This document shows, in pieces, positions 1 to 42,805 of a DNA stretch of 42,805 nt. The position numbers were made by a program, and so were the translations under genes. Under the pieces are notes generated by a model. It was not told the DNA's origin. It was given only the letters and a program-made list of their open reading frames with translations, and ran no database searches. Location: contig CAMFDU010000010.1 in assembly GCA_945949175.1 (NCBI GenBank), forward strand, positions 1 through 42,805. The letters run 5' to 3'. Positions within the stretch are counted from its first letter, which is position 1; each line of letters opens with the position of its first letter. The stretch comes from Gulosibacter massiliensis (GTDB taxonomy: Bacteria; Actinomycetota; Actinomycetes; Actinomycetales; Microbacteriaceae).

Positions 1-310
<310 letters not shown>

Positions 311-323
311 GTCGCGGGTCCTG

Positions 324-1316
324 TTAGGAGGCTTTCGCAGTGGCGCCCGAGTTGACCTCGTACGAGGTGTTGGTCGATTCGAAGAAGTTGACCAACTGCA
401 GTGTGTCGTTGGCGGCAGCCATCCACTTGGCGGGGTTCGGCACGTTGTAATGTGCTTCGAATCCGAGCTCTTCGAGACGGCGGTCAGCCATGTGCTTGGT
501 GTACTGCGTGATGTATTCCGCGTTGAGGCCGAGGATGCCGTTGGGAATCATCGCCTTGTTGTATTCCTCTTCCATCACAACGGAGTCCAGAATCATCTGC
601 TTGATTTCTGCAGCGAATTCCTCGGTGGCGATGTCGGGGTTTTCTTCCAACACCGTGAGGATGAGGTTGATTCCGAACTTGAGGTGGAGCGACTCGTCGC
701 GAACAATCCAGTCAACGAGCGAACCGAAGTTACGCAGCAGGTTGCGCTGACGGAACGACAGGGCGACCATGAATCCGGTGTAGAACCAGATTCCTTCCAT
801 GATGACCGAATAAGCCACGAGGTTACGGACAAAGTCTTGCTTACCCTCGGTGGTGGTGATGTCGAGGCTTCGTTCTGCCATGCGCTTGATGAACTTGACT
901 TCGAATTCTTCCTTGGCTGCAATTGCGGGGTGATCGACGTGCTGAGCGTAGATTTTTTCACGGTCCACGGGGAACGTCTCAAGGATGTACTCGAACGACA
1001 TGCAGTGGTTCGCTTCTTCCCACATCTGCTTGGCGAGGTACAGGTGCGCCTCGGCGGCGTTGAGGTAAGGGTAGACCCCGAACGCCAGTGCCTTGTTGAC
1101 AATCAGTTCCGAGGGGTTGAAGAACGACATGAGGAACGTAATTGCTTGTTGTTCTTCATCGGTCATCTTCTTGAAATCGGCGATGTCTTCGCCGAGCTGG
1201 ATTTCGTTGGGGAACCAGGTGTTTGCAACAGCCTGGTTGTAAAGGTCCATTGCCCACTGGTATCGAACCGGCTTCAGCAAAAGTCCATCTTGAATTCCTG
1301 TTCCGAGAATTCCCAT
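324..1316 (-). CDS. nrdB: ribonucleotide reductase class I beta subunit, class Ic type
   Basis: This is the radical-generating small subunit (R2) for reduction of ribonucleotides to deoxyribonucleotides, partner of the NrdA encoded upstream. It has 330 aa. Metal ligands can be placed as E70, E101, H104, E174, E208 and H211 (EANH, MEGIWFY and RDESLH motifs). The residue four after H104, normally the radical tyrosine, is F108. The first ligand is Glu (E70) rather than the Asp of E. coli R2. Y110 and W34 correspond to the relay residues known in Chlamydia R2. Phe plus Glu is the class Ic signature, where a Mn/Fe centre replaces the tyrosyl radical. The metal content here is inferred. Y319 near the C-terminus probably serves in long-range radical transfer. 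Shine-Dalgarno TAGGAG lies 5 nt before the ATG. It follows the nrdA tail frame by 60 nt. Confidence 0.95.
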   Translation of the reverse strand: MGILGTGIQDGLLLKPVRYQWAMDLYNQAVANTWFPNEIQLGEDIADFKKMTDEEQQAITFLMSFFNPSELIVNKALAFGVYPYLNAAEAHLYLAKQMWEEANHCMSFEYILETFPVDREKIYAQHVDHPAIAAKEEFEVKFIKRMAERSLDITTTEGKQDFVRNLVAYSVIMEGIWFYTGFMVALSFRQRNLLRNFGSLVDWIVRDESLHLKFGINLILTVLEENPDIATEEFAAEIKQMILDSVVMEEEYNKAMIPNGILGLNAEYITQYTKHMADRRLEELGFEAHYNVPNPAKWMAAANDTLQLVNFFESTNTSYEVNSGATAKAS

Positions 1317-1376
1317 GATTACTCCTAAGTGTTGTTGTAATGAACGTTGTGGCGCGGGTTTAGCCGCTGGTGGTTA

Positions 1377-1460
1377 TTACTGACAGGATTCGCACTGAAG
1401 CAGATCCATGGGATCTACCGGTACCGAATATTCTCCTACGTGAGAGTCGAGCGGATTCAT
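1377..1460 (-). CDS. 27-codon frame encoding the missing CESC tail of NrdA
   Basis: The frame starts with ATG at 1458-1460, overlaps the nrdA TGA as ATGA, and ends DPMDLLQCESCQ then TAA. Its sequence looks like the normal NrdA C-terminus, where a swinging CxxC or CxxxxC pair re-reduces the active site. In nrdA proper no such cysteines are present. The frame is offset by -1 from nrdA and has its own TGA six bases upstream of the ATG, so a frameshift would have to fall within about ten bases. GGTGA just before the ATG could pair with the anti-Shine-Dalgarno, allowing termination-reinitiation. The alternatives are a single-base assembly error or a genuine frameshift. That it encodes the redox tail is likely; how it is expressed is unknown. 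Confidence 0.55.
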   Translation of the reverse strand: MNPLDSHVGEYSVPVDPMDLLQCESCQ

Positions 1461-3925
1461 GATTCACCGCCCGTCGACGACGATCCACCGAAGCCGAAGC
1501 CTCGTCGGGGTGCGCCAGCCGCAACGGGTTCTGCTGCGGGTGACGGAGCGCCGGCGCTAGAGCCGAAGCCCTTATTGTTTCCTCCACTGATTTCTTCGGC
1601 CTTGTTGACCTTGACCGTGGACTGTTCCGCGGTGTGGCGCGGCTTCATGTGTAAGTAGTAGGTGGTCTTGACACCCCGAGTCCACGCGCCCGTGTAGATA
1701 TCGACCATTTCGTCGATGTCACGGGTTTCGAGGTACATGTTGCGGCTGATGGCCTGGTCGATCCACTTCTGAGCACGACCTGCAACCTCGAGGAACGAAT
1801 TGGGGTCAAGTTGGAAACTGGTCTTGTAGATCGCCTTGATGTCGTCCGGAATCGAGGCAATGCTCTGGATGTCACCTTGCGAACGGAGGATGTCCTCGCG
1901 AACCGACTCCCATAGCCCGCGGTCGGAAAGTGCATCAACGAGGTTACGGTTCACTTCGAGGAACTTTCCGCTGGAGGTAGAACGCGAGAAGATCTGTGAG
2001 AACTGCGGGTCGAGACCGGGGGTCGTTCCGGCAACGAGACCGATGGATGCGGTCGGGGCGATGGCCATGAGGGTCGCGTTGCGGATTCCGCCCTTGACCT
2101 TGACGCGAAGTGCATCCCAGTCGAGGCGAGTTTTGCGCGAGATGTCGATTGCGACGCCGCGGTCCTTTTCGGCAAGGTCGATCGAATCAAAAGGCACCAG
2201 TCCCTGTGACCAACGAGAGCCCTCGAAGTTGTCGTACGCGCCGCGCTCGCGGGCAAGGTTCGCCGACTCATCGATCGCCGAGTACGAGATGTGCTCGGTG
2301 ATTTCGTCAATGAGGTCGTAGGCAGCTTCGCTGTCATACGAGATGCCGAGGCGCTCACAAATGTCGGCGAAGCCCATGATTCCAAGCCCAACCGCGCGGT
2401 TTTCTTTGTTCGCCTTGTCGGCTTCGTCCACCGAGGATCGCGTTATATCAATGAGGTTATCGAGCTGGCGAACGGCGACACGGGCGCTTTCATCCATCTT
2501 GACCCAGTCGAATTTTCCGGCGACAAGGTGGGTCGAGAGGTTGATTGAGGCGAGGTTGCAGACCGAGACGTTTTCGGCGTCCTGCGGAAGACAGATCTCG
2601 GTGCAAAGGTTCGACGAATGAATCGTGCCGGTGTTGTTGTTGAGCGCGCGAAGGTTGATTGTGTCTTTCCAGGTCAACCACGGGTGCGACGACGATTGAA
2701 GCGAAATGAGTATTTGCTTGAACTGTTCGCGGGCCGAGATTTTCTTGAAGAGGTTCATCTCTCCGTTTTCGGCCATCGTGATGTATTCGGCGTAGCGCTT
2801 CGAGAACGCTGCGCCATACAGTTCGTTGAGGTCCGTAACCTCGAGCGGGTCGAACAGGTACCAGTCATCGTCGTTCTGGACGCGCTTCATGAACTCATCC
2901 GAGATCCAGACAGCAGTGTTCGCGGTTCGCGTACGACGATACGGGTCACCAGAGTTCTGACGAAGGTCGAGGAATTCGGGGAAGTCGAGGTGCCAGTTCT
3001 CCATGTAGAAGCACAGTGCACCGAACTTCTTGCCGCCGCGCGAAATCGCGCGAAGAACCGAGTCGATGGTGTGCATGAACGGGATCGGTCCCGTCGACAC
3101 GGTGTTGTTGGAACGAATTGGTGATCCTTGTGCGCGAAGTTTGGTGACCGAGAGTCCAATTCCACCGGTTCCCTTGGTGAGCCACATCACGTCACGCGTG
3201 GTCTTGGCAATGTGCTCGATGTCGTCCTGCATTTCGAGGACGAAGCAGTTCGCGAGTTGGGGGTAAGAGGTTCCCGCATTGACGAGGGTCGAACCGGCTG
3301 CCAAATATTCGAGCGTCGACATCTTGCGATAGAAGCGCAGTGCGACCTCGGTGGGGTTCTTCTCGTTGAGCGACAAACCCATGGCGATGCGCATCCAGAA
3401 GTATTGGGGAACCTCGAGCGCGTCACCGTTGCGTCCCTTAACGCCGTAGCGGTTGTTGAGCGTGACAACGCCGATGTACTTAAGTAGTTCGTCGTTCGCG
3501 GGCTCGAGAGCTGCTGCGAGGACGTTGAAATCGAACATTTCGGTCAGACGTGAATCGAGGAGTCCTTCTTCGACACCGCGACGAACATTCGCCTCGAAGT
3601 GTTCGGCGTGCAACTTTTTAAGTTCGTCTTTCGACGAGTAGTCACCGAGCACATTCTTGTAGATAGTCTTCAAGAGCAGGCGGGCCGCGATGGTGTCGAA
3701 TCCGGGGTAGTCCTTGACGTTTTGCAGGGCAACCTGGATGACGGCTTCGTCGAGTTGCTGAGAGGTGATTCCGTCGAACAGCGTCAATTCGAGCTCGGTG
3801 CCAATCTGCGTAACCCAGGCAAGTTTGTCGGGGAATCCTTCGGCCGCGTCTTCGATCGCGAGGTTGATTTTGTTCGCGTCGTAGTTTTCGCGGTTTCCGT
3901 TTCGCTTGACAACCGTGATGTTCAT
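1457..3925 (-). CDS. nrdA: ribonucleotide reductase class I alpha subunit (tail out of frame)
   Basis: This is the catalytic large subunit, 822 aa in this frame. Residues 1-90 form an ATP-cone (VVKRNGNRENYDANKI), the allosteric activity site. Active-site residues match E. coli NrdA: C227 (LANCFVLE) and C456 (VSVCNLAS) as the redox pair, and N439, C441 and E443 in SNLCTEI, with C441 as thiyl radical. Y756-Y757 (TTYYLH) are the radical-transfer tyrosines. The end is a Gly/Ala/Pro-rich linker stopping at TGGES, without the cysteine pair needed for turnover. That pair lies in the overlapping frame at 1377-1460. The start ATG has GAAGGGA upstream. Upstream DNA holds NrdR-box-like and DnaA-box-like sites. 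Confidence 0.95.
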   Translation of the reverse strand: MNITVVKRNGNRENYDANKINLAIEDAAEGFPDKLAWVTQIGTELELTLFDGITSQQLDEAVIQVALQNVKDYPGFDTIAARLLLKTIYKNVLGDYSSKDELKKLHAEHFEANVRRGVEEGLLDSRLTEMFDFNVLAAALEPANDELLKYIGVVTLNNRYGVKGRNGDALEVPQYFWMRIAMGLSLNEKNPTEVALRFYRKMSTLEYLAAGSTLVNAGTSYPQLANCFVLEMQDDIEHIAKTTRDVMWLTKGTGGIGLSVTKLRAQGSPIRSNNTVSTGPIPFMHTIDSVLRAISRGGKKFGALCFYMENWHLDFPEFLDLRQNSGDPYRRTRTANTAVWISDEFMKRVQNDDDWYLFDPLEVTDLNELYGAAFSKRYAEYITMAENGEMNLFKKISAREQFKQILISLQSSSHPWLTWKDTINLRALNNNTGTIHSSNLCTEICLPQDAENVSVCNLASINLSTHLVAGKFDWVKMDESARVAVRQLDNLIDITRSSVDEADKANKENRAVGLGIMGFADICERLGISYDSEAAYDLIDEITEHISYSAIDESANLARERGAYDNFEGSRWSQGLVPFDSIDLAEKDRGVAIDISRKTRLDWDALRVKVKGGIRNATLMAIAPTASIGLVAGTTPGLDPQFSQIFSRSTSSGKFLEVNRNLVDALSDRGLWESVREDILRSQGDIQSIASIPDDIKAIYKTSFQLDPNSFLEVAGRAQKWIDQAISRNMYLETRDIDEMVDIYTGAWTRGVKTTYYLHMKPRHTAEQSTVKVNKAEEISGGNNKGFGSSAGAPSPAAEPVAAGAPRRGFGFGGSSSTGGES

Positions 3926-4009
3926 CGGATTGTGTCCCTTCAGTGCCTGAAATGTGCCGTCTGTCGGCTAAATTGCGTCAATTGTGTGGTGGAAGTGTCT
4001 GGACTGAAA

Positions 4010-4025
4010 ACACTACATCTATGTG
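4010..4025. promoter_or_regulatory. candidate NrdR box 1
   Basis: ACACTACATCTATGTG matches the usual NrdR palindrome ACACWATATATWGTGT at about 10 of 16 positions. It lies 85 nt upstream of nrdA and 32 bp from box 2, three helical turns, which is the usual spacing of paired NrdR boxes. NrdR represses ribonucleotide reductase operons when dNTP/ATP levels are sufficient. Confidence 0.55.
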
Positions 4026-4041
4026 TTGCGTTTAGGCAAGA

Positions 4042-4057
4042 GCCCTATATGTTGTGG
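4042..4057. promoter_or_regulatory. candidate NrdR box 2
   Basis: GCCCTATATGTTGTGG matches the NrdR consensus at about 11 of 16 positions, including the central CTATAT. The pair with box 1, in phase upstream of nrdA, makes NrdR control credible although each site alone is imperfect. Confidence 0.55.
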
Positions 4058-4072
4058 CGTGTCGTACACAAT

Positions 4073-4100
4073 TGGGGATAACTTGTCCACGCTTTCCACA
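4073..4100. promoter_or_regulatory. cluster of three DnaA-box-like 9-mers
   Basis: TTATCCCCA on the minus strand (4073-4081), TTGTCCACG (4083-4091) and CTTTCCACA (4092-4100) on the plus strand lie within 28 bp. Against TTGTCCACA or TTATCCACA the first two match 8 of 9 and the third 7 of 9. They lie between the NrdR boxes and the MFS gene. DnaA regulates nrdAB in E. coli; a similar role here is inference. Confidence 0.4.
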
Positions 4101-4172
4101 GGTTACGGCGCACCTTGGACGCATAAAAGGTGCGTATCCCGCGAAAACAAATGCCGCGGTGTAAATGCGCCG

Positions 4173-4178
4173 TAGGCT
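4173..4178 (+). promoter_or_regulatory. -10 element of the MFS gene (leaderless)
   Basis: TAGGCT followed by 7 nt and the ATG at 4186. No Shine-Dalgarno is present. It supports 4186 over the upstream in-frame ATG at 4165. Confidence 0.4.
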
Positions 4179-4185
4179 TGCCCTC

Positions 4186-5358
4186 ATGAAGCGTTACGGG
4201 CAGTTATTGAGCATCCCAGGTGTCATCCCCGTCGTTCTCGCTCAATTGCTCGCCCGCTTTCCCGGTGGCATGTTGACTATCGGACTTCTGATCCACTATC
4301 AAAAACAAACGGGAAACTTCACGGTCCCTGGACTCACGCTCGCGGCGCTGTCCATCGGCCAAGCGATTTCGATTCCCGTTGCCTCGCGGATGATCAGCAG
4401 GTACGGCATCCGCACGGTGCTCGGCACCCTCATCACAATCTGCACCGGCGCAACGCTGGTGGCAGCCCTCGTTGTCCTCGACACGATCCCGACCATCCTG
4501 CTCGGTTTTGTTATCGGCGCGTCCCTGGCCCCCATCCAGCCCGCCGCCCGCGCCGTGTACCCGTCGATTGTCCCGAAGCGTCAATTGCAGTCGCTACAAG
4601 CGCTCGATGCGAGCGTCCAAGAACTCATCTGGATCGCCGGTCCCGTCATCACCGTTTTTCTCGCCACGCAGATTGATTCGACAACTGCCGTGCTCTCCAC
4701 CATTGTTTTCGGTGCGGGCGGCGGGCTGTGGTTCCTCAGTCGAAAAGAAGTCGGGGCGGCACAGCTCGAACAATCGACAGGGCGACTTGGGTCGGTTTTG
4801 AAAAATCGGGCGGTCATCATCGGTGTCCTGAGCGGATTCCTGGTTGTCGGTTCCTTCGGCGCGATCGAGGCGGGGACCGTCGCAGCGTTCGGCAGTGAAA
4901 AGAACTCCATCGCCGGCATCGTTCTCGGGCTGTGGGCAATGTCGTCGCTCATCGCCGGACTCGCGATGGGTCACACCCCGATGGGTCCATGGTCGTTATC
5001 CCGGCGGCTCGGTATCGTCGCCCTCGGGACCGGGCTCGCGATGTTCACGGTGGATCCGATCCTCCTCACCATCGCGCTGTTCATCTCGGGGTTGGGTGTC
5101 GCGCCAGCCATGACCGTTCAATACGCGATTGCAACCGAATCGGTGTCTAAGGGAAACATTCCCGAAAGCCTCGGCTGGCTTGGAACGGGTTGGGTCGGCG
5201 GAGCGGCTCTGGCCAGCGCCGTCGCTGGCGTGTCGATCGACACGTGGGGCGCCACCGGTGGCTTCGTAGTTGCCACCGTCTTTGCCGGACTTGCCGCTCT
5301 CGTCCCCGCTCTGTTCGTTAAGTCACTTCCAGACCTTCGCCACCTCGCGGCCCACTGA
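4186..5358 (+). CDS. MFS transporter
   Basis: A 390-aa integral membrane protein with about twelve hydrophobic helices in two halves separated by a charged stretch near residues 190-215, the layout of major facilitator exporters. The loop after helix 2 reads ASRMISRYGIRTVLG, a variant of the MFS motif between helices 2 and 3. PIQPAARAVYPSIV in the N-half resembles small-molecule efflux members of the DHA/SET type. The substrate cannot be told. The start at 4186 was chosen because a TAGGCT hexamer lies 7 nt upstream. An in-frame ATG at 4165 would add seven residues (MRRRLAL). It is divergent from nrdA. Confidence 0.88.
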   Translation: MKRYGQLLSIPGVIPVVLAQLLARFPGGMLTIGLLIHYQKQTGNFTVPGLTLAALSIGQAISIPVASRMISRYGIRTVLGTLITICTGATLVAALVVLDTIPTILLGFVIGASLAPIQPAARAVYPSIVPKRQLQSLQALDASVQELIWIAGPVITVFLATQIDSTTAVLSTIVFGAGGGLWFLSRKEVGAAQLEQSTGRLGSVLKNRAVIIGVLSGFLVVGSFGAIEAGTVAAFGSEKNSIAGIVLGLWAMSSLIAGLAMGHTPMGPWSLSRRLGIVALGTGLAMFTVDPILLTIALFISGLGVAPAMTVQYAIATESVSKGNIPESLGWLGTGWVGGAALASAVAGVSIDTWGATGGFVVATVFAGLAALVPALFVKSLPDLRHLAAH

Positions 5359-5440
5359 CCAATCGGTTGTCCGAGATAGAGTCAACTCACTCTTAGACAA
5401 TTCTTTGATTTTCACTCTATGAAAAAGCGCTGAATGGGCG

Positions 5441-5446
5441 TAGCGT
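5441..5446 (+). promoter_or_regulatory. -10 element of the DUF4349 gene (leaderless)
   Basis: TAGCGT followed by 7 nt and ATG at 5454. There is no Shine-Dalgarno between it and the start. Confidence 0.4.
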
Positions 5447-5453
5447 CACGAAC

Positions 5454-6332
5454 ATGAAGAAAAACATACTGTATGCCGTCCTCGCGCTTTCTGCGATTAC
5501 GATCTCCGGCTGCGCCTACTCGGGCAGTGACGTTCCCGTTTCTGATGTGGCCGGATACGACTCTGGCGCGCCCGTCTACAGCGGAAACGCCAATGACCTT
5601 GGATCCCCTGAGGGGATCTCGTCGGTTCGTGACGAGTCAATCATCACCACCGCCTACGCCTTTGTCACCGGGGATGACCCCGCAGCCATTGCCGATGAGG
5701 TGGAAAAGCGAAGCAAGGCCGTCCAGGGCAAAATCGACGGCCGATCGGTTTACAGCGACGATGACGGAAAAATCATCTCGGTTTCCCTGACCGTTCGTGT
5801 ACCAGCAGCCGAAATTGATTCGTTCCTCACCGGGCTGGACGAATTTTCAACGGTTCACAACCTCAGCCAAAACTCAACCGATGTGACGCTCACCGTTACC
5901 GACTACGACGCGCGCATCTCTGCGCTGGAATCATCTATCGCTCGATTCACCGCCTTGGAACAATCTGCAACGACGACCCAGGATCTGATCGAGATTGAAT
6001 CGGCCCTCGCTGATCGACAGGCTCAACTAGAACAGTTGCAGTCCGAAATGCGCTACTACAGCGACCAAATTGCGCTCTCGACTATTCAAATCGAGGTCGG
6101 TCTTCCCGACAGCGCGACCGACCCCATTCCTGACGACTTCTGGGGTGGAATCGTGGCCGGCTGGTATGGGCTCCTCGCATTCTTCAGTGGCACTCTTGTC
6201 GCATTCGGAATGGCAATTCCCTGGATTCCCCTAATCGCAGGACTCGCCTTGCTCGGCAGGTGGCTAGTACAGCGCCTCATCGCCCGTCGATCGGCGACAC
6301 CGGCCGCGGCGAAAAAACCGACGAAGCGCTAG
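5454..6332 (+). CDS. DUF4349 lipoprotein
   Basis: A 292-aa surface protein. Residues 1-19 are a signal peptide ending in the lipobox TISG before C20, so it should be lipid-anchored outside the membrane. Residues about 55-215 match the DUF4349 pattern: an adenylate-rich alpha/beta region (IISVSLTVRVPAAEID) followed by a coiled-coil segment (ALESSIARFTALEQ, then LADRQAQLEQLQSEM). A long hydrophobic segment near 226-270 anchors the C-terminus, leaving an Arg/Lys-rich tail (RRSATPAAAKKPTKR) inside. The function of the family is not established; envelope association is inferred. It ends convergently with the CoA transferase, with stops overlapping by 4 nt. Confidence 0.85.
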   Translation: MKKNILYAVLALSAITISGCAYSGSDVPVSDVAGYDSGAPVYSGNANDLGSPEGISSVRDESIITTAYAFVTGDDPAAIADEVEKRSKAVQGKIDGRSVYSDDDGKIISVSLTVRVPAAEIDSFLTGLDEFSTVHNLSQNSTDVTLTVTDYDARISALESSIARFTALEQSATTTQDLIEIESALADRQAQLEQLQSEMRYYSDQIALSTIQIEVGLPDSATDPIPDDFWGGIVAGWYGLLAFFSGTLVAFGMAIPWIPLIAGLALLGRWLVQRLIARRSATPAAAKKPTKR

Positions 6333-7483
6333 TCGTCTGCGAGCCAACGCAGAACCGCATTGGTGTGCTGACCGAGCGTCGGTGGCGCGGTGTGGTTCGT
6401 CGGAGTGACTTCGGTTTCTCTGTCGAACCACCGTAACGGCGGTCCGGGGATGTCGATTGAACCCAACGTCGAATGATCAACGGACACAACTAATCCCTGC
6501 GACCGCGTCTGGTCCCAGGAATACACCTCGTCCATTGACCGAACCTTGCCTGCGGGAACCCCCGCAATGTTGAGGGCGTCAAGAACTTCTTCGACCTTCC
6601 ACGTCGAGAGTGCCGCGTTGATGACCGCAATCAGATCCTCCACAAAAGTGACTCGCTCGGCGTTTGTGTCGAAACGGGAGTCGGGCACGAGTTTGAGCAC
6701 ACGGCTCAACGCCTGCCAGTGTCCTTCCGTTCCGACCGCGATCTGAACGTGAGAGTCGGCACAGTGGAATAGTCCGTACGGCGCGAGGGACGGGTGGTGG
6801 TTACCGCGAGCGGTCCCTGACACACCAGCCACCGTCTGAGCCGTGCCTTGATAGACGTGGGCGCCGACGGTCGAGGCGAGAAGCGACGTGCGAATGATCT
6901 GTCCTTTGCCTGTCTTTTCGCGGTCGAAGAGCGCGGCGACGATGCCGAACGCGCCATTCATTCCGGCAAGCACATCAGAGATGGGTACTCCGACGCGTTG
7001 CGGGTCGTCCGGCCCAGAGCCCGTCACCGACATGAGGCCAGCCTCGCCCTGAGCGATTTGGTCGTAGCCCGGTCGGGTCGCCTCGGGGCCGTCATGCCCG
7101 AAACCCGTGATCGACAGGAGGATGACACGTGGATTGAGTTCATAAACACGCGAATCGTCGAACCCCAGACGGGCGAGGGTTCCGACACGGAAGTTTTCAA
7201 TGAGCACATCGGCTCGTTCAATGAGTGACGTGAGGGCGGCGGCTCCGTCGTCGGACTTCAGGTCGAGAACGACGGATTCCTTGTTTCGATTGATCGACAA
7301 AAAGTACGTCGATTCGCCTCCGACAAACGGCGGTCCCCACCGTCTCGAATCGTCTCCGTCGGGAGATTCGATTTTGATGACCCGCGCCCCCAGATCACCC
7401 AGCATCTGGGCGGCCTGCGGGCCGGCAACAGCGCGAGACAGGTCAACGACAATGATGCCGGCGAGTGGTCCGCGCGAACTCAT
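6329..7483 (-). CDS. CaiB/BaiF family (class III) CoA transferase
   Basis: A 384-aa enzyme moving CoA between carboxylic acids through an aspartyl-CoA thioester. The N-terminus (IIVVDLSRAVAGPQAAQMLGDLGARVIKIE) and RWGPPF are family hallmarks, and D170 in VPISDVLAGM is the expected nucleophile (D169 in formyl-CoA transferase). RPGYDQIAQGEAGLM is also typical. Family members act on oxalate/formate, carnitine, 2-methylacyl-CoA and others, and sequence alone does not give the substrate here. It starts one base after the stop of the upstream DedA gene (TGA-C-ATG), so the two are almost surely cotranscribed. Confidence 0.9.
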   Translation of the reverse strand: MSSRGPLAGIIVVDLSRAVAGPQAAQMLGDLGARVIKIESPDGDDSRRWGPPFVGGESTYFLSINRNKESVVLDLKSDDGAAALTSLIERADVLIENFRVGTLARLGFDDSRVYELNPRVILLSITGFGHDGPEATRPGYDQIAQGEAGLMSVTGSGPDDPQRVGVPISDVLAGMNGAFGIVAALFDREKTGKGQIIRTSLLASTVGAHVYQGTAQTVAGVSGTARGNHHPSLAPYGLFHCADSHVQIAVGTEGHWQALSRVLKLVPDSRFDTNAERVTFVEDLIAVINAALSTWKVEEVLDALNIAGVPAGKVRSMDEVYSWDQTRSQGLVVSVDHSTLGSIDIPGPPLRWFDRETEVTPTNHTAPPTLGQHTNAVLRWLADD

Positions 7484-7484
7484 G

Positions 7485-8126
7485 TCAGTTCCCCTCGGTT
7501 ACCCTGTTCGCGCGCCAGGCGCGATAACCCGCGACGAGCGACAACGAGATCACGACACCCGCGATAACATACGCGGCGGATTTGACGCCGGGGATGAAAT
7601 GAGCGCCGTATCCGGCGAAGGTCAGGCCGACACCCCACAAGATTGCACCGGTGGCGTTCGCGGTGAGAAAACGGTAGTAGTCCATCCGCCCGATTCCGGC
7701 AATCCATGGAATGAACACGCGGCCGTAGGGGACGAATCGTGCGACGACCACCGACCACCACCCGTAGCGCGTGTACATCACTTCGACACTCGCAACGATT
7801 TTTGCCATGCGCGGGCTGGTTCGCGCGTCGAGGTAGGGTCTGCCCAGATTACGGCCCATGACGAATCCCAATTGGTCACCCATGAACGCAGCAATTCCGG
7901 TCCCGATGGCCAAAACGATGACGTCGACTCCCACAATGGTCGCGGCAAGTAACCCTGATGCAAACAACAGCGTGTCACCGGTGATAAACGGTATGAATGC
8001 CCCGACAAACAACCCGGTCCCGGCAAACACCAACCCCCAAATCAGCAGATAAAAGGCGATGATTCCCGCCGTCGCGATTGTGTCGTTGAACCAGGGCAGC
8101 AAATCTTCGGAAGCCACCATAATCAT
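7485..8126 (-). CDS. DedA family membrane protein
   Basis: A 213-aa polytopic DedA (SNARE-associated/VTT-like) protein. Signature elements are FVGAFIPFITGDTLLF, the conserved Gly/Arg block GDQLGFVMGRNLGR, and ARFVPYGRVFIPWIAGIGRMDYYRF. Members are linked to polyprenyl-phosphate or phospholipid recycling and membrane homeostasis. The start at 8126 (MIMVASED) is preferred because TACGGT lies 6 nt before the ATG; an ATG at 8159 would leave almost no promoter space to the divergent glycosyltransferase. A second DedA gene lies at 9274. Confidence 0.88.
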   Translation of the reverse strand: MIMVASEDLLPWFNDTIATAGIIAFYLLIWGLVFAGTGLFVGAFIPFITGDTLLFASGLLAATIVGVDVIVLAIGTGIAAFMGDQLGFVMGRNLGRPYLDARTSPRMAKIVASVEVMYTRYGWWSVVVARFVPYGRVFIPWIAGIGRMDYYRFLTANATGAILWGVGLTFAGYGAHFIPGVKSAAYVIAGVVISLSLVAGYRAWRANRVTEGN

Positions 8127-8132
8127 GGTTCT

Positions 8133-8138
8133 ACCGTA
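8133..8138 (-). promoter_or_regulatory. -10 element of the first DedA gene (leaderless)
   Basis: TACGGT on the minus strand, 6 nt and then ATG at 8126. It fits the pattern seen at many genes here and decides the start. Confidence 0.4.
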
Positions 8139-8207
8139 CCTCGTGCGTTCACCTGACATTTACCGAGAATGCGCCAATTCGACACCCGGTTCACCGACTC
8201 TGAAGAA

Positions 8208-9335
8208 GTGAAAATCGTCATTGTCTCCGAGTCGTTCCTGCCTCAACTCAACGGCGTCACAAACTCCGTGATTCGGGTGGCTCGACACCAGCGTGATCGT
8301 GGGCACGACGTGTCTATTGTCGCCCCGACTCGACCCGGCCCAGAGTTTGAGGGAATCCCCGTTCACGTCGTTCCCAGCATTCCGCTTGTCAAATTTGCGG
8401 TCGGAATTCCGAGCCTCGCGCTAACGAACCTACTCGACAGAATTGACCCGGACATCATCCACGTGGCAAGTCCCTTCGCACTCGGCGCGCAAGCGATTGC
8501 CTACGCTCAGCGGCACTCGATTGCATCGGTTGCTGTCTACCAAACCGATATCGCCGGCTATCTTCACCGATACGGGATGGCGGTCGCCAAACCAATGGTT
8601 GATCGATTCGTTGCGAACACCCACAATGCGGCCACCGTGACACTCGCTCCAACACCAATCGCGCGGGATGCACTCGCAGAGCTCGGAGTCAAGAACCTTG
8701 CAGTGTGGGGACGCGGAGTCGACCTCGACTGCTTTCACCCCAACACCCGTTTCGCAGCTGACGCGGTTGCTTTCCGACAGAAACACGCGCCGAACGGTGA
8801 ACGAATCATCGGGTACGTCGGACGGCTTGCAGCGGAAAAACAGGTCGACCGTTTCCTCGAACTCGTCGGTATCCCAAACACTCGGATTCTTCTGACCGGC
8901 GACGGACCCGAACGTGCTCGACTCCAGGCATTGTTCCCCACTGACTCGATCACATTTCTGGGCAGCCGTAGTGGCCGCGAACTTCAGATTGCCTATGCGG
9001 CGATGGACGTTTTCGTTCACTTCGGTGTCGAAGAGACGTTCGGCCAAACAATTCAAGAGGCGCAGGCCGCCGGTGTGCCCGTGGTTGCCCCTCAGTCTGG
9101 CGGTCCTATCCACCTCATTGATTCCGGAGCGGACGGGATTCTTTTCGACATCAACTCACCTGACAGCCCCCGCACGGCCGTGCAATTCTTAATCGATGAC
9201 GCCGAACTCCGCTCTCGAATGGGCGAAGCAGGACGTCGTCGCGTACTCGGAAAATCATGGGAGGCGGTGAACGATGAACTCACTCATCACTATGACGTCG
9301 CTCGCTCTCGGACCAACCGACGTGCCCTGGCTTGA
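8208..9335 (+). CDS. GT4 glycosyltransferase, MgtA-like alpha-mannosyltransferase
   Basis: A 375-aa retaining GT-B enzyme. The N-domain begins MKIVIVSESFLPQLNGVTNS and contains VYQTDIAGYLHRYG, seen in actinobacterial GDP-mannose-dependent alpha-mannosyltransferases. The C-domain has GYVGRLAAEK (phosphate-binding Arg206 and Lys211) and the E276-x7-E284 motif in EETFGQTIQE. A role in mannosyl glycolipid or lipoglycan synthesis at the cytoplasmic face is inferred from the family. The start is taken as GTG at 8208, which gives the canonical first strand; an ATG at 8169 would add a charged 13-residue extension. Its last 62 nt overlap the next DedA gene. Confidence 0.88.
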   Translation: MKIVIVSESFLPQLNGVTNSVIRVARHQRDRGHDVSIVAPTRPGPEFEGIPVHVVPSIPLVKFAVGIPSLALTNLLDRIDPDIIHVASPFALGAQAIAYAQRHSIASVAVYQTDIAGYLHRYGMAVAKPMVDRFVANTHNAATVTLAPTPIARDALAELGVKNLAVWGRGVDLDCFHPNTRFAADAVAFRQKHAPNGERIIGYVGRLAAEKQVDRFLELVGIPNTRILLTGDGPERARLQALFPTDSITFLGSRSGRELQIAYAAMDVFVHFGVEETFGQTIQEAQAAGVPVVAPQSGGPIHLIDSGADGILFDINSPDSPRTAVQFLIDDAELRSRMGEAGRRRVLGKSWEAVNDELTHHYDVARSRTNRRALA

Positions 9336-9939
9336 CGCCAACGCAATCATCAACCAGTTCGGACAATTTGCGCCCTACGCCGTCGCGTTCATCATCTTAA
9401 TCGAGACGGCATTCATTCTGACGTCGTTCCTGCCCGGTGACAGCTTGTTGTTCGTGCTCGGAATCACACTGGCGGCTACCAGCGACTTCCCGGTCTGGCT
9501 GGCGATTCCTCTCGTCATCACAAGCGCGATTGTTGGCAGTCAGATTGGCTTTGCAACCGGACTCGCGGTCGGGCCCGTGCTGTTCGAGCGGCGACACACG
9601 TGGGTCTTCAACCCGACGTTTGTTGCCAAAGCGCACGGGTACTTCGAGAAATATGGTGCACGCGCAATCATCCTCGCCAGATTTGTTCCCATCGTCCGCG
9701 CACTCGTGCCAATGCTTGCCGGGATCTCAAAGATGGATCGACGGACGTTCCTCGTCTATAACATTCTCGGAGCCGTAATCTGGGTGACGGGACTTGTCGG
9801 AATCGGCTATCTTCTCGGCGGAGTGCCGCTGGTCGCAGACCACATCGACACGGCAATCCTGATTGTCGTTATTGTGACGTCACTTCCTTTCCCTCTCGAA
9901 ATGTTGAGGGAATGGTTGATCCGAAAGCGCCAGCGCTAG
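9274..9939 (+). CDS. DedA family membrane protein (second copy)
   Basis: A 221-aa DedA/VTT protein with ETAFILTSFLPGDSLLFVLG, GSQIGFATGLAVG and ARFVPIVRALVPMLAGISKMDRRTF. It is only moderately like the 7485 DedA, so the two are distinct paralogues. The start lies inside the glycosyltransferase gene (62-nt overlap) and is supported by GGAGG nine nt before the ATG; a second ATG six codons later (9292) is possible. Coupling with the glycosyltransferase suggests a shared lipid-linked substrate, for example recycling of a polyprenyl-phosphate carrier, but that is inference. It ends convergently over the ugd stop. Confidence 0.88.
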   Translation: MNSLITMTSLALGPTDVPWLDANAIINQFGQFAPYAVAFIILIETAFILTSFLPGDSLLFVLGITLAATSDFPVWLAIPLVITSAIVGSQIGFATGLAVGPVLFERRHTWVFNPTFVAKAHGYFEKYGARAIILARFVPIVRALVPMLAGISKMDRRTFLVYNILGAVIWVTGLVGIGYLLGGVPLVADHIDTAILIVVIVTSLPFPLEMLREWLIRKRQR

Positions 9940-11111
9940 CTGGTGCCGAATAGGTCGCGAGTGTAGAGCTTGCCGCCAACTCCCGACAATTCTGGGGTCG
10001 TGCGGTTTGCGACAACGACATCGGAACGCGACACAAAATCGTCGAAGTCTGTGACAAGTTCGACACCCGCAAAAGTTTCATCGTCCAGGTTGGGTTCGAA
10101 CACGATCACATCGGCGCCTTCCGCGCGAAGACGTTCGATGATTCCGATGATGCTTGATTCGCGGAAGTTGTCACTACCCGCCTTCATGATGAGCCGGTAA
10201 ACGCCAACCGTTTTAGGTTTCCTGGCGAGGATATCCGAGGCAATGAAGTCTTTGCGGTGCTCGTTCGCCTCGACCGCTGCGCGAATGGTGCTTTGCGGAA
10301 CGTCACGGTAATTGGCAAGTAGTTGTTTGGTGTCTTTCGGCAAGCAATAGCCGCCGTAGCCGAATGACGGGTTGTTGTAGCCATCACCGATTCGTGGGTC
10401 AAGACTGACACCGACAATAACCGCACGAGCGTCGAGACCGCGAACGGCAGAAAACGTGTCGAGTTCATTGAAATATGCAACGCGAAGCGCAAGATAGGTG
10501 TTAGCGAACAACTTGATGGCTTCCGCTTCGGTCGACTCAGTCAGCATCACTGGCGTGTTTTCATCGAGCGATGCTGCAACAAGTAAATCCGCAAACTCTT
10601 GACCTCGGGCCGTTGTGTCGCCGACGATGATTCGTGACGGATGCAAGTTGTCATACAGCGCGCTGCCTTCGCGCAGAAACTCTGGCGAAAACACGATGTT
10701 GTCCGAATTAAACGCCGCGCGAACACGCTCGGTGAACCCGACCGGCACCGTGGACTTGACCACAATCAGCGCGTTCGGGCTGTGTTCGACGACGAGCCCA
10801 ATCACCGATTCAACACTCGAAGTATCGAACGTGTCCGCCTCTGGGTCATAGTTTGTCGGTGTGGCGACGATCACGATGTCGGCCGCAGCGATCGCGGGAA
10901 TCGAGTCGGTCGTTGCCGTGAGGTTTAAGTCCTTGTCAGCAAAAAACGTCGAAATCCCGTGGTCGTCAATCGGCGACACGCGATTGTTGACCTTGTCGAC
11001 TTTCGATTCGTCCAGGTCAATCGCGATGACCTCGTTCTTCTGCGACAACAGCACGGCGAGGGAAAGTCCGACATAGCCGATTCCGGCGACGACAATGCGC
11101 TGAGAGGACAT
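9936..11111 (-). CDS. ugd: UDP-glucose 6-dehydrogenase
   Basis: A 391-aa enzyme oxidising UDP-glucose to UDP-glucuronate with two NAD+. The Rossmann start is RIVVAGIGYVGLSLAVLL. FSPEFLREGSALYDNLHPSR, the AIKLFANTYLALRVAYFNEL helix and the catalytic Cys C256 in GYGGYCLPKDTKQL are diagnostic. The length suits the short Gram-positive form. It should feed uronic acid or capsule-like polysaccharide and glycolipid synthesis; galU at 15774 makes its substrate. The start at 11111 (MSSQRIVV) gives the Rossmann fold directly and has TATACT 6 nt upstream. The longer open frame has no family similarity. Confidence 0.94.
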   Translation of the reverse strand: MSSQRIVVAGIGYVGLSLAVLLSQKNEVIAIDLDESKVDKVNNRVSPIDDHGISTFFADKDLNLTATTDSIPAIAAADIVIVATPTNYDPEADTFDTSSVESVIGLVVEHSPNALIVVKSTVPVGFTERVRAAFNSDNIVFSPEFLREGSALYDNLHPSRIIVGDTTARGQEFADLLVAASLDENTPVMLTESTEAEAIKLFANTYLALRVAYFNELDTFSAVRGLDARAVIVGVSLDPRIGDGYNNPSFGYGGYCLPKDTKQLLANYRDVPQSTIRAAVEANEHRKDFIASDILARKPKTVGVYRLIMKAGSDNFRESSIIGIIERLRAEGADVIVFEPNLDDETFAGVELVTDFDDFVSRSDVVVANRTTPELSGVGGKLYTRDLFGTS

Positions 11112-11117
11112 CACGCA

Positions 11118-11123
11118 AGTATA
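11118..11123 (-). promoter_or_regulatory. -10 element of ugd (leaderless)
   Basis: TATACT on the minus strand followed by 6 nt and ATG at 11111. This is a near-consensus hexamer and one of the best examples of the leaderless arrangement here. Confidence 0.5.
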
Positions 11124-11194
11124 TCCAGCGGTCGCTAGCGGGAGAGGGTGGGATACGGCTAGTGTGACGAGAGGTTCACGCGAAAGAGGTACAC

Positions 11195-12511
11195 ATGTCC
11201 GAACCAGTCCTTCCCGGTGATGCAACACTTCGTTCCACCGCTGAAGCGCTCGATGCAGCCGATTCCCTCGCGCACTTTCGCGACCAGTTCTATATCGACG
11301 ACGATGACGTCTGCTACCTCGACGGGAACTCGCTCGGTCGCCTTCCGTTCGGCACGGTGTCTGCCGTAGGCGAGTTCATGAACGACGAGTGGGGCGCCGA
11401 GGCCGTTGATGGTTGGTCGCACTGGGTGGACGAAGCGGGCACTGTCGGCGACGTGCTTGCGGCGACCGCTCTGGGAACCGGACCCGGTCAAACACTCGTG
11501 TGCGACACGACGAGCGTCAATCTGTATCAGCTCGTCGGCGCTGCGATCCGAGCCAATTCTGGTCGAAAAACAATAATCGTCGACTCTGCAAATTTCCCCA
11601 CCGATCGCTACATCGTGCAGGGGCTTGCCGACGCGAATGGGATGAAGCTCGTCACGCTCGACAACGATGGGTCGGGCGGGCCAGGGGCCGTTCCCATCGA
11701 CACTCGTGACGAACGTCTCACCGCCGAGGCGCTCGAACCATTCCTCACGGAAGACGTCGCTGTCATAACGCTTCAAGCGGTGCAATATCGCAGCGGTGCT
11801 CGATCTGACATCAAGGCCATTAATGACCTGGCTCGGTCACGCGGCGTCTTTGTTGTGTGGGATTGCGCTCACGCGATCGGGTCCATCGAACTCGACTTCG
11901 ACGACAACGGCGTCGACCTTGCTGTTGGGTGTACCTATAAATACGGAAACAGTGGCCCCGGTGCGCCCGCGTGGCTGTTCGTTCGAAGGGAACTCCAAGG
12001 CGCCCTCCAGCCCCCAATCCAGGGGTGGTTCGCCCAAGACGACCAATTCGCAATGGGCCCGATTTTCGACCCAACCACCACAATCCGCCGATTCCAGATT
12101 GCCTCACCGTCCATCATGGGATTGCGCTCGGTACAGATTGCGTTCGACATGATCGGCGAGGCCGGCATCTCGGCAATCGCTCGTAAAGCCGAGCTCGGCA
12201 CCGAAATGATGATCCGCCTCGTAGACGAATGGCTTGTTCCGCTCGGATTCCGGTTGGGCACACCCCGTGAAGCACTCCATCGTGGCGGGCACATCACGGT
12301 CCACCACCCCGACGCAAAGCAGATTGCGAACGCGATGCGGAAGATGTCCAAGGTCATACCTGACTTCCGAATGCCCGACGGGATTCGCATGGCAATGGCG
12401 CCACTTCCGACATCGTTCGTCGAAGTGTGGGATGGGTTGGCGCGAACCCGCGATTTGGTCGCGAGTGGCGAATACCAAAATGTTACGAACGAAGGAAACC
12501 GCGTCACATGA
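11195..12511 (+). CDS. kynU: kynureninase
   Basis: A 438-aa PLP enzyme cleaving L-kynurenine (or 3-hydroxykynurenine) to anthranilate (or 3-hydroxyanthranilate) and alanine. YLDGNSLGRLP near the N-terminus, VWDCAHAIGS (D223, binds the PLP nitrogen) and the Schiff-base lysine K249 in GCTYKYGNSGPGAPA identify it. It is preceded by GAGG five nt from the ATG. It is coupled by an ATGA overlap to tryptophan 2,3-dioxygenase, so the pair covers steps 1 and 3 of the kynurenine route. No kynurenine formamidase is visible nearby. It is divergent from ugd, with 83 nt between the starts. Confidence 0.95.
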   Translation: MSEPVLPGDATLRSTAEALDAADSLAHFRDQFYIDDDDVCYLDGNSLGRLPFGTVSAVGEFMNDEWGAEAVDGWSHWVDEAGTVGDVLAATALGTGPGQTLVCDTTSVNLYQLVGAAIRANSGRKTIIVDSANFPTDRYIVQGLADANGMKLVTLDNDGSGGPGAVPIDTRDERLTAEALEPFLTEDVAVITLQAVQYRSGARSDIKAINDLARSRGVFVVWDCAHAIGSIELDFDDNGVDLAVGCTYKYGNSGPGAPAWLFVRRELQGALQPPIQGWFAQDDQFAMGPIFDPTTTIRRFQIASPSIMGLRSVQIAFDMIGEAGISAIARKAELGTEMMIRLVDEWLVPLGFRLGTPREALHRGGHITVHHPDAKQIANAMRKMSKVIPDFRMPDGIRMAMAPLPTSFVEVWDGLARTRDLVASGEYQNVTNEGNRVT

Positions 12512-13326
12512 GCTCTCAAGCCCTCACCTACACCCAGTACCTCAAAATCGACGAGTTGCTGTCGCTCAACCAGCCGCAGTCCGACGAACACGACGAACCG
12601 CTGTTCATCGCAATTCACCAGGTGTACGAACTGTGGTTTAAGCAGATTCTGCACGAATTCAGCGCTGCACAGCGCACTCTCGAAGCCGGAGACACCTTTA
12701 CATCACTTGCGACCCTGGGTCGAATTCGGACAATTCTGAAAACGTGCGTAAGCCAGCTGGACATCCTCGAAACAATGACACCGTTGCAGTTCAACTCATT
12801 TCGCGACCGGTTAACGTCGGGATCAGGTTTTCAATCCGCGCAGTTCCGCGAACTCGAGGCCGTTCTTGGTCGCCGGGATCACGCGGGGGCTGGCGCTGGT
12901 GCCGGAACCGGAATGGGCATGAGCGAACACCTCGTCGCCGGATCATCCGCGCGCCAGCGTGTCGAAAACGCGATGGCACGCCGTTCGGTTTGGGATTCGA
13001 CTCTTCGCTACTTTGTCACGCGCCAACACGCTGTGCCTCCCGAGGTTCTCGATCGTGACGTCAGCGGGCCCTATGCCGGCGACGAACGGGTCCAAGACCT
13101 TCTGCTCGTTGTTCACCGTGATGATCCCGAGGCCGGTCTCGTCTGCGAATCACTTGTCGACATCGACGAGGGCATGCAGGAATGGCGATACCGGCACGTC
13201 AAGATGGTCGAGCGCACGATCGGCAACAAGCCAGGAACCGGCGGCTCGAGCGGAGTCAGCTACCTGCAGTCAACCTTGTTCCACTCCGTCTTCCCTGACC
13301 TTTGGGCCATTCGCACGAAGTTCTGA
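12508..13326 (+). CDS. kynA: tryptophan 2,3-dioxygenase
   Basis: A 272-aa heme dioxygenase opening the indole ring of L-tryptophan to N-formylkynurenine. FIAIHQVYELWFKQILHE gives the substrate-pocket His37, SGSGFQSAQFRELE is the conserved core, and H230 in EWRYRHVKMVERTIG is the heme ligand. GTGGSSGVSYL closes the active site. Residues about 126-138 are an unusual Gly/Ala-rich stretch (HAGAGAGAGTGMGM), probably a loop. The start is the ATG overlapping the kynureninase stop (ATGA), with GAAGGAA upstream; the open frame reaching into kynU is not part of it. Confidence 0.95.
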   Translation: MSSQALTYTQYLKIDELLSLNQPQSDEHDEPLFIAIHQVYELWFKQILHEFSAAQRTLEAGDTFTSLATLGRIRTILKTCVSQLDILETMTPLQFNSFRDRLTSGSGFQSAQFRELEAVLGRRDHAGAGAGAGTGMGMSEHLVAGSSARQRVENAMARRSVWDSTLRYFVTRQHAVPPEVLDRDVSGPYAGDERVQDLLLVVHRDDPEAGLVCESLVDIDEGMQEWRYRHVKMVERTIGNKPGTGGSSGVSYLQSTLFHSVFPDLWAIRTKF

Positions 13327-13354
13327 TTATCAGCTATGGTCAGCCGATTAGTGG

Positions 13355-14047
13355 TCAATAAGAGCGGACCACTGGGGCGGTCGGTGCTGAAGTTGTAACG
13401 ACTGTTAGGTATGTGGGTGCAGTCCCCGTCAACCTGACGGAAAGTCTTTTTCCGAGGTCCTTCGAGGACACAACGTAGATATACGTGGTTGCGCCCTTGA
13501 TAGCCTTTCCGGCTCTCAACCACTGATACGAATAGGTCACGGTCTGTCCTGGCGCAGACCAGGGAGTCACATCAGTACTCAAATATTCCCCTACCGCCGC
13601 GGTTGCAGGGTTGGACGGAACAGACGTGGATGCAAAAGTGCGCCAAGCCACTGTTTCTGTCGGGTCAGACTCCTTGGTTGTCGTCACATAAGAAGCCCGT
13701 GACCCAACCACTCGAACACTAATCGACTTGCCAACCTCCCGCGGAGTGAGCGTGTAGGAAGCGCTCGACGCTTTCTTGATCGTTTTTCCATTTGCTAACC
13801 ACTGGTAGGTCATTGTGGTTGGCGTTGGAACCCAGCCTCCGAGAAAATTTGTCTTCGCATCCAAGGTTTCACCCACATAGGGTTCGCCTGGGGCTAGTTC
13901 ACTTATTTGAATAACTGGCTTTGCGGCAGAGTCAAACGGTGAACCAGTTGGAGCAGCAAAGGCTTGGACGTTTGAAATGGTACTCAGGCCAACCACTGTT
14001 CCAAGGGCCACCAGTCGAGCGATTCTGCGCAGGTTGAGGAATTGCAC
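13355..14047 (-). CDS. secreted protein with Ig-like repeats
   Basis: A 230-aa exported protein. It has a signal peptide (RRIARLVALGTVVGLS, cut probably after VQAFA) and then two or three beta-sandwich repeats. The recognisable units are YQWLANGKTIKKASSASYTL at about 85-105 and YQWLRAGKAIKGATTYIY at about 175-195, each followed by VGKSISVRV or LGKRLSVRL. Such repeats occur in tandem in many Microbacteriaceae surface proteins, usually attached to larger enzymes or adhesins. Here they stand alone with no catalytic domain or sortase motif. The start is GTG with AAAGGA upstream. The role is unknown; a cell-surface binding role is a guess. Confidence 0.78.
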   Translation of the reverse strand: MQFLNLRRIARLVALGTVVGLSTISNVQAFAAPTGSPFDSAAKPVIQISELAPGEPYVGETLDAKTNFLGGWVPTPTTMTYQWLANGKTIKKASSASYTLTPREVGKSISVRVVGSRASYVTTTKESDPTETVAWRTFASTSVPSNPATAAVGEYLSTDVTPWSAPGQTVTYSYQWLRAGKAIKGATTYIYVVSSKDLGKRLSVRLTGTAPTYLTVVTTSAPTAPVVRSY

Positions 14048-14102
14048 CAGTTTTTCCTTTCGAAGAGATAGCTAAATCCTACTGTCTCTAAGATTCGAGC
14101 CG

Positions 14103-14155
14103 GCCCCTATCCGCTGGCGAAGGGTAGGGGCGAAACAACCCGGTGGGTTGTTTCG
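14103..14155. repeat. two adjoining hairpins between tRNA-Ala and the Ig-like gene
   Basis: Hairpin 1 has arms 14103-14112 and 14122-14131 (10 bp with one wobble). Hairpin 2 has arms 14131-14141 (CGAAACAACCC) and 14145-14155, a perfect 11-bp stem with a 3-nt loop. They lie downstream of tRNA-Ala and upstream of the 13355 gene on the minus strand. No long T-run follows, so a terminator role is possible but not clear. Confidence 0.55.
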
Positions 14156-14184
14156 GAAAAGGTAACGAGATTCGAATCGTTAAG

Positions 14185-14257
14185 TGGAGCTAAGGGGATT
14201 CGAACCCCTGACCTTCTCATTGCGAACGAGACGCGCTACCAACTGCGCCATAGCCCC
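14185..14257 (-). tRNA. tRNA-Ala (anticodon CGC)
   Basis: A 73-nt cloverleaf on the minus strand beginning GGGGCTATGGCGCAG. The anticodon loop is TTCGCAA between TCTCG and TGAGA, giving anticodon CGC (codon GCG). The T-arm is AGGGGTTCGAATCCCCT. Acceptor arms GGGGCTA and TAGCTCC pair with one G-U, the discriminator is A, and CCA is not encoded. Confidence 0.95.
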
Positions 14258-14297
14258 AGGGTGTTCAGAATAGCACCGCGATTTTGGGCACGAAAAT

Positions 14298-15074
14298 TTA
14301 GTTTGCGCGTCGAGCCCGCAGTGCCGCACTGATATCGAACGTTCCCGTCGTCTCGACGTTGGTTTCGATCGAGGGCGCGGCGAACCGTGGGTCCGCGGCG
14401 ACTCCGGGTTGAGATGCGCGAGCCGCTTGTTCGCGGATGCGTGTCGCCCGCTCGCGGGCCGCGATAGCTTTTGCGTGTTCCTCGGTGACGATGAGCCCGG
14501 CTCCGTCCGGTATCGAACGATGAACGGGTGGGGTCCGGATTGGGGTCCACGTTTCGTCGATAGCGACAGGGCGAGCGACGCGCTTTCGGGCTGAAACCGG
14601 TTTAGTTGCGGACACGCCTACGGTGTTCACCGCGACCAAACCAATCAGGGCAAGAAGTCCGAATCCCGCAGCGAGTATCAAGTAGGACCAGGCTGCGAAA
14701 TAGAACGCGACTCCCGCGCCTGCGATTGACGCCACCATCACGAGCGTCATCCACAGTTTGATCGTGCGATGCCGCGCGGCCACCGCGGGCGAGGCGGCAA
14801 AGGCTGCCTGACGTTGTGCTCGTTCCTCATGACGATCTGTGACACGGGCAATTCGTTCCAATTCACGTCGGTGCTCAACGAGTTCCCGCGTTGACATCTC
14901 GTTCATCGGCGTTCGCGAACGAATACCCAGATCCTGCGCAGTTGCGCTGATGCGCCGCGCGTTCCGCTCGATCGTTCGTGATTCGTGCCGGTCGCGTAGG
15001 CTCGGAGCCAAATAGACGAGCCACAGGAGTCCCCCGACAATCAACGTCACGGTCGGTCCAAGGCCACTGTCCAC
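14298..15074 (-). CDS. two-domain membrane protein of unknown function
   Basis: A 258-aa protein not matched to a named family. It has an N-terminal transmembrane helix (VTLIVGGLLWLVYLAP, about residues 9-25). A charged, Arg-rich helical region follows (about 27-105, RRELERIARVTDRHEERAQR). Then come two close helices (LWMTLVMVASIAGAGVAFY and YLILAAGFGLLALIGLVAV) and a long Ala/Arg-rich cytoplasmic tail with RERATRIREQAARA. Similar proteins follow galU and the GNAT gene in related actinobacteria, from memory. The GTG at 15074 is chosen as start because TACCTT lies 7 nt upstream and the helix then starts at once; the open frame extends to 15185 inside the GNAT gene. Confidence 0.7.
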   Translation of the reverse strand: MDSGLGPTVTLIVGGLLWLVYLAPSLRDRHESRTIERNARRISATAQDLGIRSRTPMNEMSTRELVEHRRELERIARVTDRHEERAQRQAAFAASPAVAARHRTIKLWMTLVMVASIAGAGVAFYFAAWSYLILAAGFGLLALIGLVAVNTVGVSATKPVSARKRVARPVAIDETWTPIRTPPVHRSIPDGAGLIVTEEHAKAIAARERATRIREQAARASQPGVAADPRFAAPSIETNVETTGTFDISAALRARRAN

Positions 15075-15081
15075 GTTCTCT

Positions 15082-15087
15082 AAGGTA
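15082..15087 (-). promoter_or_regulatory. -10 element of the 14298 membrane-protein gene (leaderless)
   Basis: TACCTT on the minus strand, 7 nt, then GTG at 15074. It supports the short form of the protein. Confidence 0.35.
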
Positions 15088-15132
15088 AATCGCGATGAGT
15101 GATTCGAACCCCAGGCGCGCGCGGTGTGTTTT

Positions 15133-15777
15133 TCAGCGAATCGGGGTGCGCGCCGCGATGAGATCGACTTCGGGTACATCGGCAAGGCTCTCGTTCGCAG
15201 TTCCCCGAGTTAATCGCGCGAGCAAACCACCCGGTACCTCGTCGATCGTGATTGCGAAACAGAAATGGTCACGCCAATCACCGTCGATGTGGATGTACCG
15301 ACGCCGAAGCCCTTCGTAGCGCATTCCCAGTTTTCTCACGATCCGAAGCGAGGAGACGTTTTCGGGTCGAATACAGATTTCGATGCGGTGGATTCCAAGT
15401 CCCGTGAAACACCAATCTACGACGAGAGCAACGGCGGTCGGAGTGATCCCTTTTCCGGCACGATCTTGTGAAATCCAGTACCCGATCGATCCAGACGAGA
15501 GTGAACCAAACGACAGCCCGCTGACCGTAATCTGACCGACTGCCTCACCATCGTGTTCGATGATGAAGGGAGCTGCTTGGTTCTGCCTGGCAAGCCTAAG
15601 TAGCGAACGGATGATGTCACCGACAGGAGGCAACACGGAATGGCCGGGGATTGTCGCTTCCCATTTCTCAAGCCATGCTCGATTGTCGTTGAGGAGATTT
15701 CGCAACGGCCGTGCGTCACGGGCGCGAATAGAACGGACGCGAACGTCCCCGTGGTCAAGTGACGGGACGAAAATCAC
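15133..15777 (-). CDS. GNAT acetyltransferase, RimJ/RimL type
   Basis: A 214-aa N-acetyltransferase of the family that acetylates N-terminal residues of ribosomal proteins and other substrates. VRVRSIRARDARPL is the first strand. The acetyl-CoA loop is QDRAGKGITPTAVALVVDWCF, and LGIHRIEICIRPENVSSLRIVRKLGMRYEGL is the RimJ/RimL signature. The start is GTG and overlaps the galU stop as GTGA, so it is translationally coupled to galU, an order common in this family. The protein target is unknown. Confidence 0.88.
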   Translation of the reverse strand: MIFVPSLDHGDVRVRSIRARDARPLRNLLNDNRAWLEKWEATIPGHSVLPPVGDIIRSLLRLARQNQAAPFIIEHDGEAVGQITVSGLSFGSLSSGSIGYWISQDRAGKGITPTAVALVVDWCFTGLGIHRIEICIRPENVSSLRIVRKLGMRYEGLRRRYIHIDGDWRDHFCFAITIDEVPGGLLARLTRGTANESLADVPEVDLIAARTPIR

Positions 15778-16664
15778 GGACGGCGGTGCGCTTCATCGTC
15801 GAGCCACCTCTCGAGTGCAGGCCCGAGGTCGGGACGTTGCAACGCGAGTCGGACGATGGCCTTGATGTAATCGAGTTTGTCCCCCGTGTCATACCGACGA
15901 CCGCGGTAAACAACCCCTAATACTCCCCCGGCAATGTTGTTCGTTGCCATGTCGCGCAGAGCGTCCGTCAGTTGGATTTCGTTCCCCTTGCCCGGTTCGG
16001 TGTTCTCTAGGATGCCGTAAATCTCGGGACGCAAGACATATCTGCCGATTACCGCGAGGTTCGACGGTGCATCTTTCGGGTCCGGCTTTTCCACGAGGTC
16101 AACGATGCGGACGACATCACCCTCCCCAATGTCGTCAACCGTGGCGATGCCGTAATGGTCGGTCATATCGGCCGGTACCTCCATGAGGGCAACTACCGAG
16201 GCGTGGTGCGCGTCGTGCGCGGCAATCATCGGTCCGAGGATGTTGTCACGTTCATCGATGAGGTCATCACCGAGCAGAACGGCAAACGATTCGTTACCGA
16301 CATGCATTTTCGAGCGAAGCACCGCATGCCCGAGTCCACGCGGTTCACCCTGTCGAACGTAGTGCATATCCGCAAGATCGGTGGATTGTTCGACCGACGC
16401 AAGTCTCGACGAATCACCTTTTTTTCGAAGAGCGCTTTCTAGCTCAGGGACATTGTCGAAATGGTTCTCGAGTGCGTTCTTGTTTCGTCCCGTAATCATG
16501 AGAACGTCGGTAAGTCCATTGCGCACGGCTTCTTCGACAACGTATTGAATAGCGGGCTTATCAACGACGGGAAGCATCTCTTTAGGCATCGCTTTGGTGG
16601 CGGGAAGGAATCGAGTCCCCAGACCGGCAGCGGGAATGACCGCCTTAGAGATGTGAGATGACAT
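15774..16664 (-). CDS. galU: UTP-glucose-1-phosphate uridylyltransferase
   Basis: A 296-aa enzyme making UDP-glucose from UTP and glucose-1-phosphate. The nucleotide-binding start AVIPAAGLGTRFLPATKAMPKEMLPVVDKPAIQ, split by GLGTRF and KEMLP motifs, and QGEPRGLGHAVL and VVDLVEKP (catalytic Asp region) are diagnostic. UDP-glucose supplies UDP-glucose dehydrogenase (9936) and glycolipid or polysaccharide synthesis. TATTCT lies 6 nt before the ATG, so the mRNA is probably leaderless. It is divergent from the 5-formyl-THF cyclo-ligase gene with 41 bp between starts. Confidence 0.95.
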   Translation of the reverse strand: MSSHISKAVIPAAGLGTRFLPATKAMPKEMLPVVDKPAIQYVVEEAVRNGLTDVLMITGRNKNALENHFDNVPELESALRKKGDSSRLASVEQSTDLADMHYVRQGEPRGLGHAVLRSKMHVGNESFAVLLGDDLIDERDNILGPMIAAHDAHHASVVALMEVPADMTDHYGIATVDDIGEGDVVRIVDLVEKPDPKDAPSNLAVIGRYVLRPEIYGILENTEPGKGNEIQLTDALRDMATNNIAGGVLGVVYRGRRYDTGDKLDYIKAIVRLALQRPDLGPALERWLDDEAHRRP

Positions 16665-16670
16665 TGGTTA

Positions 16671-16676
16671 AGAATA
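16671..16676 (-). promoter_or_regulatory. -10 element of galU (leaderless)
   Basis: TATTCT on the minus strand, 6 nt and ATG at 16664. It shares a 41-bp divergent promoter region with the 16706 gene. Confidence 0.5.
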
Positions 16677-16693
16677 GCGCTGCGCGTCCTCTT

Positions 16694-16699
16694 TATGAT
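16694..16699 (+). promoter_or_regulatory. -10 element of the cyclo-ligase gene (leaderless)
   Basis: TATGAT, close to consensus TATAAT, followed by 6 nt and ATG at 16706. Confidence 0.5.
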
Positions 16700-16705
16700 G
16701 GGCAC

Positions 16706-17284
16706 ATGACAACCCGTGACGAGAAGGCGGAATTGCGCACTTTTGTTCGGTTGACACGCGCGGCCCGTTCGACCCAGGAACTAGCGGCGGCGGCGGACGA
16801 CTTCGAACAGTTTCTCATCCATTTAGCTGACCAATACGGGTGGCGCCGAATCGCCGCGTTCATTCCGACACCCACCGAACCACCCATCACGGGCGGTCTA
16901 AACACGTTGGTCCTGGCCGGAATTTCCGTGATTGTCCCCGTCTCGGCGCCCGACGGACTGTTGGATTGGATGGAACTCGGTCCGGACACAATTTGGTCGA
17001 CCACTAATGATTCGATGGGCATGCCGATTCCGTCGACGGGTGCGAGCGCGACGCCCACTGATCTCGATGCGGTACTGATCCCTGCCGCTGCCGTAGACCG
17101 CGACGGCAACAGGCTTGGGTGGGGAAAAGGCTTCTATGACCGTTTTCTCGCGTCGGTCGACGGAAAGCCGCTGTTGATCGCCGTGGTGTTTGATTCCGAT
17201 TGCGTTGTCGAAGTCCCGACGGACGAACATGACGCACCGGTTGGCGCAATTCTTACCGAAACCGAAATCTCGTTCACTCAGTAG
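16706..17284 (+). CDS. 5-formyltetrahydrofolate cyclo-ligase
   Basis: A 192-aa ATP-dependent enzyme converting 5-formyl-THF to 5,10-methenyl-THF, returning stored folate to one-carbon metabolism. Conserved segments are the N-terminal basic helix (RDEKAELRTFVRLTRAAR), IAAFIPTPTEPP, and the signature DAVLIPAAAVDRDGNRLGWGKGFYDRFLA, whose GWGKGFYDR is the ATP/folate site. The start at 16706 (MTTRDEKAELR) was chosen because TATGAT lies 6 nt upstream. It ends convergently, overlapping the small 17278 gene by 7 nt. The neighbours fmdB and mscL often seen in actinobacteria are absent here. Confidence 0.92.
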   Translation: MTTRDEKAELRTFVRLTRAARSTQELAAAADDFEQFLIHLADQYGWRRIAAFIPTPTEPPITGGLNTLVLAGISVIVPVSAPDGLLDWMELGPDTIWSTTNDSMGMPIPSTGASATPTDLDAVLIPAAAVDRDGNRLGWGKGFYDRFLASVDGKPLLIAVVFDSDCVVEVPTDEHDAPVGAILTETEISFTQ

Positions 17285-17421
17285 TGAGGTGGCTTTTCTG
17301 CCTTGAGCCGTTCGTCGTTTTCGGTCTCTGAGTGGCGTTCGGGTTCCGGTGCGGGCGTCGGGTCAGTCCCGAGTGGGGCCGGTCGAATAACTCGGCGCTT
17401 AGGCCGCTTCTTGTCCGTCAC
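17278..17421 (-). CDS. small 47-aa protein coupled to the helicase-like gene
   Basis: A short frame starts with GTG at 17419-17421, 23 nt before the end of the 1,211-aa gene. It reads from MTDKKRPKRRVIRPAPLG through DPTPAPEPERHSETENDE to LKAEKPPHY. It is basic at the start, Pro/Glu-rich in the middle, and ends with an aromatic PPHY motif. I recall similar short proteins ending NDERL...PPHY in related actinobacteria, which together with the tight overlap argues for a real gene, but no function is known. It could instead be a chance frame. No membrane segment or known domain is visible. Confidence 0.6.
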   Translation of the reverse strand: MTDKKRPKRRVIRPAPLGTDPTPAPEPERHSETENDERLKAEKPPHY

Positions 17422-20400
17422 GCAGAATTCTCTCGATTTGATCGGCGACGAGGTCTGGACTGAGGAACAACTGGAGCTCGTGGATACGGGTATAACGCCA
17501 ACCGCAACGCGCCAACATGTCCGGACGAATTCGAAGTCCCTCACGAAGAGTCATCGGCATGATGTTGTCATCAATGTCAATCGCGACGCAATTGTCACCC
17601 AAGCGTGCCGCGAGCGGAACCCCCGGTACGTCGGTGAGAAGCGTCATGCCACGGGCGTTGAGGCGGGTGCCGAGGTCGTGCATAAGCGGGTGTTGTTCGC
17701 TCTCGCGAGGGACAAACGCGAGAGTCTCGTCGATGAACCGACCCAGAGCATTGACGCCTTTGGACATTCGCTCGTCGCGAAGTTCCGTGGTGCTTAGAGC
17801 CGAAATCACCGTGAGGTGACGTGTCGCCCGGGTCATCGCGACCGCGATGAGGCGTTCGCCGTCCTCTGTCGACAGCGAACCGAGGTCACTGAGGACACGA
17901 CCGTGAGGGCTGCGACCAAAACCGAGGGCAAAAATCACTCGATCACGCGTCACGGCCGACGCTTGCTGCAAGCTGAGCACAACGAATGGCGCATCCGCGT
18001 GCCTGGTGAAGAAATCCTGCAACGTCCGGTTTGCCGGCAACGCGCTGTGGATTGCATCCTGCACACGCGCCACGGTGATGGATGACGCGCTAATAACCAT
18101 GAGCGAGTGCTCTGGGTGAAGCGTCGCGTGCTCAACAACGTTGGCAACGATGGCGTCAAGTTCGGTGGCGGTCGCTTCAATACGGCCTGTCTTTTCGTCG
18201 AGTGGGCCTTTGCCCTCAACATTGATGAAGGACAATCCGCTCTCACCGAGTGACGCCGACGCGAGAGGCCACGTGCGTAATCCATCCACATAAAACTGAG
18301 TTGAAATCTGCGCGGCCAGTCCGGTCCCCAGTGGGCGGTAAGACATCGTCATCGCGTGGGTGGGAAGAATCTGCGCGAGTTCGGCCAGCACCGAACGTGA
18401 CCCTAAACCGGCTTCAACGGAATCGTCTGGCGTCACGGTAAACGAGGTCGGGCGATCTGTGACAGGGTCACCAAATGTGACAATCTGGTCACCGCGCGAA
18501 ATCGCGGGGGCAACCTCGGCGACGGACATCGCCCCGGCATCGACAAGAATGACGACATCGAATCGTTGGTTTGGCGCGAGTGTTCCGATTTCATAGGGCG
18601 AGATGCACCACACCGGCGCCAAAATGTCAGTCAACGTCGGTGCAACGGCCACGAGGTTACTGACGGACGGCGGACCCACGGTCAATGCCGTCTTGATTGC
18701 AGAGGTTTCGTCGGGAAGGTCCATAATCGCAATTCGCCAGGCTTCCGCGAGTGAATGGGCCAGTTTCTGGGCGTTACCTGTGATGTGGGCCTGGTCGACA
18801 AGTCGGAAGTCGTTCTCAAGGCGATCCAGAATCGTCGTGTCTGCGCCAAGCAACTGTCCCCGATCCGCGATGATTGCTTCGAGGACTCCTCGCCACCATG
18901 CAAGCTGCAGTTCGGCGGTAATGATTTCACGCGTGACGATTCTCCCAGCAAAAACCTGGAGAAGCCCTTCGAGCCCGCGTGCGCGCATGGAATCCACGAT
19001 GGCACTGCGTTCGTGAACCGTTTCAATGCTGGCACTGTCTCTCGCAAGCGACGCAACCAACTCGGATACGACAGACCGCGGCTCAATGTCGAGTCGCCGA
19101 GCAAGCGGTCCGTTGAGCAGCGCGATATCAGACAGAACCTGGTCCAGTTGTTCGCCAAGACCGACAAAACCGGCCGGTACGGAGGGCCGGTACGCCGCAT
19201 TGACCAGGGTGTTCCACTGGGTTCGAGCGACGCTCGCCGCGGTGAGCGCACCAAGCATGTCGGGAACGTGTGCGCCGGGGCGAACGAACTCTTTCGCGAG
19301 TGTCTTTAGCCGGCGTCGCTGTGATCCTGGAATCGCGTCATCGCGCGTCTTAGGGCCATAGGCTGCGACGAAGTCGTCGATGGACCGGTCGAACAGTTCG
19401 GGTGTGAATTTGTCCAACGTCGCGCTCACCCCGCGCAGCGTGTCCAATCGATATTTGAGGTCCTCTAGTGAGGATCCGGTTCCCAAAGGTGTCGGCTCGA
19501 GAATTTCGACAACCATTCCTTCGAGCGTTGCGAGGCCGACTGCGTCAAGGCGAGTGGCCGCGTGGAATGCCGCAGAGGCCTGCTCGGCATTATCGAAATG
19601 TGCAGTCGCCCAAGGTGAAGCGGCGCGAGCGGATTGGAACTGGCCTAGGTCAGCAGCCGCGAGCAACGTACTCACGACCTCGTCCATCGTGGAGGTCAGG
19701 GCGATAACCGATTCAACATCAAGCGACACTTCGTTGGTTGCGTCGGTCGTATTGGCCAGCCGCGCAAGTTCACGAATCGCGTCCAGAACGCTGACACGGA
19801 AACGCGGGTCGGGTTGGTTGAGTGCCGACCGGTAATCACTGATGACGCTGCGCATTCGCAGTAGGGCCGTGTCGACATCCATGGTTTTGGGCACGGGCGT
19901 TTTTTCAATTCGACTGATCGAGCGGATGAGGTCAGCCTTGATTGTTGAGGGTGACGCACCCAGACCGTCGAGCCCTAGGTTGCCAAGGGTGCGGCGGATG
20001 TCGTCCAGTCGCGCACGGCGCGGACCGGCAACGAGGACTCGCTTGCCCGAGCGAATGAGTTCGCCCACAGCGTTGACGATGGTTTGCGTCGCGCCGGACC
20101 CTGACGGAGTACCGACGACAATCGAATTTCCGGCAACGATATGAGCGATTATTCGTTCCTGTTCGGCATCCGCATCGAGTAACAGGCTGTCAGTGTCGAG
20201 GCTTCGCGTATCCGAATTCCCCGGATCAACCGCTGCGTGACTTTCGGTAATGAGACCTTGTGCATTCGGGTTTCCGCCGATCGTATCGAGCAGCGGGTGG
20301 TCGAGAATTCGAGCAGCGCTCACCATGTTCGATGCAACATCACTCAAATTGGCAATCGCGAGTGTGGGGACGACCATCGCGCCGTCGATGTGCGCGATGA

Positions 20401-21034
20401 GGCCGTGCAACCGATCGAGCGCACCGTTAGGGCGGAACGACCCGTTGTCGTTGGTCAGTGCGACGAACGCGCGCTCATCAAGAGCTACGCCGAACTGGTA
20501 GGCGAGTTCTCGTGCAAGGGCGGGGTTGAGGTGCAAGGCTCCCGTCAACTGAACCTCGAGGTCGTCCCCTTTGCGGTGCATCGAAATCGGCCGCAGCAGC
20601 ATCGGTGCCGTGAAATGCTCGTCGCCATTGGTCCAGGACACGAGACCGACAGCAAGAAACACTGAGTCGATTCCGCGGGCGGCGGCGAGTTCGACCGCTT
20701 TGTCGTTGATGCGCGAGGCACGTTGGCGGGCGCGGTGTAGTGCAACATCATCGCGAACAAGGTTTCGCAAAAGGGTCGGTGTGCCCGCAAAAAATCGTGC
20801 GAGTCCGCCCGGGTGACCCGTGCTCAGTTCAATCGCGACGTCGCTGGGAAAATGCAAAAGGGGGTTCGTTCCACCAAGTTTCGAAAGTTCGCGTCGCCAC
20901 TTCTCCCACACCGTCTCTGCAACGTTCGTGATCGTTGCCGTTGGGTTACCAGTGGCGAGATTCGACGGGTCATCGAATTCGGACAGCGCGCGGGAAATGT
21001 CGCCTGTCCAGTCGCTTTCGTCCGACCCCAACAC
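17399..21034 (-). CDS. DUF4011-like/Upf1-like helicase homologue with degenerate ATPase motifs and Vsr-like C-terminus
   Basis: A 1,211-aa protein. Residues 45-65 (WRRELSKLGGTNPLLHFP) and 123-185 resemble DUF4011. An SF1 (Upf1-like) core follows: the Q-motif-like DADAEQERII (287-296), the P-loop position GTPSGSGAT (308-316) with Ala where Lys is expected, Ia-like VLVAGPRRARLDDI (333-346), the Walker B position VILVDAGAM (828-836) lacking Glu, III-like FGDPVTD (854-860), SYRPL (898-902), and VI-like VAMTRATRHLTVIS (1065-1078). The last 80 residues (RPDMLARCGWRYTRIHELQLF) resemble DUF559/Vsr-type nuclease folds. ATP hydrolysis looks impaired or lost, unless the family uses other residues. The start is GTG at 21034 with TAGCGT 6 nt upstream. 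The function is unknown. Confidence 0.8.
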   Translation of the reverse strand: MLGSDESDWTGDISRALSEFDDPSNLATGNPTATITNVAETVWEKWRRELSKLGGTNPLLHFPSDVAIELSTGHPGGLARFFAGTPTLLRNLVRDDVALHRARQRASRINDKAVELAAARGIDSVFLAVGLVSWTNGDEHFTAPMLLRPISMHRKGDDLEVQLTGALHLNPALARELAYQFGVALDERAFVALTNDNGSFRPNGALDRLHGLIAHIDGAMVVPTLAIANLSDVASNMVSAARILDHPLLDTIGGNPNAQGLITESHAAVDPGNSDTRSLDTDSLLLDADAEQERIIAHIVAGNSIVVGTPSGSGATQTIVNAVGELIRSGKRVLVAGPRRARLDDIRRTLGNLGLDGLGASPSTIKADLIRSISRIEKTPVPKTMDVDTALLRMRSVISDYRSALNQPDPRFRVSVLDAIRELARLANTTDATNEVSLDVESVIALTSTMDEVVSTLLAAADLGQFQSARAASPWATAHFDNAEQASAAFHAATRLDAVGLATLEGMVVEILEPTPLGTGSSLEDLKYRLDTLRGVSATLDKFTPELFDRSIDDFVAAYGPKTRDDAIPGSQRRRLKTLAKEFVRPGAHVPDMLGALTAASVARTQWNTLVNAAYRPSVPAGFVGLGEQLDQVLSDIALLNGPLARRLDIEPRSVVSELVASLARDSASIETVHERSAIVDSMRARGLEGLLQVFAGRIVTREIITAELQLAWWRGVLEAIIADRGQLLGADTTILDRLENDFRLVDQAHITGNAQKLAHSLAEAWRIAIMDLPDETSAIKTALTVGPPSVSNLVAVAPTLTDILAPVWCISPYEIGTLAPNQRFDVVILVDAGAMSVAEVAPAISRGDQIVTFGDPVTDRPTSFTVTPDDSVEAGLGSRSVLAELAQILPTHAMTMSYRPLGTGLAAQISTQFYVDGLRTWPLASASLGESGLSFINVEGKGPLDEKTGRIEATATELDAIVANVVEHATLHPEHSLMVISASSITVARVQDAIHSALPANRTLQDFFTRHADAPFVVLSLQQASAVTRDRVIFALGFGRSPHGRVLSDLGSLSTEDGERLIAVAMTRATRHLTVISALSTTELRDERMSKGVNALGRFIDETLAFVPRESEQHPLMHDLGTRLNARGMTLLTDVPGVPLAARLGDNCVAIDIDDNIMPMTLREGLRIRPDMLARCGWRYTRIHELQLFLSPDLVADQIERILRDGQEAA

Positions 21035-21040
21035 ACGTTT

Positions 21041-21046
21041 ACGCTA
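21041..21046 (-). promoter_or_regulatory. -10 element of the helicase-like gene (leaderless)
   Basis: TAGCGT on the minus strand, 6 nt, then GTG at 21034. The tRNA-Arg gene lies upstream on the same strand. Confidence 0.4.
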
Positions 21047-21131
21047 TCGGGAACCCCAGTAAAACCGTGGAACCACTCCGATGGCTGAATCTTCGGTCAT
21101 CGGCCGGCCATCCCGACCAAGGAGTGTCTAT

Positions 21132-21224
21132 TAAGGAGTGCCCTTGGAGCGAACAAGTCCAGTGGACTTGTTCGTCATACTCGACAGGACGGCACGATAG
21201 AGGGTTTAAGGAGTGCCCTTGGAG
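21132..21224. repeat. 19-bp direct repeat of the tRNA-Arg 3' end
   Basis: TTAAGGAGTGCCCTTGGAG occurs at 21132-21150 and 21206-21224, 74 bp apart. The second copy includes the last 11 nt of tRNA-Arg(CCT) plus 8 nt beyond it. The spacer holds a perfect 12-bp-arm inverted repeat (21151-21162 with 21164-21175). This resembles an attachment-site duplication or the scar of a lost element. Confidence 0.75.
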
Positions 21225-21285
21225 GGACTCGAACCCCCAACCCTTTCCTTAGGACGGAACTGCTCTTCCATTGAGCTACAAAGGC
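21214..21285 (-). tRNA. tRNA-Arg (anticodon CCT)
   Basis: A 72-nt cloverleaf on the minus strand beginning GCCTTTGTAGCTCAATGG. The anticodon loop GTCCTAA between TTCC and GGAA gives CCT (codon AGG). The T-arm is GGGGGTTCGAGTCCCTC. Acceptor arms GCCTTTG and CAAGGGC pair with one G-U; the discriminator is A and CCA is not encoded. Confidence 0.95.
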
Positions 21286-21313
21286 GATGTCACCATTCAA
21301 CCACGCGCGGACT

Positions 21314-21805
21314 TTAGGCGACGAGGTAGTCGTTCCAGGCCGGCACGTCTCGGTCGATTCCGCGCACCAACCACGCTGTTCCGCGGGGTTGCCGCGGTTG
21401 CGCAGAGAGTGACCATCCGAGTTCGCGCAAGGTGCGGTCTGCTTTCTGATTGTTGCATCGGACACAGCACGCCACGAGGTTTTCCCAACTGTCCGATCCG
21501 CCGCGTGATTTGGGTTGGACGTGGTCGATCGTGTTGGCGCCTTTACCGCAATAGGCGCATCGATGGTTGTCACGGCGCAAAACGCCGCGTCTCGTAAGCG
21601 GAACACCACTTGTCATCGGGACGCGGACGTAACGGCTCAGGATGATGACGCTGGGCCTATCCCATAAACCCGAGATCCCGAAAATTGGGTGATCTGCCTC
21701 ATGGGCAAGAATGTTTGCTTTTCCGGTCATGACGAGCACGATTGCTCGACGATCTGACACTACAGCGAGCGGCTCATAGCCGGCGTTGAGGACCAGGGTT
21801 CTCAT
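21314..21805 (-). CDS. HNH endonuclease family protein
   Basis: A 163-aa protein. The N-terminal half (MRTLVLNAGYEPLAVV, then VLVMTGKANIL) is the fold found in a conserved actinobacterial HNH family. The HNH module has zinc ligands C83/C86 and C114/C117 and the motif residues H95 (in TIDHVQPKSRGG), N109 and N118 (RCNNQKADRT). The catalytic residues look intact, so it probably cuts DNA, but its target and role are unknown. It is a chromosomal single-copy type with no partner methylase or defence genes next to it. The start at 21805 has AAAGGAA upstream. Confidence 0.85.
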   Translation of the reverse strand: MRTLVLNAGYEPLAVVSDRRAIVLVMTGKANILAHEADHPIFGISGLWDRPSVIILSRYVRVPMTSGVPLTRRGVLRRDNHRCAYCGKGANTIDHVQPKSRGGSDSWENLVACCVRCNNQKADRTLRELGWSLSAQPRQPRGTAWLVRGIDRDVPAWNDYLVA

Positions 21806-21874
21806 GTCGTTCCTTTCGGTCCCACATGGTGTGTGGGGTTTCGGGGTTCTGCCACCGTTGCTCGAATCGGGCAC

Positions 21875-21903
21875 AAAAAAAGCACCGTCTTCACAGACGA
21901 TGC
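21875..21903 (-). terminator. intrinsic terminator upstream of the HNH gene
   Basis: On the minus strand, GCATCGTCT and AGACGGTGC pair around a 4-nt loop (9 bp with one G-U), followed at once by seven T (21881-21875). It can end the NlpC/P60 transcript, or the candidate small RNA, or act as an attenuator before HNH, whose start is 70 nt further on. Confidence 0.88.
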
Positions 21904-22031
21904 CTCGCGTTGTCGCAACCGTGTCGGCGCGAAACGACGCTCGGACTTATCGGGTGTTCCCAGTCGAATCCTCGGGGGGAGGCTTTGTGGGCACCCGTCA
22001 AATCGCAAACGACTCGAGTTGTGATGGTCAC
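21875..22031 (-). ncRNA. candidate structured RNA or leader (C-rich hairpin, own -10, terminator)
   Basis: A TAGTCT hexamer at 22038-22043 would start a transcript of about 155 nt ending at the 21875 terminator. Between 22004 and 21944 the RNA folds as one long hairpin: GAUUU/AAGUC, CGGGUG/CACCCG, CCCA/UGGG and CCUC/GAGG around a five-C loop. No credible small gene lies here. It could be a free small RNA of the C-rich-loop type known in actinobacteria (such as 6C RNA), or an attenuating leader of the HNH gene. The fold is read by eye. Confidence 0.45.
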
Positions 22032-22037
22032 CCGTTC

Positions 22038-22043
22038 AGACTA
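22038..22043 (-). promoter_or_regulatory. possible -10 element of the structured RNA
   Basis: TAGTCT on the minus strand 35 nt past the NlpC/P60 stop. No clear -35 at standard spacing; TTGACA lies only 4 nt upstream. Confidence 0.3.
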
Positions 22044-22076
22044 CGCCTGTCAATCTCGTCGCGCGGTATTGGCGCG

Positions 22077-22823
22077 CTAGTTAATTCCTATGCGCACGAT
22101 GTAGAAATGGGGTGTCCAAATGTCGCGAATACTCACGTAGCCACCCGCGGCTGGGGCGTCGAGGATCTTTCCATTGCCGGCATAGATTCCGTCGTGGCCC
22201 GCCATGATGACAAGGTCACCCGGCTTGGCGTCGGCAAGGCGAATCGGTCGACCCACCGCCGCTTGCCCGCTAGCACTGTGAGGAAGCGCAACACCGAACT
22301 GTGCATAAACAAACCCGACGAGTCCCGAGCAATCGAAGCCAGCAGGGGTCGCGCCACCGTAACGATAAGGAACCCCGATGTACTGCTTGGCTACTTCGAA
22401 CACTTTGTCGAGGCTGAAGTCGGGGTACTCAGGATTCTTGAGGTAGTCCTCAGCGGAAGGTCCGTTGTATTCGGGGTAGACAACGTTTGCCGAGGCGGCG
22501 GCCTGAATCTCGGCAAAAGTCGAGGCACGGAATTGTGACTGATCGACATCGACTGACGTCTCGCTCGTCACGACGACATCTTGCGTGGCTTCGGTAGCGT
22601 TGATGATTTCGGGATTGAACGCATAGGCCGGTAGTGCAATGGTTCCCACGAGAGCAGCGACGAGCGCAAAAACCGACACTCGGCGAGCGTTTTCGCTGAC
22701 CATCGCGCGGGCCGCACTGCGGGCAGTTGGCCTAATTCCGCGAATGACACGGGCGATGAAACGAACGACGTCACCGATTGCGAGGGCTGTGGTGTGGCCG
22801 ATCCGAAAGAAAGCGTTATCCAA
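22077..22823 (-). CDS. NlpC/P60 family cell-wall hydrolase
   Basis: A 248-aa exported peptidoglycan peptidase. The N-terminus is cytoplasmic and basic, with a hydrophobic signal/anchor (VFALVAALVGTIALPAYAF, residues 51-69). A linker leads to the NlpC/P60 domain at about 138-248. Catalytic Cys is C165 (GFDCSGLVGFVY) and the base H210 (MAGHDGIYAGNG). The usual third polar residue in the HAP motif appears as Asp (ILDAP, D222). The start is taken as TTG at 22823 with CAGGAG 7-8 nt upstream; the open frame runs much further up but without signal or family likeness. The upstream leader contains strong hairpins. Confidence 0.85.
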   Translation of the reverse strand: MDNAFFRIGHTTALAIGDVVRFIARVIRGIRPTARSAARAMVSENARRVSVFALVAALVGTIALPAYAFNPEIINATEATQDVVVTSETSVDVDQSQFRASTFAEIQAAASANVVYPEYNGPSAEDYLKNPEYPDFSLDKVFEVAKQYIGVPYRYGGATPAGFDCSGLVGFVYAQFGVALPHSASGQAAVGRPIRLADAKPGDLVIMAGHDGIYAGNGKILDAPAAGGYVSIRDIWTPHFYIVRIGIN

Positions 22824-22841
22824 GAGTTTGCTCCTGTGCCC

Positions 22842-22893
22842 GAGGCGCTTCACCTCCCCGTCATTCAGTTTGTTTAACCTCACACAGACGGGG
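22842..22893 (-). promoter_or_regulatory. structured leader of the NlpC/P60 gene
   Basis: Two hairpins lie directly before the Shine-Dalgarno: CCCCGTC/GACGGGG (22887-22893 with 22856-22862, 24-nt loop) and GAGGTG/CGCCTC (22851-22856 with 22842-22847, 3-nt loop). A TAGACT hexamer about 80 nt further upstream would give a long 5' UTR. The sequence does not show the conserved blocks of the c-di-AMP riboswitch, so no class is assigned. Confidence 0.35.
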
Positions 22894-23033
22894 AAAATCA
22901 GGCGGTATGGGGCTGTTCTGTGAGCGCGGTGGCGCGTATGGAACATTTCGAGTTTACCGAGTGAGTCTATGAACAGGCAAAGCGAGCCCTTCGGCGTGGC
23001 AAAACCGCCGAAGCTTTGACAGTGTGGATTGCT

Positions 23034-23039
23034 TAGACT
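23034..23039 (+). promoter_or_regulatory. -10 element of serC (leaderless)
   Basis: TAGACT, 6 nt and ATG at 23046. The nearby TTGACA (23016-23021) is only 12 nt upstream, too close for a normal -35. Confidence 0.45.
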
Positions 23040-23045
23040 TGGGTG

Positions 23046-24152
23046 ATGACCGACTTCCGACTCCCGCCTGAGCTCGTACCGGTTGACGGCCGGTTTGGGT
23101 GCGGTCCGTCGAAAATTCGACCAGAGCAAGTTGACTATCTCGTCTCGCACGCTCATTTGTTGGGAACGTCTCATCGTCAGCAGCCCATCCGTGAGCTCGT
23201 TGGTCGAGTGCGTGCGGGACTTGCTGACCTTTATCGGTTGACCGACGGCTACGAAGTCGTGCTTGGCAATGGTGGCTCGACCGCTTTTTGGGATGCGGCG
23301 GCTTTTTCCCTCATCGACAAGCGCAGCGCGCATCTTTCCTTCGGAGAGTTCGGGCAAAAGTTTGCGACAGCCGCGAACGCTCCATGGCTCACAGCGCCTG
23401 CCGTCGTCCAGAGTGATCCGGGAACAGTCGCGGCATTCGTCGGCGACGAGGAAGCGGATGTGTTTGCCTACCCTCACAATGAAACGTCAACCGGCGCAAT
23501 GGCTTCGGTGCGCCGCCAGGGGACAGGCGGTTCGCTCACCGTTGTTGATGCGACGAGCGCGGCCGGTGGTGTCGACATTGATGTTCGCGAGACGGATGTG
23601 TATTACTTTGCCCCTCAGAAAAACTTTGCGAGTGATGGTGGCCTGTGGTTCGCCCTCATGTCCCCCGCCGCCATCGACCGAATCGGGCAGGTCGCCGCAT
23701 CGGATCGCTATATCCCCGAGTTCTTGTCTCTCGGCATCGCAATCGAGAACTCGCGACTCGACCAAACTCTCAACACGCCGGCCATCGCGACGCTTTTGTT
23801 GATGGACGCTCAGATCCAGTGGATCGCCGAAAACGGCGGACTTACGTGGGCGCACGCACGAACGAAGGATTCATCAGACCAAATTTATGCATGGGCAGAG
23901 GCTCATCCGAACGCAAGCCCGTTCGTCGCTAACCCCGAACACCGTTCGCAGGTTGTTGCCACGATTGACTTCGATGAGAGTGTCGATGCGAGCCGCGTTT
24001 CGGCGATGTTGCGGTCGAACGGGATTGTCGATATCGACCCTTACCGGAAGCTAGGACGCAACCAACTTCGAATTGCGACATTTACCGCAGTTGACCCGAG
24101 TGATGTCTCGCGCCTTCTTGGGGCGATTGACTCGGCTATCTCTGCGCTTTAG
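23046..24152 (+). CDS. serC: phosphoserine aminotransferase
   Basis: A 368-aa PLP aminotransferase converting 3-phosphohydroxypyruvate and glutamate to phosphoserine, second step of serine synthesis. MTDFRLPPELVPVDGRFGCG followed by PSKIRPEQ is the actinobacterial SerC start. HNETSTGAM, VDATSAAGG (PLP-binding Asp) and the Schiff-base K192 in FAPQKNFASDGGLW identify the class. The start at 23046 is preferred over the GTG one codon earlier because of the 6-nt spacing from TAGACT. It ends convergently with the DUF3027 gene (4-nt overlap). serC beside these genes is a common actinobacterial arrangement. Confidence 0.94.
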   Translation: MTDFRLPPELVPVDGRFGCGPSKIRPEQVDYLVSHAHLLGTSHRQQPIRELVGRVRAGLADLYRLTDGYEVVLGNGGSTAFWDAAAFSLIDKRSAHLSFGEFGQKFATAANAPWLTAPAVVQSDPGTVAAFVGDEEADVFAYPHNETSTGAMASVRRQGTGGSLTVVDATSAAGGVDIDVRETDVYYFAPQKNFASDGGLWFALMSPAAIDRIGQVAASDRYIPEFLSLGIAIENSRLDQTLNTPAIATLLLMDAQIQWIAENGGLTWAHARTKDSSDQIYAWAEAHPNASPFVANPEHRSQVVATIDFDESVDASRVSAMLRSNGIVDIDPYRKLGRNQLRIATFTAVDPSDVSRLLGAIDSAISAL

Positions 24153-24682
24153 TCGTCTTCGACAACGACGTACTCGTCACCGTCAATGCCGTCTTCGCTG
24201 ACGTCGTCGTCAATGCCGTCAAAAACATCGGTGTCGTCGAATGGCGATTCAACGATGTCTGTGATGTCGACCGAGTCGACGTCGTCCTCAAAATCATCGT
24301 CGTCATCGTCATCATCGTCATCGTCGTCAAGACCGTCGAGTTCGTCTAGTTCGTCATCCGGAACGACCACGATAGCCTCTTCGATTCCCGCTGCAATCGA
24401 TTCCTCGTATTCACGAAGGCGGTCCGCCCAGGGAACCCAATCCGGGGCTTGAATCGCGTCATCGCCTGCGAGGAGTTCGGTTTCGAGAACCGTCGTCGAT
24501 TTGCCGTCGACCGCGAGGGAAGCGACCCAGTCCCATCCGACGTAACCCGGAAGGTTAGAACCGAAACGGACGTTGGCAATCCCGTCCAATTCTTCAGACG
24601 CGAGCACCGAACCGATCGTGTCGGCTGGGGTGATTGTCTCGAGGGCCGCACGCGCCGCCTGCTCAAGGGCTTTAGGCGTCAA
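24149..24682 (-). CDS. DUF3027 protein with a poly-aspartate tail
   Basis: A protein of about 177 aa. The folded part (about 1-105) matches actinobacterial DUF3027: ALETITPADTIGS, then FGSNLPGYVGWDWVASLAVDG and DWVPWADRLREYE. The C-terminal 75 residues are extremely acidic, with 12 Asp in a row (LDDDDDDDDDDDDFEDD) encoded by mixed GAC/GAT codons, and end VVVEDD. The function is unknown. The gene follows a cold-shock protein, as is usual for the family. The start is probably the TTG at 24682 overlapping the csp stop; a TTG four codons earlier cannot be excluded. The acidic tail may mimic nucleic acid or bind basic protein (inference). Confidence 0.8.
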   Translation of the reverse strand: MTPKALEQAARAALETITPADTIGSVLASEELDGIANVRFGSNLPGYVGWDWVASLAVDGKSTTVLETELLAGDDAIQAPDWVPWADRLREYEESIAAGIEEAIVVVPDDELDELDGLDDDDDDDDDDDDFEDDVDSVDITDIVESPFDDTDVFDGIDDDVSEDGIDGDEYVVVEDD

Positions 24683-25052
24683 AGTTATCCGCAACCTTTC
24701 GAAGCACGGCCGCGATTTTGCGGGCGTGAGAATTTGCCGGGTACTGTCCTCGGCGCAAATCAGAGCTCGCCGATTCCAACATCCGGATAACATCTTCGAC
24801 GATGACAACCATGTCGTCCGCGGGTCGGCGCCGGCTGCGCACCACCGATTGAGGTTCTTCAAGGATCAGGACACCGTGCGCCTGGAGTCCGCGCTTACCG
24901 TCGACCGTGCCGTATTCAACCCGCGCACCGGGTTGAACTGTGACTCCGGCTGGCAACCCCGAGGCGTGCAAAAATACCTCGACGCCGTCATCGCCCTGGA
25001 TAAATCCAAAACCCTTGTCCTCGTCGAAGAACTTCACTTTTCCGGTTGGCAT
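24672..25052 (-). CDS. cold-shock domain protein, long form
   Basis: A 126-aa protein. Residues 1-66 are a cold-shock domain with RNP1 (KGFGFIQ) and RNP2 (VEVFLHAS), which binds single-stranded RNA or DNA. Unlike CspA (about 67 aa) it carries a 60-residue C-terminal extension (RRRPADDMVVIVEDVIRML) that is helical and conserved in actinobacterial long-form Csp proteins. The start at 25052 has AAGGAG 5 nt upstream; upstream in-frame ATG at 25097 lacks one. A TATCCT hexamer near 25081-25086 may be its -10, giving a 5' UTR of a few tens of nt. It is coupled to DUF3027 downstream. Confidence 0.92.
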   Translation of the reverse strand: MPTGKVKFFDEDKGFGFIQGDDGVEVFLHASGLPAGVTVQPGARVEYGTVDGKRGLQAHGVLILEEPQSVVRSRRRPADDMVVIVEDVIRMLESASSDLRRGQYPANSHARKIAAVLRKVADNFDA

Positions 25053-25099
25053 TTCTCTCCTTGTAAACAGACCCTTACCGAGGATACCTGTCGGCACGA

Positions 25100-25105
25100 T
25101 AAACT
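25100..25105 (+). promoter_or_regulatory. -10 element of the 25112 gene (leaderless)
   Basis: TAAACT, 6 nt and ATG. It is the same hexamer and spacing as at the AKR gene. Confidence 0.5.
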
Positions 25106-25111
25106 ATTCGG

Positions 25112-26725
25112 ATGCCTTCTTCTCATGACGCGTCGACACGACTGGGAACGATGTCGCATAGCGAACTCGAAACGCTTGTCTTGGCGCGTCGCTGGCAATT
25201 GGGAAAACAACACGACCTACACGACCTCGCTGACGCGCTGCTGTCCCCAGAATCCGTCGTGCCAACTCTTCGCTCGCTGGCGCGACCTGAACTTGTCGCC
25301 CTTGCATCGGGCACAGCAGGTGACTACGCCCGAAATATCTTGTTGGCCGATGCGGCTGGGTCGCCATACCCTGAGGTTGCCGCGTTATTGCCGGCGCTTC
25401 TCGATCAGCCAACTCCGATCGAATCTGAAACCGTTGGCGACAGCACAAGCATCGCGTTGCACAGCGTCATCGCACTTCGTGACCTGGTTGAGTGGGTCGC
25501 CGGTGACCCGCTCACCATGGGGGCAACGGGTGGTTTGCTTCGCGCTGAGGAAAAAATCCTCGCCGCTGGACTTGTCGTGTCCGAAGAAGATGCAATCGCG
25601 TTGGTGCGAATAGCCGAAGCCGCCGGACTCGTTCGAACCATCGACCGCCGCCTGTATGCAACAACTCGTGGATTGGCGCTCTCTGATGATCTCGTTGGTT
25701 TGTGGTCAGCCGCCTTTGGCGCAATCATGGTCGACCTTGGACCGTCGGTGCGTGTTACCTGTGCTGTCGCGGGCCGCCTCGACGAACCATTCCTCGAATG
25801 GCTGTTGCCGTTACGAGACACACACGAATCCGACATCTTGCGTCGCGTTGCCAACGAGTCCCGCCTTTTCGGATTGACAGCCGGCGGAACCACCGAACTT
25901 GGCCGCATTGCGATAGTTGGCAAAGAGTCAGTCGCCGAATTTTTCACCCCGTTTCTGCCGGAGCTACAGACCTCGGTATACGTATTGGATGACCTCAGCA
26001 TCATCGCACCGGGTCCCATCACGACTGACACTGCGCAGTTTCTCGCCCAGATTTCCCACCTTGAAACTCGCGGGCTTGCTCCCAAGAGACGACTTGACCC
26101 CGCGCTCATCTTGAGGGCCATTGCGACCGGGACGACTGTCGAATCGATCGTCACGAGGCTCAGCGAACTGTCACTTACGCCGGTCTCAGCGGCGGTCACG
26201 TCGACTATTGCCGACATCGCCAACAACGGTCGATTCATCACCCTCAATGGAACTGGTACGGACACCGCCGCCAAGGCGTCTCACCCCGAACTCGGTGAAA
26301 TGCTGTTATCCGACCCGCGCCTTCAGAGACTCGCTCCTGTCAAGGTCGATGACCTCTCTGTGCTTTACGGCGCATCCCGCTTGCGAGTTGAGACCGCGCT
26401 CGTCGAGAATCGGTACACCGTGGTTGCGCCCGCGACCGAACCGGTCATTGTCGAACCCAGTGTCCCAACCGCGCTGCTGGAGCTCGCCGAAAATCTCTTT
26501 TCAACGGGCCTTGGATCAACCCACCTCGAACGCGCACTCATCACAGCAGGCAAGACTCGTTCGAAAGTCACTCTGCTTGTTGAAACAAGCGCGGGGAACA
26601 AAACAATCACCCTCGAACCTCGTCACGTGGCAAACGGACGCGTCCGCGGGCTCGATACGGTCGCCGACGTCGAACGGACACTTCCCATTTCCGCCATCAT
26701 CGAACTTCTAGCAGTCGGAGAGTAA
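25112..26725 (+). CDS. helicase-associated (XPB/Ssl2 helicase partner) protein
   Basis: A 537-aa protein of the actinobacterial family annotated as helicase C-terminal or XPB/Ssl2-like helicase-associated, always next to the XPB gene. It starts MPSSHDASTRLG, then LETLVLARRWQLGKQHDLHDLADALLSPESV, a winged-helix-like array. A later section (ITTDTAQFLAQISHLETRG, RLDPALILRAIATGTTVESI) matches the 'helicase-conserved C-terminal domain' region. There is no P-loop or DExH motif, so it is not itself a helicase. A role as cofactor of XPB in DNA repair is inferred from the fixed neighbourhood. It is 3 nt from the XPB start region and shares its mRNA. Confidence 0.82.
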   Translation: MPSSHDASTRLGTMSHSELETLVLARRWQLGKQHDLHDLADALLSPESVVPTLRSLARPELVALASGTAGDYARNILLADAAGSPYPEVAALLPALLDQPTPIESETVGDSTSIALHSVIALRDLVEWVAGDPLTMGATGGLLRAEEKILAAGLVVSEEDAIALVRIAEAAGLVRTIDRRLYATTRGLALSDDLVGLWSAAFGAIMVDLGPSVRVTCAVAGRLDEPFLEWLLPLRDTHESDILRRVANESRLFGLTAGGTTELGRIAIVGKESVAEFFTPFLPELQTSVYVLDDLSIIAPGPITTDTAQFLAQISHLETRGLAPKRRLDPALILRAIATGTTVESIVTRLSELSLTPVSAAVTSTIADIANNGRFITLNGTGTDTAAKASHPELGEMLLSDPRLQRLAPVKVDDLSVLYGASRLRVETALVENRYTVVAPATEPVIVEPSVPTALLELAENLFSTGLGSTHLERALITAGKTRSKVTLLVETSAGNKTITLEPRHVANGRVRGLDTVADVERTLPISAIIELLAVGE

Positions 26726-26728
26726 GGC

Positions 26729-28357
26729 GTGAACGGTCCCCTCATTGTCCAAAGCGATCGAACCGTGTTGCTCGAGGTTGGACATGAACAGGCAACCGAC
26801 GCACGTCACGCTTTAGCGGTTTTCGCCGAACTGGAACGAGCGCCGGAACACATTCACACCTACCGAATCACGCGACTTGGGCTGTGGAACGCGCGAGCGG
26901 CAGGGCACACCGCCGAGGAAATGCTCGCAACTCTCGAGACGTATTCCAAGTTCCCCGTCCCTCAGGTTGTGGCAACGGACATCGCCGACACCGTGTCACG
27001 CTACGGTCGAATAGTTGTCGAGCGCGACGCGGATGGTTTATATCTCGAAGCACAGTCTCCGCAAATCCTCGCCGAAGTGGTTCGAACCACCAAGCTGGCT
27101 CCGCTGCTCGGTGCCGTCACCAGCGAGACCGTCGTTAGGCTCAACGACTGGGCTCGCGGAATCGTTAAACAGGAACTTCTCGGTATCGGCTGGCCCGCCG
27201 AAGACCGTGCCGGATTCACCGAGGGAACCCCGATGACCGTCGCCCTCGACAACGCCACATGGGATCTGCGTGGTTACCAGCGCGAAGCTATCGATCTGTT
27301 CGACAAGTCGGGTGCGGGCGTCGTTGTTCTGCCCTGTGGCGCGGGAAAAACTGTTGTCGGAATCGGGGCGATGGTCGAGGGTCAATCCTCGACACTCATC
27401 CTCGTGACCAACTCAGTGTCGGCTCGCCAATGGCGCGACGAAATCATTGCGCGCACGACACTGACCGCCGAAGACATCGGTGAATATTCGGGCGAAAAGA
27501 AGGAAATCAAGCCCGTGACGATTGCGACGTACCACATCCTGACTGCCAAACGACGCGGATCGTTCGCTCACTTGCCGTTATTGGACGCGAACAACTGGGG
27601 GCTCATTATTTATGACGAGGTCCACTTGTTGCCCGCTCCGGTGTTCAAACTGACCGCAGATTTGCAGGCCCGTCGTCGTCTCGGCCTGACCGCAACTCTT
27701 GTGCGTGAAGACGGCAAAGAGGGCGATGTCTTTAGCCTGATCGGCCCCAAGCGTTTTGACGCACCGTGGAAGGAAATTGAGGCGCAGGGGTTCATCGCGC
27801 CGGCACGGTGTGTCGAAGTTCGTGTGTTGCTCGAATCTGACGAGCGAATGGAATACGCGGTCGCAAGCGAGCGGCAACGATTCCGCATCGCCGCAACCAG
27901 CCCGGCGAAGCGTCCGATCATCTCGCGTTTGATTGCGCAGCACCCCGACGACCAAATCCTCGTCATCGCGCAGTATCTCGACCAGATTGACGACGTGTCC
28001 GACACGCTCGAGCTACCAACCATCACCGGCGCAACTCCAGTCGACGAACGCGAAGTGTTGTACGACAAGTTCCGAACCGGCGAGATTCGGGTGTTGTTGG
28101 TGTCGAAGGTCGCGAACTTCTCGGTCGATCTACCTGACGCGTCCGTGGCGATTCAGATCTCGGGGTCGTTCGGATCGCGTCAAGAGGAGGCGCAGCGTCT
28201 CGGTCGAATTTTGCGTCCGAAGAGCGATGGCCGAAGCGCGGTTTTTTACACAGTTGTTGCCAGGGACACCGTTGAGCAAGATTTTGCGCAGAACCGTCAA
28301 CGGTTCCTCACCGAGCAAGGCTACGCCTACGAGATTGTCGACGAAGGCGCTATTTAA
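26729..28357 (+). CDS. XPB/Ssl2-type DNA repair helicase
   Basis: A 542-aa SF2 3'-5' DNA helicase of the bacterial XPB family. The N-terminal 170 residues are the damage-recognition-like domain. Motif I is LPCGAGKT (K207), motif II DEVH (296-299), motif III GLTAT followed by the RED motif (VREDGKE) characteristic of XPB, and motif VI SRQEEAQRLGRILRP. The start is GTG at 26729 with GGAG 8 nt upstream and 3 nt after the previous stop. Mycobacterial XPB is an ATP-dependent 3'-5' helicase; its in vivo substrate is not settled. Confidence 0.94.
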   Translation: MNGPLIVQSDRTVLLEVGHEQATDARHALAVFAELERAPEHIHTYRITRLGLWNARAAGHTAEEMLATLETYSKFPVPQVVATDIADTVSRYGRIVVERDADGLYLEAQSPQILAEVVRTTKLAPLLGAVTSETVVRLNDWARGIVKQELLGIGWPAEDRAGFTEGTPMTVALDNATWDLRGYQREAIDLFDKSGAGVVVLPCGAGKTVVGIGAMVEGQSSTLILVTNSVSARQWRDEIIARTTLTAEDIGEYSGEKKEIKPVTIATYHILTAKRRGSFAHLPLLDANNWGLIIYDEVHLLPAPVFKLTADLQARRRLGLTATLVREDGKEGDVFSLIGPKRFDAPWKEIEAQGFIAPARCVEVRVLLESDERMEYAVASERQRFRIAATSPAKRPIISRLIAQHPDDQILVIAQYLDQIDDVSDTLELPTITGATPVDEREVLYDKFRTGEIRVLLVSKVANFSVDLPDASVAIQISGSFGSRQEEAQRLGRILRPKSDGRSAVFYTVVARDTVEQDFAQNRQRFLTEQGYAYEIVDEGAI

Positions 28358-28428
28358 CCACGGAGGACTCTGCGTGCGTGTTGTCCACAGATTGGTTCCG
28401 GTGGCCTGCAAGCGAGACACTCCCACAC

Positions 28429-28434
28429 AAAACT
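28429..28434 (+). promoter_or_regulatory. possible -10 of the WXG100 gene
   Basis: AAAACT, 6 nt and ATG at 28441. It is one base off TAAACT. A perfect DnaA-box 9-mer, TTGTCCACA, lies at 28381-28389, but alone it is weak evidence. Confidence 0.3.
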
Positions 28435-28440
28435 GGTGGG

Positions 28441-28731
28441 ATGACCAGTTTCCACGTTGACGCTCACGCCCTCGACGGCGCCGTGTCTCATATCACCCGA
28501 ACCATCGAGTCGATTCACACCGACATTGCCAGCCTCACTGGGCAACTTCGGGGGCTCGACGGTTCCTGGTCTGGTCCCGCCGCACTCGCCTTCGCGGGTG
28601 TTGTCGACGAATGGATGGCTAGTAGCACGCGTGTGACCGAGTCACTGGGCGATATCGGCAATGCCCTTCGACAGATTCAGACGCACTACCTCGAAACAGA
28701 ACATACGAACGTGCGGATCCTCGGCCGTTAA
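28441..28731 (+). CDS. WXG100 family (ESAT-6-like) protein
   Basis: A 96-aa helical-hairpin protein. The turn is GSWSGPAA with W43-S44-G45, the WXG motif, between two amphipathic helices (about 5-40 and 48-90). Such proteins are substrates of type VII (ESX) secretion. The gene stands alone: no EccC ATPase, EccB/D or second WXG partner is in the window, so the secretion machinery must be elsewhere or the protein acts otherwise. The start at 28441 (MTSFHVDAHALDG) was chosen because the protein then has the standard length; its stop is embedded in the groEL terminator. Confidence 0.82.
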   Translation: MTSFHVDAHALDGAVSHITRTIESIHTDIASLTGQLRGLDGSWSGPAALAFAGVVDEWMASSTRVTESLGDIGNALRQIQTHYLETEHTNVRILGR

Positions 28732-28764
28732 AAAGGACGGGGGCGGCTTTCGCCACCCCCGTCC
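28730..28764 (-). terminator. intrinsic terminator of groEL
   Basis: On the minus strand, GGACGGGGGTGG and CCGCCCCCGTCC (28764-28753 with 28746-28735) pair with one mismatch around a 6-nt loop and are followed by TTTTT (28734-28730). It ends groEL 13 nt after its stop and overlaps the WXG100 stop on the other strand. Confidence 0.93.
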
Positions 28765-28776
28765 GAGGTATTCGGG

Positions 28777-30429
<1,653 letters not shown>

Positions 30430-30432
30430 TCA

Positions 30433-30459
30433 TTGGCACTCACGGTATGCGAGTGCTAA
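30433..30459. promoter_or_regulatory. CIRCE element 1 (HrcA operator)
   Basis: TTGGCACTC, 9-nt spacer and GAGTGCTAA. It matches the CIRCE inverted repeat TTAGCACTC-N9-GAGTGCTAA with one mismatch. It lies 37 nt upstream of the groEL start. Confidence 0.93.
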
Positions 30460-30467
30460 CTCCAAGT

Positions 30468-30494
30468 TTGGCACTCTCGGCAAGAGAGTGCAAA
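30468..30494. promoter_or_regulatory. CIRCE element 2 (HrcA operator)
   Basis: TTGGCACTC, 9-nt spacer (TCGGCAAGA) and GAGTGCAAA, a slightly less perfect copy. It is 35 bp from CIRCE 1 centre to centre. TTTGCAC within it may also serve as the -35. Confidence 0.88.
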
Positions 30495-30509
30495 TTGACT
30501 GTGGAAAAA

Positions 30510-31547
30510 CTAGCGGCGATTCGCTTGGAAATAGCCAGTCGACGTCGGAATCAGCTCTATCCATGTGCGGCCCGGTGCCAGTGTGACGATTTCACCATTT
30601 TCTAAACTGAAGACCGTCATCGCATTGGGCTCGGTTTTGGTCCACGTCGCCTCGACCGTCTTGCCACCGGTCGAGATCCAGGCCGGTCCAGTGCCGACGA
30701 CAAGGGCCCGCGGAACATAACCGAATTCGCTCGACTCATCAACCATTTGAACCACGACATTTCGAGCGGTCAATTGCCTTTGTTGTTCGTCTACATCCGT
30801 TTGGCCGTCGGCTTGAATTCGGCCATACATCCCCGATTCAGGATCAAACTCCCACGACGGAGAATTGTAGCCCGAGAAGGATGTGATCAATCGCTTGGCC
30901 TTCTTCCCCGCTGCTGCGGCAGTCGGGCTGACGCCGTCACCGGCAAAACTAAATGCTGGGGCAGGCGGTGCGAGATCCGAGAATGTTTCGATCAGATTTT
31001 TCGCACGAACAATAACATCGTGAGGCACAATCCTGTCCTCCGAGCGATAGATAAAGTCCTCGGTGCCCGATTGCCCGTCAATCACGTTTTCCAACCCGGT
31101 ATCAATCATCATTTGCACAAACCGTTCCTGGCCGCCCGAATACGTGATGACCCCACCAAAGGGCAATGCGATGTCCGGATCCATTGGTCGAATCGATCGA
31201 ACCGGCCCGATTTCGGCCGGAATCATCGAATGCCATACAACGAGATAGCGGGAAAGACCACCTTCGACAAGTTCCTCAAAAACGATGTCGGCGTCATTGA
31301 GCCCGACCTGGGGGCGTGCCTCGGGGGCGTTGTCAATTTTTGCCATGAGCACGGGGTAGTCAAGTGAACCGCCTGGGACGGGGAGTCCCGACAGTGGCGC
31401 GTATTCAACCGCCGTCGGAGTTGCTGACGGTGTTTCACTCGGATTAGCGCTTAATCCGGAAATGAATCCGGGTAACTGAATTGCCGCGAGGGCAGCGAGG
31501 GCTGTGGCGAGCACTACGCCGAGGGCGATTAGCAAAATTTTTTTCAT
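30510..31547 (-). CDS. DUF3048 secreted/membrane-anchored protein
   Basis: A 345-aa protein with an N-terminal hydrophobic signal (ILLIALGVVLATALAALAA) lacking a lipobox Cys. DUF3048 follows: SGLPVPGGSLDYPVLMAKIDN, then ARPQVGLNDADIVFEELVEGGLSRYL, MIPAEIGPVRSIRPMD, and the C-terminal domain VQMVDESSEFGYVPRALVVGTGPAWI. These match the YerB family of Gram-positive envelope proteins. Its function is unknown; YerB-like proteins are extracytoplasmic. It starts 24 nt after the LytR_C-domain gene, so they are probably one transcript. No clear Shine-Dalgarno is seen. Confidence 0.88.
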   Translation of the reverse strand: MKKILLIALGVVLATALAALAAIQLPGFISGLSANPSETPSATPTAVEYAPLSGLPVPGGSLDYPVLMAKIDNAPEARPQVGLNDADIVFEELVEGGLSRYLVVWHSMIPAEIGPVRSIRPMDPDIALPFGGVITYSGGQERFVQMMIDTGLENVIDGQSGTEDFIYRSEDRIVPHDVIVRAKNLIETFSDLAPPAPAFSFAGDGVSPTAAAAGKKAKRLITSFSGYNSPSWEFDPESGMYGRIQADGQTDVDEQQRQLTARNVVVQMVDESSEFGYVPRALVVGTGPAWISTGGKTVEATWTKTEPNAMTVFSLENGEIVTLAPGRTWIELIPTSTGYFQANRR

Positions 31548-31571
31548 TCGAATCAGTCCGATCAGTTTCAG

Positions 31572-32123
31572 TTAGCGAACAAAATCAATGCCTACTAATA
31601 CCGTAACCCTCGCGCCGGGATAAGAATCGGATTGCTTCACTACCGCGATTCCAAGGCTATCTGCAACGCTCGTGGCGAGCGATAGGTCTTTCTCTGGGCC
31701 ATAAACAACAACACTGCGTTTGACGTCGGAATCCGCCGCATCGGCATTAGAGATGTTCGGCCAACCCTGTGTCGTCAAGATCGCCGCGACATCCTCGTCG
31801 AGTGTCGCGGACGTCGTACCGTTGAGCACCGTGATGGTGATTTGTTCGCGTTCTTCCAATGTGAGAAGTGTGGGATCAATCCCGGTGGTTTCTGGAGCTG
31901 GCGGCGGCATCACTCCCAGCACTGAGATGTCTATCGGCTCGAGGTTTCTGGCATCAAGGACTGCAACTCCGACCAGGGCGGCAAGAATAAGTCCCGCCGT
32001 CGCACCAGCTGATATCAGCGTCGTTACCCACCATGGCCGGCGAGAAACGGGCTGGCGGTGAGCGCCCGCTCGCCCAGAGTAGGCACTCCTGTCATCGAAT
32101 CGGTCCTGTGGTTTTTTTGCCAC
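31572..32123 (-). CDS. LytR C-terminal-domain membrane protein
   Basis: A protein of about 183 aa: an Arg-rich cytoplasmic start (VAKKPQDRFDDRSAYSGR), one transmembrane helix (WWVTTLISAGATAGLILAAL, residues 31-50), and an external LytR_C domain (ITITVLNGTTSATLDEDVAA, then VVVYGPEKDLSLATSVADSLG). The same domain ends LytR-CpsA-Psr glycopolymer ligases; here it stands without the catalytic domain, a form common in actinobacteria with no established role. The start at GTG 32123 is a choice by position after the DUF2332 stop; upstream in-frame codons run into that gene. Confidence 0.75.
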   Translation of the reverse strand: MAKKPQDRFDDRSAYSGRAGAHRQPVSRRPWWVTTLISAGATAGLILAALVGVAVLDARNLEPIDISVLGVMPPPAPETTGIDPTLLTLEEREQITITVLNGTTSATLDEDVAAILTTQGWPNISNADAADSDVKRSVVVYGPEKDLSLATSVADSLGIAVVKQSDSYPGARVTVLVGIDFVR

Positions 32124-32155
32124 GCTTGCGTCACATCCGTCTGCAGTCTGTCGGT

Positions 32156-33355
32156 CTAAAGTTCGCTCGTCTCGGCGAAACTTCGAACCAGAATCGAGTC
32201 GTACCGCCTCGCGGCGGCTTGTTCCATTATCCCGTAAAGGCGTTGGTAGTAGCGCACAAGTGGAAGGTTCCACACTTTTCGCACCAATGATTCTTTCGAC
32301 CGAGTGGGGCCCCAGTTCTCGCGCTCAAACTCGATGAAATCAACTTCCGCCGGAGACAAGCCTGACGCGCCATACACGGTGACTTGTCTGCCGAGCGGGT
32401 CGATCGAGGCGATGGGCACGCTGTCGAGACTCAACACGAAATCACCCTCGATTCCCATCTCGTCCGCCGCATCGCCGATTCGCGGAATAACCCGGCGACC
32501 GTCGAGAGAAATCCATCGGACTTTGGCTCGCGCACAATACGTCGCAAATTTCTCGCGCTCTGCTGGATCGAGATACACGAGCACCGCGGGCGACGACACC
32601 ACGATTGTCGCCTTCGGTGCTGCCTTTCGGGCACGCGCAACGGCGGAACGAACTTCCGCGACCGCGTCACCCGCGGAGATCCTCGGCAGAGACTGCGCGA
32701 CGATGTGCGCCGCCGCCCGCACGAGGTCGAGTCGTTCGGCTTGCTCTGGCCACACCAGTGCTTCGAGCCACTCGTTGTCAGCCGGGTTGGTCACGTCAAG
32801 CGGATTGAGGTCGATTCCTTCGCGATGAACAATTGTCGGGCGGCGAGGCGGGTTCGCTCCCCAGCCCGCAATGTCAGCAACGAGCGATACCGTCGACGGG
32901 CCGTCTGCCGGATGCGACGTTATCGTGCGCCCCGGTGCGTTCCATGAGTATGAGTAACGGTCGGGAAATAGCGTCAAGCCGGCCGAGGCCCCCACCTCGA
33001 TCAGGGCTATGGGTCCACGGATGCGCTCAAGGGCGACCAATAGCGGAGTGCACCTCCGAGGGTCATTAGTTTGTGTCGATCGTGTTTGTGCCAGCTTCGC
33101 AATGGCCGGCCACAACGCACGGAAATCGCCGCGGGCGGTCGTGAACGGTCGAAGCGGGACACCAGCGACTCGGGCGCAGGTCAGAACGAGAATGGGCTGG
33201 CGTTTCGAAAGCGGAAGTTTTGCCACGAGGGCCAGCAGTTCGTCGTCTTCCGCGATTCCCAGGGCCCAGTCGCGATAGCGCGGTGACTCTGAACCTTCAG
33301 CGTGTGCGAAACGGCGAAACCAGTCGGCGGTTCGTTCCCGCTCGCTGTTCGCCAT
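32156..33355 (-). CDS. DUF2332 protein
   Basis: A 399-aa cytoplasmic protein of an actinobacteria-enriched family. MANSERERTADWFRRFAHAEG is the usual start, followed by ESPRYRDWALGIAEDDELLALVAKLP and the conserved core ALIEVGASAGLTLFPDRYSY, where IEVGASAGL resembles a methyltransferase-type Gly-rich loop. Also seen are RRPTIVHREGIDLNPLD and VVSSPAVLVYL. A SAM- or nucleotide-binding Rossmann-like fold is plausible but the activity is unknown. The start at 33355 has TAAACT 7 nt upstream, overlapping the divergent msrB promoter. Confidence 0.85.
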   Translation of the reverse strand: MANSERERTADWFRRFAHAEGSESPRYRDWALGIAEDDELLALVAKLPLSKRQPILVLTCARVAGVPLRPFTTARGDFRALWPAIAKLAQTRSTQTNDPRRCTPLLVALERIRGPIALIEVGASAGLTLFPDRYSYSWNAPGRTITSHPADGPSTVSLVADIAGWGANPPRRPTIVHREGIDLNPLDVTNPADNEWLEALVWPEQAERLDLVRAAAHIVAQSLPRISAGDAVAEVRSAVARARKAAPKATIVVSSPAVLVYLDPAEREKFATYCARAKVRWISLDGRRVIPRIGDAADEMGIEGDFVLSLDSVPIASIDPLGRQVTVYGASGLSPAEVDFIEFERENWGPTRSKESLVRKVWNLPLVRYYQRLYGIMEQAAARRYDSILVRSFAETSEL

Positions 33356-33362
33356 GTTTCCG

Positions 33363-33370
33363 AGTTTAAT
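33363..33370. promoter_or_regulatory. overlapping divergent -10 elements of DUF2332 and msrB
   Basis: TAAACT on the minus strand (33363-33368) and TTTAAT on the plus strand (33365-33370) share four bases. Each is followed by 7 nt and an ATG (33355 and 33378). Both genes would be leaderless, and RNA polymerase could open only one of them at a time. Confidence 0.45.
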
Positions 33371-33377
33371 GGTGACC

Positions 33378-33782
33378 ATGACGGATAACCCCAGCGAGCG
33401 CACCGACGCCGAGTGGCGCGAGGCACTGACCCCCGAACAATTCCATGTCCTCCGCGAGGCGGGAACCGAACGACCATGGACAGGCGAGCTCCTCGAGGAG
33501 GACCGGACCGGCCTTTACACCTGCGGTGGATGTGGTGCTGAGTTGTTCATGGCCGGCACCAAGTTCGACAGCCACTGCGGCTGGCCCTCGTTCTACGAGA
33601 CGATAAATCCCGCGGCAGTTGTTTTGCTTGAAGACAATACGTTGGGGCAGACGCGGACCGAAGTTCGGTGTGCGTCCTGCAACGGCCATCTCGGACACGT
33701 GTTCCCCGATGGGTTCGGAACGCCCACCGGGTTGCGCTATTGCATGAACTCCGTTGCGTTGAAGTTCACGCCGGACAAATAA
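33378..33782 (+). CDS. msrB: peptide-methionine (R)-S-oxide reductase
   Basis: A 134-aa enzyme reducing the R-sulfoxide of methionine in proteins with thioredoxin. Catalytic Cys is C122 (LRYCMNS), the zinc site is C49/C52 (CGGCG) and C98/C101 (CASCNGHLGH), and C67 in SHCGWPSF may be the resolving cysteine. The start at 33378 is chosen by the TTTAAT spacing; ATGs at 33354 and 33369 are in frame but overlap the promoter. It is divergent from DUF2332 and convergent with tRNA-Thr, 4 nt away. Confidence 0.96.
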   Translation: MTDNPSERTDAEWREALTPEQFHVLREAGTERPWTGELLEEDRTGLYTCGGCGAELFMAGTKFDSHCGWPSFYETINPAAVVLLEDNTLGQTRTEVRCASCNGHLGHVFPDGFGTPTGLRYCMNSVALKFTPDK

Positions 33783-33786
33783 CCTG

Positions 33787-33858
33787 AGCCTCGAGTGAGG
33801 ATTGAACTCACGACCCCTTCATTACGAGTGAAGTGCTCTACCACTGAGCTATCGAGGC
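33787..33858 (-). tRNA. tRNA-Thr (anticodon CGT)
   Basis: A 72-nt cloverleaf on the minus strand beginning GCCTCGATAGCTCAGTGG. The anticodon loop CTCGTAA between CTTCA and TGAAG gives CGT (codon ACG). The acceptor is GCCTCGA/TCGAGGC, the discriminator is T, and CCA is not encoded. It follows holB. Confidence 0.95.
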
Positions 33859-33907
33859 ATCACCGATACGGCAACCGCACTAGGTTATCACGCACGAGCG
33901 ACCGCGT

Positions 33908-35047
33908 TTAGGCCGTGACGACCCCGCTGGCTTCGACGAATAGGGCTTCGAGTGACAGTAATGGCGTGACATTACGCTCGATACGGCCCCGGGCGACATC
34001 GATCGCGTCGAGAATTCGAACAGCATGAGCCGCATCGTGACGCGTGAGCCACTCAGCGATACCGTCCGAGAACTCGGGGTTGGTCAGAGGTACCTCGCCG
34101 CCGAGTGCCACGACGAGAATGTCGCGATACAACGATTCGAGGTCCGTCAACACTCGGTCAACCCCGTCCCTCAAAGACCTGGTCGCCCTGCGCTTTTGGT
34201 TCTCTTCGAGGTTTTTGACTTGCGGCCGTAGACCGATGGGAACCGCCTCGCCGGAGGCGAGCCCGAGCGAATGCAAAAACTCCGAGCGTTCGGATTCGTC
34301 GCGTGCCTCGGTGTACGCCTTTGCGTCATCGGTGGCCAGTGTGACAATCTCGGCCGCCGCGTTGACGGCCTCTGACACGGCTCGGATTCCAAGTACGAGG
34401 GCGAGGCTTCGAGCTCGACGCTCGCGCGCTTCAGGGGTCGTCGCAAGACGACGTGCCATGCCGATGTGGCTCTGAGCGTGGCGGGCCGACTGTTCAGCAA
34501 TGGCGGCGTCCACGCCGTCCCGTGAAACGAGCATCGCCGCGATGTCCGCGATGGGCGGAACTCCCAAGCGCACACTGTGAACGCGTGATCGAATGGTGGG
34601 AATCACGTCCGCTTCGCTCGGCGCACAAAGGATCCAGATTGTTCGTGCGGCAGGTTCCTCAAGAGCCTTGAGAAGTACGTTCGAGGTTCGTTCCGCCATG
34701 CGGTCGGAATCTTCGATAATTATGATTCGCCACGACGAAGCGACGGGCGAACGATATGAGGTCTCGACCAGTTCGCGCACTTCGTCGATGGGAATCAACA
34801 CGCGGTCGGTCGCCAGAACCGTGAGATCGGGGTGAGTGAGCCCGCGCACCTGACGATCAATCATCTCGGCGTCGTCGCCCGCTCCCAACAAATCCGCTGC
34901 AAAAGCCCTGGCGACCAGTGACCGCCCTGAACCAGCGGGGCCGGTAATCAGCCACGACTGGGCAAGCGTTTCGGGGCTCGCAGCGGCGGCACGCATCTGT
35001 GCGATGACGGCATCGTGCCCGACGAGGTCATCCCACAGTGCCGTCAC
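33908..35047 (-). CDS. holB: DNA polymerase III delta' subunit
   Basis: A 379-aa clamp-loader subunit. The AAA+ core shows WLITGPAGSGRSLVARAF, with Arg where the P-loop Lys would be; delta' is a non-ATPase in other bacteria, so this is expected. IIIIEDSDRMAERTSNVLLKALEEPAARTIWIL and IRSRVHSVRL follow. The zinc motif of E. coli delta' is absent. The start is GTG overlapping the tmk stop as GTGA, and tmk overlaps topA as ATGA, so topA-tmk-holB is one coupled operon. Confidence 0.93.
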   Translation of the reverse strand: MTALWDDLVGHDAVIAQMRAAAASPETLAQSWLITGPAGSGRSLVARAFAADLLGAGDDAEMIDRQVRGLTHPDLTVLATDRVLIPIDEVRELVETSYRSPVASSWRIIIIEDSDRMAERTSNVLLKALEEPAARTIWILCAPSEADVIPTIRSRVHSVRLGVPPIADIAAMLVSRDGVDAAIAEQSARHAQSHIGMARRLATTPEARERRARSLALVLGIRAVSEAVNAAAEIVTLATDDAKAYTEARDESERSEFLHSLGLASGEAVPIGLRPQVKNLEENQKRRATRSLRDGVDRVLTDLESLYRDILVVALGGEVPLTNPEFSDGIAEWLTRHDAAHAVRILDAIDVARGRIERNVTPLLSLEALFVEASGVVTA

Positions 35048-35661
35048 GACAATTCGCCCAATCGTGCGATGATCGCATCTCGAATCACGTCCCGATCGAG
35101 CGTCGCATCGACCACGAGAAAGCGTTCGGGTTCGGCGGCGGCCATCGACAGGTAGGCGTCCCGCACTCGAGTGTGGAATTCCAACGCCTCGGCTTCAAGC
35201 CGATCGAACTGCTTGTTAGCCGCATCCAGTCGGTCGCGCCCAATCGCGGGATCGAGGTCGAGCACGACAGTGATATCGGGGACGAGACCCTCGGTTGCCC
35301 ACATGCTCACATAGCGAACTTCGTCTGGATCGAGCACTCGCCCAGCCCCTTGGTAGGCAACCGATGAATCAAGGTAACGATCTTGAATCACGACAGCCCC
35401 GCGTTCGAGTGCTGGACGAACGACCGTCGCGATGTGGTGGGCGCGATCTGCCGCATAGAGCAGGGCTTCGGCGCGCGGTGCGATGTGCCCGCGCGAGTGG
35501 AGGACGATTTCACGCAGTTCGTTACCCAGTTCGGTCCCGCCCGGTTCACGCGTGAAGACAACCTCGCGGCCCAGGGCCGAGAACCAGTCGCCGATGAGCG
35601 TTGACTGAGTACTCTTTCCTGTGCCGTCTCCGCCCTCGAGCGTAATGAACAGTCCGGTCAT
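35044..35661 (-). CDS. tmk: thymidylate kinase
   Basis: A 205-aa kinase phosphorylating dTMP to dTDP. The P-loop is LEGGDGTGKSTQ, the DRX motif appears as VIQDRYLDSSVAYQGAGR, and FTREPGGTELG is the substrate loop. It lies between topA (ATGA overlap) and holB (GTGA overlap). Gene order tmk-holB is standard for bacteria and ties dTTP supply to replication. Confidence 0.97.
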   Translation of the reverse strand: MTGLFITLEGGDGTGKSTQSTLIGDWFSALGREVVFTREPGGTELGNELREIVLHSRGHIAPRAEALLYAADRAHHIATVVRPALERGAVVIQDRYLDSSVAYQGAGRVLDPDEVRYVSMWATEGLVPDITVVLDLDPAIGRDRLDAANKQFDRLEAEALEFHTRVRDAYLSMAAAEPERFLVVDATLDRDVIRDAIIARLGELS

Positions 35662-38327
35662 TTCTTGGCTCGGGTCACTCGGCGAATGGGAGTCTTTTTC
35701 GGAGCGGGTCCTTTTGCCCGACGCTCTGCGATGAGTTCAACCGCGCGTTCGTGCGAGACCTCTTCCGGAACCTCCCCCGCAGGGATGGTGGCGTTGGTCT
35801 CGCCGTCCGTCACGTACGGACCGAACTTGCCACTCTTGACCTTGATTGGCTTGCCACTGACGGGGTCCGGTTCGAGTTCTTTGATGCTCGACGCCGACCG
35901 CGAACCGTATTTGGGCTGCGCAAACAGTTCGAGGGCTTGCTCGAGGGTCACCTCAAAGATGGCCTGTTCATTCTCGAGCGAACGCGAGTCGGTTCCTTTT
36001 TTTAGGTAAGGGCCGTAAGGCCCATTCTGGGCGGTGATGGTTTTCTCGGTTTCCGGATCGATCCCGACGACGCGGGGAAGTTCGAACAACCGAATGCAGG
36101 TTTCGAGGTCGACGGTCGTCGGATCCATCGTGGAAAACAACGACGCGGTCCGCGGCTTCGGGTCTTTGCCCTTGATCTTTCGGGGCGTGTATTCGGGAAG
36201 CGTATAGGTGGGTTCGTCGCCTTCGATGATGTCGGGGTCAATCGGGCTCTCTTGGATGTAGGCCCCGAAACGTCCCACTCGAGCGGTGATCATGCTGGTG
36301 CCATCCGCGCTGATGCCGATTGCACGGGAACCTGGCTCTGGGGCGTCACGCAGTTCGCGCGCTTTCTCGAGAGTGAGTTCGTCCGGCGCCAAACCATCCG
36401 GCACCGACACGTTGCGCTTCTCGTCCTCCCCCGTCTGAATCTCGAGGTAGGGACCGTACTTCCCGCTGCGAAGAACAATTCCGTCGCCCAACGGGAACGA
36501 ATTCGATTCTCGGGCGTCAATTGTCGCTTTCCAGTCGACACAGGTGTTGACAAGTCCGGCGTGCTCGCCCGAACCGTAGTACCAGCGTTGGAGATAGTCG
36601 GTGCCCGTGAGTTCACCGACGGAAATTCGGTCGAGATCGTTTTCGAGTTCCGCCGTAAAGTCGTATTCGACGAAGTCGGTGTAGAACTTTTCCAACAGCG
36701 TAATAACGGCGAACGCCGTCCAGCCCGGCACAAGCGCCGAACCGCGTTTGGTGACATACCCGCGCTCGAACAGCACCCCGATGATGTTGGCATAGGTCGA
36801 CGGGCGGCCAATCCCTCGTTCTTCAAGGGCTTTCACGAGGCTTGCCTCGGTGAATCGCGGTGGCGGTAAAGTTTCGTGTCCCTTGGGCGTCACCTCGGGC
36901 ACGGTGAGAACGTCACCGACGGTGAGGTTCGGGATTTTCAATTCGTCGTCAGCGTCGTCGTCGTTGCGATCGACATCCTGGCCTTCCTCGTAGGCGGCGA
37001 GGAATCCGCGAATCGTGATGGTCGTGCCCGCGGCAGACATCGTCGCGGTCCCCAACGCGCCGACCGGAGCGGACATCGTGACGGACACCGTTTCACCCGT
37101 CGCGTCGACCATCTGCGAGGCGACCGTGCGCTTCCAGATCAGGTCATACAAACGGAATTCGTCAGCGGAAAGTAGGCGCCGCATTTCTTCCGGTGTCTTG
37201 AATGTGTCTCCGGCCGGGCGAATCGCTTCGTGGGCTTCTTGGGCATTCTTTACTTTGGACTGGTAGGTGCGGGGCTGAGCAGGAATCGACGTCTGACCGT
37301 AGAGGGAAACGGCTTGGGCGCGAGCACCCGCTACCGCCTGGGCGGAAAGGGACACAGAGTCGGTTCGCATGTAGGTGATGTGTCCGTTTTGGTAAAGGCT
37401 TTGGGCAATTCGCATCGCGTCCCGAGACCCGAGCCGCAACTTTCGTCCCGCCTCTTGTTGAAGCGTCGACGTGGTGAAGGGCGCGGCTGGGCGACGTGTG
37501 TAGGGCTTGGATTCGATGTTCGTCACGGTGGGGGCTGAGACCTCAAGTGCCTGTGCCAACTGCCGCGCCGTCGCCTCGTCGAGGACCGTTGCGCCACTGG
37601 TTAATCTGCCGTTGTCGTCAAAGTCACGGCCCGAGGCGAGTTTGGCATCGTTCAGTTTGGTGGCTTTGGTGCCGAACGATTCACCCTTTTTGGTCATGAC
37701 CGTCGCCAACACGTCCCAATACGATGCGGCGGTGAACGCACGGCGTTCCCGTTCACGCTCGACAATCATGCGAAGGGCAGGTGACTGCACGCGACCAGCG
37801 CTCAATCCTCGGCCGATTTTGCTCCAGAGCACCGGCGACAATTGATAGCCGAAGAGTCGATCGAGAATGCGACGTGTTTCCTGCGCGTCGACGAGCGGCA
37901 TGTCGATTTCGCGCGGGTTTTCGACGGCGGCGGCGATGGCATCCTTGGTGATTTCGTGAAACACCATTCGTTTGACCGGGACCTTGGGTTTGAGAATCTC
38001 TAGAAGGTGCCACGCAATCGACTCGCCTTCGCGGTCTTCATCAGTTGCGAGAAGCAATTGGTCTGCGTTCTTCAGCGCTTTCTTCAAATCAGTGATGGTC
38101 GCCTTCGCGCGCGGTGTGTCTATATATAAAGGTGCGAATCCGTTCGCGATGTCCACACCAAACTGGCCATGTGTCACCTTCAGTTCAGCGGGGACCTCTT
38201 TCGGCTGAACCAAGTCACGCACGTGACCGACCGACGCCAACACCTCGTAGCCATCACCCAGATATTTGGCGATGGTTTTTGCCTTCGCGGGTGATTCCAC
38301 GATGACGAGCGTGTGCTTATCAGCCAC
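35658..38327 (-). CDS. topA: DNA topoisomerase I
   Basis: An 889-aa type IA topoisomerase relaxing negative supercoils. The Toprim domain starts LVIVESPAKAKTIAKYLG (E11), with the metal site D96/D98 in TDEDREGE; the catalytic Tyr is Y319 in HITYMRTDS. Zinc-finger domains are missing. Instead the C-terminus has repeated GKYGPYLE, NGPYGPYLKKG and SGKFGPYVTDG units and a Lys/Arg-rich tail (APKKTPIRRVTRAKK), the actinobacterial layout. The start is GTG after AAGGAG. A TTGACA/TATTCG promoter lies about 80-100 nt upstream. Confidence 0.97.
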   Translation of the reverse strand: MADKHTLVIVESPAKAKTIAKYLGDGYEVLASVGHVRDLVQPKEVPAELKVTHGQFGVDIANGFAPLYIDTPRAKATITDLKKALKNADQLLLATDEDREGESIAWHLLEILKPKVPVKRMVFHEITKDAIAAAVENPREIDMPLVDAQETRRILDRLFGYQLSPVLWSKIGRGLSAGRVQSPALRMIVERERERRAFTAASYWDVLATVMTKKGESFGTKATKLNDAKLASGRDFDDNGRLTSGATVLDEATARQLAQALEVSAPTVTNIESKPYTRRPAAPFTTSTLQQEAGRKLRLGSRDAMRIAQSLYQNGHITYMRTDSVSLSAQAVAGARAQAVSLYGQTSIPAQPRTYQSKVKNAQEAHEAIRPAGDTFKTPEEMRRLLSADEFRLYDLIWKRTVASQMVDATGETVSVTMSAPVGALGTATMSAAGTTITIRGFLAAYEEGQDVDRNDDDADDELKIPNLTVGDVLTVPEVTPKGHETLPPPRFTEASLVKALEERGIGRPSTYANIIGVLFERGYVTKRGSALVPGWTAFAVITLLEKFYTDFVEYDFTAELENDLDRISVGELTGTDYLQRWYYGSGEHAGLVNTCVDWKATIDARESNSFPLGDGIVLRSGKYGPYLEIQTGEDEKRNVSVPDGLAPDELTLEKARELRDAPEPGSRAIGISADGTSMITARVGRFGAYIQESPIDPDIIEGDEPTYTLPEYTPRKIKGKDPKPRTASLFSTMDPTTVDLETCIRLFELPRVVGIDPETEKTITAQNGPYGPYLKKGTDSRSLENEQAIFEVTLEQALELFAQPKYGSRSASSIKELEPDPVSGKPIKVKSGKFGPYVTDGETNATIPAGEVPEEVSHERAVELIAERRAKGPAPKKTPIRRVTRAKK

Positions 38328-38405
38328 AGTTCTCCTTTTTCTGCACTACGGCGAGAGTACCCCGAGCCTCTGAGATACGACTCACGCCGAAGCGCAACAT
38401 GTTTG

Positions 38406-38433
38406 CGAATAGTGACTATACACAGCCTGTCAA
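38406..38433 (-). promoter_or_regulatory. probable topA promoter
   Basis: On the minus strand TTGACA (38433-38428), a 16-nt spacer and TATTCG (38411-38406). TATAGT within the spacer is an alternative -10 at poor spacing. It lies in the 156-nt gap before topA and would give a leader of about 70 nt. Confidence 0.5.
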
Positions 38434-38483
38434 TGCCCAACGCGACGAAAGGTTTCCCGTGGCGTGGCGAAAACCGACCGTTG

Positions 38484-38786
38484 CTATCGGTCCGGCCCCG
38501 CGACCGCTGTTGCCGTAACGCCGTCAACTGTTATCCGAACCGTCGCGACGCCATCCGTAACGCCGCAGGATTGTTGTGCTCGGAGGGCGGGCTCACACGG
38601 CGTCGGGTCTCCGGCGAGTGCACGAGTTGCCACGGCCGATGCAGCGAGTTCCGCGGCCCGAATCGCGTCGGTAACCCGCAGAATCACTGCCGCGCCTCCT
38701 AGCCCGCCTAACCCCAACAACACGATCGCACCGAACAACACAAGCGACGTCACGCTGCCCGAACCGCGATCTATCGCGGTGCGCAC
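38484..38786 (-). CDS. Rv3654c-like Tad-pilus-associated protein
   Basis: A 100-aa protein starting RTAIDRGSGSVTSLVLFGAIVLLGLGGLGGAAVILR, where GSVTSL before a hydrophobic stretch resembles a prepilin cleavage context. The remainder (AIRAAELAASAVATRAL, CEPALRAQQSC) matches short TadE/TadG-neighbourhood proteins of actinobacteria. The two Cys (C64 and C74 by my count) may form a disulfide outside. Likely a minor pilin-like component; the role is inferred from position. It overlaps the TadE-like gene by 16 nt. Confidence 0.72.
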   Translation of the reverse strand: MRTAIDRGSGSVTSLVLFGAIVLLGLGGLGGAAVILRVTDAIRAAELAASAVATRALAGDPTPCEPALRAQQSCGVTDGVATVRITVDGVTATAVAGPDR

Positions 38787-39103
38787 TGCGTCACCGTCAC
38801 CGGCGCCATCAGGGGGAGCGGCGGCGGAAACTGGGCGTCAACACAAACCTCCAGCGGTTCGGTGCGAACCGACCAGTCTGCAACGGGCAGGCCCTTTTCT
38901 GACGCCGCCAGGCTCGATGCCTCTGATTCGCCCCGAATTATTGCCCGAGCCGTCTCGGCTGCCACGGATGTTGCCGAAATGGCATCCATTGACCATCGAA
39001 GTGCGCCGATGACAAGTCCGACGACGAGGATCAGAGCGGGGATTGCAATGGCGATTTCTGTCGTAACGAGCCCGCGCTCGTCACGTGACGATCGACAGAG
39101 CAC
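38771..39103 (-). CDS. TadE-like minor pseudopilin
   Basis: A 110-aa protein with RDERGLVTTEIAIAIPALILVVGLV: the TadE prepilin pattern of a Gly followed by a hydrophobic helix with Glu at position 5 after it (TTE). The extracytoplasmic part has two Cys (EVCVDAQ and TQCAPR). It should be processed by a prepilin peptidase and assist Tad/Flp pilus assembly. It overlaps both neighbours (16 and 23 nt), so the three small genes are translationally linked. Confidence 0.75.
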   Translation of the reverse strand: MLCRSSRDERGLVTTEIAIAIPALILVVGLVIGALRWSMDAISATSVAAETARAIIRGESEASSLAASEKGLPVADWSVRTEPLEVCVDAQFPPPLPLMAPVTVTQCAPR

Positions 39104-39266
39104 CGCTGATGAGGTCGGTCAAAAGGTTCTGCACGGGATTGCTCTTGAGGACAACCGCGAGCAACCCGGCAAAGCCCGCGGCCGCAACGGTCGCAATGGC
39201 GTATTCGGCGGTGGCGGCACCGCGTTCAGAGACATCGGTTGTAGGCAAAGTGAGTGAATTGGTCAT
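39081..39266 (-). CDS. DUF4244 (Flp pilin-like) protein
   Basis: A 61-aa protein, SERGAATAEYAIATVAAAGFAGLLAVVL being its core: Gly-Ala-Ala-Thr-Ala-Glu-Tyr is the Flp prepilin cleavage context with the invariant Glu-Tyr. DUF4244 is the actinobacterial Flp-type pilin next to tadB/tadC. Only 61 residues with one helix, so it is probably the major pilin subunit. GAAGG lies very near the ATG. A partial tadC-like gene lies 3 kb away at the window end, with two unrelated genes between. Confidence 0.8.
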   Translation of the reverse strand: MTNSLTLPTTDVSERGAATAEYAIATVAAAGFAGLLAVVLKSNPVQNLLTDLISGALSIVT

Positions 39267-39330
39267 ACCTTCAGGATGACCGACTCGGACATTCCTGGGG
39301 TATTCCCAGCTAGAAGTGTTGATCGTTCAG

Positions 39331-39352
39331 AAAAATCATGCGTTGTGCATGA
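39331..39352 (-). terminator. intrinsic terminator of acdS
   Basis: On the minus strand TCATGC and GCATGA pair around a 5-nt loop (39352-39347 with 39341-39336), followed by TTTTT (39335-39331). It begins 4 nt after the acdS stop. The stem is short but well placed. Confidence 0.65.
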
Positions 39353-39356
39353 ATGC

Positions 39357-40379
39357 TCAACGGTCGAACGCGGTGGTGTACCCGTTGATCGCAGGCTGGC
39401 CGCCCAAGTGCGCATACAGAACGCTGCTCCCCTCGGGGAAGTACCCTTCACGAACGAGGTCTATCATTCCAGCCATCGATTTGCCTTCGTAAACCGGATC
39501 GGTGATCATTCCGTCCATTCGAGCGGCAAGTTCGATCGCCTCAATTGTCCTAGGGCCCGCGATGCCATAAATTCCGTCGTGCCAGCGGTCAAGCAAGACA
39601 ATCTCGTCATCGCGAATTTCACGTCCGAGTTCTATTCCCGTGGCGGTGCGACGCGCGATGCGCGCAATCTGTTCCCACGTCTTTTCCACCGTTGCCGACG
39701 CATCGATTCCAAGAACCGATTGGGCACGATCGGAGTGGGCGAATCCGGCAATCATTCCACCTTGCGTAGATCCTGTGACCGAACAGACGATGATGTTGTC
39801 AAAAGTGACGCCGAGTTCTTTTTCCTGATCTTCAACCTCGAAAGCCCAACCGGCGAAGCCGTGTCCACCGAGTTCGTGGTCGGATGCGCCAGCGGGGATT
39901 GCATATGGCTTCCCGCCGCGTGCCTCGACCGATTCGATTGCATCTTCCCACGACTTGCGGAACCCGATGTCGAACCCGGCTGGGTCTAGTCGCACGTCGG
40001 CACCGAGGATTCGGCTTAACAAAATGTTCCCGGTCTTTTCGTAGTTGGTCTCGTCCCAGTCAACCCAGTGTTCTTGGACGAGAACCGCTCGAAGTCCCAT
40101 TTTCGCCGCGACCGCAGCCACCTGCCGAGTGTGATTCGACTGGACGCCCCCAATGGACACGAGTGTGTCGCAGCCCTGATTGATTGCGTCCGCAACGAGG
40201 TATTCCAACTTGCGGGTCTTGTTGCCACCGAAAGCTAAACCAGAGTTGACGTCCTCTCGCTTCGCCCACAACTCGACCTTGCCGCCGAGATGTGCCGTCA
40301 GGCGATCGAGGCGGTGAACCGGTGAAGCACCAAACCGCAGATTGACGCGAGGAGTATTCTCGAGGGCAACACGTGTCAT
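39357..40379 (-). CDS. acdS: 1-aminocyclopropane-1-carboxylate (ACC) deaminase
   Basis: A 340-aa PLP enzyme splitting ACC to 2-oxobutyrate and ammonia. The sequence follows Pseudomonas AcdS closely: [20 protein letters not shown], then [11 protein letters not shown] with Schiff-base K54, [15 protein letters not shown], and [12 protein letters not shown]. Residues separating it from D-cysteine desulfhydrase are conserved as Y297-E298 (DPVYEGKS) and L325 (YAHLGGQ), the counterparts of Y294, E295 and L322. It would give a plant- or alga-associated bacterium access to the ethylene precursor. TAGGAT lies 6 nt before the ATG; a terminator follows. It is divergent from acs. Confidence 0.92.
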
Positions 40380-40385
40380 GGGATA

Positions 40386-40391
40386 ATCCTA
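40386..40391 (-). promoter_or_regulatory. -10 element of acdS (leaderless)
   Basis: TAGGAT on the minus strand, 6 nt and ATG at 40379. Confidence 0.45.
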
Positions 40392-40448
40392 ATCAGTGAC
40401 GTAGAGCCCACGCTGGTCCTCTACTCGGATAGTAAGGCGAGGACACCG

Positions 40449-42395
40449 ATGTCCAACACAACGATTGACAGTCTGTTGAACGAGGACCGCCGGTTTCCGC
40501 CGTCGGCATCTTTTGTCGCTAACGCCGTTGCTCGACCCGAGATCTACAAGGCTGCAGCCGACGATCGTCTCGGTTTCTGGGCTGACCAAGCCCGCGCACT
40601 GCACTGGCACAAACCCTTTACGCAAACCCTGGACTGGTCTGATGCGCCGTTTGCGAAGTGGTTTGATGATGGCGAGATAAACGTCGCTTACAACTGTCTC
40701 GATCGTCACATCGAGGCGGGGCTTGGTGACCGTGTTGCCATCCAGTTCGAAGGAGAGCCCGGCGACTCACGCACCATCACCTACCGTGAATTGACGGACG
40801 AAGTTCGAAAGGCGGCAAATCTGCTCGCCAGCCTCGGAGTGGGGCGCGGCGACCGAGTGGCCATCTATATGCCACTCGTCCCCGAGGCCGTTGTCGCGAT
40901 GCTCGCCTGCGCGCGCGTTGGCGCGATTCACTCGGTAGTTTTCGGAGGCTTTGCCGCCGAAAGCCTTCGTGCCCGAATTGACGACGCAGAGGCCAAACTC
41001 GTCATCACCGCCGACGGCGGATACCGCAAGGGCGCAGTGTTCAACCTCAAGGACGCGGTCGATGAGGCCGTAGCGCAGACTCCGACGGTCGAGAAGGTGC
41101 TCGTTGTCAAACGTGCCGGAAATGACGTTGCCTGGGTTGAAGGACGAGACATGTGGTGGCACGACGAAATTGCCCCCATGACTGATGACCACATCGCGCA
41201 GGGGTTCCCCGCCGAAAATCCGCTGTTCATTCTGTACACATCCGGAACGACCGGAAAACCAAAGGGAATCCTCCACTCCTCGGGCGGCTACCTCACTCAA
41301 GCAACGTTCACACACAAAAACGTCTTCGACCTTCACCCGGAATCTGACGTGTACTGGTGCACTGCCGATATCGGCTGGATCACCGGTCACACCTACGTCG
41401 TCTATGGCCCACTCGCTAACGGCGCTACTCAAGTCATCTATGAGGGGACGCCCGATTTCCCGGCTCCCGGTCGTTGGTGGGACATCATCGAAAAGTACAA
41501 GGTGTCGATCTTCTACACCGCCCCGACCGCGATTCGATCGTTCATGAAAGCGGGTCGCGAGATTCCACAAGCACGCGACCTGTCGTCGCTGCGGGTTCTC
41601 GGATCGGTTGGTGAACCAATCAACCCGGAAGCGTGGATGTGGTACCGCGAGGTAATCGGCGGCAACAACTGTCCCATCGTCGACACGTGGTGGCAGACCG
41701 AAACCGGTGCCATCATGGTGTCTGCTCTACCTGGCATTACGACGACAAAACCAGGTAGTGCGCAGGTTCCGATTCCGGGAATCACCGTCGGCGTTCTCGA
41801 CGACAACGGTGTTCCGGTTGGGCCTTCGGCCGGCGGGCTACTCGTCATCACCGAACCGTGGCCGTCAATGCTTCGCGGAATCTGGAAAGACCCCGAGCGA
41901 TACACCGAGACCTACTGGTCGACGTTTGACGACATTTACTTTGCTGGTGACGGAGCCCACTTGGACGCCGACAAAGACCTCTGGCTACTCGGTCGGGTCG
42001 ATGACGTAATGAACGTGTCTGGGCACCGTCTGTCAACGATGGAAATTGAATCGGCACTCGTCTCGAATCAGGCCGTTGCCGAATCGGCCGTGGTCGGGGC
42101 TACAGACGAGGTGACCGGGCAGGCCGTTGTCGCCTTCGTCGTCCTCAAGAAACGTGCTGCGGGAGTCGCGAAACCTGAGGACGACATCGCCGCACTGAAA
42201 GCGCACGTGGTCAAAGAAATCGGCGCTATCGCCCGACCCCGCGACATTTATTTGGTCGAAGACCTTCCCAAGACACGCTCTGGCAAGATCATGCGCCGTC
42301 TGTTGCGAGACATCGCCGAGGGACGCGAGGTTGGCGACACAACGACGCTTCTTGATACGAGCGTTGTTCGCATCATCGATGGTCAGGTCAATTAG
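40449..42395 (+). CDS. acsA: acetyl-CoA synthetase
   Basis: A 648-aa AMP-forming ligase making acetyl-CoA from acetate, ATP and CoA. The AMP-binding loop is LYTSGTTGKPKGIL, then WCTADIGWITGHTYVVYGPL, VDTWWQTETGAIM and the C-domain LLGRVDDVMNVSGHRLSTMEIESAL. K613 in PKTRSGKIMRRLL is the catalytic Lys that is often acetylated to switch the enzyme off. The N-terminus (FPPSASFVANAV) is standard. The start has GAGG 8 nt upstream. It is convergent with the TadC-like gene (stops overlap). Confidence 0.96.
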   Translation: MSNTTIDSLLNEDRRFPPSASFVANAVARPEIYKAAADDRLGFWADQARALHWHKPFTQTLDWSDAPFAKWFDDGEINVAYNCLDRHIEAGLGDRVAIQFEGEPGDSRTITYRELTDEVRKAANLLASLGVGRGDRVAIYMPLVPEAVVAMLACARVGAIHSVVFGGFAAESLRARIDDAEAKLVITADGGYRKGAVFNLKDAVDEAVAQTPTVEKVLVVKRAGNDVAWVEGRDMWWHDEIAPMTDDHIAQGFPAENPLFILYTSGTTGKPKGILHSSGGYLTQATFTHKNVFDLHPESDVYWCTADIGWITGHTYVVYGPLANGATQVIYEGTPDFPAPGRWWDIIEKYKVSIFYTAPTAIRSFMKAGREIPQARDLSSLRVLGSVGEPINPEAWMWYREVIGGNNCPIVDTWWQTETGAIMVSALPGITTTKPGSAQVPIPGITVGVLDDNGVPVGPSAGGLLVITEPWPSMLRGIWKDPERYTETYWSTFDDIYFAGDGAHLDADKDLWLLGRVDDVMNVSGHRLSTMEIESALVSNQAVAESAVVGATDEVTGQAVVAFVVLKKRAAGVAKPEDDIAALKAHVVKEIGAIARPRDIYLVEDLPKTRSGKIMRRLLRDIAEGREVGDTTTLLDTSVVRIIDGQVN

Positions 42396-42805
42396 CTCGA
42401 CGACCTGAAGAACCCCTGAGCCATTCCGGCGACGGCGGGCACGACAGTCAACGCGACAAACGCCGGGAACAGGCAAACCCCGAGCGGGATAAGCATTTGG
42501 CCGGGGAGTCGCTCTATCGCTTCGCGAACGGTGAATCGCAAAGATCGGCGTCGTTCATGAGAGTCGGCGCGGATAAGCCCCGTAACAGGAATGCCCGTCT
42601 CGCGAGCGGTTGCTCGAATGTCGACGATGCTGGCCCATTCCGAATCCACGCCCCACCGCTCGCCGGTCGCCTGCAGTTCTCTTTCGACGTCCGCGCGCAT
42701 CCCCGTGACTAACAGAATCTCGGCGACCACATCTCCAAGAACGCCCGTCGCTGGGGACGGTGTTGGGATACGACGACGCAAGCGGTCCATCCACGTCCAT
42801 CCGCC
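42392..42805 (-). CDS. TadC-like type II secretion system F protein, C-terminal part
   Basis: The 3' part of a gene open to the window edge; the first ATG inside (42790) need not be the start. Reading MDRLRRRIPTPSPATGVLG, then a helical region and a final pair of helices (GQMLIPLGVCLFPAFVALTV, then VPAVAGMAQGFF), it matches the C-terminus of TadC/T2SF platform proteins. These form the inner-membrane base of Tad pili. Together with the small pilin-like genes at 38484-39266 this marks a Tad locus, here separated by acdS and acs. Confidence 0.75.
   Translation of the reverse strand, partial: GGWTWMDRLRRRIPTPSPATGVLGDVVAEILLVTGMRADVERELQATGERWGVDSEWASIVDIRATARETGIPVTGLIRADSHERRRSLRFTVREAIERLPGQMLIPLGVCLFPAFVALTVVPAVAGMAQGFFRSSS

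Follow-up and report, generated by a model that had tools for sequence, protein, structure and literature searches.

The window, by which we mean the whole stretch of DNA analysed, comprises 42,805 nt from Gulosibacter massiliensis (GCA_945949175.1, contig CAMFDU010000010.1), and this assembly is referred to below as the own genome. The species belongs to the Microbacteriaceae, whose members are bacteria of soil and water. On the minus strand of the window, nrdA is followed by a short tail ORF and then by nrdB, which starts at 1316 (Table 1). The catalytic chain was best modelled as the alpha subunit of a class I ribonucleotide reductase (RNR), with nrdB alongside; RNRs supply the building blocks for DNA synthesis; the features of class II enzymes were not found. 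Pfam recognises ATP-cone, lgN and lgC domains in NrdA (all-alpha and barrel), and class I alpha features are present. The motifs ANC, NLCTEI, VCNLA and TYYL, which we take to be the active-site cysteines and the double tyrosine of the radical path, align with those of solved enzymes, and the catalytic motifs are intact.

What is absent from the chain is the C-terminal cysteine pair. The nrdA frame ends ...GFGFGGSSSTGGES-TGA, the C-terminus of NrdA reading ...RRGFGFGGSSSTGGES, i.e. GGES-stop, and the cysteine pair is carried by the separate ORF, whose product ends ...YSVPVDPMDLLQCESCQ. In the tail frame, a TGA at 1464-1466 stands one codon (ATC) ahead of the ATG, and GGTGA is found upstream of the ATG at 1464-1468. 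The preliminary description of this locus, which had reported an 822-codon nrdA frame without the cysteine pair and a separate 27-residue tail frame overlapping it as ATGA, with a TGA just upstream and GGTGA before the ATG, was accurate on all these points. The 27-residue peptide gave zero matches to Pfam or NCBIfam at 1e-3, and no redoxin domain (thioredoxin, glutaredoxin or NrdH) was found in it. In class I RNRs, as set out in the available part of PMC4520616, the cysteines at the C-terminus undergo exchange with the active-site disulfide, and redoxins recharge them.

Table 1. Features of the nrdA locus, with the unlinked tail gene of the own genome
Feature	Position	Strand	Basis and details
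nrdA, class I RNR catalytic subunit without C-terminal cysteine tail	1457-3925 (including stop)	minus	822 codons; NF005101, E=0
Linked tail-peptide gene	1377-1460	minus	27 codons + TAA; peptide MNPLDSHVGEYSVPVDPMDLLQCESCQ; ends QCESCQ
ATGA overlap of the nrdA stop with the tail start	1457-1460	minus	sequence; same-genus comparison
nrdB, radical-generating subunit	324-1316	minus	330 codons; NF007186 and Pfam Ribonuc_red_sm
NrdR-box-like 16-mer upstream of nrdA	4042-4057	minus	CCACAACATATAGGGC; 12/16 consensus positions
Second NrdR-box-like 16-mer	4010-4025	minus	CACATAGATGTAGTGT; 10/16; 16-bp spacer to first box
Unlinked tail gene, own genome	contig C4, 46206-46286		peptide MDFDNDSVGGYAVPVDPMDLLQCDSCQ

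Separate tail frames across the Microbacteriaceae

The window was compared with a same-genus set of 13 loci, including its own, and with a family survey of 79 nrdA 3' ends from 79 genomes and 40 genera of Microbacteriaceae. In the same-genus set L003 is counted, though the end of its contig cuts inside the tail. The survey combined 19 loci from an earlier NrdA search with 60 further 3' ends, roughly two from each genus for which places were listed, drawn from the 168 NrdA-positive genomes of a search of 398 Microbacteriaceae genomes (thresholds 1e-50 for NrdA and 1e-3 for the tail, alignment A2). The tail pattern used for the 79 loci fixed [QH]C..CQ-stop only. Start codons were chosen mechanically, and this choice governs the tail lengths and junction gaps reported.

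A tail frame lies downstream of nrdA in 13/13 same-genus loci. The 12 loci with classifiable junctions comprise eight with a four-base overlap, three (L008-L010) in which the nrdA stop is followed by an 11-base spacer beginning GGAGA and then by the tail ATG, and one (L005) in which TAA directly abuts the ATG in the same frame. Across the family, a separate tail frame was present at 76 of the 79 nrdA 3' ends (L003 counted), the linked tail being absent from L061, L062 and L019. The pattern detects the tail in 73/79 loci. It missed those of L052 and L075, in which Y or M stands before the first cysteine; the classification of these two loci as tail-less was dropped once their sequences had been read, since both have tails. 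In the 73 loci with pattern-found tails, [YF]x[VI]PxDPM[DE] is present without exception, though the pattern does not require it, and tail length by mechanical start choice ranges from 21 to 56 codons with a median of 27. Because C..CQ patterns served to gather the peptides, the alignments were partly bound to show invariant cysteines. Within the 17-residue core, codons vary mostly at their third positions (distinct sequences: 73 linked, 61 unlinked), and this third-base variation is the information that the core holds, because the collecting pattern fixed most columns.

The junctions themselves are diverse. Relative to nrdA, the tail lies in the +2 frame in 59 of the 73 loci, and in the +1 frame in five; in nine, from seven genera, it shares the frame of nrdA but follows a stop. 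Junction gaps, again with mechanical starts, are -4 in 31 loci, -1 in 20 and 0 to +57 in 18. Gaps of -8, -20 and -26 occur in three loci, which also contain inner ATG codons; in the last of these (L016) the nrdA frame reads on beyond the junction in a frame other than that of the tail. Insertion of an element was weighed as the cause of the split and rejected, since with the chosen starts at most 57 bases lie between the frames in the 73 loci.

The separately encoded tail proposed in the preliminary description is strongly supported by this gene structure, and the split in the window is confirmed as genuine, far beyond chance. It had also been proposed that relatives with one continuous nrdA frame would speak against the split; no family locus was found to be continuous through the tail, and continuity is confined to more distant relatives in the order (20/21 loci read, see below). 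A single base-calling or assembly error splitting an ordinary nrdA could explain the window taken alone, but its probability is virtually nil and it is excluded by the recurrence of the split in 76/79 loci from 79 genomes, by seven other same-genus contigs with the identical four-base overlap, and by further contigs with other junctions beyond the reach of any single-base error.

Programmed -1 frameshifting at the ATGA, also raised initially, would fuse the tail to NrdA in the window's species, leaving the separate ORF an appearance of the DNA. The four-base overlap and the TGA shortly upstream in the tail frame are what such a shift would lead one to expect. However, the conserved frame relation and overlap that are the hallmark of a gene with a programmed -1 frameshift were not seen among the 73 loci, where both frame and spacing vary. 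Because a same-frame stop precedes the tail in 9/73 loci, frameshifting cannot be the shared mechanism and is excluded as such. The GGAGA spacers of L008-L010, the unlinked copy with no preceding nrdA frame, and six genomes without any linked tail also argue against it, so that even in the window's species we consider a shift very improbable. A separate gene, often with an overlapping start, can account for all the junction types, and the overlap of the nrdA stop with the tail start is incidental.

Unlinked tail genes and NrdR-box-like sites

Beyond the subject of the preliminary description lie an unlinked tail gene with an NrdR-box-like pair, three lineages that have no linked copy, and phage- and plasmid-borne tail genes. 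Unlinked copies, defined as those without an NrdA match in the fetched stretch, were searched with a peptide model (alignment A1) and a DNA pattern. The unlinked gene of the own genome, on contig C4, has AGGAGG ahead of its ATG, and simple scans gave a hairpin terminator and a site resembling a promoter. With a loose pattern and mechanical starts, a purine-rich motif resembling a ribosome site was seen before 46 of 56 unlinked starts.

At least one tail was found at 1e-3 in 177 of the 398 Microbacteriaceae genomes. NrdA and tail occur together in 168 genomes, NrdA alone in none, the tail alone in nine and neither in 221. Most genomes with NrdA have two tail copies (121), the remainder having three (24), one (15) or four to six (8). 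The nine tail-only genomes are all in at least 70 contigs. With the full NrdA query, NrdA fragments were detected in four of them; the other five gave no NrdA even by this query, G207 and G326 (>90% completeness) being among them.

The linked copy is absent from six of the genomes read, namely four of genus g75, G173 and G029 (0.93 Mb), and these represent three changes on the NrdB tree, i.e. three lineages. All six retain an unlinked tail. We read these lineages, with an unlinked tail in place of the linked one, as natural complementation that has occurred three times. G159 additionally has a plasmid tail copy; a weak extra chromosomal match in the same genome was rejected as a tail gene, its frame being tail-like but without the cysteine pair (YFVPLDPMEELGRDCCE).

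The NrdA search also reports remote RNRs, and 15 of 22 same-family genomes give a remote match only. A single place was returned for the own genome, as for the six same-family genomes whose NrdA is unbroken. It found no second class I or class II RNR in the own genome, and NrdD was absent from 5/5 genomes searched. Given the single place and the absence of NrdD, the split NrdAB should be the working enzyme, and these genomes appear to have no RNR besides this NrdAB, which lacks a tethered tail.

A presumed NrdR letter consensus was used to score 16-mer boxes, and it underlies the scores in Table 1 (12/16 and 10/16) as well as the pair counts that follow. The own unlinked tail gene (L120) is preceded by a box pair similar to that upstream of nrdA. 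In a scan of the 250 bases upstream of each gene (300 for nrdA), the best box pair with a 14-17 bp spacer was compared with those in single-base shuffles. By this presumed consensus, pairs scored above 99% of shuffles at 72/76 unlinked tail genes and 16/18 nrdA promoters, the two failures among the latter being the fused outgroups L018 and L020. None of 29 linked tails had a box pair above 99% of shuffles. The unlinked genes that failed were L280, L300, L330 and L344; for ACT14 (L280, L300) and P. kribbensis (L344), boxes are present at a further unlinked copy (L292, L335), and the peptide of L330 is identical to that of the viral contig L204. The NrdR gene itself was present in 5/5 genomes checked. 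A box pair upstream of the unlinked gene ties it to RNR independently of the peptide sequence and suggests that this gene is under NrdR control. In the available part of PMC12051234, NrdR sites are described as 16-bp box pairs that are bound at spacings of either 14-17 bp or 24-27 bp. The pairs before nrdA and before the unlinked tail gene resemble the sites of that regulon in box length and in the 14-17 bp spacer; a peptide gene of this kind is not mentioned in that part of the paper.

Fused relatives and mobile copies

Outside the family, 37 other genomes of the order have this NrdA, and 19 of their loci were read together with two more distant ones (L023, L024). The tail is in frame with NrdA in 20 of these 21 loci, for example as CPVDPMERLQCESCQ after a long linker; in the exception, L093, the frame is broken in the linker. 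At the level of the class (296 genomes), the tail model matched in 17 genomes outside the family. Sixteen of these matches lie in frames of at least 855 residues, with NrdA 69-74% identical to that of the window, and the seventeenth (L168) lies in a short frame. L168 was considered as a split tail outside the family and rejected, since the contig end cuts its frame and it resembles a fused tail. In the phylum (396 genomes) there were three matches outside the family, one in a long frame (G799) and two partial (L353, L354); tblastn for NrdA was negative at both partial matches.

In a tree of the NrdB piece (94 rows, midpoint root), one branch with support 99/97 separates the 17 fused rows from the 77 family rows, so that a single fission at the base of the Microbacteriaceae is the simplest reading. 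In the other families of the order, the CxxC tail fused to class I NrdA is similar in sequence but continuous with NrdA, whereas that of the Microbacteriaceae is a predicted free peptide that has a start codon of its own.

Tail peptides are also encoded on 221 stretches of viral contigs. All of the best 80 of these 221 loci keep the full core and the CxxCQ end; in stretches of up to 5 kb a side, NrdA was absent near all 80 tails and NrdB was present near one (L215). Four phage records, representing three phages, carry the tail. In Clavibacter phage CMP1 and Pontimonas phage phiPsal1 it is unannotated and lies immediately downstream of the hol/holin gene, its ATG preceding the holin stop in phiPsal1, and in Pseudanabaena phage Pan2 it is gene 27. 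When 20 ORFs near the tail in ten hand-picked viral loci were scanned against PHROGs, an endolysin or peptidase match was found upstream of the tail in six (L182, L184, L198, L210, L217, L224). L213 matched a tape-measure family, L188 and L197 matched unknown families only, and L219 gave no PHROGs match among the ORFs near its tail. Matches were obtained to 19 plasmid records (15 Clavibacter, 3 Leifsonia and 1 Gryllotalpicola) with E up to 1 and a best value of 4e-5. Their annotation at the tail is none, hypothetical protein, once a helix-turn-helix protein and once an RNR 'subunit beta'. Three stretches from phages and four from plasmids, each 7-12 kb long, showed neither NrdA nor NrdB.

Proposed role of the free tail

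The Microbacteriaceae tail is very probably a free peptide that acts in trans as a dithiol shuttle for NrdA. In those Microbacteriaceae that possess this NrdA, the redox tail would by this mechanism have been cut from the enzyme and be made as a free peptide that has the core [YF]x[VI]PxDPM[DE]...C..CQ and is mostly 21-40 residues long. One tail gene, between nrdA and nrdB, and a second, unlinked gene with its own ribosome site and NrdR-box-like pair would supply it. The CxxC of the peptide would reduce the active-site disulfide of NrdA in trans after each turnover, and the oxidised peptide would be recharged by thioredoxin- or NrdH-type redoxins. The phage and plasmid copies, most simply, would feed the host NrdA. 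That the peptide is translated, binds NrdA and exchanges dithiols with it in trans, and that phages carry it for this purpose, is what we infer from the genomes; likeness to the fused tail, presence in 168/168 NrdA genomes and the mobile copies together point to trans-acting dithiol exchange, which would be by far the simplest account. A motif of the [RK][RK]GF[GA] type lies close to the end of NrdA in 78/79 survey loci and was found in many fused relatives too; as a speculation, it is a candidate docking site for the peptide.

Alternatively, the peptide could be the product of a real RNR-tied gene but not a reductant, acting, for example, in allosteric control, assembly, metal binding or regulation while a redoxin re-reduces NrdA directly. 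The tie to redox chemistry comes from genome evidence only, and YxVPxDPMD ahead of the CxxC is about equally conserved without being demanded by the pattern. Against this stands the close likeness to the fused tail of relatives (VGGVACPVDPMERLQCESCQ versus VGGYAVPVDPMDLLQCDSCQ), and we regard a non-redox role as distinctly unlikely.

Somewhat more weight, though still little, can be given to the proposal that the copies on phages and plasmids, rather than helping the host enzyme, inhibit it or serve as decoys. The mobile copies come without NrdA in the stretches examined, and the lysis genes nearby in 6/10 sampled viral loci and in the two named phages would be an odd site for dNTP supply. However, retention of the core and CxxCQ end in 80/80 viral loci is expected of an active tail. 

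Extending the trans dithiol shuttle, we lean slightly towards the free tail being a diffusible third subunit of class I RNR, with one small NrdR-controlled pool that could be tuned apart from NrdA, and with its gene turned into an auxiliary one by which phages and plasmids of Microbacteriaceae could drive the host RNR.

The closest precedent is NrdJa/NrdJb of Pseudomonas aeruginosa, in which, in the available part of PMC4520616, a separate chain mediates dithiol exchange and is needed in vivo; NrdJ is there called the only split RNR in a non-viral organism as of 2015. The likeness is that the catalytic part and the cysteine tail lie on separate genes of one operon, as they do here. NrdJa/NrdJb is, however, described in that part as class II and AdoCbl-dependent, with a large NrdJb that has folded domains, whereas the Microbacteriaceae have class I NrdAB, a second chain of ~27 residues, an extra unlinked gene and phage and plasmid copies. 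The split phage RNRs (nrdA-a/nrdA-b of Aeh1 and others) share an RNR chain in two pieces; in the accessible portion of PMC3653736 they are mostly interrupted by introns, inteins or homing endonucleases, whereas in the Microbacteriaceae the redox tail alone is free, no element intervenes and the arrangement is family-wide in bacteria. The glutaredoxin-NrdB fusion of Facklamia ignava, as presented in the available part of PMC6187632, is likewise an RNR electron path rearranged by gene fission or fusion, but there a redoxin domain was gained, whereas the NrdA of the Microbacteriaceae released its own tail. The available parts of PMC9669993, PMC9531940 and PMC3653736 mention split class II and interrupted phage RNR genes, and a split class I tail was not found in them. 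Nor was a published one found among the literature matches listed, which comprised titles and abstract starts, with most subscription journals outside coverage. By analogy, the best reading would be a class I counterpart of NrdJa/NrdJb, with the second chain reduced to a peptide, duplicated and mobile.

The tail gene is duplicated and mobile, and the phage and plasmid records examined mostly omit it or label its product hypothetical; a phage auxiliary gene of ~27 codons, easily overlooked, is thereby suggested. Across a bacterial family, a class I enzyme is split, and no other RNR was found in the genomes checked. The family makes a textbook question testable, namely whether the C-terminal cysteines must be tethered, and whether they serve their own active site or that of the partner.

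Additional tail copies in genomes and on a plasmid

Genomes G078, G089, G162, G180, G213 and G390 each contain five or six matches to the tail peptide. Three extra copies without NrdR-like boxes (loci L280, L300 and L344) have a similar leader upstream of the tail, CGCGGCAT.TCCTC...CGGTATTCCACG...GCCG.AAGGC, as if one mobile cassette had carried them. The tail-like frame of locus L355, which is adjoined by a helix-turn-helix-like frame, is perhaps a decayed mobile copy. In its public database entry, the plasmid-borne tail peptide of Leifsonia sp. ZF2019 carries the name 'ribonucleotide-diphosphate reductase subunit beta'.

Location of tail peptides, a tail-like frame and the NrdA C-terminal motif
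Feature	Locus	Position	Remark
Tail peptide, 33 codons	L264 (Leifsonia sp. ZF2019 plasmid)	4965-5066	
Tail-like frame	L355 (G159:C1)	~300-355	ends ...YFVPLDPMEELGRDCCE-stop, without CxxC pair
Tail peptide	L263 (Pseudanabaena phage Pan2)	5999-6082	MDDFDTIDGFACPNDPADLVSCESCQ
[RK][RK]GF[GA]-type motif	window	~1475-1500	NrdA C-terminus

Phage copies

Endolysin, peptidase or holin genes lie near or directly before the tail-peptide genes of phages (L182, L184, L198, L210, L217, L224, L261 and L262), an unexpected neighbourhood for a gene of nucleotide metabolism. Phage Pan2 is assigned to a cyanobacterium; all other tails of this analysis are actinobacterial.

The NrdA C-terminus

Close to the tail, the NrdA frame is apparently broken, either genuinely or through an error, in one family genome (L016, G023) and in one outgroup with a fused tail (L093). 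Near the NrdA stop, a motif of the [RK][RK]GF[GA] type is present at 78 of the 79 family loci, and also in many relatives with a fused tail. This motif is a possible docking site.
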